Assembly: GCA_022841465.1 (NCBI GenBank)
Contig: JALHRL010000025.1
Coordinates: 1 to 55,102, forward strand
Direction of reading: 5' to 3'
Source of the DNA: Bacteroidia bacterium
GTDB taxonomy: Bacteria > Bacteroidota > Bacteroidia > B-17B0 > Aurantibacillaceae
DNA length: 55,102 nucleotides
Part shown: positions 1 to 55,102 of the stretch, in pieces
How positions within the stretch are numbered: the first letter of the stretch is position 1
Layout: every line of letters begins with the position of its first letter
Made by a program: the position numbers and the translations under genes
Notes under the pieces: model-generated
The model's input: the letters and a program-made list of their open reading frames with translations, nothing else
Database searches by the model: none
Told to the model about the DNA's origin: nothing

Positions 1-3
1 TAA

Positions 4-840
4 TTACCCGATGGGCACCGCGTAGAAATTTTAAGTTCTAAAATTCCAAAGGCATTAAACGAATTTAGTAATTTAGGAAACGTTAAAGAAGTTAAAACTA
101 AAGACGGATATTACCGCTACTATTCAGAAGATGTAAAATCATCTGAAAATGCAAAAGAATTAAAAGAAGTACTCTTAAGCATGGGGTATTCAAATGCCAA
201 ACTTGCAACGGAAGAAAAAACAGAAAAAAACATTACCAATAATTTTGTAAATAATTCCCTTCCCGGAAAAATTGCTTACAGGGTTCAAGTTGGTGCTTAC
301 AAGGTAAGGAAACCCCTTAGCTCTTTTAAGCAACTATCAGGATACATTAAAGAGATAAATGCAGAAGACGGGTATTACAAATACGTTTCTGAAGATGTTA
401 AAACATTAGAAAATGCCTTGGATTTGCAAAATGCATTATTAACCATGGGCTTTAAAAATTCGTTTGTAACCGCTTATGAGGGAAACAAGCGTATTCCTCT
501 AATAGAATCCATTTTAGCAGGCTTAAGCGTTTATTTTAATTTAGATTCCTATAAGGTTTTACCTACTGAAATGGAAAAAATTGACTTTTATTTTAAAAAA
601 TATGCTAATAAAAACATAAAAGAAGTTGCACTTGAAGGAAATACTTGTAATTTAGGCTCCACGGAATACAACTTTGGTTTAAGTAAACGAAGGGTATTGG
701 CAGTTGAGGAGGCGCTTCAGCCTTATGTAAAAGTTAAAATTAACCGGAAATTTCTAGGTGAATTTTATCCGCTTTACAAAAACTCACCTGAATCCTCTAG
801 AAAACTAAATCGAAGAGTTGATGTGATAATAATTAACTAA
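4..840 (+). CDS. SPOR-repeat / OmpA-like C-terminal protein, N-terminus missing or broken
   Basis: Envelope protein predicted to bind peptidoglycan. Frame 1 is open from base 4. The first ATG is at 181, but bases 25-180 already encode a SPOR-like repeat (RVEILSS... to ...LLSMGYSNAKL) that aligns with a second repeat at residues 33-100 (numbered from ATG181). The true protein must therefore start further upstream, yet bases 1-3 are an in-frame TAA. Residues about 107-219 form an OmpA-like domain (GNTCNLGSTEYNFGLSKRR, ending RRVDVIII). By alignment with E. coli OmpA, the Asp that contacts diaminopimelate (D271) is Cys156 here, while the partner Arg is kept (R171). The gene is 11 bp upstream of the next one and probably co-transcribed with it. 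The domain assignment is fairly sure; the start and intactness are not. Confidence 0.65.
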   Translation, partial: LPDGHRVEILSSKIPKALNEFSNLGNVKEVKTKDGYYRYYSEDVKSSENAKELKEVLLSMGYSNAKLATEEKTEKNITNNFVNNSLPGKIAYRVQVGAYKVRKPLSSFKQLSGYIKEINAEDGYYKYVSEDVKTLENALDLQNALLTMGFKNSFVTAYEGNKRIPLIESILAGLSVYFNLDSYKVLPTEMEKIDFYFKKYANKNIKEVALEGNTCNLGSTEYNFGLSKRRVLAVEEALQPYVKVKINRKFLGEFYPLYKNSPESSRKLNRRVDVIIIN

Positions 841-851
841 AACTTTTTTCT

Positions 852-1820
852 ATGATACGCACTTCTAATTTAGCGGTTTTAGCCTTACTCCTTTTATTTG
901 TAAATAAATCCTTCTCGCAAGCAATACCATCGGAAGATGAAAAAATACCCTACTTAACTACTTTTAGTAAGGGGGCAAAAACATCGTTTGGAGATGATGA
1001 TTTTGTGCAAATATATTTTTTTGTAATCCCTGAAAAATCAAATGATCCATTTTATATTCGTGTTTACGACCCGGATATTGGCGGTACAATTGATGAGAAA
1101 AACATTGCCTTTAATTCTAAAACTAAATTCTCTTTTTACGGTGGTAAAGGCGCTCATTCAGATAAAGCAGCGAAAGGACAAAACCCTGAAGGAAATTATA
1201 AATCAGGTGTTTTTATTATGGGAAAAACATTTGGTGAAGACCCTGCCTTTGATGGTAAATGGTACGATTTTGGCCCTTTTAATCCAAAAGAAGGTGAATT
1301 ACAAACAGAAAATGGCGGTTATGTTTTTAAAATGGTAGTTGAAGGAATTGAAGGCGATGATGGTAATTTGTATAAAATGTTTTTATCGTCATCAAAAGAT
1401 AAAAATGTAAAAGTAGAAGGTGCTAACTCATTTTGTTACGAATATACTTTTAGATTAGATGAAAAAATGGCATCAGTAGGACATATTTATCCCTTTGTTC
1501 CAAAAGGTGTAGTTTCTTGTGAAGTAAGTGTTTTTGACTACGATAATGCAGGTACTATTAGAATGGTGTCGGTAGCAAAAAAAGGTGATATGTTTGCCTC
1601 CAATACAGAAGGTGTTTGGTCTAAAATGTCCTTCAAAATTTCTGAAGAAGAAGTAAACACTTCGTTGGATATTCAATTCATAAATAAAAAGGAAGTTAAA
1701 AATAATAATGTAGCCGTATTTATTACCAACCAGTATGGTGAGTTAATGCCGTTCTATTCATTACCCATCGGTGGAGTTCCAAAATATAAATACAAAATTG
1801 GCGTAAAACCTGCTAAATGA
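852..1820 (+). CDS. secreted protein of unknown function, operon partner of the SpoIIE sensor
   Basis: 322 aa. Residues 1-22 form a signal peptide (hydrophobic LAVLALLLLFV, cleavage after SFSQ), so the product is exported. The mature part is rich in Gly, Asp and Lys, looks beta-rich and has no motif I can name. A segment around FGDDDFVQIYFFVIPE and YIRVYDPDIGG resembles a beta-sandwich strand pattern. Its stop overlaps the start of the next gene (ATGA, 1817-1820), so the two are translationally coupled. This suggests a role alongside the periplasmic sensor, for example as ligand-side or scaffold protein; that role is inference. No enzymatic residues are recognisable. Confidence 0.8.
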   Translation: MIRTSNLAVLALLLLFVNKSFSQAIPSEDEKIPYLTTFSKGAKTSFGDDDFVQIYFFVIPEKSNDPFYIRVYDPDIGGTIDEKNIAFNSKTKFSFYGGKGAHSDKAAKGQNPEGNYKSGVFIMGKTFGEDPAFDGKWYDFGPFNPKEGELQTENGGYVFKMVVEGIEGDDGNLYKMFLSSSKDKNVKVEGANSFCYEYTFRLDEKMASVGHIYPFVPKGVVSCEVSVFDYDNAGTIRMVSVAKKGDMFASNTEGVWSKMSFKISEEEVNTSLDIQFINKKEVKNNNVAVFITNQYGELMPFYSLPIGGVPKYKYKIGVKPAK

Positions 1821-4800
1821 GAAAAATACTTGCATATTTAATTGTATTCTTATCTTTTAATTTTAGTGCGCAAGAATATAAATTCAACACATTCGGGCAA
1901 GAAGAAGGATTACCTCAGCCTTACGTTTATGATATTGTACAAATAAAAAACGGGTTTTTATACGTTGCTACAGGTGATGGTTTAGCTTCGTTTGATGGAT
2001 TTAAATTTAAAAAATTCACAAACAAAAATGGCTTAGCTGAAAATTATTGCAGCTCCCTTTATTTCGACTCCAAAAAACGACTTTGGATTGGCCACTTTGA
2101 GGGTGGAATTTCTTACTTAGAAAACAACAAATTTAATAAATTAAAAACTTCCGATTTTGATATGGCTCGCATTATTGGAATTGCGGAAGACAGTAAAGGG
2201 AACATTTATTACGCCAATAGCGCAGGCGGATTATTTATTATTAAAGAAAATAAAATATCAAAATTTACCGAAGAAGAAATGCCTCCTATAAATGAAATAA
2301 AAATTTATGGAGACATTTTATATGTGGCTAGCCAAGAAGGCTTACGGTTTTTTAATTTAAGCAATAGATCAAGGGCTTCAGAAACTTTAAAAGGGAGTGA
2401 AAATAAGAACATAAAAAACACAAGACTTAGCTCTAAAAACGAATTGTGGGTAGCCATTGAAGGAGAAGGAGTAAGTGTATTTAATAAAAATCAAGACGAA
2501 TTTAAAGCTATAACCACTTTTTCTGCTGAATTAAAAAGTGACAGAAAAAATATTAAAGATATTTGTTTAAAAGGGGATAATGAAGTTTGGATTTCACTTA
2601 CAGGTGAAGGAATTTGTGTAATAAAATTCACCAGTAACTTTCAAGTAGAGAAATCATATATTATTAATTCACGTAATGGTTTAAAAAGCGTTTTTATTAA
2701 TAAAATTTTTCAAGACAAAGAAGAAAACCTTTGGTTAGGCTCTACAGGAAATGGGTTATTTCAGTTTCTTTCAAGTCGTTTTGAATTATTCAGCTCCAAT
2801 AACATTTTACCCTTTGATGACATAAGAACAGTTGCTGTTGATGACTCTGATAACGTATACATATGCGATGACAGACAATTTTTTGCCTTTAATTTAAAAG
2901 CTAACCGTTATTACAATCAACGTTTAATTCCGGAAAATGAAGAACAGGAAATTAGATGTAATCACTTAATCCGAGCAAAAAATGAATTATGGATTGGAAC
3001 TACCAAAGCGCTTCACATTTTTGACGTTACTAAAGGAATTGTAAAGCTTAAAAAAACACTTGCCTTTTTTAATGATAAAACAATTAATTATATCACCAGG
3101 GATGCCAATGACAATGTTTTGGTTTGTACAACTGAAGGTTTGTTTTTCTTAGACAAAAATTACGAGCCTGAGAAAGTATTTAATACAGATATGAGAGCGC
3201 CTCACAATAACTTTTTAGGTTGCTTGGCAGACAGAAAAGGCAAACTATGGATTTTTTCACCCGAAACTCCATTGTATAATTTGTATAAAGATGAAGTAAG
3301 TTTAGAGAAAACACTTGATACCCTTGCTTCTTTTAGATTTGGTTCGGCAGTGCAAGACAAAGATGAAAATATTTGGTTTGCAACAGAAGGCGATGGTATT
3401 TTTGTGCTTGATAAATACAAAAAGTTTAAACATTACGGAACAGAAGCCGGCTTAAGTTCAGATTTTATTTACGGAATAATTGCCTCGCAGAAAGGCGACA
3501 TAGTTGCAACGCATAAAAATGGAATTAGTATAAAATACTCCAATCTTAAAACTTTTAGGCCAATTGATAAATCTACCGGTTTACCTGCTAATAACGTAAA
3601 TACAAATGCTTTATACCGAGATAAAAAAGGACAAATTTGGATGGGTACAACAGAAGGTTTAATAAAATACACTCCTTCTGAAGATAGAATAAACATTAAT
3701 CCTCCGGTTTTTTCTTTACTATCTGTAGAATTAAATAATACTAAAAAGCCTGTAAATGATACTTTACAAACATTAAATTATAATAACTACGAGTTGGTTT
3801 TTAATTTTATTGGAATATCACTTACAAATCCAAAAGGGGTGAGCTACCGATATAAATTAGAAGGATACGAAGAAAAATTCAGAATCACCGATGAGATAAG
3901 TGTTACATACCCGAAATTAAATGATGGAACCTACCGATTTGTTATTTATGCAAAAAATGCAGATGGTTTTGAAACACCCGAGCCTTTGGTTTACAAAATT
4001 ATAATTAAAAAACCTTTTTGGAAAGAAGTTTGGTTTTTTGTTGTAGTTGCTTTGGTTATTGGTTTAACTTTTTATTTTATATTTAAAATCAGAACAAAAA
4101 ATCTTTTAAAAGCTAAAATAGAATTAGAAGGTTTAGTAATGGAGAAAACTGCCGAGCTTGTAAAAGAGAAAGAAAAAATTGAAGAAGCAAACGAATTATT
4201 AAACGAAAAAAATAAAGATATTACTGCAAGTATTGCTTACGCAAAACGTATACAACGTGCCATACTTCCTGATAATGAAAATATAAAAAACAAAGTTGAT
4301 TTATTTGTACTTTATAAACCAAGAGACATTGTTAGTGGTGATTTTTATTGGCATTCTGAAACAAACAAATATACGTACATAGCAGTTGTAGATTGTACGG
4401 GACATGGTGTACCCGGTGCCTTTATGAGTTTATTAGGGTCTACCTTTTTAGACCAAGCTTTAAGTGAAAACAAAGATGATACACCGTCAAAATTACTTAA
4501 CCAATTAGACCACAAACTACACTCGGCATTTAAAACCAGAGAAGAGGAAAACAGAATTGGTGATGGTATGGATGCATTAATATTGAGGTACGATAAAACT
4601 ACAAAAGAATTAATGTTCTCCGGAGCAAACAGACCACTTTATTATTATCCTGTAAATGGAGATCCACAAGACTTTAAAGCACCTATATACTCTGTTGGTG
4701 GTGCATTTAGTAATGAATTAAAAGGTTATTATGATACTACTTTAAGTGTTTCTGAAGGAGATTGCGCTTATTTATTTAGCGATGGTTTTGGTGATCAATT

Positions 4801-4972
4801 TGGAGGTCCGAGAAACAAAAGGTATTCTACGAAACGTATGAAAGCTTATTTTAATGAAATACGAAACCTTTCTACAGAAGAACAATTACAAAATATTGAC
4901 AACGAATTTGAAACTTGGAAAGGGAATGAGGAGCAAATGGACGATATTTGTGTAATAGGAATTAAGTTTTAA
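1817..4972 (+). CDS. two-component-propeller (Reg_prop/Y_Y_Y) sensor with C-terminal SpoIIE-type PP2C phosphatase
   Basis: 1051 aa. Order of parts: signal peptide 1-19 (FNFSAQ); about 14 Reg_prop blades to residue ~640 (repeating motifs such as LWIGTTKALHIF, IWMGTTEGLIKY, NLWLGSTGNGL); Y_Y_Y domain ~655-725 (YRYKLEGYEEKF); one membrane helix ~738-757 (FFVVVALVIGLTFYFIF); a charged coiled coil ~760-815; and a SpoIIE/PP2C phosphatase ~815-1051 with metal-binding acidic motifs SGDFYW (Asp about 842) and VVDCTGHGVPGAF. The same periplasmic architecture in this phylum usually ends in a histidine kinase; here the output is a Ser/Thr phosphatase. Such phosphatases normally act on STAS-domain antagonists, and a STAS-like gene lies tail-to-tail immediately downstream. 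Confidence 0.93.
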   Translation: MRKILAYLIVFLSFNFSAQEYKFNTFGQEEGLPQPYVYDIVQIKNGFLYVATGDGLASFDGFKFKKFTNKNGLAENYCSSLYFDSKKRLWIGHFEGGISYLENNKFNKLKTSDFDMARIIGIAEDSKGNIYYANSAGGLFIIKENKISKFTEEEMPPINEIKIYGDILYVASQEGLRFFNLSNRSRASETLKGSENKNIKNTRLSSKNELWVAIEGEGVSVFNKNQDEFKAITTFSAELKSDRKNIKDICLKGDNEVWISLTGEGICVIKFTSNFQVEKSYIINSRNGLKSVFINKIFQDKEENLWLGSTGNGLFQFLSSRFELFSSNNILPFDDIRTVAVDDSDNVYICDDRQFFAFNLKANRYYNQRLIPENEEQEIRCNHLIRAKNELWIGTTKALHIFDVTKGIVKLKKTLAFFNDKTINYITRDANDNVLVCTTEGLFFLDKNYEPEKVFNTDMRAPHNNFLGCLADRKGKLWIFSPETPLYNLYKDEVSLEKTLDTLASFRFGSAVQDKDENIWFATEGDGIFVLDKYKKFKHYGTEAGLSSDFIYGIIASQKGDIVATHKNGISIKYSNLKTFRPIDKSTGLPANNVNTNALYRDKKGQIWMGTTEGLIKYTPSEDRININPPVFSLLSVELNNTKKPVNDTLQTLNYNNYELVFNFIGISLTNPKGVSYRYKLEGYEEKFRITDEISVTYPKLNDGTYRFVIYAKNADGFETPEPLVYKIIIKKPFWKEVWFFVVVALVIGLTFYFIFKIRTKNLLKAKIELEGLVMEKTAELVKEKEKIEEANELLNEKNKDITASIAYAKRIQRAILPDNENIKNKVDLFVLYKPRDIVSGDFYWHSETNKYTYIAVVDCTGHGVPGAFMSLLGSTFLDQALSENKDDTPSKLLNQLDHKLHSAFKTREEENRIGDGMDALILRYDKTTKELMFSGANRPLYYYPVNGDPQDFKAPIYSVGGAFSNELKGYYDTTLSVSEGDCAYLFSDGFGDQFGGPRNKRYSTKRMKAYFNEIRNLSTEEQLQNIDNEFETWKGNEEQMDDICVIGIKF

Positions 4973-5355
4973 TCCTCTGCTTTTTTTATTTCATTTTGCA
5001 ACCATAAAATGGCTTCGCCTTCATTGGTGAATATTTTTGTTGGATTAGCAGGTTTATTAAAATTTATAAAAAAATTCCCTAAAAATTTATTGGCTGAGGA
5101 ATCAGACACCAATGCTAAGGCTATTCTGTCATCTGAGTAATCTTTACCGGAAGCTATTTTACGCGCTTCGGCAGTTATTTGAAATGGATCAGAAGCACAA
5201 ATCATTAAAGCATATTTTCCGATAGTTACAAGTCTTCTGTTTTCAATCTTCATTTGGATAATATCGTTCTCATTAATTTCTATGTTTTCATGAATATAAA
5301 TTTTAATGATTTTATCACTTATTAAAGTATGGTTATATTTAGTTACAGAATTCAT
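4969..5355 (-). CDS. small STAS/SpoIIAA-like protein (DUF7793-type)
   Basis: 128 aa, cytoplasmic, no signal peptide. The fold pattern suggests alternating strands and helices, with a C-terminal segment FTNEGEAILWLQNEI that is typical of the last helix of SpoIIAA/STAS-like proteins in Bacteroidota; I cannot point to a phospho-acceptor Ser with certainty. The ATG at 5355 is the only good start. The gene converges on the SpoIIE-phosphatase gene and their stop codons interlock (TTAA, 4969-4972). A functional link, with this protein as the phosphatase substrate or anti-sigma regulator, is inferred from the neighbourhood and not shown. Confidence 0.7.
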   Translation of the reverse strand: MNSVTKYNHTLISDKIIKIYIHENIEINENDIIQMKIENRRLVTIGKYALMICASDPFQITAEARKIASGKDYSDDRIALALVSDSSANKFLGNFFINFNKPANPTKIFTNEGEAILWLQNEIKKAED

Positions 5356-5537
5356 TTCGATGAAACGCTTAATTTATCAGATGAACAAGATAAATATAAG
5401 TATTAATCCACGAAATTCAAAAAAGATTCCAATTATCTTAACATATAAGGCAAAAAACAATTGATTTATCCCTTTTTATGCAATAACACCCATAAAGCAG
5501 AAAGACCCTTTCGTGAGATAACGGAGGGGGCTTTATG

Positions 5538-5554
5538 GTGGAGAATATCGGATT
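5538..5554 (-). repeat. 17-bp copy of the 3' end of tRNA-Ala (att-like direct repeat)
   Basis: Bases 5538-5554 and 5700-5716 are identical (GTGGAGAATATCGGATT). The second copy is the 3' end of the tRNA-Ala gene: acceptor strand, 3' half of the T stem and part of the T loop. A tRNA 3' tail repeated downstream in the same orientation is the usual footprint of site-specific integration, or of loss of an integrated element. Read on the minus strand, the copy continues with CA, so that an ACCA end follows the acceptor sequence, whereas the real gene has ACGG. The interval between copies is only 145 bp and encodes no integrase. Confidence 0.7.
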
Positions 5555-5584
5555 AATCTCTTTGATCCGATAAATCAGTACAGT

Positions 5585-5694
5585 GAATCAAAACTTCTAC
5601 TTCGCAATTTTTGGTTTTCATCAATGAGGCTCTTTGCAAGCAAAGCCATACTTCTGAAAACCAAAAATCCCCGCTATGCGGGGAAGTTTTGATT
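5585..5694. repeat. 110-bp composite palindrome with nested hairpins
   Basis: Outer arms 5586-5597 and 5683-5694 are a perfect 12-bp inverted repeat (AATCAAAACTTC/GAAGTTTTGATT). Inner arms 5607-5620 and 5655-5668 are a perfect 14-bp inverted repeat (ATTTTTGGTTTTCA/TGAAAACCAAAAAT). The apex 5628-5647 pairs GGC..TTTGC with GCAAA..GCC. A GC-rich side hairpin CCCCGC-TAT-GCGGGG lies on one side (5669-5683). This nested design is far beyond chance for AT-rich DNA and suggests a palindromic repeat element or a structured RNA. It contains no coding capacity. Confidence 0.8.
5663..5683 (-). terminator. probable intrinsic terminator of tRNA-Ala
   Basis: On the minus strand the side hairpin CCCCGC-ATA-GCGGGG (5683-5669) is followed by ATTTTTGG, with a short U tract, 17 nt after the tRNA 3' end. 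A strong GC stem with a weak U tract is reasonable as a tRNA terminator. The hairpin is also part of the larger palindrome, so its role may be different. Confidence 0.5.
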
Positions 5695-5700
5695 ATTCCG

Positions 5701-5774
5701 TGGAGAATATCGGATTCGAACCGATCACCTCTTCACTGCCAGCGAAGCGCTCTAGCCAAATGAGCTAATCCCCC
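5701..5774 (-). tRNA. tRNA-Ala(GGC)
   Basis: 74 nt including discriminator A. Read on the minus strand: acceptor GGGGGAT pairs with ATTCTCC (two G-U pairs), D arm GCTC/GAGC with GG in the loop, anticodon stem CTTCG/TGAAG around loop CTGGCAG (anticodon GGC), 5-nt variable loop, T arm ATCGG-TTCGAAT-CCGAT. CCA is not encoded. It lies 43 bp downstream of infB on the same strand; it could be transcribed with the infB operon or from its own weak promoter. Confidence 0.93.
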
Positions 5775-5817
5775 TTAATAATTATGATTGATGAATTATA
5801 AAATACAATTATAAAAG

Positions 5818-8625
5818 TTAAAGTTTCGCTTTTACTTCAATCATTTCATATCCTTCAATAATATCACCAACTTCAATTGCATCAAATCCGTCAATATTTA
5901 ATCCACACTCGTAACCTGCAGCTACTTCTTTTACGTCGTCTTTAAAACGTTTCAACGATCCTAAAGAACCGTCGTGTAATACAATACCATTTCTAATTAC
6001 GCGTACTTTAGTGTTTCTGGTTACTTTTCCATCCATTACATAACATCCTGCAATAGTACCCACCTTTGTGATATTAAATACTTCTCTAATTTCAATATTG
6101 CAAACAACTTTTTCTTCAAACTCAGGAGAAAGCATTCCTTCCATTGCTGCTTTAATCTCATCAATTGCCTGATAAATGATAGAATATAAACGAATATCAA
6201 TCTCTTCTGTTTCTGCTAACCTTCTTGCATTTAAGGTTGGGCGCACTTGGAAACCAACAATAATTGCATTAGAAGCAGATGCTAACATAACGTCATTCTC
6301 GCTAATAGCACCAACTGATTTGTGAATGATATTAATTGCAATTTTTTCAGTTGATAATTTTAATAAACTATCTGACAAGGCTTCTATAGATCCATCTACA
6401 TCACCCTTAACAATTACATTTAATTCTTTAAAATCACCAATGGCTAAACGTCTGCCAATTTCATCCAGTGTAATATGTTTTTGTGTTCTAATTCCTTGCT
6501 CGCGTTGTAATTGTAATCGTTTATTAGCTAATTCTCTTGCCTCTCGCTCATCTGACATCACATTAAACTTATCTCCTGCTGTTGGCGAACCGTTTAATCC
6601 CAATAACTGAACTGGAATAGAAGGCCCTGCTTCTTTAATTGGTAAACCTCTTTCATTGGTCATTGCTTTAACACGGCCACTATAACCTCCGGCAACTAAA
6701 ATATCACCTACTTTTAATGTTCCTTTTTGTACAATAACATCAGCAACGTGCCCGCGGCCTTTATCTAATTTTGCTTCAATAACGGTTCCCGAAGCGCGTA
6801 CTTTAGGATTTGCTTTAAGATCTAATATTTCCGCTTCTAATAAAACTTTTTCTAAAAGCAATTCTATATTCTTACCCATCTTGGCAGAAATTTCTTGCGA
6901 TTGGAACTTACCACCCCACTCTTCCACTAAAATATTCATGTTTGCCAAATCTTCACGAATTTTATTAGGGTTTGCTCCCGGTTTATCCATTTTATTTATC
7001 GCAATAATCATTGGCACACCCGCAGCTTGAGCGTGGTTAATTGCTTCTTTTGTTTGAGGCATTACGCTATCATCGGCAGCAACAACAATAATTACAATGT
7101 CTGTTATTTTTGCTCCACGTGCACGCATGGCAGTAAAGGCTTCGTGACCCGGTGTATCCAAAAAGGTAATAGATTTCCCGTTATCTAATTTTACATTATA
7201 ACTTCCAATGTGCTGCGTAATTCCTCCGGCTTCGCCTGCAACCACATTTGCTTTACGAATATAATCTAATAATGATGTTTTACCGTGATCAACGTGACCC
7301 ATAATGGTTACTATTGGCGGACGGTGCACAATATCTTCCGGATTATCTTCTTCTTTCTCTTCAATAGCCTCTACAACTTCCGCCGATACGAATTCAGTTT
7401 TAAAACCAAATTCTTCGGCCACAATGGCAATTGTTTCTGCATCTAAACGTTGATTAATAGAAACAAATAAACCTAAACTCATGCATGTTGCAATAATTTT
7501 ATTTACCGGAACATCCATCATGGTTGCCAACTGATTTGCAGAAACGAATTCAGTAACTTTTAAAATACTTTTTTCAGCATCTAACAATTCTTGCTTTTCA
7601 GCCATTCGTTCGCGAACAATGTCTCGCTTATCTCTTCTGTTTTTAGAAGATTTTGATTTAGAACCTTTTTCACTTAAACGCGCAAGGGTTTCTTTAATTT
7701 GTGCCTGAATTTCTTCCTCGGTTAATTCATGGCGTGGTTTAGAAGCATTTCCGCTGCCTGTTCCGGTTTTCTTTTGTTTAGGATCTCCGTATTTTTCTTT
7801 AGCGCGCTCACGGGCAATTTTAGCTTGCTCGGTACCAACTTTTTTAATTTCCTCTTCACTTAAACCGCCTTTTTTAATGCGCTTGCGTTTTTTACGTTCT
7901 GCACTAAAACTATTTTCGCCTTTTTTAGCGGGTTCTTTTTCTACCGGTAATTCTACTTTACCTAAAATTTTTGGTCCCGATAAAGTTTCATACTTTGTTT
8001 CAATATGTTCTATCGGTGTTTCCTCATGGGTTACTTCAGGTTTAACATGTTCCTCTATTTCCTTCTTGGTTTCAACAACTTCTTCAGAGGCTTTTCCCTT
8101 TTTCGCTTTCCCTTTAGTTGCCTTGGTTTCCTCCGTTTCCTTTTTAGAGCCTTTATCTGGTTTTGTTTTTAGATTCATTGAATCTAAATCCAATTTCCCT
8201 AAAACCTTTGGTCCTTCTTTTAATTCAATTTCTTGTTTTAAAATTTCCTCCGGTTTCTCTTTTTTTACTTTTTCTTTTACAGGCTCTTCTGTTAAGGTTG
8301 AGGCTTTAGTTCTGGTTAAATCAGTTATTACAACTTCTTTTGCTGTTTCTTCTGCTTTTTTACCTTTTTTTACATCCTCTAGTACAATTGATTCTCGTTT
8401 AATTTTGGTAATGTTTTGAGTAACCTGCTCCGCTTCTTCGCGTGCAGATTTATCTGTTGAAAATGCTTTCAACAAATGAGAATATTCCTCAGCCCCGATT
8501 TTGGCATTAGGGTTTGCTTCAACCTTAATTCCTTTAGAGTCAAGAAACTCAACAATCTTTCCTAACGAAAGATTAAATTCCTTAGCTACTTTACTTAATC
8601 GAAGTTGTAATGTTCCTTCTGACAT
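5818..8625 (-). CDS. infB: translation initiation factor IF-2
   Basis: 935 aa GTPase that delivers initiator fMet-tRNA to the small ribosomal subunit. IF2_N-like domain at residues ~1-45 ([25 protein letters not shown]), then a long, highly charged Lys/Glu linker to ~340, a second IF2_N at ~355-410, and the G domain with G1 GHVDHGKT (443-450), G2 GGITQHIG, G3 DTPGH, G4 NKMD and G5 SAK. Domains II-IV follow to the C-terminus. The length suits Bacteroidota IF-2, which has a long N-terminus. Last protein gene of the rimP-nusA-infB operon, 54 bp after nusA. Confidence 0.98.
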
Positions 8626-8679
8626 ATTTTATTTATCCTTTTTTAAATTTAGTATAAAGCAATTGCTTTACTTATTCTA

Positions 8680-9933
8680 TTAATCTTCAAATTCTGAAGC
8701 AAGTATTTTACGTACATCTGCAATTACTTCAGTTTCTATTCCTGTCCTTCTGTTTATTTCTTCATCATTTAACTCAAGAACAGATTTTGCGGTATCGCAT
8801 CCTATTGATTTTAATTTATCAATAACATCTGCTTCAATTTCATCTGCAAATTCGTCTAAGTCTACGTCCTCTGTATCAACATCAGAATCGCGGAAAACAT
8901 CAATATCATAACCGGTTAATTTACCTGCTAATTTAATGTTGTAACCTCCTTTTCCAATTGCTAAAGAAATTTGATCGGGCTTTAAAAACACATCGGCTTT
9001 TTTAGTATCCTCATCTATTTTAATAGTGGTTATTTTTGCCGGACTTAAAGCTCTTTGAATAAACAAGGTTGGGTTTGTTGTAAAATTAATTACATCAATA
9101 TTTTCGTTTTTTAATTCGCGAACAATTCCGTGAATACGAGAACCTTTCATACCAACGCAAGCTCCAACTGGGTCAATTCTGTCGTCGTAACTTTCTACAG
9201 CAATTTTTGCTCTTTCTCCCGGTTCTCTAACAACTTTTTTAATGGTTATTAGCCCGTCGAAAATTTCAGGAACTTCGTTTTCAAATAATCTTTCTAAAAA
9301 TGCCGGCGAAGTTCTAGAAACAATAATGGCCGGTGTGTTATTTTTCATTTCTACCTTAGCAACAACTGCTTTTAAAGTATCGCCTTTTTTAAAGAAATCG
9401 GAAGGTATTTGTTCTGATTTTGGAAGCAATAATTCATTTCCTTCATCATCCAGCAACATTATCTCTTTTTTCCAAACCTGATATACTTCGGCTGTAATAA
9501 TATCTCCTACCTTTTCTTTGTATTTATTATAAACCTCACTCTTTTCTAATTCAAGTATTTTTTGAACCAAATTTTGACGAACAGCCAATACTGCACGTCG
9601 GCCAAAATCTTCAAAATTTACTTTTTCAGAAACCTCTTCTCCAATTTCAAAATCAGGTTCTATTTTTTTTGCGTCTGTTACACTAATGTGTTTGTTCTCG
9701 TCGTAATCAAAAGAATCTTCGGCAAATTCATCATCTACAATTTCTCTGTTTTTGTAAATTTCAACATCTCCTTTATCCGGATTAACAATGATATCAAAGT
9801 TTTTATCTGAACCATATTTTTTAATTAACATGCTTCTAAAAACATCTTCAATAATGCTCATTAGTGTAGCACGATCAATGTTCTTGATTTCTTTAAATTC
9901 AGAAAACGATTCTATCAAATTTAAGGTTTCCAT
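8680..9933 (-). CDS. nusA: transcription termination/antitermination factor NusA
   Basis: 417 aa. NusA binds RNA polymerase and modulates pausing, intrinsic termination and antitermination. Order: N-terminal polymerase-binding domain (NLIESFSEFKEIKNI...), S1 domain (EVYQVWKKEIMLL... to VAKVEMKNNTPAIIVSR), KH1 (DPVGACVGMKGSRIHGIVREL) and KH2 (ISLAIGKGGYNIKLAGKLTGYDIDV), followed by an acidic C-terminal region with a helix-hairpin-helix-like end (KLKSIGCDTAKSVLELND). The E. coli-type double acidic repeats are absent, as is usual outside Proteobacteria. It starts 13 bp after the rimP stop, so the two genes are in one operon. Confidence 0.97.
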   Translation of the reverse strand: METLNLIESFSEFKEIKNIDRATLMSIIEDVFRSMLIKKYGSDKNFDIIVNPDKGDVEIYKNREIVDDEFAEDSFDYDENKHISVTDAKKIEPDFEIGEEVSEKVNFEDFGRRAVLAVRQNLVQKILELEKSEVYNKYKEKVGDIITAEVYQVWKKEIMLLDDEGNELLLPKSEQIPSDFFKKGDTLKAVVAKVEMKNNTPAIIVSRTSPAFLERLFENEVPEIFDGLITIKKVVREPGERAKIAVESYDDRIDPVGACVGMKGSRIHGIVRELKNENIDVINFTTNPTLFIQRALSPAKITTIKIDEDTKKADVFLKPDQISLAIGKGGYNIKLAGKLTGYDIDVFRDSDVDTEDVDLDEFADEIEADVIDKLKSIGCDTAKSVLELNDEEINRRTGIETEVIADVRKILASEFED

Positions 9934-9946
9934 GACTTCTTTTTTT

Positions 9947-10411
9947 TTAAAATTTAAGTTTGATTTTTGATTCTTTTATTTTATTAAACGGTATTTGTAC
10001 TCTTTTTTCAATATTTATTTTTCCTTTACCAACGGTTTTGTTTTCGCGCGAAACAAACTTTAAGGTTAATTCATCGTTATCAATACTTACCAATTCTCCT
10101 TCTGCCAAAGTATCGTCTAAAAGTAAAACAGTAAAATTTCTTCCGATGTGTTTGTTGTATTGCCTTTTTAAAATTAAAGGCGATGATGCACCGTGAGAAC
10201 TAACATCAAGCGCATAATCTTCTTCATCTCTATTTAAGTTTTTTTCTACAAATCTGCTCAAGCCAACACAATCAGCTATTGTTACAGGTGTATCTCCATC
10301 TATCAGTACTTCAATTTTATTACCCACGTTTACATTTACTTTGGTAATAAATTTATCGGTGCCTTCAAAATGTTGCTCAGCCAAACTAATTATTTGCTCT
10401 TTCGTAATCAA
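9947..10411 (-). CDS. rimP: ribosome maturation factor RimP
   Basis: 154 aa, needed for 30S subunit maturation. The N-terminal alpha/beta domain includes the conserved stretch TIADCVGLSRFVEKNLNRDEEDYALDVSSHGASSPL (typical family form is LDVSSPGLDRPL), followed by an SH3-like C-terminal domain (HIGRNFTVLLLDDTLAEGELVSIDNDELTLKF). The start must be TTG (10411-10409): the frame closes at a stop two codons upstream and there is no in-frame ATG. First gene of the operon with nusA and infB. A terminator-like hairpin ends about 9 nt before the start codon. Confidence 0.95.
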   Translation of the reverse strand: MITKEQIISLAEQHFEGTDKFITKVNVNVGNKIEVLIDGDTPVTIADCVGLSRFVEKNLNRDEEDYALDVSSHGASSPLILKRQYNKHIGRNFTVLLLDDTLAEGELVSIDNDELTLKFVSRENKTVGKGKINIEKRVQIPFNKIKESKIKLKF

Positions 10412-10420
10412 AATTTACTC

Positions 10421-10446
10421 AAAAAAAGAGGGGACTAACAGCCCCC
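10421..10446 (-). promoter_or_regulatory. terminator-like leader hairpin (putative NusA-responsive attenuator) of rimP-nusA-infB
   Basis: On the minus strand, GGGGGCT-GTT-AGTCCCC (10446-10430) forms a 7-bp GC-rich stem with one G-U pair and a 3-nt loop, followed by TC and seven T residues (10427-10421). This is a textbook intrinsic terminator shape. No gene on this strand lies upstream for it to terminate: the next gene upstream is divergent, at 10594. It lies between a -7 element (10482-10475) and the rimP start, so it can only act on this operon. On the plus strand the stem has an A-C mismatch, which supports minus-strand function. Confidence 0.65.
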
Positions 10447-10474
10447 ATCTTACATCTTTTATATTTTTCCTTTA

Positions 10475-10482
10475 CAAAAGTA
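10475..10482 (-). promoter_or_regulatory. -7 promoter element of the rimP-nusA-infB operon
   Basis: The minus strand reads TACTTTTG, a perfect match to the Bacteroidota -7 consensus TAnnTTTG. It lies 63 nt upstream of the rimP start. No convincing -33 TTG is seen at the expected spacing. The predicted leader of roughly 60 nt contains the attenuator-like hairpin. Confidence 0.55.
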
Positions 10483-10593
10483 AACATTTTTTAACTAATA
10501 AAAAAATAAATATTACTCAACCATTGGCCGTCTCAAACGTATATATATACAAGAAGGTGCGGCAGCACATTGTTTAACTTAAAACAAAGCGTT

Positions 10594-10887
10594 ATGGAAA
10601 ATATCAAATTGAGAGTAAAACCGGGAATAATAACTGTATTTCTGATACTCATTAGCAGCACGGCTTTTGCCGGTATAACAGAAAAGTTTAATAAATACAT
10701 TGGTAGCGAATTCACCAATTTAAGCGGATTATACATTATTTTGGGAGTATTTGCAGCCGGCTTAATTGGTAAGGTGTTTCATTACTTCTTTATTAGAGAA
10801 ACAGATGAGATGAAACATATTACAAATGTTAAAATTACTCCGCACAGGCCGCACAGACATAGAGGAGTAATTAAAAAAACTTCTTAA
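10594..10887 (+). CDS. small exported or inner-membrane protein, unknown function
   Basis: 97 aa from ATG 10594; an upstream in-frame TTG at 10570 would add 8 residues without benefit. Residues 1-26 look like a signal peptide (IITVFLILISSTAFA). A second hydrophobic helix spans ~46-66 (LSGLYIILGVFAAGLIGKVFHYFF), and the tail is very basic with a His/Arg/Pro cluster (HRPHRHRG), likely cytoplasmic. I do not recognise a family. It is monocistronic, divergent from the rimP operon and closed by its own terminator. Confidence 0.75.
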   Translation: MENIKLRVKPGIITVFLILISSTAFAGITEKFNKYIGSEFTNLSGLYIILGVFAAGLIGKVFHYFFIRETDEMKHITNVKITPHRPHRHRGVIKKTS

Positions 10888-10894
10888 CAAAAAG

Positions 10895-10918
10895 ACCGTC
10901 TCAAAGGCGGTTTTTTTT
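10895..10918 (+). terminator. intrinsic terminator after the small membrane protein
   Basis: Stem ACCGTC (10895-10900) pairs with GGCGGT (10906-10911) including one G-U pair, 5-nt loop, then seven or more T residues. Confidence 0.85.
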
Positions 10919-11003
10919 ATTCATAATCAAACAGTTAAATGGGTTTTCACACAATTTAAATCAACTAATTGTTAAAAAAACAAACCCATATTTTTCTTAA
11001 TAT

Positions 11004-11033
11004 TTTGTTTTGTAGTGGATATAGTTAATTTTG
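11004..11033 (+). promoter_or_regulatory. acpP-fabF promoter (Bacteroidota type)
   Basis: -33 TTTG at 11004-11007, an 18-nt spacer, and a perfect -7 TAATTTTG at 11026-11033. This matches the TTTG-N17..23-TAnnTTTG pattern known for this phylum. Predicted transcription start is about 11038, giving a leader of about 20 nt before acpP. Confidence 0.75.
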
Positions 11034-11057
11034 TGCCAAATTTTAAAACAAAGCAAA

Positions 11058-11297
11058 ATGTCAGACATTTCAAACAAAGTAAAATCAATCATCGTAGATA
11101 AATTAGGCGTTGATGAAAAAGAGGTAACCCCAACAGCTAGTTTTACAAATGACCTAGGTGCAGATTCATTAGATACTGTGGAACTTATCATGGAATTTGA
11201 AAAAGAATTCAATATTGCAATTCCTGATGAACAAGCTGAAAAAATCGGAACTGTAGGTGATGCAATCGCTTACATCGAAAACAACGCTAAAAATTAA
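11058..11297 (+). CDS. acpP: acyl carrier protein
   Basis: 79 aa, acidic. It carries growing acyl chains in type II fatty acid synthesis on a 4'-phosphopantetheine arm attached to Ser37 in the conserved motif [16 protein letters not shown] 11058 is chosen because it gives the family's usual N-terminus [12 protein letters not shown]; the upstream TTG at 11031 lies inside the promoter's -7 element. It is directly followed by fabF (6-bp gap), the standard pairing. Confidence 0.97.
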
Positions 11298-11303
11298 TTT
11301 TAA

Positions 11304-12554
11304 ATGCAACTAAAACGTGTAGTAGTAACTGGCCTTGGCGCTGTTACTCCTTTAGGCAATAGTGTAAATGATTATTGGACTAACCTGATTAATGGTGTTA
11401 GTGGTGCTGCTCCTATTACACGTTTTGATGCATCTAAATTTAAAACTCGTTTTGCCTGTGAGGTAAAGGGTTTTAATCCGGAAGAATTTTTTGACAAAAA
11501 AGAAGCACGTAAACTTGATACTTATTCTTGGTATGGTATAGCTGCCAGCGTTCAGGCTGTAGCAGATAGCGGAATTGACAAAGAAGGGATTGATAAAAAC
11601 GAAATTGGAGTAATTTGGGGAAGTGGAATTGGCGGCTTAGATACATTTCAGGCAGAAACATTTGCTTTTGCAAAAGGAGATGGAACGCCCCGCTTTAATC
11701 CTTTTTTCATTCCAAAAATGATAGCTGATATTTGCAGCGGTCATATTTCAATTCGTTTTGGTTTTAGAGGCCCAAATTTTACAACCGTTTCTGCTTGCGC
11801 ATCTTCTACTAATGCCTTAATTGATGCTTTTAACTACATCCGCATGGGTAAAGCTATTGCCATTATTACCGGTGGAAGTGAAGCTGCAATTAATGAAAGC
11901 GGTGTAGGAGGATTTAATGCCGTACAGGCAATGAGTACTCGTAACGAGGATCCTAAAACCGGTTCAAGACCTTACGACAAAGACAGAGATGGATTTGTAC
12001 TAGGTGAAGGTGGAGCTGCCATTGTTTTAGAAGAATTAGAACACGCTCTAAAACGTGGAGCTAAAATTTATGGAGAAATTGTTGGTGGTGGAATGAGTGC
12101 CGATGCACACCACATTACTGCTCCACATCCAGAAGGATTAGGGGCAAAGTTGGTAATGCAACGCGCCTTATCTGATGCCGGAATGAAAGCAGAAGAAGTA
12201 AGTTACATAAATACACATGGTACCAGTACCCCATTAGGTGATGTGGCAGAGTTAAAAGCTATTAAAGAGGTTTTTGGTGAGCATGCTTATAAATTAAATA
12301 TTAGTTCAACCAAAAGCATGACAGGCCATTTACTTGGTGCCGCAGGTGCAATTGAAGCGGTTGCCACTATTTTGGCAGTTAAAAACAATATTGTACCTCC
12401 AACAATTAACGTTATTAATTTAGATCCGGAAATTGATCCGAATTTAAATCTTACTCCTAACAAAATGCAAGAACGCGAAGTGAATGTTGCAATAAGCAAT
12501 ACCTTTGGTTTTGGCGGGCATAATGCCGCATTTGTGGTTAAGAAATACAAATAA
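11304..12554 (+). CDS. fabF: 3-oxoacyl-ACP synthase II (KAS II)
   Basis: 416 aa. It condenses malonyl-ACP with acyl-ACP to elongate fatty acids. The catalytic Cys is Cys165 in VSACASSTNAL. The two active-site His lie in NTHGTSTPLGD (~305) and MTGHLLGAAGAIE (~341), with C-terminal NTFGFGGHN. Full length for the family. It follows acpP and precedes rnc (9-bp gap), an arrangement common in Bacteroidota. Confidence 0.98.
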   Translation: MQLKRVVVTGLGAVTPLGNSVNDYWTNLINGVSGAAPITRFDASKFKTRFACEVKGFNPEEFFDKKEARKLDTYSWYGIAASVQAVADSGIDKEGIDKNEIGVIWGSGIGGLDTFQAETFAFAKGDGTPRFNPFFIPKMIADICSGHISIRFGFRGPNFTTVSACASSTNALIDAFNYIRMGKAIAIITGGSEAAINESGVGGFNAVQAMSTRNEDPKTGSRPYDKDRDGFVLGEGGAAIVLEELEHALKRGAKIYGEIVGGGMSADAHHITAPHPEGLGAKLVMQRALSDAGMKAEEVSYINTHGTSTPLGDVAELKAIKEVFGEHAYKLNISSTKSMTGHLLGAAGAIEAVATILAVKNNIVPPTINVINLDPEIDPNLNLTPNKMQEREVNVAISNTFGFGGHNAAFVVKKYK

Positions 12555-12563
12555 ACTCCTACA

Positions 12564-13292
12564 TTGATTAAGCGGATAATACCCTTTATTGGTTTTAAAA
12601 CCGTTCCCGACAAAAAATTTATCGCAACACTTAAAGCAATTACCGGACAAACACCCGGTAACATAAATCTTTATAAGCAAGCCTTTATACACAGCAGTAA
12701 AACCCTGCATTCAAATAAAAACATTCCAAATAATGAACGCTTAGAGTTTTTAGGTGATGCAATACTTGGCGCTATTATTGGTGATTATTTATTTAAAAAA
12801 TACCCCAATAAGGACGAAGGATTTTTAACCAAAATAAGAAGTAAAATTGTTAATCGTCAACATCTGCACCAATTAGCAATTAAGTTTGGTTTAGATGCTT
12901 TACTTTTAAATAAACTTTCAGGTGCCGATAAAGTTAAATCCAGTGCCTACGGCGACGCCTTTGAGGCTTTAATTGGCGCTTTTTACCTAGACAAGGGCTT
13001 TGATAAAACGAAAAAGTTTGTACTTGATAAAATACTAAAATTTCATGTTGATGTGGAAGAATTAGTAAATGTAGAAACCGATTTTAAAAGTAAATTTCAA
13101 ATATATTGTCAAAAAAATAAATTACAGTTTTATTATAATGTTGTTGAAATCACCAATAATAAAACAGGAAAAACATACAAAGTGAATGCGGTTGCAAATG
13201 AAACTGAATACGCTTCTTTTGAACATTACAGTAAAAAGGTAGCTGAACAAAAAGCTGCAGAAATTGCATTAAGCGAAATAGAAAATGGCTAA
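12564..13292 (+). CDS. rnc: ribonuclease III
   Basis: 242 aa dsRNA endonuclease that processes rRNA and structured mRNAs. The catalytic domain carries the signature NERLEFLGDAIL (57-68), with further acidic residues at GDAFEALIGAFYLDKG (~130-145). A C-terminal dsRNA-binding domain follows (FKSKFQIYCQKNKLQFYYNVVE ... ASFEHYSKKVAEQKAAEIALSEIE). The start is TTG at 12564, since the family N-terminus (IKRIIPFIG) begins there and no in-frame ATG precedes the catalytic core. It overlaps the next gene by 8 bp. Confidence 0.96.
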   Translation: MIKRIIPFIGFKTVPDKKFIATLKAITGQTPGNINLYKQAFIHSSKTLHSNKNIPNNERLEFLGDAILGAIIGDYLFKKYPNKDEGFLTKIRSKIVNRQHLHQLAIKFGLDALLLNKLSGADKVKSSAYGDAFEALIGAFYLDKGFDKTKKFVLDKILKFHVDVEELVNVETDFKSKFQIYCQKNKLQFYYNVVEITNNKTGKTYKVNAVANETEYASFEHYSKKVAEQKAAEIALSEIENG

Positions 13293-13773
13293 GTATACTT
13301 TACATAACGATGAAAAGATTTATGACTTTGTTTTAATTGGCATTTCCAGTAATGAAAACCAATATGTAATTATAAACAATATAAACAGTAAACTAAATAT
13401 TGATTTGTTTTTACATGAAAACCTAAAACTTAGTCAAAAAAACCACGAAGTATTTGAATTCGCTATTTATAACTATAGTAACCAAGAAATGGGCTTGGAA
13501 TACTTTCTTGTTCCGAATAAAAGCAATTACAAAAGCACTATACAAAGTAAAACAGTTAATGACTTGTTTGCTAATACAGGCCAATCATTTGAGGAAACCG
13601 TTTTATTGATAAATGAACTACCACGTACCGATTACTTTCTTCTATTAAAAGGCGAAAGTGCTATACATGAGCAATACAATGTTTTTCAATTACTCAAAGA
13701 AATAGAAGTAATTAACCAGGTTCACGAAATTATTCCTGAAAAATTAAGTAGTAGAAATAACCTTATTTTTTAA
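13285..13773 (+). CDS. IPExxxVDY family protein
   Basis: 162 aa, unknown biochemical role, found next to rnc in Bacteroidota. Family hallmarks visible: the INELPRTDYFLLLKG segment, which corresponds to the name-giving (I/L)PExxxVDYF motif with Asp-Tyr-Phe kept, and the conserved C-terminal end RNNLIF. No signal peptide. It overlaps the end of rnc by 8 bp (ATGGCTAAG shared), so it is translated from the same mRNA. Confidence 0.85.
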   Translation: MAKYTLHNDEKIYDFVLIGISSNENQYVIINNINSKLNIDLFLHENLKLSQKNHEVFEFAIYNYSNQEMGLEYFLVPNKSNYKSTIQSKTVNDLFANTGQSFEETVLLINELPRTDYFLLLKGESAIHEQYNVFQLLKEIEVINQVHEIIPEKLSSRNNLIF

Positions 13774-13818
13774 GGCTATCATATTTAACTAAACAGCTCG
13801 TTTTTAATTAAAAAAACA

Positions 13819-13826
13819 TATATTTG
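13819..13826 (+). promoter_or_regulatory. -7 element upstream of the PorE-like gene
   Basis: TATATTTG, a perfect TAnnTTTG. It predicts a start near 13831 and a ~63-nt 5' UTR before the ATG at 13894. No clear -33 element. Confidence 0.55.
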
Positions 13827-13893
13827 TTAGTCTGCACCGTACTCTAAGCAATGTTCTATAAAATTTGTTGAACAATTAGGATAACAACTAACC

Positions 13894-16536
13894 ATGAAAA
13901 AACTTTTATTACTATTATTAACTTTTTACACATTTTCTTTTTGTGCTCAAACAAAACCCGGAGCAACTTATAAAGAATACATGTTAGAAGGCAATTATTT
14001 ATTTCTTGAAGAAAATTATCAATTGGCTTTACAAAATTATGAAGAAGCCTATGCTTTGGATTCTACAAATGTTTTATTAAATTATAACATGGGTGTTTGT
14101 TTATTAAATATTCCACTTAAAAAAAACAGAGCTGAATATCACCTAGAAAAAGCTGTTAAACGTGTTGATAAAAATTGTAACATAGACAATCCATTAGAAA
14201 AAACAGCACCACCTTTATCACACTACTTTTATGCATTGGCTTTACATTTAAATTACAGATTTGATGATGCTTTAGAACAATTAAATGTTTTTGAAAAATA
14301 TGTTAATGAAAAAGATAAAGAGTGGAAAAAATTATTAGCAAGGGAAAAGAAATCGTGTTTGTTCGGAAAAGATATTGTTAATGCCCCTTTAAACGTTCAA
14401 ATATCAAGCCTTGGAGATAGCATTAATAGCGAGTATCCCGACTACAGCCCTGTATTAAGCGGAGATGAACGTACCATTATTTACACCACACGAAGACCCA
14501 ATTCTACAGGTGGCTTAAAAAACGATGATGGTTCCTACAATGAAGATGTTGTGGTTTCTTACAAAGACAATACCGGAAATTGGTCATCACCCGTCCCTCT
14601 CTCTGCCAACATTAATGGGGTGGGCATGGAAGCCTCTATTAACTTAACACCCGATGGCCAAACATTAATTGTTTACCGCGATGGCGGAGATGGTATGGGT
14701 GGTAATATTTATTATTCCACTTTTGACGGAACGGACTGGACTCCCTTAAAAGAATTTGGCTCAGACGTAAATTCTAAATACTGGGAATCGCACGCATGCT
14801 TAAGTGCCGATGGTAATGTTTTAATTTTTGTTTCTGACAGGCCCGGAGGTTATGGCGGAAGAGATATATATCGCTGTGTTAAACTACCAACAGGTGATTG
14901 GAGTAAAGCATTAAACATGGGGTCTATAATAAATACCGAATACGATGAAGATGGTGCTTTTATTCATCCCGATGGTAAAACATTTTTCTTCACCTCTAAC
15001 GGCCACAATACAATAGGCGGTTTTGACATTATGTTTGCAACACTAGATGAAAACAATCAGTTCTCTGATGTTACTAACATGGGTTTTCCTATAAACACAA
15101 CTGACGATGACATTTTTTATGTTACATCACCCGATGGTAAACGCGGTTATTTTTCATCTGCTAAGGAGGGCGGTAGGGGTGATAAAGATCTTTACATGGT
15201 TACAATACCTCAAGCCAGAGAAAAAGCCTTAGCACTATTTAAAGGACAAATTATTCCGGCAGAAGGCGAAAGCTTACCAGAAGGGATGATTATTATAGTG
15301 AAAGATAAAGCAACAGATGAAATAGTAGGAACATATAGGCCTAAATCTGTTAACGGAACTTTTTCCACCATATTACCTCCCGGAAGAGAATACACTTTCT
15401 CTTACCAAGCCCCTGCAGGTGCAGAGTTTTATAGTGAAGATGTTTTTGTAAGTAGCGCTATATCTTATCAAGAAATTAAACGTGAAGTTTCTTTAGAGGC
15501 CGTTCAATTGTTAGGAAAAGTAAAAGCAAAGTCTAAAAATATTTTATTAAATGTAAATGTTTTAGAAAATCCGAAAACTAAAAAACCAATAGAAAATGCT
15601 ACCATTACCCTTACGGATAATGATGGTAATACTAAAAGTTTTACATCTAACGCCAGCGGTAAACACGATGATATTCATTTATTTGAAGAAAAAGAGTACA
15701 GTGTTGTTGCAGAAAAAGATGGTAAAAAAAGTGCCGTTGCTAAAGTAAGTACTAAGGGAATTCAACCACCAAAAACATTAAACCAATTATTATACGTAGA
15801 CAGTAAAGCTGTTTCAACCAACACCGTTGCGCTTGATGTTTTAGTTACAAACAAAAAGAAAAAACCAACGGCAAACGCAACCGTAATTGTTGTAGATGAA
15901 AATGGAAATAAATTTGAGGGAATTACAAATAGCTTAGGCTTAATTAGAAACATTCCCTTAGAAACAAACACTAAATACGAAGTATATGCAACTGAAGGCA
16001 ATAATATTTCTGAAAAAATTGGAATAAACACTGCTAATACTAAAGGAAAAATTGCAATTAAAAAATCACTTATTCTAATAGGTGAAGATGTTTCCATGGC
16101 TTCAACTAACAAGAATGATAAAAACGTAAATACCAATAAAAACAATTCAGTTAATGAAGAAATTAAAGTTCCTGAAGGAGAGTATATTTTCTACTTTAAA
16201 TACAACCGAAGTAAAATTGATGAAACGGAAGAAACCTGGACCAAGTTTATTGCTAAAGTTGCCGAATTAAGCAAAACCAAAAGTGTTAATGTGGAAGTAT
16301 TCTCTAGTGCCTCTAGTGTACCAACTAAAATTTACCGAAACAATAAACAGTTAGCTTCTGCTCGTGCAAAAAAAACTGCAGAGAAAATATCACTGGCAGT
16401 AGAAGCTGTTGGTGGTAACAAAGCAAATATTAATTTTAAACGAAAATCAAGGGTAAGTGGGCCAAGATATCGAGGCGATCATAGAAATCGTAAGAAGTAC
16501 GAACCACACCAATATGTAAAAGCAAAAGTATTTTAA
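13894..16536 (+). CDS. PorE-like outer-membrane-associated protein (TPR, PD40 propeller, CRD, OmpA-like)
   Basis: 880 aa. Signal peptide 1-19 (TFSFCAQ). TPR region ~25-150; PD40/WD-like beta-propeller ~165-440 with repeated motifs such as SGDERTIIYTTRR, LSADGNVLIFVSDRPGGYGGRDIY and HPDGKTFFFTSNGHNTIGGFDI; carboxypeptidase-regulatory/CNA-B-like beta domains ~450-760; and an OmpA_C-like end from ~770 (YIFYFKYNRSKID). This domain order is that of PorE, the peptidoglycan-anchoring component of the type IX secretion system. Bacteroidota encode several paralogues of this architecture, so true PorE identity is unproven. The OmpA end lacks a clear GHTD motif. Monocistronic, with its own terminator. 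Confidence 0.8.
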   Translation: MKKLLLLLLTFYTFSFCAQTKPGATYKEYMLEGNYLFLEENYQLALQNYEEAYALDSTNVLLNYNMGVCLLNIPLKKNRAEYHLEKAVKRVDKNCNIDNPLEKTAPPLSHYFYALALHLNYRFDDALEQLNVFEKYVNEKDKEWKKLLAREKKSCLFGKDIVNAPLNVQISSLGDSINSEYPDYSPVLSGDERTIIYTTRRPNSTGGLKNDDGSYNEDVVVSYKDNTGNWSSPVPLSANINGVGMEASINLTPDGQTLIVYRDGGDGMGGNIYYSTFDGTDWTPLKEFGSDVNSKYWESHACLSADGNVLIFVSDRPGGYGGRDIYRCVKLPTGDWSKALNMGSIINTEYDEDGAFIHPDGKTFFFTSNGHNTIGGFDIMFATLDENNQFSDVTNMGFPINTTDDDIFYVTSPDGKRGYFSSAKEGGRGDKDLYMVTIPQAREKALALFKGQIIPAEGESLPEGMIIIVKDKATDEIVGTYRPKSVNGTFSTILPPGREYTFSYQAPAGAEFYSEDVFVSSAISYQEIKREVSLEAVQLLGKVKAKSKNILLNVNVLENPKTKKPIENATITLTDNDGNTKSFTSNASGKHDDIHLFEEKEYSVVAEKDGKKSAVAKVSTKGIQPPKTLNQLLYVDSKAVSTNTVALDVLVTNKKKKPTANATVIVVDENGNKFEGITNSLGLIRNIPLETNTKYEVYATEGNNISEKIGINTANTKGKIAIKKSLILIGEDVSMASTNKNDKNVNTNKNNSVNEEIKVPEGEYIFYFKYNRSKIDETEETWTKFIAKVAELSKTKSVNVEVFSSASSVPTKIYRNNKQLASARAKKTAEKISLAVEAVGGNKANINFKRKSRVSGPRYRGDHRNRKKYEPHQYVKAKVF

Positions 16537-16540
16537 ACAA

Positions 16541-16570
16541 AAACACCGGAAAAATCTCCGGTGTTTTTGT
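16541..16570 (+). terminator. intrinsic terminator
   Basis: AAACACCGGA (16541-16550) pairs perfectly with TCCGGTGTTT (16557-16566) around a 6-nt loop, followed by a T-rich run. It closes the PorE-like gene. Confidence 0.9.
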
Positions 16571-16599
16571 TTTTATTAACTTCGTAGGCAATTTTATAA

Positions 16600-17349
16600 A
16601 TGTCACTAAATAAAAATATTGAACAATCTGACTGGTTTGTTAACTGGTTTGATTCACCTTATTACCACATCCTTTATAATAAACGCAATGATGAAGAAGC
16701 ATTGTTGTTTATTAAAAACCTATGCAACTTTTTACAACTCCCAAATAACTCATCATTACTAGATTTAGCATGTGGAAAAGGAAGGCACGCAATAACGCTT
16801 AACAAACTTGGTTACGAAGTAACGGGGGTAGATTTATCTTCAAACAGTATACAATATGCTAAACAGTTTGAAAACAACACTCTTAAATTTATTAAACACG
16901 ATATTAGAGAATTACTAATTGAAAATAAATTTGATGCAGTTTTTAATTTATTTACAAGCATTGGTTATTTTGAAAATGAAAATGACAATAGTAAGGTATT
17001 TGAAAACGTATATTCTTCCTTAAAAGATAAAGGTATTTTTGTAATAGATTTTTTTAATGCAAATTGTGTTATCAAAAACTTAAAACCAAACGAAACAAAA
17101 ACAATTGATGGAATTGAATTTAGTATTTCAAAAACAATACATAATAATAAGGTAATTAAAAATATTCAATTTTCTTATGAGAGAAAAAAACATGTTTTTG
17201 AAGAAAAAGTGTACTTATATAAAGAAGAGAACTTTCTTAGCTTTGCTAAAAATACCGGATTTAGCTTAATACAGGTTTTTGGTGATTATCAATTAAACCC
17301 ATTTGATATAAACAGTTCTGAAAGATTAATTTTAATATTTAAAAAATAA
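16600..17349 (+). CDS. class I SAM-dependent methyltransferase
   Basis: 249 aa. Motif I LLDLACGKGRHAITLNKLGYEVTGVDLS (~47-75) binds S-adenosylmethionine, and a second strand motif NKFDAVFNLFTSIGYF (~110-125) corresponds to motif II/III of this fold. No substrate-specific domain can be seen, so the target is unknown. A near-consensus -7 element (TAACTTCG, 16577-16584) lies upstream. It is 3 bp before the ZIP transporter gene and probably co-transcribed with it and priA. Confidence 0.9.
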   Translation: MSLNKNIEQSDWFVNWFDSPYYHILYNKRNDEEALLFIKNLCNFLQLPNNSSLLDLACGKGRHAITLNKLGYEVTGVDLSSNSIQYAKQFENNTLKFIKHDIRELLIENKFDAVFNLFTSIGYFENENDNSKVFENVYSSLKDKGIFVIDFFNANCVIKNLKPNETKTIDGIEFSISKTIHNNKVIKNIQFSYERKKHVFEEKVYLYKEENFLSFAKNTGFSLIQVFGDYQLNPFDINSSERLILIFKK

Positions 17350-17352
17350 GCA

Positions 17353-18084
17353 GTGGATTTTATTCTTTCAATAATAGCGCTTTCTTTACCAGTAATAATT
17401 ATAGGGGTTTCTGCATTTTCAATAAAACTGAGTCAAAATGCATTTAAACTTGTTTTAGCTTTTAGTGCTGCTTATCTTTTTTCAACTACTATCATGCACC
17501 TTTTGCCGGAAGTGTATGGAAGTGCCGATTTTAAATTAGCAGGATTGTTTATTGTTGTAGGTTTTTCTATTCAACTATTTATAGAAAACTTTAGTTCAGG
17601 GTTAGAGCATGGTCATAGTCACCACCACTCTGATACTTGCAAAAAACATTTGCCTTATGGAATTATTATAGGTTTATATGTGCATTCATTTATTGAAGGA
17701 TTACCGGTTTACCATTATCAACCCGAAACTCAAAAAATTACAGATTACCAATTAATAATAGGTTTAGTTATTCATAATATTCCTATTTCCTTCTTATTTG
17801 TTGCACTCTTAAAAGAACATGGGGCAAAAGTATCTCAAATATTGCTTTATTTAGTCTTGTTTTCATTAATGGCTCCCCTAGGCTTTTTATTTAGTTATTT
17901 CGTACAATCACTCAGTGCATCTGCTTTACTAAACTATCAATACATTGCCAGCGCAATAGTTATTGGCATTTTCTTATATATTTCTACAGCAATTTTGTTT
18001 GAGGCGAGCGAAGAACATAAGTACACTCCTGCTAAAATAATAACTATGTTACTCGGAATTGTTTTAGCCTATTTATTAAGCTAA
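17353..18084 (+). CDS. ZIP family metal (zinc/iron) transporter
   Basis: 243 aa inner-membrane permease with about eight helices. Family marks are a His-rich cytoplasmic loop (HGHSHHHSDTCKKH, ~91-104), the metal-site helix HSFIEGLP and the following HNIPISFLFVALLKEHG. It imports divalent metals, most often zinc. The start is GTG 17353, which gives a first membrane helix beginning at once (MDFILSIIALSLPVIII). Its TAA overlaps the priA ATG (TAATG, 18082-18086). Confidence 0.92.
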   Translation: MDFILSIIALSLPVIIIGVSAFSIKLSQNAFKLVLAFSAAYLFSTTIMHLLPEVYGSADFKLAGLFIVVGFSIQLFIENFSSGLEHGHSHHHSDTCKKHLPYGIIIGLYVHSFIEGLPVYHYQPETQKITDYQLIIGLVIHNIPISFLFVALLKEHGAKVSQILLYLVLFSLMAPLGFLFSYFVQSLSASALLNYQYIASAIVIGIFLYISTAILFEASEEHKYTPAKIITMLLGIVLAYLLS

Positions 18085-20570
18085 TGAGTAAAGTAACTCT
18101 TTTTGCAGATATTATAATTCCGCTTGGTGTTCCCAACAAATACACATATCGTGTTCCTTCAGAATTAAACGAAAGTATTGAAGAAGGAAAAAGAGTTTTA
18201 GTGCAATTTGGTAAATCAAAAATTTACACCGGTATAGTTTACGCATTGCATCAAATAGCCCCTGTAAATTATCAAGCAAAATACATAGAGGCAATATTAG
18301 ACGATTTTCCGGTTGTAAATAAAACGCAATTAAAATTTTGGGATTGGATTTCATACTACTATTGTGCAAATCCGGGTGATGTTTTAAATGCAGCATTGCC
18401 CTCAGGTTTAAAGTTAAGCAGTACTTCTCATGTACAGTTAAATCCCGAATTTAATTTTGAGGAAATTGAACACGGTTTTTTTAATGATACCGAACATAAA
18501 ATAATTGAAATACTTCATGCAAATGCCAATATAAGTATTGAAGAACTGGCAACATTCTTAAAACTAAAATCCTCCCATCATCAAGTAAATAAATTAATAA
18601 AGAAAAACGCAGTTGTAGTATTTGAAGAAATTAAAGATAAATACAAGCCAAAAATTATTTCTCAGATAAAATTAAATGATAAATATAATACCGAAACAGA
18701 ATTACATCAATTAATTAATAGTTTAGAGAAAAGAGCATTTAAACAAGCGGAAGTTTTACTAGGGTATTTACACTTAGTAAAAATAAACACTATTGAAGAA
18801 GGCTGGATTAATAAAACAGAACTTGCAAAAAAAACAGATTCGTCTGCTTTAAACTCGCTAATTAAAAAAGAAATATTTTCGGAAAAACAAGTTGAAGTGG
18901 ATAGACTGGTTTTTCTAAAAAACAAACACCCAATAAAACCCCTAACAAAACACCAAGAAGAAGCATACAATAAAATAAGTACTGCTTTTGATGCAAACAA
19001 AATTTCACTTTTAATGGGCGTTACAGGAAGTGGTAAAACAGAGGTTTATATTAAACTCATAGAAAAAACCTTAAAAGAAAACAAACAAATTCTTTTTCTG
19101 GTTCCGGAAATTGCATTAACAACTCAATTAATTACTCGTTTAAGAGCAGTGTTTGGTGAATTGGTAGGAGTATATCATTCTCGCTTTAGTGAAAATGAGC
19201 GCGTTGAAATATGGAACAATGTTTTACAAAATAAAACCGGGCAAGAAAAACAATACAAAATAATTTTAGCCGCACGATCGGGTTTATTTTTACCCTTTAA
19301 TAACTTAGGCTTAATAATTATTGATGAAGAACACGACTTTTCGTTTAAACAAAGCTCCCCTTCTCCACGTTACCACGCCAGAGATGCAGCCATTTTTCTT
19401 TCTACTCTTTTTAACGCTAATGTTTTACTTGGTACTGCAACACCTTCGTTAGAATCTTACCAAAATTCCTTACAAGGAAAATATGAGCTAATAGAATTGC
19501 AACAACAGTTTTATGAAACAGGTAAAACAAATATTGAAGTTTGCGATATAAATTATTTTGAAAAAGCGCAAAACATGAAAGGTGTTTTAACGCCACCACT
19601 TTTTGATGCCATAAATGATGCTTTAAAAGAAAAAAAACAAATAATACTTTTTCAAAACAGAAGAGGATTTGCGCCTTATACTCAATGCAATGCATGTGCC
19701 ACCATTCCCTACTGTATTAATTGCGATGTGCCATTAATTTATCATAAGTACCTAAATAAATTAAAATGTCATTATTGCGGTTATACTACTGATAGCCCTA
19801 AATCATGTGCAGCGTGCGGAAGTACAGATTTACGCTTTAAAGGTCTAGGTACAGAAAAAATAGAAGAAGAAATTGAAACGCTTTTTCCAAATGCCAAAAT
19901 AGCACGCTTAGATTTAGATACCACGCGCAGTAAGTACGCCTACAAACAAATAATTGATGATTTCGAAAATCAAGAAACAGATATTTTAATAGGAACTCAA
20001 ATGGTTACTAAAGGGTTAGATTTTGGTAATGTATCCATCGTTGGAATTTTAAATGCAGATTCGTTTTTAAATTTTCCCGACTTTAGAAGTTTTGAAAAAT
20101 CTTACCAATTAATTACACAGCTTAAAGGTAGAGCCGGAAGAAAAAATAACATTGGTAAACTTTTTATTCAAACAAACCAAAAAGAACACAAAGTGCTTTC
20201 CTATATTTTAAAAGACGATATCAAGTCTTTTTACAAATTACAACTAGAAGAAAGAGAAAGCTTTGTTTATCCACCTTTTTACCGACTCATTCAATTAAAC
20301 ATTATTTCGGCGAATGCAGATGAATTAAATCATTTATCTATAGAGCTCGCTAAACTATTAAAACCGGTTTTTCAAAATAGATTACTAGGGCCTGAAAGCC
20401 CAATGGTTGCAAGAATTAAAAACAACTATTACAAAAAAATATTATTGAAAATGAATAAAGCTGATTCTCCAAAAAAAATAAGGGAATTTATTCTGAATTC
20501 AATTATTCAATTACAATCAACTTATAAAAAATGGAAATTTACAGTTCAAGTTGATGTTGACCCATCCTAA
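18084..20570 (+). CDS. priA: primosomal replication restart helicase PriA
   Basis: 828 aa. It rebuilds replisomes at stalled forks. N-terminal 3'-DNA-binding domain (FADIIIPLGVPNKYTYRVPSEL); Walker A GVTGSGKTEVYIK (~311-323); DEEH box in LIIIDEEHDF; and eight Cys in CxxC pairs binding two zinc ions (CNAC, CINC, CHYC, CAAC; ~535-580). Helicase motifs include GTQMVTKGLDF and QLKGRAGR. Full length for the family. It converges on the next gene with only 3 bp between stop codons. Confidence 0.97.
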   Translation: MSKVTLFADIIIPLGVPNKYTYRVPSELNESIEEGKRVLVQFGKSKIYTGIVYALHQIAPVNYQAKYIEAILDDFPVVNKTQLKFWDWISYYYCANPGDVLNAALPSGLKLSSTSHVQLNPEFNFEEIEHGFFNDTEHKIIEILHANANISIEELATFLKLKSSHHQVNKLIKKNAVVVFEEIKDKYKPKIISQIKLNDKYNTETELHQLINSLEKRAFKQAEVLLGYLHLVKINTIEEGWINKTELAKKTDSSALNSLIKKEIFSEKQVEVDRLVFLKNKHPIKPLTKHQEEAYNKISTAFDANKISLLMGVTGSGKTEVYIKLIEKTLKENKQILFLVPEIALTTQLITRLRAVFGELVGVYHSRFSENERVEIWNNVLQNKTGQEKQYKIILAARSGLFLPFNNLGLIIIDEEHDFSFKQSSPSPRYHARDAAIFLSTLFNANVLLGTATPSLESYQNSLQGKYELIELQQQFYETGKTNIEVCDINYFEKAQNMKGVLTPPLFDAINDALKEKKQIILFQNRRGFAPYTQCNACATIPYCINCDVPLIYHKYLNKLKCHYCGYTTDSPKSCAACGSTDLRFKGLGTEKIEEEIETLFPNAKIARLDLDTTRSKYAYKQIIDDFENQETDILIGTQMVTKGLDFGNVSIVGILNADSFLNFPDFRSFEKSYQLITQLKGRAGRKNNIGKLFIQTNQKEHKVLSYILKDDIKSFYKLQLEERESFVYPPFYRLIQLNIISANADELNHLSIELAKLLKPVFQNRLLGPESPMVARIKNNYYKKILLKMNKADSPKKIREFILNSIIQLQSTYKKWKFTVQVDVDPS

Positions 20571-20573
20571 ATT

Positions 20574-21560
20574 TTAAACATATCCCAATTTACCAATTAA
20601 TAAGTAAACAGTTGTAAATATTAACAACACAACTATAATGTTAGTGATTTTAGTTCTTTTTACTTGAAACAAATACTCCCCTACTAAAAAACTAATTGGA
20701 ATTGAGAATAATGATAATACTTTTACATACCCCATTCCGGGTGTAAAAACAGATGGTAAAACAAATAAAATAAACCAGAAAAAAACACTTTTTGATTTTT
20801 GCTTTTTTACAGTATTCCCTAAACCATTTACTAAATAATAAAATATGCTAACTATCAAAAGTAAAGAAGTAAATATAAATAACGGTAAATTATAAATACT
20901 GAAAACGGGCAATTTAAATGCGGAGAAAAGCATTGGTAAACTTTCAAAAATATACCATTGATTAAAATTAACCAAATAAGCCAAACACTCATAAATAAAA
21001 ACAGGAGCTATTGCCCCTAATAAAGAAATAATTAATTCACGCCAGTTAAATGGCCGCAAAACAAACAACGAAATAAAAATTACAGGGAAAATAAAAACAT
21101 TTATAATGTTTAAAAATAAAGAAACAGATGCCCAAAAACTTGCATTAAATAAATTACTTAACACATTCTCTTTTCTGTAGGTATCTAAAATTCTATAAAT
21201 AACATATAAAAAAATAACATTACTTAGTAGGAATGAAGACACTCTTTCTTTATCAGAAATAGATGCATTTAATAGTAAAAAAATAAAAAAAGGAAAATAA
21301 TTTACCTTCTCAACAATTTCTTCATTAGAAATTATATATCCAACTAAAGCCAAACCAACAAATAAGGCAATTTGATTGGATAAAAAAACAATAAAAGGAA
21401 CTTTAATAAGCGACTCAAAATAATTATAAAAAATATTGGGATAAAAAATAATTTCATTCTCTACCTTAGCCAATAAATTAAGGGTTAGAATAATAGCATA
21501 AATCACTATAAAAAACCATAAAATTCCTCTAAAACCGCTATTTAAACGCTTGGCTAACAC
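20574..21560 (-). CDS. DUF6427-type polytopic membrane protein
   Basis: 328 aa, almost entirely hydrophobic, roughly ten transmembrane helices. No catalytic motif. A conserved-looking centre includes NASISDKERVSSFLLSNVIFLYVIYRILDTYRKEN and FPVIFISLFVLRPFNWRELIISLLGA. The match to DUF6427 is by topology, length and neighbourhood: this family is typically next to a small DUF6341 protein in Bacteroidota, and such a gene is divergent here at 21638. Function unknown. Confidence 0.75.
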   Translation of the reverse strand: MLAKRLNSGFRGILWFFIVIYAIILTLNLLAKVENEIIFYPNIFYNYFESLIKVPFIVFLSNQIALFVGLALVGYIISNEEIVEKVNYFPFFIFLLLNASISDKERVSSFLLSNVIFLYVIYRILDTYRKENVLSNLFNASFWASVSLFLNIINVFIFPVIFISLFVLRPFNWRELIISLLGAIAPVFIYECLAYLVNFNQWYIFESLPMLFSAFKLPVFSIYNLPLFIFTSLLLIVSIFYYLVNGLGNTVKKQKSKSVFFWFILFVLPSVFTPGMGYVKVLSLFSIPISFLVGEYLFQVKRTKITNIIVVLLIFTTVYLLIGKLGYV

Positions 21561-21585
21561 AATTTTTTTAATTCAAATCTTTTAC

Positions 21586-21593
21586 TAAATTTG
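21586..21593 (+). promoter_or_regulatory. -7 element for the DUF6341-like gene
   Basis: TAAATTTG, a perfect TAnnTTTG, 44 nt before the ATG at 21638. It lies in the intergenic space shared with the divergent DUF6427-type gene. Confidence 0.5.
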
Positions 21594-21637
21594 TTGCTGT
21601 AAACTTAATAAATAATAACCTGATTAAATAATAAGCA

Positions 21638-21838
21638 ATGAAAGCATTAATGATAACTTGGACAGACATCTTTGAAGGTACAGGTGCTGTTTTTCAATGG
21701 ATTTTTAAAGGAATGAAATCAATGGGCCAAGTTCCTAATGTTTTGATTTCTGCATTTATTATTTTTCTTTTAGCGTATTGGTGCATGCGCCTTGTTCGCT
21801 ACAAAAAAGAAGCGCAACGTAACGGAACTGTAGAATAA
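21638..21838 (+). CDS. small single-span membrane protein, DUF6341-like
   Basis: 66 aa. Amphipathic N-terminus (ITWTDIFEGTGAVFQWIFKGMKSMGQVP), one membrane helix (NVLISAFIIFLLAYWCMRLV) and a charged tail. Pattern and size resemble the DUF6341 family found beside DUF6427 genes. No known function. It has its own promoter element and a strong terminator, so it is a stand-alone transcript. Confidence 0.7.
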   Translation: MKALMITWTDIFEGTGAVFQWIFKGMKSMGQVPNVLISAFIIFLLAYWCMRLVRYKKEAQRNGTVE

Positions 21839-21858
21839 TATCACTTCAAAAAAAATTA

Positions 21859-21888
21859 AACCCTTTGTTAAAAGCAAAGGGTTTTTTG
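21859..21888 (+). terminator. intrinsic terminator
   Basis: AACCCTTTG (21859-21867) pairs perfectly with CAAAGGGTT (21875-21883) around a 7-nt loop, then TTTTTG. Confidence 0.9.
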
Positions 21889-21899
21889 TTTTCTCTGCT

Positions 21900-22823
21900 A
21901 TGCACAGTTTAAATAAATACGTTAACCAGATTCTGTTTCTTATTGGAATTTCACTTTTACTTAATTCCTGTTTTTCGAAATATATTTATACCGAAAAAGA
22001 AATAAATCAACATTATAAAAACAAAAATTACAAGCCGGTTTTTAATCAAATAACATATAATAATCAGCAATTGTATTATGCTGAATTTGGCGATACCGCA
22101 AAACCTTTACTGTTACTTATTCACGGGGCTCCGGCTGCTTGGTACACCTGGATGAATTTCACCGATAACGATTCTCTGCGCACAAAATATCACATTCTTG
22201 CAATTGATAGATTAGGTTATGGAAAAAGCAATTATGGAAAAGCGCAATTGGATATTCACGAGCAAATTTGTGCTATTCAGTACATAATTGATAAATACCC
22301 ACATAAACAATTGAATTTAGCCGGCAGATCTTACGGAGCTCCCATTGCCGCAGCCTTAGCAAATATCAATCAAAAAAACTGCAGTAATTTATATTTGTTT
22401 TCCCCGGTAATTTCTCCCTATAAAGAAAAAAAATACTGGTTTTCGGGTATGGCAAAAGCTGCACCCGTAAAATGGTTTTTACCAAAAGCATTAAATGTGG
22501 CAAGTGCTGAAAAATATGCACATCTTAAACAAATGAATGAACTACTAAATCACTACCCCGGTATTAAATCAAATGTTATTATTGTTGCAGGAAAAAAAGA
22601 TTGGGTTGCCGATTCATCTAATTTCAGAATTTGCGACAGTTTAATTTGTAGCCCAAATAAAAAGAAAATACTTCTAGAAAATGCTGATCATTTTTTAACT
22701 TTTAATTACCCTTTAACAATGGCGGCTTTACTATACACTCCTTTTCATCACTTTAATGAAAACAACTTTGTTGCCCAATTAGAACAAGAAAAATTAAAAA
22801 ACAGCAAAAAGGCCAAAAAATAG
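21900..22823 (+). CDS. alpha/beta-hydrolase lipoprotein
   Basis: 307 aa. N-terminal lipoprotein signal with lipobox LLNSC (Cys ~24). Oxyanion region LLIHGAPAAWYTWM, nucleophile elbow GRSYGAP (Ser in G-x-S-x-G), Asp in AGKKDWVADSSN and His in LENADHFLTF: a complete catalytic triad. The very basic C-terminus (KLKNSKKAKK) is unusual for a lipoprotein hydrolase. Substrate unknown. It begins only 12 bp after a terminator, so its promoter must overlap that terminator or lie inside the preceding gene. Confidence 0.88.
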   Translation: MHSLNKYVNQILFLIGISLLLNSCFSKYIYTEKEINQHYKNKNYKPVFNQITYNNQQLYYAEFGDTAKPLLLLIHGAPAAWYTWMNFTDNDSLRTKYHILAIDRLGYGKSNYGKAQLDIHEQICAIQYIIDKYPHKQLNLAGRSYGAPIAAALANINQKNCSNLYLFSPVISPYKEKKYWFSGMAKAAPVKWFLPKALNVASAEKYAHLKQMNELLNHYPGIKSNVIIVAGKKDWVADSSNFRICDSLICSPNKKKILLENADHFLTFNYPLTMAALLYTPFHHFNENNFVAQLEQEKLKNSKKAKK

Positions 22824-22858
22824 CTATATTTTTGGTTATCAAGCACTTTTACTTGTTG

Positions 22859-22886
22859 TTTGAATGAAATAAAAAACATATATTTG
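22859..22886 (+). promoter_or_regulatory. promoter of yceD-rpmF
   Basis: -33 TTTG at 22859-22862, a 16-nt spacer and a perfect -7 TATATTTG at 22879-22886. It decides the start of the next gene: the in-frame start at 22860 would lie inside the promoter, so ATG 22905 is used. Confidence 0.75.
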
Positions 22887-22904
22887 CATCCCTTTTTAAG
22901 GAAA

Positions 22905-23426
22905 ATGGGCAAAACTAAGTACATAATCAAAACTGGAGGTTTGCCTGTTGGTAATCACGAATTTGAATTTGAAGTTACCGGGGCGTTCTTTAAAGAAAAT
23001 GATGCAAATGATATTCTAGATGCAAAGGTGAATATTTCTGCAGAATTGCTAAAACAAAACAACGTTTTACAACTTTGCTTTACCATTTCAGGAACCGTTA
23101 AAATGGATTGTGACCGATGCTTAAAAGAATTTGATTTTCCAATACATTCAGAAGAGAAATTGGTTGTAAAGTATGGTAACCCTAAAGACTCAGACGATGA
23201 AGTGTTGGTGGTTGCAGAAGGAGAAACGGATTTAAATATAACTCAGCAAATTTATGAGTTTATAATTACCGCGTTACCTTACAGAAAAGTACCCTGTGAA
23301 ATTGATGATACCTTTGAATGTGATGAAGAAGTAATAAGTAAGTTGAATGAAAATAGTTCAACAGAAGAAATTGAAAATAATCCTGTTTGGGATAAATTGA
23401 ATAAAATAAAGTTAAACAAGAATTAA
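22905..23426 (+). CDS. YceD/DUF177 family protein
   Basis: 173 aa from ATG 22905. Characteristic Cys pair in ISGTVKMDCDRCLKEFDFPI (CDRC) and a second Cys pair near PCEIDDTFECDEE; acidic C-terminus ending WDKLNKIKLNKN. This family is linked to 23S rRNA accumulation in E. coli and nearly always precedes rpmF and plsX, as here (12 bp before rpmF). A longer reading from 22860 is rejected because that start overlaps the -33 element. Confidence 0.92.
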   Translation: MGKTKYIIKTGGLPVGNHEFEFEVTGAFFKENDANDILDAKVNISAELLKQNNVLQLCFTISGTVKMDCDRCLKEFDFPIHSEEKLVVKYGNPKDSDDEVLVVAEGETDLNITQQIYEFIITALPYRKVPCEIDDTFECDEEVISKLNENSSTEEIENNPVWDKLNKIKLNKN

Positions 23427-23438
23427 AAAATAGAAAAC

Positions 23439-23627
23439 ATGCCTAATCCAAAACGAAAACTATCCCGCTCTCGCAGAGATTCTCGCCGCGCAACATACAA
23501 AGCGCCGAGTATGACTATAACAAAAGACCCTGTTACCGGTGAAGCACATTTAATGCACCGTGCTTATTGGTTAGAAGGAAAACTTTACTACAAAGGTAAA
23601 GTGGTTATGGAAAAAGCAAGTGCTTGA
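23439..23627 (+). CDS. rpmF: 50S ribosomal protein L32
   Basis: 62 aa, very basic N-terminus [21 protein letters not shown] with the body [30 protein letters not shown]. It has no Cys, so this is the zinc-independent form. Operon with yceD and followed by a terminator, so plsX-fabH need their own promoter. Confidence 0.97.
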
Positions 23628-23645
23628 GATTAAACAATTTAAAAG

Positions 23646-23670
23646 AAGCGGCCTAAAAGCCGCTTTTTTA
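23646..23670 (+). terminator. intrinsic terminator after rpmF
   Basis: AAGCGGC (23646-23652) pairs with GCCGCTT (23659-23665), 6-nt loop, then a T run. Confidence 0.9.
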
Positions 23671-23788
23671 TTTAATAATACAAAAAGGTTAATAAGTAAT
23701 CTTACTTTTTTTAAACTATAATTAGTACTTTTCGCCTTTAATTAAAAGAACTTTAATATAAATTTATTGATTAAGTGCGCTATAAATT

Positions 23789-24727
23789 ATGAGAATTGGT
23801 CTTGATATTATGGGTGGTGATTATGCTCCCAAAAATTGTTTAGACGGAGCTATTTTAGCACTAAAAGAATTACCTCCTGAAGTAAAAATAGTACTGATTG
23901 GCGACAGCGAAGCGGCTAAAACTTATTTAACAGAAAAAAAAGTAAAGCCCGAAAGTTTTGAATTTGTTCATACCACTCAAATTATAGAAATGGCTGAACA
24001 TCCAACAAAAGCCTTTTCGCAAAAACCTCAAAGCAGCATTGCTGTTGGTTTTAAAATGCTTAAAGATCAGCAATTAGATGCATTTGCCAGTGCCGGTAAT
24101 ACTGGTGCTATGTTAGTTGGCTCAATGTTCTCTGTAAAAGCTATACCGGGCATTATTAGGCCTTGCATTACAACAATACTCCCTAAAATAAACGGTGGAT
24201 TTGGAATTATGCTGGATGTTGGAACCAATGCAGATTGTAAGCCCGATGTATTGTATCAGTTTGGTGTATTAGGATCTATTTACGCGAAAGAAGTTTATAA
24301 AATTGAAAATCCTAAAGTTGGTTTATTAAATATTGGTGAAGAACCTGAAAAAGGAAACTTAGTTGCACAATCGGCCTATAATTTAATGAAGGAAACAAAA
24401 GAATTTAATTTTATTGGTAATGTTGAAGGACGTGATTTGTTTGGAGATAAAGTTGATGTAATAGTTTGCGACGGTTTTGTAGGAAATATTGTTCTTAAAA
24501 CTGCAGAAGCTTTTTATAGGTTAATTATGAAAAGAAAACGCAATGATGAATATTTTGATAAATTTAATTACGAATTATATGGAGGTACACCTATTCTGGG
24601 TGTAAACTCTACCGTAATGATTGGACACGGTATTTCAAGTGCACTTGCATTTAAAAACATGTTGGTTTTAGCTAAAGATGTAAACGACGCTAAACTAAAT
24701 GATAAAATAAAAACACTTTTTAGTTGA
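23789..24727 (+). CDS. plsX: phosphate acyltransferase PlsX
   Basis: 312 aa. It converts acyl-ACP to acyl-phosphate, the first committed step of phospholipid synthesis. N-terminal RIGLDIMGGDYAPK, central AFASAGNTGAMLVGSMF, and DVGTNADCKPDVLYQFG, all typical. No signal peptide; a peripheral membrane enzyme. A near-consensus -7 element (TACTTTTC) lies upstream around 23727. Followed by fabH with a 1-bp gap. Confidence 0.97.
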   Translation: MRIGLDIMGGDYAPKNCLDGAILALKELPPEVKIVLIGDSEAAKTYLTEKKVKPESFEFVHTTQIIEMAEHPTKAFSQKPQSSIAVGFKMLKDQQLDAFASAGNTGAMLVGSMFSVKAIPGIIRPCITTILPKINGGFGIMLDVGTNADCKPDVLYQFGVLGSIYAKEVYKIENPKVGLLNIGEEPEKGNLVAQSAYNLMKETKEFNFIGNVEGRDLFGDKVDVIVCDGFVGNIVLKTAEAFYRLIMKRKRNDEYFDKFNYELYGGTPILGVNSTVMIGHGISSALAFKNMLVLAKDVNDAKLNDKIKTLFS

Positions 24728-24728
24728 T

Positions 24729-25733
24729 ATGACTAGAGCCGCTATAACTGCAATTGGTGGATTTCTTCCTGATAATATTGTTACAAATTTTGATCTGGAA
24801 AAAATTATTGACACAACCGACGAGTGGATTACAACACGTACAGGAATTAAACAACGCCATTTAGAAAACGATCCCACAAAAGCTACTTCCGATATGGGAG
24901 TACAAGCCGTTTTACAGCTTTGTAAAAAACGCGGAATATCTCCTGAAGAAATTGATTTATTAATTTGTGCAACCGTTACTCCCGATTTAATTTTTCCCGC
25001 AACTGCAAATTTAATTAGCTCTAAACTTGGTGCAAAAAATGCTTGGAGTTTTGACCTGGGTGCAGCGTGCTCAGGATTTATTTATGCCGTTTCTACAGGT
25101 GCCCAATTTATTGAAACCGGCAGATATAAAAAAGTAGTGATTGTTGGCGCCGATATGATGAGCAGAATTATTGATTACACAGACAGAACAACCTGTGTGA
25201 TTTTTGGTGACGGGGCCGGTGCCGTTTTATTGGAACCCAGCAATGATGAAAATGGAATACAAGATTTTATTTTGCATGCCGATGGCAGTGGTGCGCAACA
25301 TCTGCGCATGAAAGCCGGTGGTTCATTAATGCCTCCTTCTCACGATACAATAAATCAACGTTTACATTTTGTGTATCAAGAAGGACAAGCAGTATTTAAA
25401 CATGCAGTTTATAATATGGCCGAAGTTAGTGCCAATATTATGGAAAAAAATAAATTAACAGCAAACGATATAACCTGGTTAGTGCCGCACCAAGCAAATA
25501 AACGCATTATTGAAGCAACAGCAGCGCGCATGGGTGTTGGCTCTGAAAAGGTAATGATGAATATTGAAAAATACGGCAATACAACCGCCGGTACTTTACC
25601 ACTGCTTTTATGGGATTACGAAAAAAGATTAAAACCCGGAGATAACCTTATTCTTTCTGCCTTTGGCGGTGGATTTACCTGGGGTGCAATGTATATTAAA
25701 TGGGCTTACGACGGAAGTAAAAGCGGGAAATAA
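24729..25733 (+). CDS. fabH: 3-oxoacyl-ACP synthase III (KAS III)
   Basis: 334 aa. It starts fatty acid synthesis by condensing acetyl-CoA (or a branched acyl-CoA) with malonyl-ACP. Catalytic Cys114 in LGAACSGFIYA, His in WLVPHQANKRI (~255) and Asn in KYGNTTAGTLPLLL (~285). N-terminal motif TTDEWITTRTGIKQRH. Coupled to plsX. Confidence 0.97.
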   Translation: MTRAAITAIGGFLPDNIVTNFDLEKIIDTTDEWITTRTGIKQRHLENDPTKATSDMGVQAVLQLCKKRGISPEEIDLLICATVTPDLIFPATANLISSKLGAKNAWSFDLGAACSGFIYAVSTGAQFIETGRYKKVVIVGADMMSRIIDYTDRTTCVIFGDGAGAVLLEPSNDENGIQDFILHADGSGAQHLRMKAGGSLMPPSHDTINQRLHFVYQEGQAVFKHAVYNMAEVSANIMEKNKLTANDITWLVPHQANKRIIEATAARMGVGSEKVMMNIEKYGNTTAGTLPLLLWDYEKRLKPGDNLILSAFGGGFTWGAMYIKWAYDGSKSGK

Positions 25734-25809
25734 CTGTTAAAAAAAGACAATCGTTTGTTTTTAGCACGCACTTTGTACTAAATAAAGAACTAATTAAAAA
25801 CTTATTAAA

Positions 25810-26823
25810 ATGAAAAAACTATTACTTGGCTTTATGCTAACAGGTGCCGCTTATTTTAATGCACAAAACAATTTAGTACTGTTTGCTGAAAATGGTGAAA
25901 AATTCCATCTTTTTTTAAATGGGGTTAAACAAAACTTAGATCCCGAAACAAATGTGAAGGTTGTTGATTTAATTCATCCTACCTACAAGTTAAAAGTCGT
26001 TTTTGAGGATAAAGCCAAGGGAATTGTTGATCAAACAATTTACTTAATGGATGGTGGCGAAAATGTAAAAAACAAAGAATTTGTAAGTTCAGTGAAACTA
26101 ACCGGAAAAGGCGTATACAAAATTCGTCCTGTTAGTGTTGCCGATATCAGCGATACAAAACCAAGCGCCGATCAAACGGTTGTTCATTACAGCACCACCG
26201 AACCAACACCAAGCGATAATCACGAAATTAATTCCAATGTAAATACAAACGTAAACACCTCAGGAGTGAATACCCATGTACAAGTAACAGAAACTACAAC
26301 ACAAACAAATGGTATGAACACAAATGTGGGCGTTAACGTAGGAGGTGTAGGAATAAACATTAATGTAAATGATAATATGGGTGGAATGAATAGCAACTCT
26401 ACCGTAACATCGCAAACAATTACTACCAGCAGTTCAAGTAGCGGAACAGATAATTACACCCATCAAAATATAAATAGCCAAAATAATGGTGGAACTAAAA
26501 CGCAAGCAGAAACCTCAACAGGAGCTTGCACTAAACCAATGAGCTCTTCTGCATTTAACGAAGCCAAAACTTCTATTTCTTCAAAAAGTTTTGATGAAAC
26601 AAAATTAAAAGTTGCAAAACAGGTAATAGAAAATAATTGTTTATCTTCTTCACAAGTAAAAGAAATTATGTTGCTTTTTAGCTTTGAAGAAACCCGCTTA
26701 GATTTAGCAAAACATGCTTATAGCCATACTTTTGATAGAAACAATTACTACAAATTAAACGATGCCTTTACTTTTGAAACATCGGTAGACGATTTAGATG
26801 AATACATTAAGTCGCATAAGTAG
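25810..26823 (+). CDS. secreted DUF4476 domain protein with Asn/Thr/Val low-complexity linker
   Basis: 337 aa. Signal peptide 1-19 (AAYFNAQ). N-terminal beta domain ~20-115 (LFAENGEKFHLFLNGVKQ), a low-complexity linker ~130-235 dominated by Asn, Thr, Val, Gly and Ser (for example NVNTNVNTSGVNTHV), and a helical DUF4476 domain ~240-337 (SSSAFNEAKTSISSKSFDETKLKVAKQVIENNCLSSSQVKEIM). Function unknown; a known Bacteroidota family. Monocistronic with its own strong terminator. Confidence 0.88.
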   Translation: MKKLLLGFMLTGAAYFNAQNNLVLFAENGEKFHLFLNGVKQNLDPETNVKVVDLIHPTYKLKVVFEDKAKGIVDQTIYLMDGGENVKNKEFVSSVKLTGKGVYKIRPVSVADISDTKPSADQTVVHYSTTEPTPSDNHEINSNVNTNVNTSGVNTHVQVTETTTQTNGMNTNVGVNVGGVGININVNDNMGGMNSNSTVTSQTITTSSSSSGTDNYTHQNINSQNNGGTKTQAETSTGACTKPMSSSAFNEAKTSISSKSFDETKLKVAKQVIENNCLSSSQVKEIMLLFSFEETRLDLAKHAYSHTFDRNNYYKLNDAFTFETSVDDLDEYIKSHK

Positions 26824-26859
26824 TTTTTAAAACCTGATTTATATCATTTCTCTGTTTTT

Positions 26860-26896
26860 CCGAAAGTCCTGATTTTACAGGACTTTCGGCTTTTTT
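26860..26896 (+). terminator. strong intrinsic terminator
   Basis: A perfect 12-bp stem CCGAAAGTCCTG/CAGGACTTTCGG around a 6-nt loop, then C and six T residues. Confidence 0.93.
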
Positions 26897-26956
26897 AGAA
26901 TCATTCTTAATAAGCAATTATGACAATTGTATGACAATAAAAAATAGGCGTATACG

Positions 26957-26964
26957 TACTTTTG
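26957..26964 (+). promoter_or_regulatory. -7 element of hemA, adjacent to the start codon
   Basis: TACTTTTG, a perfect TAnnTTTG. Only 7 nt separate it from the TTG start codon of hemA at 26972, so the predicted transcript has at most a few bases of leader. Confidence 0.65.
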
Positions 26965-26971
26965 CCTCGTA

Positions 26972-28198
26972 TTGCAGTCCTTTAAAGTCATAACATTCAA
27001 TCATCAAAATTTACCGCTAGAAACTATCGGTAAATTGCACTTAGATGAAGATTCTCAATCATCAAGCTTAGGCGCATTAAAATTAAATTTTCAATTTGAT
27101 GAATTAATGTTTTTAAGCACCTGTAACCGGGTAGAATTTTACTTAAAAACAGATAATGAAATCACAAAGGAACTTGTTGAAAGCATCATTAATTCCATAA
27201 ACGCAAACTTATCTACAGAAACAAAAAAAGAACTTGTTGCTAATTGTAATATTTTTAATGACGAAGAAGCAATTAACCATGTGTTTAAAGTTGCCTCTTC
27301 TTTAAACTCCTTAGTAGTTGGCGAACGTGAAATAATTTCACAATTGCGCAAAGCTTATGATTTTTGCAACTTATTAGGTTTAACCGGTGATTTTATTCGA
27401 CTGCTTATTAAACAAACAATTGAAACTGCTAAAAAGGTTTTTACAGAAACGGCCATAGCAAAAAATCCGGTTTCTATTGTTTCACTTGCTTACCGTCAGT
27501 TACGCGATTTAGGAATTAAAAACGATGCACGCATTTTAATTGTTGGTGCCGGTGAAACAAATACCAAAATGGCAAATTATTTAAAGAAACATAAGTTTGC
27601 CAACTTTACAGTATTTAATCGCAGCATTAACAACGCACAAACCTTAGCAGAATTATTAAACGGCGAAGCTTTATCGTTAAATGAATTCACTAATTACAAT
27701 AAAGGTTTTGATGTATTAATTGTATGTACCGCCTCTGCAACACCCATTATTACAGAAACCATTTACAAAAACCTAATTGCAGAAGACTCCTCTAAAAAGG
27801 TACTGATTGATTTATCTATTCCTCATAATATTCATGAAACTGTTGCGAAAAATTTTAACTGCAACTACATTGATATAACTTCATTAAAAGAAAGAGCAAA
27901 TCAAAATATGCAATTGCGTTTATCTGAAATGAAAAAATGCGAACAAATCATTCAGAGCAAATTAGATGAATTTAAATGGTTGCAAAAAGAACGTAGCATT
28001 GAATTAGCATTTGGTGAAATTCCCCGTCAGGTTAAAGCAATTAAAGATTTAGCCCTAACCGAAGTCTTTGCCAAAGAAATTAATGAGTTAGATAATAATA
28101 GCAAAGAGTTATTAGATAAAGTTATAGGCTATATTGAGAAAAAATACAACGCTGTTGCAATGAAAACGGCCAAAGATGTTTTTCTAAAAGATGAGTAA
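26972..28198 (+). CDS. hemA: glutamyl-tRNA reductase
   Basis: 408 aa. First step of C5-pathway tetrapyrrole synthesis: reduces glutamyl-tRNA to glutamate-1-semialdehyde with NADPH. Catalytic Cys51 in LSTCNRVEFY; SLVVGEREIISQLRKAY motif; nucleotide-binding ARILIVGAGETNTKMANYL; C-terminal dimerisation helix. The start is TTG at 26972: an in-frame stop lies at 26945, no ATG or GTG precedes the conserved N-terminus, and SFKVITFNHQNLPLE is typical of the family start. 30 bp upstream of hemCD, probably one operon. Confidence 0.95.
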   Translation: MQSFKVITFNHQNLPLETIGKLHLDEDSQSSSLGALKLNFQFDELMFLSTCNRVEFYLKTDNEITKELVESIINSINANLSTETKKELVANCNIFNDEEAINHVFKVASSLNSLVVGEREIISQLRKAYDFCNLLGLTGDFIRLLIKQTIETAKKVFTETAIAKNPVSIVSLAYRQLRDLGIKNDARILIVGAGETNTKMANYLKKHKFANFTVFNRSINNAQTLAELLNGEALSLNEFTNYNKGFDVLIVCTASATPIITETIYKNLIAEDSSKKVLIDLSIPHNIHETVAKNFNCNYIDITSLKERANQNMQLRLSEMKKCEQIIQSKLDEFKWLQKERSIELAFGEIPRQVKAIKDLALTEVFAKEINELDNNSKELLDKVIGYIEKKYNAVAMKTAKDVFLKDE

Positions 28199-28228
28199 TT
28201 ACATTCATCCATTCCCGAAGTATATTAA

Positions 28229-29812
28229 ATGAAAAAAATTATTATTGGAACACGCGGTAGCGATTTAGCTCTTTGGCAAGCAAATTACACCAAAGAATTA
28301 TTAGAAGAAAAAGGCCGTGAAGTTGAAATAAAAATTATTGAAACCGATGGCGACAGAACGCAACAGTGGAATACATCATTTGATAAATTAGAAGGCAAAG
28401 GTTTTTTTACAAAAGAATTAGAGGAAGCCCTTCTTAAAAACGAAATTGATTTAGCTGTTCACTCTCACAAAGATTTACCAACCGAAAACCCCGAAGGATT
28501 AATTATTGCCGGTGTTTCTAAACGTGTTGATCCTTCTGAATTACTTTTAATAAGAAAAGAAGCAGTTGACGATTCAAAACTATTTTCATTAAAAGAAAAA
28601 GCACAAGTAGGCACCTCTTCTGCTCGTCGTAAATCTCAATTACTCGCTTTTAGATCCGACGTTGAACTAAAAGATTTAAGAGGAAATGTACCCACTAGAA
28701 TAAACAAATTACGCAATGGCGATTATGATGCTATCATGTTAGCTGTTGCCGGTACTGAAAGATTAGAATTAGATTTAAGTGAATTTCATTGTGAAATATT
28801 AGACCCGAAAGTTTTTGTTCCGGCACCGGCTCAAGGTGTTTTAGCTTGGCAAATTAGAGAAACTGATGATGATTTGTTTGATTTGTTTGGAGATATTACA
28901 GATATAGATGTACAAACGCGAATTAGAATTGAAAGAAGTGTTTTAAATTTATTTGATGGAGGTTGCCAGTTACCATTAGGTGTTTATGTTGAAACCGAAT
29001 TTGACGATAACGACAGACCTGTTTTTAAAACATTTGTGAGTTATGCTAAAAGCTGGAACACACAACCCTATCAAATGTATTTTGAAACCGGAAATACAGA
29101 AGATTTTGCCGAAAATATTGTTACCGGAATTACTTCACTACAAGCAAAAAAAGTATTTATTACAAAAAACTTAAAAGAAAACGATTACTTGTCTTCTGCT
29201 CTTAAAAAACTAAATTTTACAATTGAAGGAAAAAGTTTAATAGAGTTTAAAGAAATTAAAATAAAAGTATTACCCGTAACAGATTGGATATTTTTTAGCA
29301 GCAAGCATGCCGTTAAATATTTTTTTAGTCAAAAACCTAATATCGGAAAAGTAAAGTTTGGATGTATTGGTGCTTCAACATCAGCCGAACTGCGCGCAAA
29401 CGGACACAGAGCAGATTTTATTGGACAGGGAACAGATACAAAACTTATTGGTAAACAATTTGCGGCAAAAGTTGGAAGCTCAAAGGTATTGTTTCCAATT
29501 GCTAAAGACAGTATGCGTACCATTCAATGGCAAATGCCTAAAAAAGATAATGCAATTGATTTGAATATTTATTTTACCATAAAACACAGCGTGGTATTAG
29601 ATGATTCGTACGAGATAATTGTTTTTACCAGCCCAAGCAATGTTGAAGCATATTTTGAAAAAAACAAATGGTTACCAAACCAAAAAGCAGTTGCCATGGG
29701 CGATGCAACCGCTAAAGCACTTATTAAATTAAAGGTAAAAGAGCATAAAAAACCGGTTAGTTTCGACGATTTAGGCTTATTTCAAGCCGTATTAGGGGCA
29801 GCCGCCAACTAA
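28229..29812 (+). CDS. hemCD: fused porphobilinogen deaminase / uroporphyrinogen-III synthase (HemC-HemD)
   Basis: 527 aa, two enzymes in one chain. HemC, residues 1-~300: IIIGTRGSDLALWQAN, DLAVHSHKDLPTE and the dipyrromethane-cofactor Cys246 in FDGGCQLPLGVY. HemD, ~305-527: AKKVFITKNL, FFSSKHAVKYFF, FGCIGASTSAELRANG, IIVFTSPSNVEAYF and VAMGDATAKAL. HemC turns four porphobilinogens into hydroxymethylbilane and HemD cyclises it; fusion would pass the unstable intermediate on directly. Both halves are full length with all key motifs. Follows hemA. Confidence 0.95.
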   Translation: MKKIIIGTRGSDLALWQANYTKELLEEKGREVEIKIIETDGDRTQQWNTSFDKLEGKGFFTKELEEALLKNEIDLAVHSHKDLPTENPEGLIIAGVSKRVDPSELLLIRKEAVDDSKLFSLKEKAQVGTSSARRKSQLLAFRSDVELKDLRGNVPTRINKLRNGDYDAIMLAVAGTERLELDLSEFHCEILDPKVFVPAPAQGVLAWQIRETDDDLFDLFGDITDIDVQTRIRIERSVLNLFDGGCQLPLGVYVETEFDDNDRPVFKTFVSYAKSWNTQPYQMYFETGNTEDFAENIVTGITSLQAKKVFITKNLKENDYLSSALKKLNFTIEGKSLIEFKEIKIKVLPVTDWIFFSSKHAVKYFFSQKPNIGKVKFGCIGASTSAELRANGHRADFIGQGTDTKLIGKQFAAKVGSSKVLFPIAKDSMRTIQWQMPKKDNAIDLNIYFTIKHSVVLDDSYEIIVFTSPSNVEAYFEKNKWLPNQKAVAMGDATAKALIKLKVKEHKKPVSFDDLGLFQAVLGAAAN

Positions 29813-29861
29813 TCTACCGTATTGATTAACATTAATTTAAGGTACTTTACTAAAAAATCCC

Positions 29862-29869
29862 TATCTTTG
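29862..29869 (+). promoter_or_regulatory. -7 element of typA
   Basis: TATCTTTG, a perfect TAnnTTTG, 17 nt before the ATG at 29887. No clear -33. Confidence 0.6.
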
Positions 29870-29886
29870 CGCCCTTAAATTGTATT

Positions 29887-31698
29887 ATGTCAGAAATTAG
29901 AAACATTGCTATTATTGCCCACGTTGACCACGGTAAAACTACTTTGGTTGACAAAATTTTACACACCTGTAAATTATTTCGCGAAAATCAAGAAACAGGT
30001 GAATTGATTTTAGATAACAACGACCTTGAACGTGAACGTGGTATTACCATTTTGGCAAAAAACGTTTCGGTTACTTATAAAGGAACAAAAATAAATATTA
30101 TTGACACTCCCGGTCACGCCGATTTTGGTGGAGAAGTAGAACGTGTAATGAACATGGCCGATGGTGTTATTTTGTTAGTAGATGCTTTTGAAGGACCAAT
30201 GCCTCAAACGCGTTTCGTAACTCAAAAAGCAATTGCCGCAGGTAAAAAAGCAGTTTTGGTTATTAATAAAGTTGATAAACCAAACTGCCGCCCAGATGAA
30301 GTACATGATGCAGTTTTTGATTTGTTTTTTAATTTAGGTGCAACAGAAGATCAATTAGATTTTCCAACTGTGTATGGTTCATCAAAACAAGGGTGGATGG
30401 GGCCGGATTACAAAACACCAACGAATGATATTACTTATTTATTGGATGTTATTTTAGAAAAAATTCCGGTTGCACCCAAGCGCGAAGGAACATTGCAAAT
30501 TCAAATTACATCACTAGATTATTCTTCGTTTATTGGACGTATTGCAGTAGGTCGTGTTTTTCGCGGAACAATAAAAGAAAACATGCCGGTAAGCGTTGTA
30601 AAACGTAATGGTACTATTCAAAAAGCAAGAATAAAAGAATTATTTGTTTTTGATGGATTAGGTAAAATAAAAGTTCAAGAAGTTGAAACAGGTGATATTT
30701 GTGCATTTACGGGTATTGAAGGGTTTGAAATTGGCGATACGGTTGCTGATTTTGAAAATCCGGAAGGAATGCCAACAATGCATATTGATGAACCTACAAT
30801 GAGCATGTTGTTTACCATTAACAACTCTCCGTTTTTTGGTAAAGATGGTAAATATGTTACATCACGTCATTTACGCGATCGTTTATTTAAAGAATTAGAA
30901 AAAAACTTAGCGATGCGTGTTGAAGAAACACCATCACCGGATTCCTATTTAGTATTTGGAAGGGGTATTCTTCACTTATCGGTTTTAATAGAAACCATGC
31001 GCCGAGAAGGATATGAACTACAATTAGGGCAACCGCAAGTAATTGTTAAGGAAATTGATGGTCAAAAATGTGAACCTATAGAGGTATTAACTGTTGATGT
31101 TCCGCAAGAATCATCAAGTAAGGTAATTGATTTGGTTACACAAAGAAAAGGTAACATGTTAATTATGGAACCAAAAGGAGATTTAACGCATTTAGAATTT
31201 GAAATTCCATCACGTGGTATTATAGGATTGCGTAATAATGTATTAACTGCAACTGCGGGTGAAGCAATTATGGCGCATCGTTTTAAAGCTTATGAACCAT
31301 GGAAAGGCCATATTCCTAGCCGTATTTCGGGTGTATTAATTAGCAAGGATAAAGGATCGGCTGTTGCATACAGTATTGATAAATTACAAGACAGAGGAAA
31401 GTTTTTTGTTGAAGCAGGCGAAGAAATTTATCCGGGTATGATTATTGGAGAGCACATTCGTCCGGATGATTTAGTGGTAAACATTTGTACAGAAAAACAG
31501 TTAACCAATATGCGTGCAAGTGGTACCGATGAAAAAATGCGTATTGCTCCAAAAATTAAATTTAGTTTAGAGGAGGCAATGGAATACATTCAGTCTGACG
31601 AGTACGTAGAAATTACACCAAGTAATATTCGTTTACGTAAAATTCACTTAGATGAGAATACTCGTAAGCGTATGTCGAAATCTGTTGAAGCACAATAA
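29887..31698 (+). CDS. typA: ribosome-associated GTPase TypA/BipA
   Basis: 603 aa translational GTPase acting in ribosome assembly and stress. G1 AHVDHGKTTL (11-20), the switch motif RERGITILAKN, G3 DTPGHADFGGEVERV, G4 NKVD, then EF-G-like domains III and V and the BipA-specific C-terminal domain (MIIGEHIRPDDLVVNICTEKQLTNMRASGTDEK). Family length. Own promoter element and terminator. Confidence 0.98.
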   Translation: MSEIRNIAIIAHVDHGKTTLVDKILHTCKLFRENQETGELILDNNDLERERGITILAKNVSVTYKGTKINIIDTPGHADFGGEVERVMNMADGVILLVDAFEGPMPQTRFVTQKAIAAGKKAVLVINKVDKPNCRPDEVHDAVFDLFFNLGATEDQLDFPTVYGSSKQGWMGPDYKTPTNDITYLLDVILEKIPVAPKREGTLQIQITSLDYSSFIGRIAVGRVFRGTIKENMPVSVVKRNGTIQKARIKELFVFDGLGKIKVQEVETGDICAFTGIEGFEIGDTVADFENPEGMPTMHIDEPTMSMLFTINNSPFFGKDGKYVTSRHLRDRLFKELEKNLAMRVEETPSPDSYLVFGRGILHLSVLIETMRREGYELQLGQPQVIVKEIDGQKCEPIEVLTVDVPQESSSKVIDLVTQRKGNMLIMEPKGDLTHLEFEIPSRGIIGLRNNVLTATAGEAIMAHRFKAYEPWKGHIPSRISGVLISKDKGSAVAYSIDKLQDRGKFFVEAGEEIYPGMIIGEHIRPDDLVVNICTEKQLTNMRASGTDEKMRIAPKIKFSLEEAMEYIQSDEYVEITPSNIRLRKIHLDENTRKRMSKSVEAQ

Positions 31699-31720
31699 AC
31701 CTATATGATTTTATAAAAGA

Positions 31721-31747
31721 AAAGCGGTAAAATTTACCGCTTTTTTT
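31721..31747. terminator. bidirectional terminator between typA and the GSCFA gene
   Basis: AAAGCGGTAAA/TTTACCGCTTT nearly perfect palindrome with T-rich flank on the plus strand and a TTTTCTTTT flank on the minus strand. It serves the convergent genes on both sides. Confidence 0.85.
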
Positions 31748-31758
31748 ATTGATTTAAA

Positions 31759-32706
31759 TTAGTAAAATTTCAAATACGGATGCTTCTTCATTAAATCACG
31801 CTTCATTTTTTCAATGCTCATTTGAAAAGCCATTGCCTCTTCACTTTCCGGAAAAAGTATTTTATGATTTAGAGCCGTATTCAGTTTTTCTATTTCCTTG
31901 TTCAGTAAAATTGTTTCTTCATCAAAGTAAGTATCATTAAACTTTTCCCATACGTATTTAATAGCTTGCGCATTAGGATGGGCCATATCTTCTTTATAAA
32001 AACGATAATCTCTTAAATCATCTTTTACCAATTCATAAGCAGGAAAGTAATCAACCAAACCATCGTTCTTTAAAGTATTAGCCGCCAGCAAAAGAGTTGA
32101 TTTACTGATATTGTTCTCTACCAATCCATCTTTTAAATATTTAACCGGGGAAACAGTAATAACAATACTAATACGCGGATTAAATACTCTTAACTTTTGA
32201 ATTAGTAAGCGGTAATTAAAAACAATTTCTTCTACTGTTAATAATCGCTTTTCAAATTGAGAGGAAGCTTGTTTATGACAATTTGCAACCGTAGCATTTA
32301 TTTCTTTATGTTCATATATAAATGCGCTGCCGAATGTAATAAACAGATAATCGCACACACTTAAAGTTTGATGTGCACTTTGCTTTGCTTTTCTTATCTT
32401 CTTTAATAAGTCTTTTTCATCATTTGAATAAACACTACTATGGCATTTGTAAGAATAATAAATTTTACCTCTGTTTAAAACCCATTCATCAGCATTTTGT
32501 TCATTATCTATAATATCATTTAAAAGCAACTCAATGCTTGAAGGATTAAATAAAATTCCGTAAGGATTAACTGTAACATTAAATTTATAACGAAGCAATT
32601 GTTCGCTCATGTTTTCCGCAAAACAAGAGCCTACCATAAAAACATTGTGTTTGTGATGAATATTAAAAAGGGGTTTTTGTGGTTTATGGTTAATGTGAAG
32701 CTGCAT
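31759..32706 (-). CDS. GSCFA domain protein
   Basis: 315 aa cytoplasmic protein. The name-giving motif MVGSCFAENMSEQL lies at ~24-37, followed by NPYGILFNPSS; the central TFGSAFIYEHKE and the C-terminal DMAHPNAQAIKYVWEKF resemble SGNH/GDSL hydrolase blocks (a DxxHPN-like end). GSCFA proteins are a Bacteroidota/Proteobacteria family of unknown substrate. One base separates it from cca, so it is translationally coupled. Confidence 0.93.
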   Translation of the reverse strand: MQLHINHKPQKPLFNIHHKHNVFMVGSCFAENMSEQLLRYKFNVTVNPYGILFNPSSIELLLNDIIDNEQNADEWVLNRGKIYYSYKCHSSVYSNDEKDLLKKIRKAKQSAHQTLSVCDYLFITFGSAFIYEHKEINATVANCHKQASSQFEKRLLTVEEIVFNYRLLIQKLRVFNPRISIVITVSPVKYLKDGLVENNISKSTLLLAANTLKNDGLVDYFPAYELVKDDLRDYRFYKEDMAHPNAQAIKYVWEKFNDTYFDEETILLNKEIEKLNTALNHKILFPESEEAMAFQMSIEKMKRDLMKKHPYLKFY

Positions 32707-32707
32707 T

Positions 32708-34108
32708 TTACTTTTTCAATTCTTTATACTTACTATCTAAAAAAAACTTCGCGCTTTCATAATTATTTTCAATTACTCCATCTAATATAGCATCTTTTAA
32801 TGCATTTTTTAAAACTCCTATTTTTCGGCCCGGTTCAAGATTATACATTACCATTATCTCATCTCCGGTAATGGGGGGCTGCCAAGTGCGTATTTTATCT
32901 TTTGTTTCAATTTCAACCAACTTTGTTCTAACCAACTCAAAATTTTTCAAATAACGTTCTACTTTTTTTGGGTTTTTGGTTGTAATATCTGCTTCGCACA
33001 ATTTCATTAACTCATCAATATCATTGCCCGCTTCAAACAATACCCTTCTAACCGCGCTATCTGTAACTTCCGTTTTTGCTAAAACTATTGGTCGTAAATG
33101 AAGTAATACCATTTTTTGCACAAACTTCATCTTTTCATTTAAGGGTAATTTTAAGGCTGCAAATATTTTTGGTACCATTCTCGCTCCTTTATCTTCGTGC
33201 CCATGAAATGTAAATCCTTTACCCTCTTCAAAGCGTTTAGTTGCAGGTTTTGCAATATCATGTAAAATAGCCGCCCAGCGTAACCATAAATCATTAGATT
33301 TTTGTGCAACATTATCTAATACCTCTAGCGTATGATAAAAATTATCCTTGTGTGATAAGCCTTTAATAGTATCCACTCCATACAGTTTAACCATTTCAGG
33401 AAAAATTAAATGCAATAAACCTGTATCAAACAATAATTTAAATCCGTAAGAGGGTTTAGGCGCTAAAATTATTTTATTTAACTCATCACTAATGCGTTCT
33501 TTACTTACAATTGAAATACGCTCTTTGTTTTTACCTATAGCTTCTAGCGAGTTTTTTTCAATTATAAAATTTAACTGTGTAGCAAATCTTATTGCTCGCA
33601 TCATTCTTAAAGGGTCATCGCTATAAGTTATATCTGGAGCAAGCGGTGTTTTAATTATTTTATTTTTTAAATCCTCTAATCCATTAAAAGGGTCTAATAA
33701 TTTTCCGTAGTTGTTTTTAGAAAGTCCAATTGCCAATGCATTTATAGTAAAATCTCTTCTGTTTTGATCATCTTCTAATGTGCCATTTTCAACAATTGGT
33801 TTACGAGAATTTCTGTTATAACTCTCCTTTCTGGCACCCACAAATTCAATTTCAAACTCGCTAAATTTTAATTGAGCAGTGCCAAAATTTTTAAAAACAG
33901 ATAGATGAGCTTCTTCTCCTAATTTATCTTTTACCTTTTCTGCTAAATCAATTCCTTTACCAATAGCAACCACATCAATATCTTTGCTGCTTCGTTCTAA
34001 AAAAATATCGCGCACAAACCCTCCAATCAGGTATGCATCAATACCTAATTCATCGGCACATTGGCCAATTAACTGATAAATGGGTTCTTTTAAAAAATTA
34101 AATTGCAC
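32708..34108 (-). CDS. cca: CCA-adding tRNA nucleotidyltransferase with HD domain
   Basis: 466 aa. It adds or repairs the 3'-CCA of tRNAs; this genome needs it, because neither tRNA gene here encodes CCA. Class II nucleotidyltransferase head with GGFVRD (29-34) and the catalytic Asp pair DID (43-45), RRDFTINALAI, then a C-terminal HD phosphohydrolase domain (WAAILHDIAKP; HGHEDKGARM). The start is GTG at 34108; there is no in-frame ATG upstream of the conserved head. A perfect -7 element ends only 5 nt before it. Confidence 0.95.
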   Translation of the reverse strand: MQFNFLKEPIYQLIGQCADELGIDAYLIGGFVRDIFLERSSKDIDVVAIGKGIDLAEKVKDKLGEEAHLSVFKNFGTAQLKFSEFEIEFVGARKESYNRNSRKPIVENGTLEDDQNRRDFTINALAIGLSKNNYGKLLDPFNGLEDLKNKIIKTPLAPDITYSDDPLRMMRAIRFATQLNFIIEKNSLEAIGKNKERISIVSKERISDELNKIILAPKPSYGFKLLFDTGLLHLIFPEMVKLYGVDTIKGLSHKDNFYHTLEVLDNVAQKSNDLWLRWAAILHDIAKPATKRFEEGKGFTFHGHEDKGARMVPKIFAALKLPLNEKMKFVQKMVLLHLRPIVLAKTEVTDSAVRRVLFEAGNDIDELMKLCEADITTKNPKKVERYLKNFELVRTKLVEIETKDKIRTWQPPITGDEIMVMYNLEPGRKIGVLKNALKDAILDGVIENNYESAKFFLDSKYKELKK

Positions 34109-34113
34109 GTAGG

Positions 34114-34121
34114 CAAAGATA
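34114..34121 (-). promoter_or_regulatory. -7 element of cca, adjacent to the start codon
   Basis: The minus strand reads TATCTTTG, a perfect TAnnTTTG. Only 5 nt lie between it and the GTG start codon of cca, so the mRNA would be leaderless or nearly so. Confidence 0.6.
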
Positions 34122-34154
34122 GGAAAATGTTGCTCTGTTTGTCCTCTGAGATGC

Positions 34155-34781
34155 TTATTCTAATCGATAAATTTCCATAATTTCAGATAGTATTTTAGGG
34201 AAATCTATTTTTAAATCTATTAATTCACCCGAATGAACATCAAATACCCAACCATGCACCAATAAACCTCTTTGGTGATGAGCTTGCTGTACCGAAGCGT
34301 TTTTTATTACATTAATACATTGCTCTTGTACATTTAATTCAACCAATCTGTTGTATCTGGCGTTTTCATCTTTAATATCGTTCAGTTCTTTTTTATGTAT
34401 TCGGTAAACATCTCTAATGTTTCTTAACCATGGATTTAAAATACCTAAATCTTTTGCTTCCATGGCAGCCTTTACACCACCACAAAAATAATGACCGCAC
34501 ACCACAATATGATTTACTTTTAAATGTCTTACAGCGTAATTTATAACAGACATTACATTTAAATCTACCGAGTTAACTAAGTTTGCAATGTTTCTATGTA
34601 CAAAAACCTCACCCGGCTGAACACCCATAATATCTTCTGCAGTTACCCTGCTATCAGAACAACCAATGTATAAAAACTCCGGTTCTTGTCCTTTAGATAA
34701 TTGATTAAAATAATTACTATTGCTTGCCAATTTTTCGGCAATCCATTTTTTATTATTACTAAAAACATTTTTTATATCCAT
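34155..34781 (-). CDS. beta-class carbonic anhydrase
   Basis: 208 aa. It interconverts CO2 and bicarbonate. Zinc ligands Cys41, His97 and Cys100 (CSDSR; CGHYFCGG) with the Asp43/Arg45 dyad of the beta class; EVFVHRNIANLV and the C-terminal LVHGWVFDVHSGELIDL are typical. No signal peptide, so cytoplasmic. 4 bp after the bestrophin gene, so the two are very likely co-transcribed. That implies joint handling of bicarbonate. Confidence 0.95.
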   Translation of the reverse strand: MDIKNVFSNNKKWIAEKLASNSNYFNQLSKGQEPEFLYIGCSDSRVTAEDIMGVQPGEVFVHRNIANLVNSVDLNVMSVINYAVRHLKVNHIVVCGHYFCGGVKAAMEAKDLGILNPWLRNIRDVYRIHKKELNDIKDENARYNRLVELNVQEQCINVIKNASVQQAHHQRGLLVHGWVFDVHSGELIDLKIDFPKILSEIMEIYRLE

Positions 34782-34785
34782 ACTA

Positions 34786-35808
34786 TTATATTAAAATATT
34801 ATTTTCCGGCTTTAGGGGCAATGGAATTTCTTTATGATTAAACATTTCCAGTAAGTCTATTTCTATGGTTCTGCAAATAGAAGTAATTGGCACATCATTT
34901 GCACTTCCTTCAAACGGACTCTCTGTTGCCTCTCCAATTTTCTCTAAAGTAGTAAATATCCAGGCAGATAAAACACTAAAAGGTATTGTTAACCAAACTA
35001 ACCAACCGCCAAGTTTACCAAACTCCTGCAGCATTCCTAAAGGAACCAATGCAACAAAAATTCTTATGAAATACAAATTCAACGTTGCAAATTGCCTAGG
35101 ATATGGAAAATTTTTTATTCTCTCCGATGCGCCTTGATAAGTATAAAATTCTACAAGTAACTTTTGTAATTCCATATGCCTAAAGTCATCAATTAAACCT
35201 TTTAATTTTAAACCTCTTAGTTCTTCTGATTGGAGCGAAATAATTTGTGCTGCCCTATTAGATTTTGAAAGAACTATTTTTAATTCATCAGTAGATAAAT
35301 GATGCTTCAATGCATCTTCTAATTTATTATTGTGTTCTTCTACCTTAAACCATTTATCTTTGTACTCTTGATTGTGTTTTTTATAAACACCTTCCCAAAC
35401 TCTTGCCTCTCTTAATTGAAAGCGAAGCGAAGTAAGCCAAGCAATGTGACGTTTTATAATTTTTAATTGTATAGCCGTTAATTCATCTGCGCTCACCTTT
35501 TCCTTCGCAAAATCATTTGTTATAAAATCTTTAACGGAAATTCCCCAACTTCTGCTACTATTTACTATTGATCCCCACACTTTTCGGGCTTCCCACATTC
35601 TATCGTACGAAGCATTATTTTTAAACCCAACAACAAACGCTACCGCCGTACCCAGCAACGCAATGGGCAACCAAGGTATTGCCAACCATTTCCAATCTAA
35701 CAAAACGTAGCAACAGGTTGGTAATGCAGCAATAATTAGTAAGCTAAAAATATCTCTTCTTGTCCATAATAGAACTTCTTTAATTGAAAACTTTTGTCCG
35801 GCGTGCAT
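34786..35808 (-). CDS. bestrophin-family (UPF0187) anion/ion channel
   Basis: 340 aa inner-membrane channel. Helices at ~18-35 (FSLLIIAALPTCCYVLL) and ~42-60 (IPWLPIALLGTAVAFVVGF), the conserved NNASYDRMWEARKVWGSIVNSSR, and C-terminal helices around FIRIFVALVPLGMLQEFGKLGGWLVWLTIPFSVLSAWIFTTLEKIGEATESPFEG with the family acidic FEGSANDVP. Bestrophins form pentameric channels that pass anions, including bicarbonate in several eukaryotic members, or cations in some bacterial ones. The pairing with carbonic anhydrase favours bicarbonate here, by inference. Confidence 0.93.
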   Translation of the reverse strand: MHAGQKFSIKEVLLWTRRDIFSLLIIAALPTCCYVLLDWKWLAIPWLPIALLGTAVAFVVGFKNNASYDRMWEARKVWGSIVNSSRSWGISVKDFITNDFAKEKVSADELTAIQLKIIKRHIAWLTSLRFQLREARVWEGVYKKHNQEYKDKWFKVEEHNNKLEDALKHHLSTDELKIVLSKSNRAAQIISLQSEELRGLKLKGLIDDFRHMELQKLLVEFYTYQGASERIKNFPYPRQFATLNLYFIRIFVALVPLGMLQEFGKLGGWLVWLTIPFSVLSAWIFTTLEKIGEATESPFEGSANDVPITSICRTIEIDLLEMFNHKEIPLPLKPENNILI

Positions 35809-35817
35809 ACTTTTTAT

Positions 35818-36045
35818 TTATAAAATTGATAATCGTATTGGTTTTCCGGTAATAGTATACTCTTCTATTTTTAATGAACCATTAATTATAGAATCTGAAT
35901 TTGAGTAATAATCTTTTGTAACAGTGGTAAGTTTCATTAAGTCTAAAATCTCTGCATTTTGATGTGCAAAAAACGTTGCAGTTGATAAATAAATTAAATA
36001 ATTAAAAATAATTTTACCTATAGCTTTATTTAAATTCAATCTCAT
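35818..36045 (-). CDS. small hypothetical protein, possibly exported
   Basis: 75 aa. The N-terminus has basic residues followed by a short hydrophobic run (IGKIIFNYLIYLSTATFFAHQ), which could be a signal peptide; the rest (KDYYSNSDSIINGSLKIEEYTITGKPIRLSIL) is unrecognised. Support for it as a real gene: its ATG directly abuts the stop of the YceH gene (TAAATG), it ends 9 bp before bestrophin, and the whole space between two same-strand genes is filled. Confidence 0.55.
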   Translation of the reverse strand: MRLNLNKAIGKIIFNYLIYLSTATFFAHQNAEILDLMKLTTVTKDYYSNSDSIINGSLKIEEYTITGKPIRLSIL

Positions 36046-36696
36046 TTACCCTTTTAATTCTTTAATGAGGCTGTTTAATTTTTCCTTTAATTCACTTATT
36101 TCATTTTCCAGATAAGTTAAACGTTCTTCAAAGGAGTTAGAAGGCGTTACTGTAAAACGTTCTTCTGTGTTGGCGCTATTATCAATGATAACTTCACCAA
36201 ACAGATGAATAAAACGGGTCTCTTTTTGTCCGGGTTGTTTTGGCAACTCCTTTACAAAAGGCGTATTTGCTTCCGATAATTTTACTAAGGTTTCTAAAAC
36301 CGATTCTAACGATGCAAATTCATGTAGTCTTCCGGAATTTGTATTTAATTCGCCCGGGGTTTGCGGACCGCGAAGAAACAACAAACACAAAATTGCTAAT
36401 TCTCCATCAGTAATAGGATAAACCGTTCCAAAATTATGTTTGTATTTTATTGTTCTGCTTCCTGCGCCTACAGCAGTAGCAACTAAACTCATTGCTTTTA
36501 AATTATTAAGCGCACTTAAAATTGTTTCTTCAGAATAATCTGTAACTGGCTTTCGCGATGATTTTTGATTACACGCGGCGGCGAGTGAATTCAGCGTCAT
36601 TGGATAATAATCGGGTGTTGTTTTGCTTTTCTCAATCAACGAACCTAAAACTCTTTGTTCAACTGCACTTAAATTGGGCAACATACTTTCTTTCAT
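36046..36696 (-). CDS. YceH family (DUF480) protein
   Basis: 216 aa. Two winged-helix-like DUF480 units: LSAVEQRVLGSLIEKSKTTPDYYPMTLNSLAAACNQKSSRKPV near the start and ELAILCLLFLRGPQTPGELNTNSGRL in the middle, with a coiled-coil C-terminus (LTYLENEISELKEKLNSLIKELKG). The exact role is unknown in all bacteria. ATG 36696 overlaps the upstream gene's stop (TAATG); an alternative ATG four codons in (36684) is possible. Confidence 0.93.
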   Translation of the reverse strand: MKESMLPNLSAVEQRVLGSLIEKSKTTPDYYPMTLNSLAAACNQKSSRKPVTDYSEETILSALNNLKAMSLVATAVGAGSRTIKYKHNFGTVYPITDGELAILCLLFLRGPQTPGELNTNSGRLHEFASLESVLETLVKLSEANTPFVKELPKQPGQKETRFIHLFGEVIIDNSANTEERFTVTPSNSFEERLTYLENEISELKEKLNSLIKELKG

Positions 36697-38123
36697 TATT
36701 TGTTCAACAATTTATCAATTTCAGCCAATTTCCCTTTTGAATACGCATCATCCGGTTTAATTTTTAAAGCTTCTTCGTATGCAGGTTTTGCTTCGGTGTA
36801 TCTTTTCATTTTAAAATACTCATCTGCTTTTTTAATGTTCTCTTTGTATTTATCTGTACCCAATGGAGTGTAGATGCCATATTTAGCATTTCCTTTTCCC
36901 ATATTTCCATCGGCACCACCATTTTCTGTTTCATACTGCAAGCGTTTTTGTTTTTCTTCTTCTTCCTTTGCTTTTCGTTTCGCCTCTTTTTCTGCGGCAA
37001 TTGCTTTTGCTTCTGCTTCATCTTCGGCCTTGGCTTTTGCTTCAGCTTCTTTTTTCTTCTTTGCTAATTCTGCAGCTTCGGCTTCTTTTGCTTTCCGTTT
37101 TTCTTCAATTGCTTTTGCTTCCGCTTCATCCTCGGCTTTTGCTTTTGCTAATCCTTCTTTTTGTTTTTGTGCTTTTTCTGCAGCTGCTTTTTCTTTTGCT
37201 AATTGTTTTGCTTTTGCTTCGGCTTCATCTTCTGCTTTAGCTTTTTCTTCGGCCTCTTTCTTTTTTGCTGCAAGCTCTGCTTCTGCTTTGGCTTTGGCGC
37301 TTGCCTCTTCTTTAGCTTTTGCTTGTGCATCTGCTTGTGCCTTTGCATCTGCTTCTGCCTTTGCCTTAGCTGCGGCTTCAGCATCTGCCTTTGCTTTGGC
37401 GGCCGCCTCTGCCGCTTTTTTAGCTTCTTCTTCTTTTGCTTGCAAACACTGACCCACTTTTGCTAATTGTTCTACCGGGTATTGCTCTCCCGGAATTATT
37501 TTCATTGCACTTTCGTATAATTGTTTTGCAAGCGGGCAATCGGGTTTTGCCAAAGCAATATCACCTTGTTTATTGGTGTTACAAAATTTCTGAATTAATG
37601 CATCTTCATCGTTATAAATTTTCATCACTGTGTTTAAGCCGCTTTGTGTAACTATTTCATCATGATCAAACACCTTTCTTTTCTCTTTAAACTCAACTTT
37701 TACCAAAGGATTTTGTAAACCGGAATAATTTATACCCGGAAAAGCTTTTGCCATAATAAAACCGCCAATACTAAAAGTTGGTTTGTAATTGTCTTTTGCA
37801 AAATCTTCCGGAACATTAAAAGTGTTAACTGCAAACTTTTTTGTGTTATACCCGGGGTAAGAAACCGTTAAAATATAATCTCCGTTTGGAGGAACGTCTA
37901 TTGTAAAATCTCCGTTCCCATTACTTGTAGTTTGCCCTATTACAGCGCCGCCTTTTGTTAACACAATTGTAGCGCCACCTAAAGATTTTTCCTCCTTATC
38001 GGCTTTGCTGGTAAGTTTCCAGTTTCTTATTTCCACGTTGCTGCTAAGCTTTAATACCCAGTTTGCACTTTGTCCCAAATAAATAAACGGTGCTGCTAAT
38101 AATATTATCAATACTCTTCTCAT
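36696..38123 (-). CDS. exported protein: CRD domain, long Ala/Glu/Lys coiled coil (TolA-like), TPR end
   Basis: 475 aa. Signal peptide 1-19 (APFIYLGQS). Residues ~45-115 form a carboxypeptidase-regulatory-like beta domain (GGATIVLTKGGAVIGQTTSNGNGDFTIDVPPNGDYILTVSYPGY). From ~228 to ~400 runs an Ala/Glu/Lys-only coiled coil like that of TolA, with the block AKAEDEAEAKA present three times. The C-terminus ~430-475 is one TPR unit (YFKMKRYTEAKPAYEEALKIKPDD). Two Cys pairs flank the coiled coil start. Likely a periplasm-spanning structural protein; function unknown. First gene of the minus-strand cluster down to carbonic anhydrase. Confidence 0.85.
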   Translation of the reverse strand: MRRVLIILLAAPFIYLGQSANWVLKLSSNVEIRNWKLTSKADKEEKSLGGATIVLTKGGAVIGQTTSNGNGDFTIDVPPNGDYILTVSYPGYNTKKFAVNTFNVPEDFAKDNYKPTFSIGGFIMAKAFPGINYSGLQNPLVKVEFKEKRKVFDHDEIVTQSGLNTVMKIYNDEDALIQKFCNTNKQGDIALAKPDCPLAKQLYESAMKIIPGEQYPVEQLAKVGQCLQAKEEEAKKAAEAAAKAKADAEAAAKAKAEADAKAQADAQAKAKEEASAKAKAEAELAAKKKEAEEKAKAEDEAEAKAKQLAKEKAAAEKAQKQKEGLAKAKAEDEAEAKAIEEKRKAKEAEAAELAKKKKEAEAKAKAEDEAEAKAIAAEKEAKRKAKEEEEKQKRLQYETENGGADGNMGKGNAKYGIYTPLGTDKYKENIKKADEYFKMKRYTEAKPAYEEALKIKPDDAYSKGKLAEIDKLLNK

Positions 38124-38371
38124 AAAACTAAGATGCTAAATTTTACAGTTTTTCACATTAAAAACCATACCAATTTAAGAAAACTCTTTAAATGCATGAA
38201 AATTAATGTTAAATGAATTTGATATGTAAACACATTAAATCAACAAATTAATTAAATTGTTTATTAACTGTTCACATTTTCTAGGACAAAAGGGATTTAT
38301 AAACACTTTAAACACCTTTTAATTACATTCACTTAATAAAACACTCTTACATTTATTGTGGTTATTAGGTA

Positions 38372-38379
38372 TACCTTTG
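38372..38379 (+). promoter_or_regulatory. -7 element of the candidate small RNA
   Basis: TACCTTTG, a perfect TAnnTTTG, about 5 nt before the predicted RNA start. No well-spaced TTG at -33. Confidence 0.55.
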
Positions 38380-38384
38380 TCAAT

Positions 38385-38490
38385 TCCATCAACCGACATT
38401 TTAAACTAAAGTTTCAAATGGGATACGGTTTACTTCGTTTAAGGTATATTTTGATATTTAACCGGGCTGTGGTTTGGCCCGGTTTTATTT
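38385..38490 (+). ncRNA. candidate stand-alone small RNA of about 105 nt
   Basis: Starts after a perfect -7 element. About 16 unpaired bases are followed by a hairpin whose stem pairs TTAAAC (38401-38406) with GTTTAA (38437-38442) and AAGT (38409-38412) with ACTT (38432-38435), enclosing a 19-nt loop. A linker then leads to an 8-bp GC-rich terminator hairpin and a T-rich tail. The next gene has its own -7 element after the terminator, so this is more likely an independent RNA than a 5' UTR. A 25-codon ORF (ATG 38418) crosses the terminator; coding is doubtful. Confidence 0.5.
38460..38490 (+). terminator. intrinsic terminator of the candidate sRNA
   Basis: AACCGGGC (38460-38467) pairs perfectly with GCCCGGTT (38477-38484) around a 9-nt loop, followed by TTATTTT. 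Confidence 0.8.
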
Positions 38491-38513
38491 TATAAAAAGT
38501 ATTAATTTAAACT

Positions 38514-38521
38514 TACCTTTG
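38514..38521 (+). promoter_or_regulatory. -7 element of the DjlA-like gene
   Basis: TACCTTTG, a perfect TAnnTTTG, 22 nt before the TTG start at 38544. Confidence 0.55.
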
Positions 38522-38543
38522 TGCATTATTAAATTTTAATATT

Positions 38544-39311
38544 TTGTTCAAATTCATTGGAGCTGTTGCGGGCTATTTGCTTTCAGGTAGAAACTTTTTT
38601 GGTGGAGTGCTTGGTTTTATTGTGGGTTCGATAATTGACAGTTATTCGGATGTACGCAAGCATGTTTTTTCTAAAGGAGGTACAACAGAAGATATTTTTG
38701 ATTACTATCGTAAACAAAGCATGGGTAGTAACACTGATTTTGCAACCATGCTAATTGCATTATCTGCTGCTGTGATGAAAGCCGATGGCAAATTATTAAA
38801 AGCGGAGCTGGATTATATAAAGGGGTTTTTTAGTCAACAGTTTGGGCCACAATTCAACAGTACACATTTGCAAACATTAAAACACTTTTTAGATGGTGGT
38901 GAAATACCTTTAGAACAAATTTGCAAAGACATTAGTATGCGTACAAAAATTGAAGTACGTGTGCAACTTTTACATTATTTGTTTGGAATTGCAAGAGCAG
39001 ACGGGCAAGTAGCTATGCAAGAATTAAATGTAATAAAGCACATTGCCAATTTATTGGGTATTTCTAATTACGATTTTGACAGTGTGAAAAATATGTTTTA
39101 CCGCGACACTTATTCTGACTACAAAGTATTAGGAATTGAATCAACCGCTACAGAAGAAGAAATTAAAAAAGCGTATCGTCAAATGGCTATAAAACATCAT
39201 CCTGATAAAGTTGCCGCCATGGGCGAAGAATATCAAAAAGGAGCTAAAGAAAAATTTCAAAAAATTCAGGAAGCATACGATAATATAAAAAAGGAAAGAG
39301 GTTTTAATTAA
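38544..39311 (+). CDS. TerB-DnaJ co-chaperone, DjlA-like
   Basis: 255 aa. N-terminal Gly-rich hydrophobic segment (IGAVAGYLLSGRNFFGGVLGFIVGSIID) that could insert in the membrane, a helical TerB-like domain (~65-175, with the acidic patch MKADGKLLKAELDYIKGFF and ARADGQVAMQELNVIKHIA) and a C-terminal J domain (~192-255) with the HPD tripeptide in IKHHPDKVAA. It would stimulate DnaK. TTG 38544 is the start; no ATG lies upstream of the conserved N-terminus. Stop codons interlock with the convergent patatin gene (39308-39311). Confidence 0.93.
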   Translation: MFKFIGAVAGYLLSGRNFFGGVLGFIVGSIIDSYSDVRKHVFSKGGTTEDIFDYYRKQSMGSNTDFATMLIALSAAVMKADGKLLKAELDYIKGFFSQQFGPQFNSTHLQTLKHFLDGGEIPLEQICKDISMRTKIEVRVQLLHYLFGIARADGQVAMQELNVIKHIANLLGISNYDFDSVKNMFYRDTYSDYKVLGIESTATEEEIKKAYRQMAIKHHPDKVAAMGEEYQKGAKEKFQKIQEAYDNIKKERGFN

Positions 39312-40357
39312 ACAACATTCTCTTTCAGTAAATTGGCATTGTTTAACCAATTTCTTAATTTATTCATAGCATCGTTGTTTTCGGTAACTTGTTTTCGTGT
39401 TTCATTTATTAAATAATCAGAAGCGGCTTTATCTGCCCTACTCATTTCAGCAAATTCTTCAATTCCAATTTCTATAGAAAGTCGTAAATAATTCTTCTCT
39501 TCCATCATTTGTTTCATTTCATAATCGGTAGTTCGGTTAACGCCGCGCATCATTATATCGCTTATGCGTGTTGCCCAAAACAACTTTCCTTTTTTCTTGG
39601 CTTGCTCTGCAGTTATTTTACCTGAATAAGTTCCTGTGCCAATACTTAATACAAATACATCTTTGTAATCAATATCTTTATTTTGCGTCATGTATCCATA
39701 ATCTACATGATGTTTAACAAATTCAGAAAGGGCTCCCATAGAGGGATTATTAATAAACACACCACCGTCAATACATAAACGATTTTCGTTTTCTTTATCG
39801 TTTGGGTATTTTAATTCAAAGGCGGGTAAATAAGTAGGACCGGCAGATGTAGCCCTTGCTATTTCGTAAATAGAAATATTTTGTAATAAATTTTGTTTCG
39901 AAGAGCGCGATTTAAAAAACAAAGGAATATTATTATTTAAATCATACGTTGATATCATTAGGTGTGTAAGCGCTTCATTTAATTTTGCATTTCCACAAAC
40001 TTCCTTAAAAACTTTTTCAATACCCTCATCACCAAACATTGGATTAAACGCACCATCCATTGGTTTTAAAAATCTACTTAAAGCGTTAGAAGGCGGCGGA
40101 AATATTTCTTTACCTTTATTTAAATAAACATTTAGCAAAGAATCTAAACTATATTTTGCTCCTGCATTTAAGTTATTTACTTCTTTAGGAATAGTAAGTG
40201 CGCAAGCAATTAATCCGCCGGTTGAAGTACCTGCAATTAAATCAAATGATTTATAAATAGGTTGTCCTGTAAACTCTTCAACTTTTTTTAAAATGTTTAA
40301 CGGCACTACACCTCTAAGCCCCCCGCCGTCAATGCTTAAAATTCTAAATTTTGACAT
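39308..40357 (-). CDS. patatin-like phospholipase
   Basis: 349 aa. Oxyanion motif DGGGLRGVVPL (10-20), nucleophile Ser45 in AGTSTGGLIA and the catalytic Asp in DGGVFINNPS (~199): an intact Ser-Asp dyad. No signal peptide, so probably a cytoplasmic lipid acyl hydrolase. The closest broad relatives include CapV-type phospholipases, but there is no nucleotide cyclase or other defence gene nearby, so a housekeeping role is more likely. Confidence 0.94.
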   Translation of the reverse strand: MSKFRILSIDGGGLRGVVPLNILKKVEEFTGQPIYKSFDLIAGTSTGGLIACALTIPKEVNNLNAGAKYSLDSLLNVYLNKGKEIFPPPSNALSRFLKPMDGAFNPMFGDEGIEKVFKEVCGNAKLNEALTHLMISTYDLNNNIPLFFKSRSSKQNLLQNISIYEIARATSAGPTYLPAFELKYPNDKENENRLCIDGGVFINNPSMGALSEFVKHHVDYGYMTQNKDIDYKDVFVLSIGTGTYSGKITAEQAKKKGKLFWATRISDIMMRGVNRTTDYEMKQMMEEKNYLRLSIEIGIEEFAEMSRADKAASDYLINETRKQVTENNDAMNKLRNWLNNANLLKENVV

Positions 40358-40424
40358 GACTTATTTTTACTTAATCTAATATCCGATTTTTACGTGAAAT
40401 GAGAAAAGAAGAGTATGAAAAACA

Positions 40425-40452
40425 AAAAAACCACCAAATTTGGTGGTTTTTT
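40425..40452 (-). terminator. terminator of tRNA-Lys (palindromic)
   Basis: CCACCAAATTTGGTGG (40431-40446) is a perfect palindrome with A/T runs on both sides. On the minus strand it starts 7 nt after the tRNA 3' end and is followed by seven T residues. Confidence 0.88.
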
Positions 40453-40453
40453 G

Positions 40454-40526
40454 TGATCCCGCTGGGATTCGAACCCAGGACCCCTACATTAAAAGTGTAA
40501 TGCTCTACCGGCTGAGCTACGGAATC
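40454..40526 (-). tRNA. tRNA-Lys(TTT)
   Basis: 73 nt including discriminator A. Read on the minus strand: acceptor GATTCCG/CGGGATC, D arm GCTC/GAGC, anticodon stem TTACA/TGTAG around CTTTTAA (anticodon TTT), T arm CTGGG-TTCGAAT-CCCAG. CCA is not encoded. Confidence 0.96.
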
Positions 40527-40550
40527 ATACCTATTTTTTCAATAGGAGTG

Positions 40551-40580
40551 CAAATATACAAGCATTATTTAATTTACAAA
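40551..40580 (-). promoter_or_regulatory. promoter of tRNA-Lys
   Basis: On the minus strand: -33 TTTG (40580-40577), an 18-nt spacer, and -7 TATATTTG (40558-40551), both perfect. The predicted start is about 20 nt before the mature tRNA 5' end, leaving a short leader for RNase P. Confidence 0.75.
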
Positions 40581-40647
40581 AATAAATTTCAAATAATTTT
40601 ATGCTGTAATTTCGGCTATTATTAACCTGTTTTCAACATACACATAA

Positions 40648-41064
40648 ATGGACATAAGTTTAGATTTTACACCAGTTCCCGCCTTTTGCGGAACTCCTGT
40701 TCCGGATATAAAACCTGCCTTTTTAGCTTCCTTATTTGGCGAACCCGATGAGGTAGAATTAGCAGAAAATGCTATGTACGGCGAACCAATAAACGTATTG
40801 CACTATGAGGCTTTAAAATTGTCGTTTTATTTCAATGTAAACAACTTGGTTACTTTTTCTGTAGCTAACAAAGACTTTAAACTATTCCAACAAAATGTAT
40901 TTAAACTTCGTGAAGAAGAAATTATTGAGCTTTTTAAAAACAACGGTTTTCCGGAACATGAAATTGATAAAGACTGGGGAGAGAAACAGCTTATATTTGA
41001 ATCAGCCGGTGTAACCGTTTTTTTTGACAATCAATTTGCAGCAGAAATTTTTGTGGATTTGTAA
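40648..41064 (+). CDS. hypothetical protein, 138 aa
   Basis: Not recognised. No signal peptide or membrane helix; acidic and compact, with an alternating pattern (LSFYFNVNNLVTFSVANKDFKLFQQNVFKLREEEIIELFKNNGFPEHEID) suggesting an alpha/beta fold. It starts cleanly at ATG, has a near-consensus -7 element (TAATTTCG, 40607-40614) and normal codon use for the region, so it looks real. 59 bp before the DegT aminotransferase gene, with no terminator between them, so co-transcription is possible. Confidence 0.75.
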   Translation: MDISLDFTPVPAFCGTPVPDIKPAFLASLFGEPDEVELAENAMYGEPINVLHYEALKLSFYFNVNNLVTFSVANKDFKLFQQNVFKLREEEIIELFKNNGFPEHEIDKDWGEKQLIFESAGVTVFFDNQFAAEIFVDL

Positions 41065-41123
41065 ATAATATCCCTTAAAACGCTGCGTTATAAATTGTAT
41101 ATTTAAACACTAAATTTTATACC

Positions 41124-42332
41124 ATGCCTGGAACAGAATTATTTGGCGCAGAAGAGCGCAAAGAGATAGAAGATGTTTTGTCAACCGGAATTATGTTCCG
41201 ATTTAACCACGATGCACAACGTAATAATTTTTGGAAAGCAAAAGATTTTGAAGCAGAAGCAAAAAAAATTACCGGCGCAAAATACGCCTTAGCTGTATCT
41301 AATGGCTCAGCAGCTATTTTAGCAGCCTTGGCTTCAAGCGGTATTGGTACGGGCGATGAAGTTATTTGTCCGCCTTTTACATACATTGCCACCATTGAAG
41401 CTGTTTTAATGCTTGGCGCTTTACCGGTTTTTGCAGAAATTGATGAAACACTTTGTTTAAGCGCAGATGGCATTAAAAAAGCCATTAGTCCAAAAACCAA
41501 AGCAGTATGTTTAGTACACATGTGTGGTGGTAATGCCAATATGGATGAAATTCTTAAAGTTGTAAATGAACATAAATTAATTTTAGTAGAAGATGCGGGT
41601 CAAGCATTTGCTGCTTCTTATAAAGGAATTTCTACCGGCTTGTTTGGAAATGCGGGTGCTTACTCTTTTGATTTCTTTAAAATTGCAACCGCAGGCGAAG
41701 GTGGTATAATGGTTACCAACGATGAAAAAACGTATTTGTTAGCAGATAGTTATTGCGACCATGGTCACGATCATATAGGCAATAACCGCGGAATGGAAAA
41801 CCACCCAATTATTGGTTTTAATTATAGAATTTCTGAACTTCATGCAGCGGTGGGTGCAGCACAAACACGCAAAGTGCCTGCAATTAAATCTGCTAATCTA
41901 AAAAACAAAGCTTTCTTACAAAATATTTTATCAAAATCATCTGCAATAAGTTTTGCCAAGTTAGGCGATAACAATGGCGATTCCGGAACTTTTTTAAATA
42001 TATTTTTACCGGATACCGAAACAGCAAAACAAACCGTTGAAGAATTTAATAAAGCAGGCGTAAGTGGTTTTAATTATTGGTACACCAATATGTATCATTT
42101 CATCAACCAATGGGATCACATCAAAAATTTACAAACTGCTTCTAAACTCCCAATTCAAGTTTTAGGAACTCCCCAAGATTATAAAAATTTAAATCTTCCT
42201 AAAACACAAGAAGTAGTAGGGAAATTAATTTCATTTGGTATTAGGTGTACCTGGACAGAAGCTCAAATGACGGAATTAGCAGAAAAAATAGTTGCCTGTG
42301 TAAACAAAGTAACAGCTGGAGTAAAGGCTTAA
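41124..42332 (+). CDS. DegT/DnrJ/EryC1/StrS-family PLP-dependent aminotransferase
   Basis: 402 aa. PLP-lysine Lys186 in SFDFFKIATAGEGG; cofactor-pocket segments VSNGSAAILAALAS and LVEDAGQAFAASYKG; substrate part FNYRISELHAAVG. Such enzymes aminate keto-sugars or other keto substrates for surface polysaccharides or secondary metabolites. No sugar-biosynthesis genes lie nearby, so the substrate is open. It ends 69 bp before the histidine leader peptide but is not part of that operon, which has its own promoter and attenuator. Confidence 0.93.
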   Translation: MPGTELFGAEERKEIEDVLSTGIMFRFNHDAQRNNFWKAKDFEAEAKKITGAKYALAVSNGSAAILAALASSGIGTGDEVICPPFTYIATIEAVLMLGALPVFAEIDETLCLSADGIKKAISPKTKAVCLVHMCGGNANMDEILKVVNEHKLILVEDAGQAFAASYKGISTGLFGNAGAYSFDFFKIATAGEGGIMVTNDEKTYLLADSYCDHGHDHIGNNRGMENHPIIGFNYRISELHAAVGAAQTRKVPAIKSANLKNKAFLQNILSKSSAISFAKLGDNNGDSGTFLNIFLPDTETAKQTVEEFNKAGVSGFNYWYTNMYHFINQWDHIKNLQTASKLPIQVLGTPQDYKNLNLPKTQEVVGKLISFGIRCTWTEAQMTELAEKIVACVNKVTAGVKA

Positions 42333-42368
42333 CTCTAAAACCATTTTAGTTAAAATAAAAATAATTAG

Positions 42369-42397
42369 TTTGTAATTAATAAATTTTAATACATTTG
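42369..42397 (+). promoter_or_regulatory. his operon promoter
   Basis: -33 TTTG (42369-42372), a 17-nt spacer and -7 TACATTTG (42390-42397): both elements match the Bacteroidota consensus exactly. Only 4 nt separate the -7 element from the leader-peptide ATG, so transcription should begin at or next to that ATG. Confidence 0.8.
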
Positions 42398-42401
42398 TAA
42401 C

Positions 42402-42452
42402 ATGAATTTAAAATCACATCATCATCACATTTCTTCAAACGGTAAGTCGTAA
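42402..42452 (+). CDS. hisL: his operon leader peptide with four consecutive His codons
   Basis: 16 codons, MNLKSHHHHISSNGKS, stop TAA at 42450. The four His codons (CAT CAT CAT CAC, 42417-42428) sit directly upstream of two mutually exclusive RNA hairpins and the complete his operon. A ribosome short of His-tRNA would stall here and leave GGTAAGTC (42441-42448) free to form the antiterminator; a ribosome that reaches the stop would cover it. An in-frame stop (42387-42389) and the absence of any other start codon fix the ATG. Confidence 0.88.
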   Translation: MNLKSHHHHISSNGKS

Positions 42453-42485
42453 TGATGTTGTATTAACTATAACTAAAGGCTTACC
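42441..42485 (+). promoter_or_regulatory. his antiterminator stem
   Basis: GGTAAGTC (42441-42448), inside the last codons of hisL, pairs with GGCTTACC (42478-42485): eight pairs with one G-U. The 3' arm is the same segment that forms the 5' arm of the terminator, so the two structures exclude each other. Confidence 0.8.
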
Positions 42486-42502
42486 AATCGGTGAGCCTTT
42501 TT
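42475..42502 (+). terminator. his attenuator terminator
   Basis: AAAGGCTTACC (42475-42485) pairs with GGTGAGCCTTT (42490-42500), 11 pairs with one G-U, 4-nt loop, U run to 42502. It lies 46 nt before the hisG ATG and so controls entry into the operon. Confidence 0.88.
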
Positions 42503-42548
42503 CATTTCTGAACTAGGCTGCTGATTGGAGGCTAAAAACAAAAAAGAA

Positions 42549-43403
42549 ATGAAACTAAAAATTGCAATTCAAAAATCAGGTAGATTAAGTGAAGATTCAC
42601 TTAAGTTATTAAAAGAATGTGGTATTGATTTTAATAACGGTTTAAACAAACTAAAAACGGAGGCCTACAATTTTCCGTTAGAAATTTACTTTTTACGTGA
42701 TGACGATATTCCGCAATACATTGAAGATGGTGTAGCCGATATTGGTATTGTTGGGGAGAATGTTTTGCTGGAAAAAAATAAAAAAGTAAAAACAGTTGAA
42801 AAACTTGGATTTGGTAAATGCCGACTTTCTATCGCAATACCAAAAGATAAGTCCTTTAAATCTATAAAAGACTTAAATGGATTAAAAATTGCAACCTCCT
42901 ACTCTACCATCCTTTCTAAATACTTAAAACAACAAAAAGTAAAGGCAGAAATTCATGAAATTAGTGGCAGTGTTGAAATTGCACCAAGTATAGGATTAGC
43001 GGATGCTATATGCGATTTAGTAAGTTCAGGGAGCACATTGTTAAGCAACGGTTTAAAGGAAGTGGAAGTTATTTTACGTTCAGAAGCAATTTTAATTGCC
43101 ACAAAAAACTTAAGCAAAGAAAAAACTGCTTTGCTTGAAAAATTATTGTTTAGAATTAAAGCTTTACGCAGCGCAAAAAAAAATAAATACATATTATTAA
43201 ATGCACCTAATAATAAACTTGATGCCATATGCAAAATTTTACCCGGCATGAAAAGCCCAACCATTTTACCGCTTGCCGATAAAGGATGGAGCTCCGTACA
43301 TTCTGTTGTTGAAGAAAATCAATTTTGGGAAATAATAGAAAAGCTTAAAGCTAATGGCGCACAAGGAATTTTAGTTGTACCAATTGAAAAAATGATTGTT
43401 TAA
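42549..43403 (+). CDS. hisG: ATP phosphoribosyltransferase, long form
   Basis: 284 aa from ATG 42549; an upstream TTG at 42525 adds 8 Lys-rich residues and is less likely. First step of histidine synthesis: joins ATP and PRPP. Catalytic domains: LKIAIQKSGRLSEDSLKLLKECG, and the PRPP site ADAICDLVSSGSTLLSNGL. The C-terminal ACT-like regulatory domain (KYILLNAPNNKLDAICKILPGMKSPTILPL ... GAQGILVVPIEKM) marks the long form, which is feedback-inhibited by histidine and needs no HisZ. So both allosteric and attenuation control act on this operon. Its stop abuts hisD. Confidence 0.97.
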   Translation: MKLKIAIQKSGRLSEDSLKLLKECGIDFNNGLNKLKTEAYNFPLEIYFLRDDDIPQYIEDGVADIGIVGENVLLEKNKKVKTVEKLGFGKCRLSIAIPKDKSFKSIKDLNGLKIATSYSTILSKYLKQQKVKAEIHEISGSVEIAPSIGLADAICDLVSSGSTLLSNGLKEVEVILRSEAILIATKNLSKEKTALLEKLLFRIKALRSAKKNKYILLNAPNNKLDAICKILPGMKSPTILPLADKGWSSVHSVVEENQFWEIIEKLKANGAQGILVVPIEKMIV

Positions 43404-44678
43404 ATGGAAATTATTAAATATCCCGACAAAAATAGTTGGAAGGAAATACTACAGCGCCCTAGTTTTAGCTTAATAGAACTGGAAAATACGGTAGGCTCTA
43501 TTTTAGAAGATGTAAAAATAAATGGTGATTCAGCTATACAAAAATATGCACTTCAGTTTGATAAAGTAAAACTAAATGAATTTAAAGTTTCCGATAATGA
43601 AATTTTAAATGCTGAAAATTTATTATCTAGTGATTTAAAAAACGCCATTAACATTGCGAAACAAAATATTGAAACCTTTCATATATCACAAAAAGAAGAA
43701 ATCAAAACAATTGAAACAACCAATGGTGTTGTATGCTGGCGAAAATCAATTGGCATTGAAAAAGTAGGTTTATACATCCCCGGTGGTTCCGCTCCGCTCT
43801 TTTCAACTGTATTAATGTTGGGCGTTCCTGCTAAACTAGCCGGTTGCAATGAAATTATTTTATGCACTCCATCTGACGCAAGTGGAAAAGTAAATCCTGC
43901 CATTTTATATGCTGCACAATTAGTTGGCGTAACCCAAGTATACAAAATAGGAGGTGTACAGGCTATAGCTGCAATGGCCTTTGGAACTAAAAGTATTCCT
44001 CAGGTATATAAAATTTTTGGTCCGGGTAACCAATATGTTACCTGCGCCAAACAATTAATTAGTAAAGAAGGAATTGCTATTGACATGCCGGCAGGACCAT
44101 CAGAAGTAGCAGTAATTGCAGACGAAAGTTGTATTCCATCATTTGTTGCTGCAGATCTTTTATCGCAAGCAGAGCATGGTGCCGATAGTCAGGTTATATT
44201 AGTAAGCAATAATTTAAACGTAATTGAAAATGTAAACAAAGAATTAGAAAATCAACTAAAAGTATTAGGCAGAAAAACAATTGCTGAAGCAGCTTTAAAA
44301 AACAGCAAGGCTATTTTAGTTAGTACACTTGAAGAAGGAATACAACTTTTAAATGAATATGCTCCAGAACATTTAATTATTGCTTGCAAAGGTGAAAACC
44401 AATTAGCAGAAAACGTAATTAATGCAGGCTCGGTGTTTTTAGGCAATTACTCTTGCGAAAGCGCAGGTGATTACGCCTCAGGGACTAATCATACATTACC
44501 TACCAATGGTTACGCTAAATCCTACAGCGGTGTTTCTTTAGATAGTTTTGTAAAAAAAATAACTTTTCAGAAATTAAATAAAGAAGGACTAAAAAACATT
44601 GGCAAAACAATTGAACTGATGGCTCAAGCAGAAGGTTTAGATGCACACAAAAACGCAGTAACTATCAGATTAAAATAA
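43404..44678 (+). CDS. hisD: histidinol dehydrogenase
   Basis: 424 aa. It performs the last two oxidations, histidinol to histidine, with NAD and zinc. Motifs GLYIPGGSAPLFSTVLMLGVPA, KIFGPGNQYVTCAKQ, IDMPAGPSEVAVIAD, LLSQAEHGADSQVILVS (zinc and base residues) and SAGDYASGTNHTLPTNGYAKSYSG. Full length. No gap after hisG (TAAATG), 6 bp before hisC. Confidence 0.98.
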   Translation: MEIIKYPDKNSWKEILQRPSFSLIELENTVGSILEDVKINGDSAIQKYALQFDKVKLNEFKVSDNEILNAENLLSSDLKNAINIAKQNIETFHISQKEEIKTIETTNGVVCWRKSIGIEKVGLYIPGGSAPLFSTVLMLGVPAKLAGCNEIILCTPSDASGKVNPAILYAAQLVGVTQVYKIGGVQAIAAMAFGTKSIPQVYKIFGPGNQYVTCAKQLISKEGIAIDMPAGPSEVAVIADESCIPSFVAADLLSQAEHGADSQVILVSNNLNVIENVNKELENQLKVLGRKTIAEAALKNSKAILVSTLEEGIQLLNEYAPEHLIIACKGENQLAENVINAGSVFLGNYSCESAGDYASGTNHTLPTNGYAKSYSGVSLDSFVKKITFQKLNKEGLKNIGKTIELMAQAEGLDAHKNAVTIRLK

Positions 44679-44684
44679 AACAGT

Positions 44685-45740
44685 ATGGAATTTAATTTAG
44701 ATAAAATAACTAGAAACAATATTAAGTCATTACAGGCTTATTCTTCTGCCCGTAGTGAATTTAAAGGGAAAGAGGGAGTTTTTTTAGATGCTAACGAAAA
44801 CGCATATGGTTCACCATTGCAAATTAATTACAACAGATATCCCGACCCACTGCAATTAGACTTAAAAGACAAACTAAGTAAAATAAAAGGTTTGCCTATT
44901 CAAAATATTTTTTTGGGAAACGGAAGTGATGAAGCCATTGATATTTTATTCAGAGCCTTTTGCGAACCGGGTAAAGACAATATTATTATTTGTCCGCCCA
45001 CTTATGGCATGTACGAAGTATCTGCAAATATAAACGATGTAGCGATTAAAAAAGTTCCTTTAACTTCAGAAACGTATCAGTTAAATACAAATGAAATAGT
45101 AAAAGCAATTGACAACAATACAAAGTTAATTTTTATATGTTGCCCTAATAACCCAACAGGTAACGGTGTAAAATGGAACGATATAAAAATGATTCTAGAG
45201 AATTTTTCTGGAATTGTTGTAATAGATGAAGCCTATATTAACTTTGCAAAATACCGAAGTTTAATTCCTGAGTTATTAAATTACCCTAATTTAGTTATTC
45301 TTCAAACCTTATCTAAAGCCTGGGGTTTAGCGGGCATTCGAATAGGAATGGCATTTGCTTCTGAACCAATAATTGATTTATTTAATAAAATAAAACCACC
45401 GTACAATATTAATAGTGTTTCTCAAAAACTTGCAATAGACGCATTAGATAATATCACAAAAGTAAATGATTGGATAAAAGAAACTGTTTCTGAAAGAGAT
45501 ATATTAATGTCAGAAATTGAAAAATTACCATTTATTACAAAAGTGTATCCCAGCGATGCCAACTTCTTTTTGATAAAAACAAGTAACCCTCTTGCCTTAT
45601 ATAATTATCTTTTATCTAATAAAATTATTGTTAGAGATAGAAGTAAAGTAGAATTATGTGAAGGTTGTCTTAGAATAACTGTTGGCACCAAAGATGAAAA
45701 CGTACAATTGTTAAATGCATTAAATAAGTATAGCGCATGA
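44685..45740 (+). CDS. hisC: histidinol-phosphate aminotransferase
   Basis: 351 aa, PLP enzyme. Lys in [17 protein letters not shown] (~210), [22 protein letters not shown], and the phosphate-binding Arg in the C-terminal [13 protein letters not shown]-terminal [12 protein letters not shown] is typical. Its stop overlaps the hisB ATG (ATGA, 45737-45740). Confidence 0.98.
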
Positions 45741-46846
45741 AAAAAGTATTATTTATAGACAGAGACGGAACCTTAATCTGGGAGCCCCCTAACACTTACC
45801 AAATAGATAGTTTTGAGGTTTTAAAATTTATTCCGGGCGCAATAACAAATTTAGGCAAAATAGCTAAGGAATTAGATTACGAATTGGTGATGGTAACAAA
45901 CCAGGATGGTTTAGGAACAGATTCATTTCCTGAAAATACATTTTGGCCTGTGCAAAATTTTATAATTCAAATATTGGAAAACGAAGGAATTACGTTTTCT
46001 GAAATTTTAATCGATAAAAGTTTTGAATCTGAAAATAAACCAACGCGAAAACCAAATACCGGAATGCTAACAAAATATTTGTCGGACAATTACGATTTAA
46101 AAAACTCATTTGTAATTGGAGATCGCTTAACCGATGTGAAATTAGCAATTAACCTGGGGGCAAAAGCTATTTTCCTAAAAAACAATGATGATCCTAAGCA
46201 AATGGAATCATCAATTGATTTAATCACAGATAACTGGGAGAAAATTTATGAATTTTTAAAATTACCGGAAAGAAAAGTAACGCACACTCGAAAAACAAAT
46301 GAAACAGATATTCAAATTGAATTGAATTTGGATGGTACAGGTAAAGCTAACATATCAACCGGATTAAACTTTTTTAATCACATGCTCGATCAAATTGCAC
46401 GTCACGGTAATATCGACTTAAATATTAAAGCAATTGGCGATTTGCACATTGATGAGCACCACACCATTGAAGATACAGGAATTGCTTTAGGCGAGGCATT
46501 TGCTATAGCCATTGGAAATAAAAAGGGAATTGAACGTTATGGTTTTTGTTTGCCAATGGATGATTGTCTTGCACAAGTAGCCATAGATTTTGGTGGGCGT
46601 AATTGGGTAGAATGGAAAGCTGAATTTAAAAGAGAGAAAGTGGGTGATATGCCAACAGAAATGTTCTTTCATTTTTTTAAATCATTTAGCGATTCGGCTA
46701 AGTGTAATTTAAATATAAAAGCCGAAGGCGATAACGAACACCACAAAATTGAAGCGATTTTTAAAGCGTTTGCTAAAGCAATAAAGTTCGCATTAAAAAG
46801 AGACATAAATAATAATGAATTACCAAGTACTAAGGGGGTGTTATGA
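45737..46846 (+). CDS. hisB: bifunctional histidinol-phosphatase / imidazoleglycerol-phosphate dehydratase
   Basis: 369 aa fusion. Residues 1-~165: HAD phosphatase with the nucleophile motif DRDGT (8-12), NQDGLG and [10 protein letters not shown]. Residues ~175-369: IGPD with two metal-binding clusters, [16 protein letters not shown] and [17 protein letters not shown], and [13 protein letters not shown]. This is the same two-domain layout as in enterobacteria. Overlaps hisC and hisH by 4 bp each. Confidence 0.98.
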
Positions 46847-47430
46847 AGGCTGTAGTAATAAAATACAACGCCGGTAACATCACATCTGTTGAATTTGCAT
46901 TCAAACGAATTGGTGTTGATGTGGTGGTGACAGATGATGTAGAAATAATTAAAGCAGCCGATAAAGTGATTTTTCCGGGTGTTGGCGAAGCTTCTTCGGC
47001 AATGTCTTATTTAAAAGATAAAAAACTGGATAAGATTATAAAAGATTTAAAGCAACCGGTATTGGGTATTTGTTTAGGAATGCAATTAATGTGCGATTAT
47101 TCAGAAGAAGGAAATACAAATTGTTTGGGAATATTTTCACAAAAGGTAAATAAGTTTAAATCTACCGACTTTAAAGTACCACAAATTGGATGGAACAACA
47201 TATATGACTTAAAATCTCCCTTACTAAAAAACATAAATGAAAATAGTTATGTTTATTTTGTTCACGGGTATTATGCAGAACTTGGAGAAAACACAATTAG
47301 TAAAACCAACTATATTCTTGAATACAGTTCTGCATTAAATAAAAACAATTTTTACGGAACCCAATTTCATCCCGAAAAATCCGGCGACATTGGTGAACAA
47401 ATTTTAAAGAATTTTATAGGACTTAAATGA
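46843..47430 (+). CDS. hisH: imidazole glycerol phosphate synthase, glutaminase subunit
   Basis: 195 aa class I glutamine amidotransferase. Nucleophile Cys in [17 protein letters not shown] (~77), catalytic His and Glu in [11 protein letters not shown] (~175), and YFVHGYYAE. It releases ammonia to HisF. 4-bp overlaps on both sides. Confidence 0.97.
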
Positions 47431-48167
47431 AAAAGAAATTTGACATAATACCTGCCATTGATTTGATAGATGGAAAATGTGTACGATTATCGCAGGGTGA
47501 TTACGCTAAAAAAACAATTTATAATGAAAATCCCTTAGAGGTTGCCAAACAATTTGAAGATATTGGTATTACCCGTTTACATTTAGTTGATTTAGATGGT
47601 GCAAAAAAAGGAGAAGTTGTGAATTTAAAAGTTTTAGAAGCCATTGCGTCAAAAACAAACCTAGTGATTGATTTTGGTGGTGGAATAAAAACCGAAAATT
47701 CAATTCAATCTGTTATTAATGCAGGAGCAGCAATAGTAACAATAGGCAGCCTTGCTGTAAAACAACCTGAACTTTTCTACTCTTGGATTTTAAAATTTGG
47801 TGCTGATAAAATATTATTAGGCGCAGATGTTAAAGATGAAAACATTACCATTTCAGGTTGGTTAGAAAATACCGATATAAACATATTAGATTTTTTAAGC
47901 CAGAATATTTCTAAAGGTTTAACACAGGCTTTTTGTACCGATGTGAGTAAAGATGGTATGCTAGAAGGTCCTTCGATTGATTTGTATAAAAAAATAATTC
48001 ATCAATTTCCCAATTTAATTTTTATTGCAAGCGGAGGTGTCACCACCATGCAAGATGTAAATCAATTAGAAGAAATATCATGCGGTGGTGTAATTATTGG
48101 AAAAGCTATTTATGAAGGCCGAATATCTATGAACGAATTAAAAGATTATATAAAAGATGTTGGCTAA
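47427..48167 (+). CDS. hisA: ProFAR isomerase
   Basis: 246 aa (beta/alpha)8 barrel. General base Asp in [20 protein letters not shown] (Asp11), partner Asp in [15 protein letters not shown], and phosphate loops FGGGIKT and ASGGVTT. The start of hisF lies inside its last codons (11-bp overlap). Confidence 0.97.
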
Positions 48168-48927
48168 ACGAATCATCCCCTGCTTGGATATCAAAGATGG
48201 CAGAACAGTAAAGGGTATAAACTTCGAGAACATACGTGATGCCGGCGACCCTGTTGAATTAGCCATACGTTATTGTAAGGAAGGCGCCGATGAGTTGGTT
48301 TTTTTGGATATTACCGCTACTAACGAGAAAAGAAAAACATTATCTGAACTTGTAAAAAAAATTGCCTCAAACATTAACATTCCTTTTACCGTAGGAGGAG
48401 GCATCAGCACTATTGAAGATGTTCGAGTTCTTTTAAACTCCGGGGCTGATAAAGTTTCAGTAAATACTTCAGCATTTAAAACCCCCGAATTAATTAAAGA
48501 ATTATCCAATCAGTTCGGTTCACAATGCATTGTTTTAGCAATTGATACCAAATTTGATCTCGATAGCTATCCGGATGGAGAGTGGTTGGTTTATTTAAAC
48601 GGAGGTAAAGTTAAAACAAATAAAAAAGCTTTAGATTGGGCAATAGAGGGTGTAAAACTAGGTGCAGGTGAAATTCTTTTAACCTCCATGAATAACGATG
48701 GAACAAAAAATGGGTTTGCAAATGAAATTACCAAACTAATTTCTGAAAGTGTAAACGTGCCTGTAATTGCAAGTGGTGGTGCAGGATTAATGCAACATTT
48801 TAATGATGCTTTTACAATAGGCCAAGCCGATGCAGCATTAGCCGCCAGCGTATTTCACTATAAAGAAATAGGTATATTTGAGTTAAAAGAATTTTTATAT
48901 AAAAATAATATTCAAGTAAGAATTTGA
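48157..48927 (+). CDS. hisF: imidazole glycerol phosphate synthase, cyclase subunit
   Basis: 256 aa (beta/alpha)8 barrel. Catalytic Asp in [19 protein letters not shown] and the second Asp in [14 protein letters not shown]; phosphate sites VGGGIST and ASGGAG. It works as a dimer with HisH. 16 bp before hisIE. Confidence 0.98.
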
Positions 48928-48943
48928 AATAAAATAATGAATC

Positions 48944-49543
48944 ATGAAATTAGAATTTGATAAATACCAAAACGGTTTAATTCCTGTAATTGTTCAGGAT
49001 GCCTCTACCAATACTGTTTTAATGTTGGGTTTTATGAATGAAGAGGCGCTTAAAAAAACCAAAGAATTAAATAAAGTAACTTTCTTCAGCAGAAGTAAAA
49101 GCAGATTATGGACAAAAGGTGAAGAAAGCGGTAATTTTTTAAAGGTGGTTAGCATTGCAGTCGATTGTGATAACGACACCCTTTTAATTAAAGCCATACC
49201 CGAAGGGCCAGTTTGCCATACAGGAGCAGAAACATGCTTTAATGAAAAAAACACAAGCGATAATTTTTTAGTTACCCTTGAAAATACAATAAAAAGCAGA
49301 ATAAAAAGCCCGGTAGAAGGTTCGTATACAAACTTACTTTTAAATAAAGGAATTAATAAAATTGCACAAAAAGTAGGTGAAGAAGCAGTAGAGCTGGTTA
49401 TTGAATCAAAAGATGATAACGAAAAATTATTTTTAAATGAAGCTGCTGATTTAATGTATCACTACATTCTTCTTATTAACGCAAAAGGGCACAGTCTTAG
49501 TGAAGTGATTGATGTTTTGAAATCGAGGGATGTGAGTAAGTAA
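48944..49543 (+). CDS. hisIE: bifunctional phosphoribosyl-AMP cyclohydrolase / phosphoribosyl-ATP pyrophosphatase
   Basis: 199 aa. HisI part ~1-105: WTKGEESGNFLKVV, DCDNDTLLIKAIPEGPVCHTGAETCF (metal-binding Asp and Cys residues). HisE part ~115-199: KVGEEAVELVIESK and NEAADLMYHYILLINAKG. It catalyses steps 2 and 3 of the pathway. Last gene of the operon; one base separates its stop from that of trmD. Confidence 0.97.
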   Translation: MKLEFDKYQNGLIPVIVQDASTNTVLMLGFMNEEALKKTKELNKVTFFSRSKSRLWTKGEESGNFLKVVSIAVDCDNDTLLIKAIPEGPVCHTGAETCFNEKNTSDNFLVTLENTIKSRIKSPVEGSYTNLLLNKGINKIAQKVGEEAVELVIESKDDNEKLFLNEAADLMYHYILLINAKGHSLSEVIDVLKSRDVSK

Positions 49544-49544
49544 A

Positions 49545-50225
49545 TTATTTTCCTTTTAATAAATCAGGTCTTCTTTCCTCAGTACGTTTTACACTTTGTT
49601 CGTGCCTCCATTTATCTATGTTGGCATTATGTCCGCTTAATAATACTTCCGGAACTTTCCATCCGTTAAATGCTGCAGGTCTGGTATAAACCGGCGGAGC
49701 AATTAAATTATCCTGAAACGAATCGCTTAAGGCAGATGTTTCATCATTTAAAACTCCCGGAATTAATCGAATAACACTATCGCACAAAACCGCTGCCGCT
49801 AATTCTCCTCCGCTTAATACATAATTTCCAATACTAATTTCGCGGGTAATTAAATGCTCTCTCACTCTTTCATCAACTCCTTTGTAATGCCCGCATAAAA
49901 TAATAAGGTTTTGTTTTAAGGAGAGTTGATTGCTTACACTTTGGTTAAGCATTTCACCATCCGGACTCATATAAATTACCTCATCGTAATTTCTTTGGCT
50001 TTTTAAATCATCCATACAAGCCGCAATGGGTTCAATCATCATAACCATTCCTGCTCCTCCGCCAAATGCATAATCATCAACGCTTTTATGCTTATCGGTG
50101 GCATAATCGCGTAAATTAATTAAATGAACTTCTGCTATTCCCTTATTTGCAGCGCGCTTTAAAATAGAATGGCTGAAGGCACTTGTCATTAGCTCAGGCA
50201 CAACACTTATAATATCAATTCTCAT
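49545..50225 (-). CDS. trmD: tRNA (guanine-N1)-methyltransferase
   Basis: 226 aa from ATG 50225 (the preceding TTG is not needed). It methylates G37 of tRNAs reading CNN codons and prevents frameshifting. Trefoil-knot SAM pocket: [40 protein letters not shown]-terminal [31 protein letters not shown] with the catalytic Asp of the DSFQDN segment. Full length. Confidence 0.98.
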
Positions 50226-50244
50226 CAAGTAAATTTAATAATAA

Positions 50245-50607
50245 TTAACCGTGATACACACGTGATGCAATAATTTTACCGCTTTCAATTTCAAGTACCT
50301 CCCCTACACTTAATTGTTCTTCACCATCCACAAATCTAGAGTATTCCATAAAAACTTGCCCTTCGTCGGCTGTAAGTTTTATTACCTCATATCGCAAACT
50401 GGGCAGTCTTTTAAATGCATCGGCCCACCAACTGCGCAAAGCCTCTTTGCCACGAATTAAACCTTTAGTTTCGGGTTGACGTACTTTTAATTTCGGACTG
50501 TAATGTTGTGCATCATCATGATACAATTCCAACAACTTATTTAAATTGTGTTCATTAAAAGCTTCAAACCATTTGCGCGCTATTTGCTTGTTTTCTTCTG
50601 CCTTCAT
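50245..50607 (-). CDS. NTF2-like / SnoaL-like domain protein
   Basis: 120 aa cone-shaped alpha+beta fold. ARKWFEAFNEHNLNKLLELYHDDAQHYSPK and the C-terminal EVLEIESGKIIASRVYHG are typical of SnoaL-like proteins. No enzyme residues can be assigned. It lies 19 bp upstream of trmD, probably co-transcribed with it. Confidence 0.9.
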   Translation of the reverse strand: MKAEENKQIARKWFEAFNEHNLNKLLELYHDDAQHYSPKLKVRQPETKGLIRGKEALRSWWADAFKRLPSLRYEVIKLTADEGQVFMEYSRFVDGEEQLSVGEVLEIESGKIIASRVYHG

Positions 50608-50633
50608 TTTAAAATTATGCTTATTTTAGATTT

Positions 50634-52325
50634 ATGATAAAACACCTAATTTTTTTTATTACTCTACTGTTTTTTTATTCTTGCACCACATCAAAAGAAA
50701 AAGTTGATACACTAGTTTATAATGCCACCATTTATTCTGTTGATTCATCTTTCTCTATTTATGAAGCGATGGCTATCAAAGATGGGAAAATTATTGAATT
50801 AGGAAAAGATGATTTTATTAAAAATAAATACTATTCAACCAATGAAATAAATGCAGAAAAAAAATACATATACCCCGGTTTTATTGATGCACATTGTCAT
50901 TTTTATGGTTATGGAAAAGGCTTGAGTCAGGTTGATTTGAGTGGAACAAACTCTTATAACGAAGTAATAGAAAAAACATATGCCTTCTATAAAAATTCGT
51001 TTTTAGATGCGCCACCTGTGAATTCAAATTCATCATCAGAAATAAATTGGATGCTAGGGAGAGGTTGGGATCAAAACGATTGGGAAATAAAAGAGTTTCC
51101 AACAAAAGAAAAATTAGACAGTTTATTTCCGGATGTTCCGGTTTTTTTAAAAAGAGTTGATGGTCACGCTGCATTAGTTAATGAAACCGCTTTAAATATT
51201 GCCAAGCTAAACGATAAAACTAAAATCTCAGGAGGAGATTTAATTTTAAAAAACGGAAAATTAACCGGTGTGTTAATTGATAATGCTGTTGATGCTGTAG
51301 AAAAACTAATTCCTAAACCCAATGAAGCGTTTATTAAAAAAGCCTTGTTAAATGCTCAAAAAAACTGTTTGGCTATGGGTTTAACAACAATTGACGATGC
51401 CGGTTTAGATAAAAACATAATTGATGCAATAGATAAACTACAAAAAGCAAACGAATTAAAAATGCGTGTTTACGCCATGCTTACTCCCAATGAAGAAAAT
51501 TTAAACCATTACTTAAAAAACGGAAAATATAAAACCGATAAATTAAATGTATGTTCATTTAAATTTTATGGAGATGGGGCCCTTGGCTCGCGCGGTGCTT
51601 GTTTGTGCAAAGAATATGCCGATAAAGCCGGATGGAAAGGTTTTTTACTAAGTGATATTTCTTATTTTGAAAATCAAGCGGCACTAATGGCTCAACATGG
51701 CTTTCAAATGAATACACATTGCATTGGCGATTCTGCAGCACGTGTTATTTTAAATATTTACAAAAAATATACTGATAATAATAAAGATATGCGTTGGAGA
51801 ATAGAACACGCACAAATAATTTGCGAAGACAATTTTGCCTTATTCAACAAAAACATTTTGCCATCTGTTCAACCAACGCATGCTACCAGTGATATGTATT
51901 GGGCAGGTGATAGATTAGGAAAAGAAAGGGTGAAATTTGCCTATGCCTACAAAACACTTTTAAAATACGCAGGAACTATTCCGCTTGGAACTGATTTTCC
52001 TGTAGAAGATATTTCTCCCTTTAAAACATTTTACGCCGCAGTTGCCAGAAAAGACAGCAAAGGTTTTCCGGAAGGCGGTTATCAAACCGAAAATGCTTTA
52101 AGCAGAAAAGAAAGCTTAATGGGAATGACTATTTGGGCCGCGCATTCTAATTTTGAAGAAAAAGAAAAAGGCAGTTTGGAAAAGGGAAAACTTGCCGACT
52201 TTATTATTTTAGACACCGATTTAATGAATTGTTCGGAATCTGCTATCTTAAAAACAAAAGTTTTAAATACTTACATTAATGGCGAAGCTTGTTTCGGCCA
52301 AAAAAGCAGTAAAAACGTCAATTAA
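50634..52325 (+). CDS. YtcJ-like amidohydrolase, lipoprotein
   Basis: 563 aa. Lipobox FFYSC (Cys17), so anchored by lipid. Metal-dependent amidohydrolase barrel: metal-binding HCH in GFIDAHCHFYGYG, later His in QMNTHCIGDSA and RIEHAQIICEDN, the metal-site Asp in PLGTDFPVEDISPF, and C-terminal LEKGKLADFIILDTDLM. The family hydrolyses amide or related bonds in varied metabolites; the substrate is not predictable. A near -7 element (TATTTTAG) ends 4 nt before the ATG. Confidence 0.93.
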   Translation: MIKHLIFFITLLFFYSCTTSKEKVDTLVYNATIYSVDSSFSIYEAMAIKDGKIIELGKDDFIKNKYYSTNEINAEKKYIYPGFIDAHCHFYGYGKGLSQVDLSGTNSYNEVIEKTYAFYKNSFLDAPPVNSNSSSEINWMLGRGWDQNDWEIKEFPTKEKLDSLFPDVPVFLKRVDGHAALVNETALNIAKLNDKTKISGGDLILKNGKLTGVLIDNAVDAVEKLIPKPNEAFIKKALLNAQKNCLAMGLTTIDDAGLDKNIIDAIDKLQKANELKMRVYAMLTPNEENLNHYLKNGKYKTDKLNVCSFKFYGDGALGSRGACLCKEYADKAGWKGFLLSDISYFENQAALMAQHGFQMNTHCIGDSAARVILNIYKKYTDNNKDMRWRIEHAQIICEDNFALFNKNILPSVQPTHATSDMYWAGDRLGKERVKFAYAYKTLLKYAGTIPLGTDFPVEDISPFKTFYAAVARKDSKGFPEGGYQTENALSRKESLMGMTIWAAHSNFEEKEKGSLEKGKLADFIILDTDLMNCSESAILKTKVLNTYINGEACFGQKSSKNVN

Positions 52326-52369
52326 CCATTTCATAACATTGGGTTAAAGCTTTAGTGAAGATGTGAAGG

Positions 52370-52377
52370 TAAATTTG
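52370..52377 (+). promoter_or_regulatory. -7 element adjacent to the TTG start at 52383
   Basis: TAAATTTG, a perfect TAnnTTTG. Only 5 nt separate it from the start codon, which implies a leaderless transcript. Confidence 0.6.
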
Positions 52378-52382
52378 TATCG

Positions 52383-52709
52383 TTGAAACATCTACTTTAC
52401 ATATTCTTAATTTTAGCTTTTAGCAATAAAACCTTTGCAGGCGATAATAAAAACGGTGGTAAAGAAAACACCAAAACTATTATCATTAAATTAATCGATA
52501 ATACAGGTGAAGAGCTTGCAGGTGCTAAAATTAAAATAGCAGAAACAGGAAAAGAATACGTTGCTGATTTTAATGGTACAATTCAAATTCAATGCAACAC
52601 TAACGAAAACGTAACGCTTAAAATTGCTTCGTTAGGTTTCGAGGAAAAAATTATCAAATCTTCGGAATTAAGCACCTTCAACGATTTTACCCTAAGTCCT
52701 CTTCATTAA
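52383..52709 (+). CDS. small secreted carboxypeptidase-regulatory-like (CRD) protein
   Basis: 108 aa. Signal peptide 1-19 (LLYIFLILAFSNKTFA), which needs the TTG start at 52383; no ATG is available. The mature part is one CRD-type beta-sandwich: IIIKLIDNTGEELAGAKIKIAETGKEYVADFNGTIQIQCNTNENVTLKIASLGFEEKII, the same pattern as the N-terminal extension of TonB-dependent receptors, here free-standing. Function unknown. Confidence 0.8.
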   Translation: MKHLLYIFLILAFSNKTFAGDNKNGGKENTKTIIIKLIDNTGEELAGAKIKIAETGKEYVADFNGTIQIQCNTNENVTLKIASLGFEEKIIKSSELSTFNDFTLSPLH

Positions 52710-52818
52710 ATTTACCCCAAACCCTTTACAGTAAAGGATTTTACGGCTTTTTAACACTTTAAAAGTAAAGTTAAAGTTAAGTTTCTGTTTCCTTAACATT
52801 ACCTGTGTATTAATGTAA

Positions 52819-52826
52819 TATTTTTG
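52819..52826 (+). promoter_or_regulatory. -7 element of the MORN-like gene
   Basis: TATTTTTG, a perfect TAnnTTTG, 45 nt before ATG 52872. Confidence 0.5.
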
Positions 52827-52871
52827 TATTAAGAAATTGTTCTAATTGTTTTACCCTTAAAAACACTCATT

Positions 52872-53330
52872 ATGAAAAAGTTAATTATTATTTCTTTCTT
52901 TTTCTTTGCTGTAACAGCTAACGCGCAACAGCTAAACGAAAAGGGCTTATATATTGATAGCGAAGGGAATTTATTTTCCGGTGTTATTACTTCAATAAAC
53001 AATGGCTTAAAATCTGAACTGGAAATTAAGAACGGAATGATTGACGGAAAAGCAAATTATTTTTATGCTTCCGGTAAATTAATGGAAAGCGGTTTAATGG
53101 TTAACGGATTAAAAGACGGTCAATGGACACGTTATAACGAAACAGGATTAACCTCAGCAATTGGGTTTTATACTGCAGGTAAAAAATCGGGTACTTGGTT
53201 GGTTTTTGACGAAAAAGGCACCAAAAGAATGGAAATGAACTATTCAAATGGTGAAAAATCTGGTACTTGGAATAGCTGGGACGAAAACGGAACCCTTGCC
53301 AGCACTAAGGTATACGGCGGCGCCAACTAA
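52872..53330 (+). CDS. secreted MORN-variant (YwqK-like) repeat protein
   Basis: 152 aa. Signal peptide 1-18 (FFAVTANAQ). The rest is built of repeats of about 22 residues with the pattern G-x-W-x-x-(Y/W/F)-x-x-x-G: KDGQWTRYNETG, KSGTWLVFDEKG, KSGTWNSWDENG. The fold is known from the MORN_2/YwqK family, often labelled antitoxin by automatic annotation; no toxin gene lies nearby, so that label should not be taken literally. Confidence 0.88.
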   Translation: MKKLIIISFFFFAVTANAQQLNEKGLYIDSEGNLFSGVITSINNGLKSELEIKNGMIDGKANYFYASGKLMESGLMVNGLKDGQWTRYNETGLTSAIGFYTAGKKSGTWLVFDEKGTKRMEMNYSNGEKSGTWNSWDENGTLASTKVYGGAN

Positions 53331-53350
53331 AAACATATTTATTTTATTGA

Positions 53351-53378
53351 AAACCGCCCTTTTGAGGCGGTTTTTTTT
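53351..53378 (+). terminator. intrinsic terminator
   Basis: AAACCGCC (53351-53358) pairs with GGCGGTTT (53366-53373), 7-nt loop, then a T run. Confidence 0.9.
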
Positions 53379-53389
53379 ATTTTTGGTAT

Positions 53390-53791
53390 ATGAAAAAGCT
53401 CATCATTACCTCACTTTTATTTTTTTTAACCCTATCCTCTAGCTTTTCACAAGAAGTTAATTTAAAAGGGAAATGGAAAGTAAATTGTGCCTTAGATAAG
53501 CAAGAAGACGGTAAAATTCACTTTTGCGACATTTGTCCAACAACAATGCTTGCTAATAATACCGCAATTATTGAAGATTTTGAAATTGAAATTACTTCGG
53601 ATGTGATGAAATATCCACATGATGAAATTGTAATAGATATAATGTATCAATTTGATAAAGCAAACAACACCTTTAAATTTAAATATCTAAAAAAAGAATA
53701 TTTCTTTAAAGTATTAATTGTTTCTGATCCGAATGTATATGTTTTAGTTGCAGAAACCGGTGAGGTGCTTTACTTTAAAAAGGTTTTATAA
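53390..53791 (+). CDS. secreted hypothetical protein with CxxC-like site
   Basis: 133 aa. Signal peptide 1-20 (LTLSSSFSQ). Mature part begins VNLKGKWKVNCALDKQ, a lipocalin-like first strand, and contains FCDIC (CxxC), which could bind metal or form a disulfide with the earlier Cys. No family recognised. It starts 12 bp after the preceding terminator. Confidence 0.75.
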   Translation: MKKLIITSLLFFLTLSSSFSQEVNLKGKWKVNCALDKQEDGKIHFCDICPTTMLANNTAIIEDFEIEITSDVMKYPHDEIVIDIMYQFDKANNTFKFKYLKKEYFFKVLIVSDPNVYVLVAETGEVLYFKKVL

Positions 53792-53836
53792 CACAACAAA
53801 TAAATTATTTTTCTGAAATATTTAAAATTACATCCA

Positions 53837-55102
53837 ATGAAATATATAAAACACAAAGGTTTAGTTACAATAATCCTATTGTTTATTTTTCAAAACATTT
53901 TAGCACAAGTAATACCTGTTAGTTTTGAAAGAGTTTACACCAGTAACGCCTTATCTAATACTGTTAGCATTGGCGAAAACAGTGAAATAACCTGTTATCA
54001 AAATCGATTGTATGTGACAGATAATGATTCCACAGGACTCATTTTTCTGCATAAATTGGATGTAGGCGGAAATATTTTATGGAGTAAACGCTATACCATT
54101 CAATCTAATTTACCAGGCAGTATGCCAGCATTTCAATTAGATGCTTTTGGAGGTCATGTGTTTTTAATTAATGAGTCGGGTCAAAGTATGGGAAGGCAGC
54201 ATATCATAAAAATTGATACAACCTCAGGAGCAATAGTAGATACAACAGGATATGACCCTTGTGCACCTCCTAACTTCCGTAGTAAAAACAAAAGCCATGT
54301 TATAATGGATAATGGTTATATTGTTACTTATGCCTGTAAAGGTGGAACCGGAAGAGCCTGCTTGTTTGTAACGAATAGTAGCACAGGTGAACTTATTTCT
54401 GCCAATGAATTTATTGATCCTTCCGTTATTGGCGTTTTATATGAAACACGAATTACAAAACTAACCGAAAATTCTATATTATTATATGGGCGTGCTTCAA
54501 ACGGACTTTATTACTTTAGTAAAATTACCGACCCAGTTACATTAGCTAATACAGGTTTACATGTTTTAAAGAAAAATACTTTTCTAGGGGGCTTTACACC
54601 AGAATCGGCAACAGAATACAACCCAGGCTCTAGTAAAATATATATGTTATTCAGAAATACCACCACTAATCTTATTATTGAATCAGATACAACATTAAGT
54701 GAATTCAAGGCTCATCGTTTTGTGAATAGTAATTTTATGATGTCGAATATGCTGCATAAAAACAACAAAGTATACGTTGGTGCCTACACCATGAATGTAA
54801 CCGCAGGTACAGGCGATTATCAAATAGCAGTTTTCAATCAATCTTTAATACACCAACAAACCAATCGTTTCAGCGCAACTCCCTTTAACACACTACAAGT
54901 TATTCCTTATAGAGCCTTAAATTTAGCAGCCGATGCAAATCAAAATATTTATATGGCATTTGACGCTCGTTCTGTGGCCACATCCTCTAATAACAACCAA
55001 TTTCACTTATTAAAATTAAATGCTTCCGCGCAATCTACCTGCTCTACTCTTTCTTCCATTACTCCAAGCTTCGCCGTTGCAAATTTACAAGATTCTTTAG
55101 TG
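53837..55102 (+). CDS. large secreted protein, 5' part only (runs off the window)
   Basis: The frame is open from ATG 53837 to the last base (422 codons, no stop). Signal peptide 1-24 (LVTIILLFIFQNILAQ). The sequence has propeller-like strands with motifs such as GNILWSKRYTI, NGYIVTYACKGGTGRACLF, NKVYVGAYTMNVTAGTGDYQIAVFN and QNIYMAFDARS. This is the pattern of long Bacteroidota surface proteins that carry SBBP-like beta-propeller repeats and often end in a type IX secretion sorting domain. The C-terminus that would decide this is outside the window. Confidence 0.85.
   Translation, partial: MKYIKHKGLVTIILLFIFQNILAQVIPVSFERVYTSNALSNTVSIGENSEITCYQNRLYVTDNDSTGLIFLHKLDVGGNILWSKRYTIQSNLPGSMPAFQLDAFGGHVFLINESGQSMGRQHIIKIDTTSGAIVDTTGYDPCAPPNFRSKNKSHVIMDNGYIVTYACKGGTGRACLFVTNSSTGELISANEFIDPSVIGVLYETRITKLTENSILLYGRASNGLYYFSKITDPVTLANTGLHVLKKNTFLGGFTPESATEYNPGSSKIYMLFRNTTTNLIIESDTTLSEFKAHRFVNSNFMMSNMLHKNNKVYVGAYTMNVTAGTGDYQIAVFNQSLIHQQTNRFSATPFNTLQVIPYRALNLAADANQNIYMAFDARSVATSSNNNQFHLLKLNASAQSTCSTLSSITPSFAVANLQDSLV

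Follow-up and report, generated by a model that had tools for sequence, protein, structure and literature searches.

A very probable histidine attenuator with a predicted leaderless leader peptide upstream of hisG in a member of the Bacteroidota

The window analysed here, a stretch of 55,102 nucleotides of Bacteroidota DNA, carries on its plus strand a complete histidine operon, hisGDCBHAF-IE, with a predicted leader attenuator 5' of hisG (Table 1). All elements that a sequence-only reading of this DNA had proposed (promoter, reading frame with four histidine codons, antiterminator and terminator) were found at their places, with coordinates that are right within two bases. The position of the terminator needed a correction, as its 11-bp stem does begin at 42475 and is followed by a T-rich tail, but ends at 42500 and not at 42502. 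The start codon of hisG (ATG, 42549) lies 46 nt past position 42502; the longest open reading frame of this gene begins at a TTG (42525), and the ATG fits the start of the HisG family, with a profile match from residue 3. The protein had been taken for a long-form HisG, and its HisG_C domain bears this out. Feedback inhibition by histidine is established for the long-form family. The gene preceding the operon, which codes for an aminotransferase, is co-directional and ends 37 nt 5' of the promoter.

Table 1. Features of the his leader and operon in the window.
Feature	Coordinates	Strand	Details and basis
Sigma-A type Bacteroidota promoter	42369..42397	+	-33 TTTG 42369-42372, 17 nt, -7 TACATTTG 42390-42397
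Predicted transcription start, the A of the leader AUG (leaderless)	42402	+	4 nt from -7 box to ATG; inferred
Leader peptide ORF MNLKSHHHHISSNGKS, 16 codons	42402..42452	+	ATG 42402, stop TAA 42450-42452; direct reading
Four consecutive His codons CAT CAT CAT CAC (codons 6-9), putative sensing site	42417..42428	+	Direct reading, shuffle test
Hairpin of His codons with region past leader stop (1:2 type)	42416..42461	+	Window MFE; weakly supported
Antiterminator 5' arm GGTAAGTC, within leader codons	42441..42448	+	Truncated-leader folding, 36-leader alignment
Antiterminator 3' arm GGCTTACC, the loop-side part of the terminator 5' arm	42478..42485	+	Truncated-leader folding, 36-leader alignment
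Intrinsic terminator, stem 42475-42485/42490-42500 (11 pairs, 4-nt loop) plus U-rich tail	42475..42508	+	Folding, terminator scan, alignment
hisG, long form, C-terminal HisG_C domain	42549..43403	+	PF08029 6.6e-31, TIGR03455 over cut-off
hisD, hisC, hisB (bifunctional), hisH, hisA, hisF, hisIE	43404..49543	+	Profile matches

The two antiterminator arms form 8 pairs, one of them G-U, and the 5' arm starts 9 nt ahead of the leader stop codon. The minimum free energy (MFE) of the 109-nt leader is -25.9 kcal/mol (z -4.95), a value that none of 200 shuffled sequences equalled. When the 3' arm of the terminator is removed, the MFE structure is the antiterminator, at -13.2 kcal/mol (z -2.02), with 5 of 200 shuffles equally good. 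A third stem of the window MFE, which the sequence-only reading does not name, pairs the histidine codons (42416-42425) with positions 42452-42461 and resembles the classical 1:2 hairpin, though it is poorly kept in the alignment of 36 leaders described below.

A motif of four histidine codons was found in none of 100 shuffles of the window. No excess over shuffled sequence was seen for terminator-like sites in the surrounding 10.5 kb (3, compared with 8.3 in shuffles), nor for the promoter pattern in the window (8 matches, compared with 7.8). Because the promoter and terminator patterns are each non-significant when taken alone, our case is built on their combination and on the relatives of this leader.

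A search for HisG gave a match in 41 of 81 genomes of the window's family and in 252 of 296 genomes of the phylum; titled records contributed 80 loci related to the window's HisG. Among 139 loci, upstream sequence of 150 nt or more was available for 134, of which 118 were distinct, and the addition of 91 further upstream stretches from matches of the two genome searches, less one duplicate, brought the set to 208 distinct regions. This set is a selection, made up of the best-scoring loci of the genome searches and further ones chosen for spread, rather than an even sample of the phylum, and in part of the genomes the start of hisG is only approximately placed.

A region was scored as having a leader when a short ORF within about 350 nt before hisG contained 3 His or more in a stretch of 7 residues. 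Such His-rich ORFs are present in 184 of the 208 regions, whereas 20 dinucleotide shuffles yield 7.75 on average and 13 at most, and the antisense strand 10. Relatedness among the sequences means that these counts are not independent. With the criterion raised to at least 4 His, 160 of 208 regions still have a leader, against a mean of 0.2 (maximum 2) in shuffles and 2 in antisense. The conserved runs of histidine codons that the sequence-only reading had told one to look for upstream of hisG in related genomes are thus kept in the large majority of regions. In the window's own family the leader occurs in 36 of 38 regions, and titled carriers include Chitinophaga tropicalis, Sediminibacterium salmoneum, Niastella caeni, Ferruginibacter paludis and Schleiferia thermophila. 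By the criterion of at least 3 His in 7 residues, 24 of the 208 regions have no His leader. Six of them have titles naming Emticicia, Larkinella, Rhodocytophaga, Spirosomataceae or Cytophagales (L127, L129, L130, L132, L133 and L137); the others are L024, L042, L075, L151, L199, L202, L209-L214, L216, L219, L224 and L226-L228, with L227 and L228 being the sole genomes sampled from family f18.

For the analysis of stems, 183 leaders with an in-frame start were used. A hairpin followed by a T-run is present in 166 of these, and in 152 it is below -8 kcal/mol; an upstream arm that competes for the 5' strand of the terminator, matched by at most 3 of 30 shuffles, was found in 146 of 164 leaders tested. 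From 153 leaders listed, six whose hairpin was judged to be misassigned were dropped (L034, L044, L058, L160, L175, L191), leaving 147 accepted leaders in which the His-rich ORF, the competing arm and the terminator recur jointly.

This recurrence bears on another explanation, namely that the hairpin is the terminator of the upstream transcription unit, accompanied by a spurious short ORF, and that there is no response to histidine. The terminator does lie between two co-directional units. It is, however, located 3' of the promoter and of the ORF with its four histidine codons, and we find it hardly credible that a trio which returns in 147 accepted leaders should have this origin.

The 147 leaders differ in the sequence of the shared strand, with GGCTTACC in 100, ACCCGTTTGA in 29, ACCCCGG in 12 and other sequences in 6. 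In each of these dialects the duplex formed with the leader's own arm is stronger than that formed with arms of other dialects (-11.3 vs -6.3 kcal/mol for GGCTTACC, -9.3 vs -7.1 for ACCCGTTTGA, -8.2 vs -6.4 for ACCCCGG and -9.8 vs -8.2 for the others), so that the shared strand and the arms with which it pairs were exchanged jointly.

Within one dialect the picture is different. An alignment was made of 36 leaders of the GGCTTACC type, the window and 35 relatives that were picked from leaders already in that dialect. The terminator pairs in 96.5% of cells, compared with at most 68.7% when the strands are slid and 94.7% with shuffled columns; for the antiterminator the respective values are 95.5%, at most 52.2% and 94.8%. 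Two-sided changes are few (3 pairs of the terminator, 1 of the antiterminator), and the variation consists mostly of G-U exchange. The stems are thus conserved within the clade yet hardly covary, as is to be expected when one strand must fit two partners. Compensatory change in both stems, also anticipated by the sequence-only reading, is therefore found as matched replacement between clades, but there is little of it within the alignment.

The distances between histidine codons, arm and stop codon were compared among dialects. In the order GGCTTACC, ACCCGTTTGA and ACCCCGG, the median distance from the first His codon to the start of the competing arm is 29, 25 and 33.5 nt. Measured from the first base of the run's last His codon it is 15, 10 and 22 nt, and the median distance from the start of the arm to the stop codon is 10, 14 and 9 nt. 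Both the window and these medians fit a switch operated by a ribosome, to which the spacing is suited: given the usual footprint of a ribosome, the arm would be free when the ribosome stalls at the histidine codons and covered when it stands at the stop codon. The GGCTTACC dialect is not uniform, as the upper quartile of the distance from arm to stop is 26 nt and some arms begin past the stop; since a quarter of the arms of this type thus start at least 26 nt before the stop, cover by a ribosome at that codon misfits part of the leaders. The position of the arm within leader codons would explain why Gly-Lys or Gly-Arg (GGTAAG, GGTAGG) is found near the end of many leader peptides.

Direct support thus comes from the anatomy of the locus, from the conservation of leader, terminator and competing arm, from the matched change of stems between clades and from the spacing. 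On this sequence evidence we regard it as close to certain that the his operon would be subject to ribosome-mediated attenuation. The more specific reading that we favour, and consider probable, is a classical ribosome-mediated his attenuator in which transcription would start at or next to the AUG of the leader, making the leader peptide leaderless.

The start site, the mode of initiation, the ribosome positions and the response to histidine that we infer are as follows. RNA polymerase would use the A of the leader AUG as first nucleotide. A ribosome would take up this 5'-terminal AUG without any Shine-Dalgarno contact. With ample His-tRNA it would reach the stop codon and cover GGTAAGTC, so leaving GGCTTACC free for the 11-bp terminator, and transcription would end at about 42502. 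When His-tRNA is scarce, the ribosome would stall at codons 6-9 with its leading edge about where the arm begins; GGTAAGTC could then pair with GGCTTACC, the terminator would be blocked and hisGDCBHAF-IE would be transcribed.

The proposed start position derives from the distance between promoter and leader. In the window there is a gap of 4 nt between the -7 box and the ATG at 42402, which is the only in-frame ATG, GTG or TTG ahead of the histidine codons. According to two flavobacterial studies, the TAnnTTTG box of F. psychrophilum is located at -12 to -5 (PMC9723704), and 4-5 nt separate this box from the start in probable promoters of F. johnsoniae (PMC6847099). Combined with the 4-nt gap, this published spacing places the AUG at nucleotide +1, so that the leader peptide is predicted to be leaderless; were transcription to begin one base later, the AUG would lose its A. 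The sequence-only reading had held that initiation must differ in this phylum, a claim that can now be sharpened to a predicted AUG at +1. Leaderless mRNAs are rare in Bacteroidota by the figures consulted for three species: they amount to 5.5% in F. psychrophilum (PMC9723704), about 3.7% of 5' UTRs are under 10 nt in B. thetaiotaomicron (PMC7366714), and 5' UTRs of no more than 10 nt make up 13% (by subtraction) in F. johnsoniae (PMC6847099).

Exact matches to TAnnTTTG peak near the starts of his leaders, with 45 ending 6-10 nt before the first ATG, compared with 3 to 16 per 5-nt bin at 50-11 nt; bins still further upstream, where occupied, contain 1 to 2 each. In a matched comparison, where the first ATG and an exact box were used both for the leaders and for a control of 341 ORFs from 455 kb of the genome to which the window belongs, the predicted 5' UTR was at most 7 nt long in 59 of 103 his leaders having a box and in 13 of 68 control genes (p about 7e-7, with relatedness ignored). 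Strict leaderlessness, a predicted 0-1 nt, showed no enrichment in this matched count (13 of 103 his leaders and 6 of 68 controls, p 0.62). A position matrix applied to all start codons gave at most 7 nt in 92 of 151 leaders vs 16 of 69 controls, and 0-1 nt in 31 of 151 vs 5 of 69 (p 0.017), under a rule that is biased to short values for the leaders because any in-frame start is allowed. Strict leaderlessness as a rule for the whole phylum was considered and is rejected by the matched count; it is predicted for certain clades. The window's family has a box in 33 leaders, of which 12 are at 0-1 nt and 23 at no more than 7 nt.

The same attenuator might instead work with an ordinary 5' UTR, because transcription starts further upstream or reads through from the preceding gene, and nothing would then be special at initiation. 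With the end of the co-directional aminotransferase gene so near to the promoter (37 nt), the leader may also be covered by transcripts reading through from that gene; moreover, the promoter pattern occurs at chance frequency in the window, and in some other clades the box lies further upstream, for example at a distance from the ATG of 19 nt in L155, 25 nt in L157 and 19 nt in L181. The concentration of TAnnTTTG just before his leader starts argues against an ordinary 5' UTR, as do six further leaders of the window's family that are likewise at a predicted 0 nt. We therefore think that this alternative is unlikely, though it deserves to be kept in mind, and continue to favour a start at or next to the leader AUG.

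Some relatives have a His leader of another form. Family f24 is represented by 18 loci, 17 of which are in the leader table (L054 was left out; the others are L035, L040, L043, L045-L048, L052, L055, L056, L058, L201, L205, L217, L218, L229 and L230). None of these 17 leaders has an accepted intrinsic terminator, and the only hairpin below -8 kcal/mol (in L058) was rejected. In 14 of the 17 the start codon (GTG or ATG) has a predicted 0 or 1 nt in front of it (+1/+2), with a box score above 7 in ten cases and weaker boxes in four (L045, L047, L058, L218); in L035, L043 and L055 the automatic choice placed the start elsewhere. The last His codon is separated from the stop by a median of one codon, compared with seven in leaders of the terminator type. 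In the spacer to hisG, C makes up 23.4% and G 5.7%, compared with 16.2% C and 17.4% G in the terminator type, and the C-minus-G value of this spacer is reached by a median of 2.3% (0 to 10.6%) of upstream windows from the same loci. Rho is encoded in all 18 f24 genomes searched. These compositional data suggest that attenuation of his in f24 may be Rho-dependent, the loading site being shielded when a ribosome stalls at the last His codons. The tryptophanase leader is a precedent for the shielding of a Rho-type site by a ribosome. Besides full-length Rho, a second and shorter Rho-like match was observed in 18 of 18 f24 genomes (open frames of 403-426 aa), and the shorter frame of one of them (G161) has 2 in-frame stops.

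Leaders without an accepted terminator also occur in two other families. In f9, the leader ends in HHFHHSS at four loci (L033, L034, L059, L152); the leader of L175, likewise without an accepted terminator, ends in HHSS. At all five loci an inverted repeat of the type TTCCTCT-stop-GAGGAA surrounds the stop codon, in a shorter version in L059. In f2, six loci (L170, L174, L176, L178, L182, L194) have His-rich leader ORFs without an accepted intrinsic terminator.

The existence of such leaders in some f24, f9 and f2 relatives might be taken to indicate that the leader controls the translation of hisG, or that it directly binds a protein, a tRNA or a metabolite, and that ribosome-mediated termination is not involved. 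Against this, the position of the arm follows that of the histidine codons, and a comparison with Rfam 15 gave no riboswitch or T-box, either for the window, which has no match at all at the Rfam thresholds, or for the leader with E values up to 1. We consider translational control or direct binding to be very improbable for the window, and retain ribosome-mediated attenuation.

Leaders of a similar kind precede trpE-like genes. A short ORF with TGGTGG was found at 15 of 20 trpE-like loci, all of which are below the NCBIfam cut-off; a few of these 15 ORFs are doubtful as leaders. A box is present in 12 of the 15 leaders, at no more than 7 nt in 9 of these 12 and at 0-1 nt in 4. One of the leaders belongs to the window's own genome (L253, on contig C11, 5' of a trpE-like gene); it encodes a WWW leader peptide, has the box TATATTTG and a predicted 5' UTR of 5 nt, and is followed by a terminator-like hairpin. 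For ilvD, another candidate, a match was obtained in 15 of 60 genomes and none in the window's genome.

The his leader of enterobacteria (RF00514, hisL) likewise has a run of histidine codons in a short ORF and competing antiterminator and terminator stems 5' of hisG. This is the classical mechanism, and the run in E. coli comprises seven His. The window differs from RF00514 in its shorter run of four His, in having no Shine-Dalgarno sequence and in a start that is predicted to be leaderless. The window gave no match to RF00514 with E up to 1, and among 17 relatives scanned two matched, at 36 and 34.4 bits, which is below the gathering score of 49 bits. An assignment of the leader to any Rfam family was rejected, as there are sub-threshold matches only, the best for the window being Phe_leader, which at 25 bits falls short of its gathering score of 55.

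A his attenuator in Bacteroidota is not itself new, having been partly reported before. Bacteroidetes/Chlorobi are reportedly among the groups listed by Vitreschak et al. 2004. A transcriptome study of Flavobacterium (PMC9723704) describes a conserved element 5' of hisG that has no Rfam match and recurs in other genera of the Flavobacteriaceae, along with hints that amino-acid operons are preceded by leader-peptide attenuators. The hisG element is from the same phylum and precedes the same gene as that of the window; the parts of that report consulted here describe no his leader peptide, stems or start geometry. In mycobacteria, leaderless short polycysteine ORFs (Canestrari et al. 2020) control downstream genes through contiguous codons for the sensed residue, according to PMC9031893, and so offer a precedent for attenuator ORFs that are leaderless. 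There the residue is cysteine and leaderless mRNAs are common, in contrast to the 5.5% given above for F. psychrophilum. The Bacteroid-trp RNA (RF01692), listed in PMC2864571 as a predicted cis-regulatory element of Bacteroidetes, resembles the window's leader in being predicted as cis-regulatory in this phylum and belongs to a different operon by name; four trpE-like loci had no Rfam match at the gathering threshold. No printed record of leaderless amino-acid leaders of Bacteroidota was found in the open-access literature, and as far as a search of this literature goes, the start geometry and the terminator-less form of f24 are undescribed.

Attenuation requires that a ribosome is close behind RNA polymerase from the start, and the mRNAs of Bacteroidota are naturally devoid of Shine-Dalgarno sequences. 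If the RNA does begin with the leader AUG, this would be a direct and testable answer to the question of how the first ribosome is loaded in time. As a tentative generalisation, to which we give somewhat less than even chances, the amino-acid attenuators of Bacteroidota may form a class of their own, in which initiation at a leaderless or nearly leaderless 5' end replaces Shine-Dalgarno loading and the spacing from promoter to AUG is part of the switch, with f24 having exchanged the intrinsic terminator for a Rho-type one. The leader, which falls below the Rfam 15 thresholds in the window and in the 17 relatives scanned, could aid the annotation of his regulation in this phylum, and it would provide a natural reporter for leaderless initiation and for the coupling of transcription and translation in Bacteroidota.
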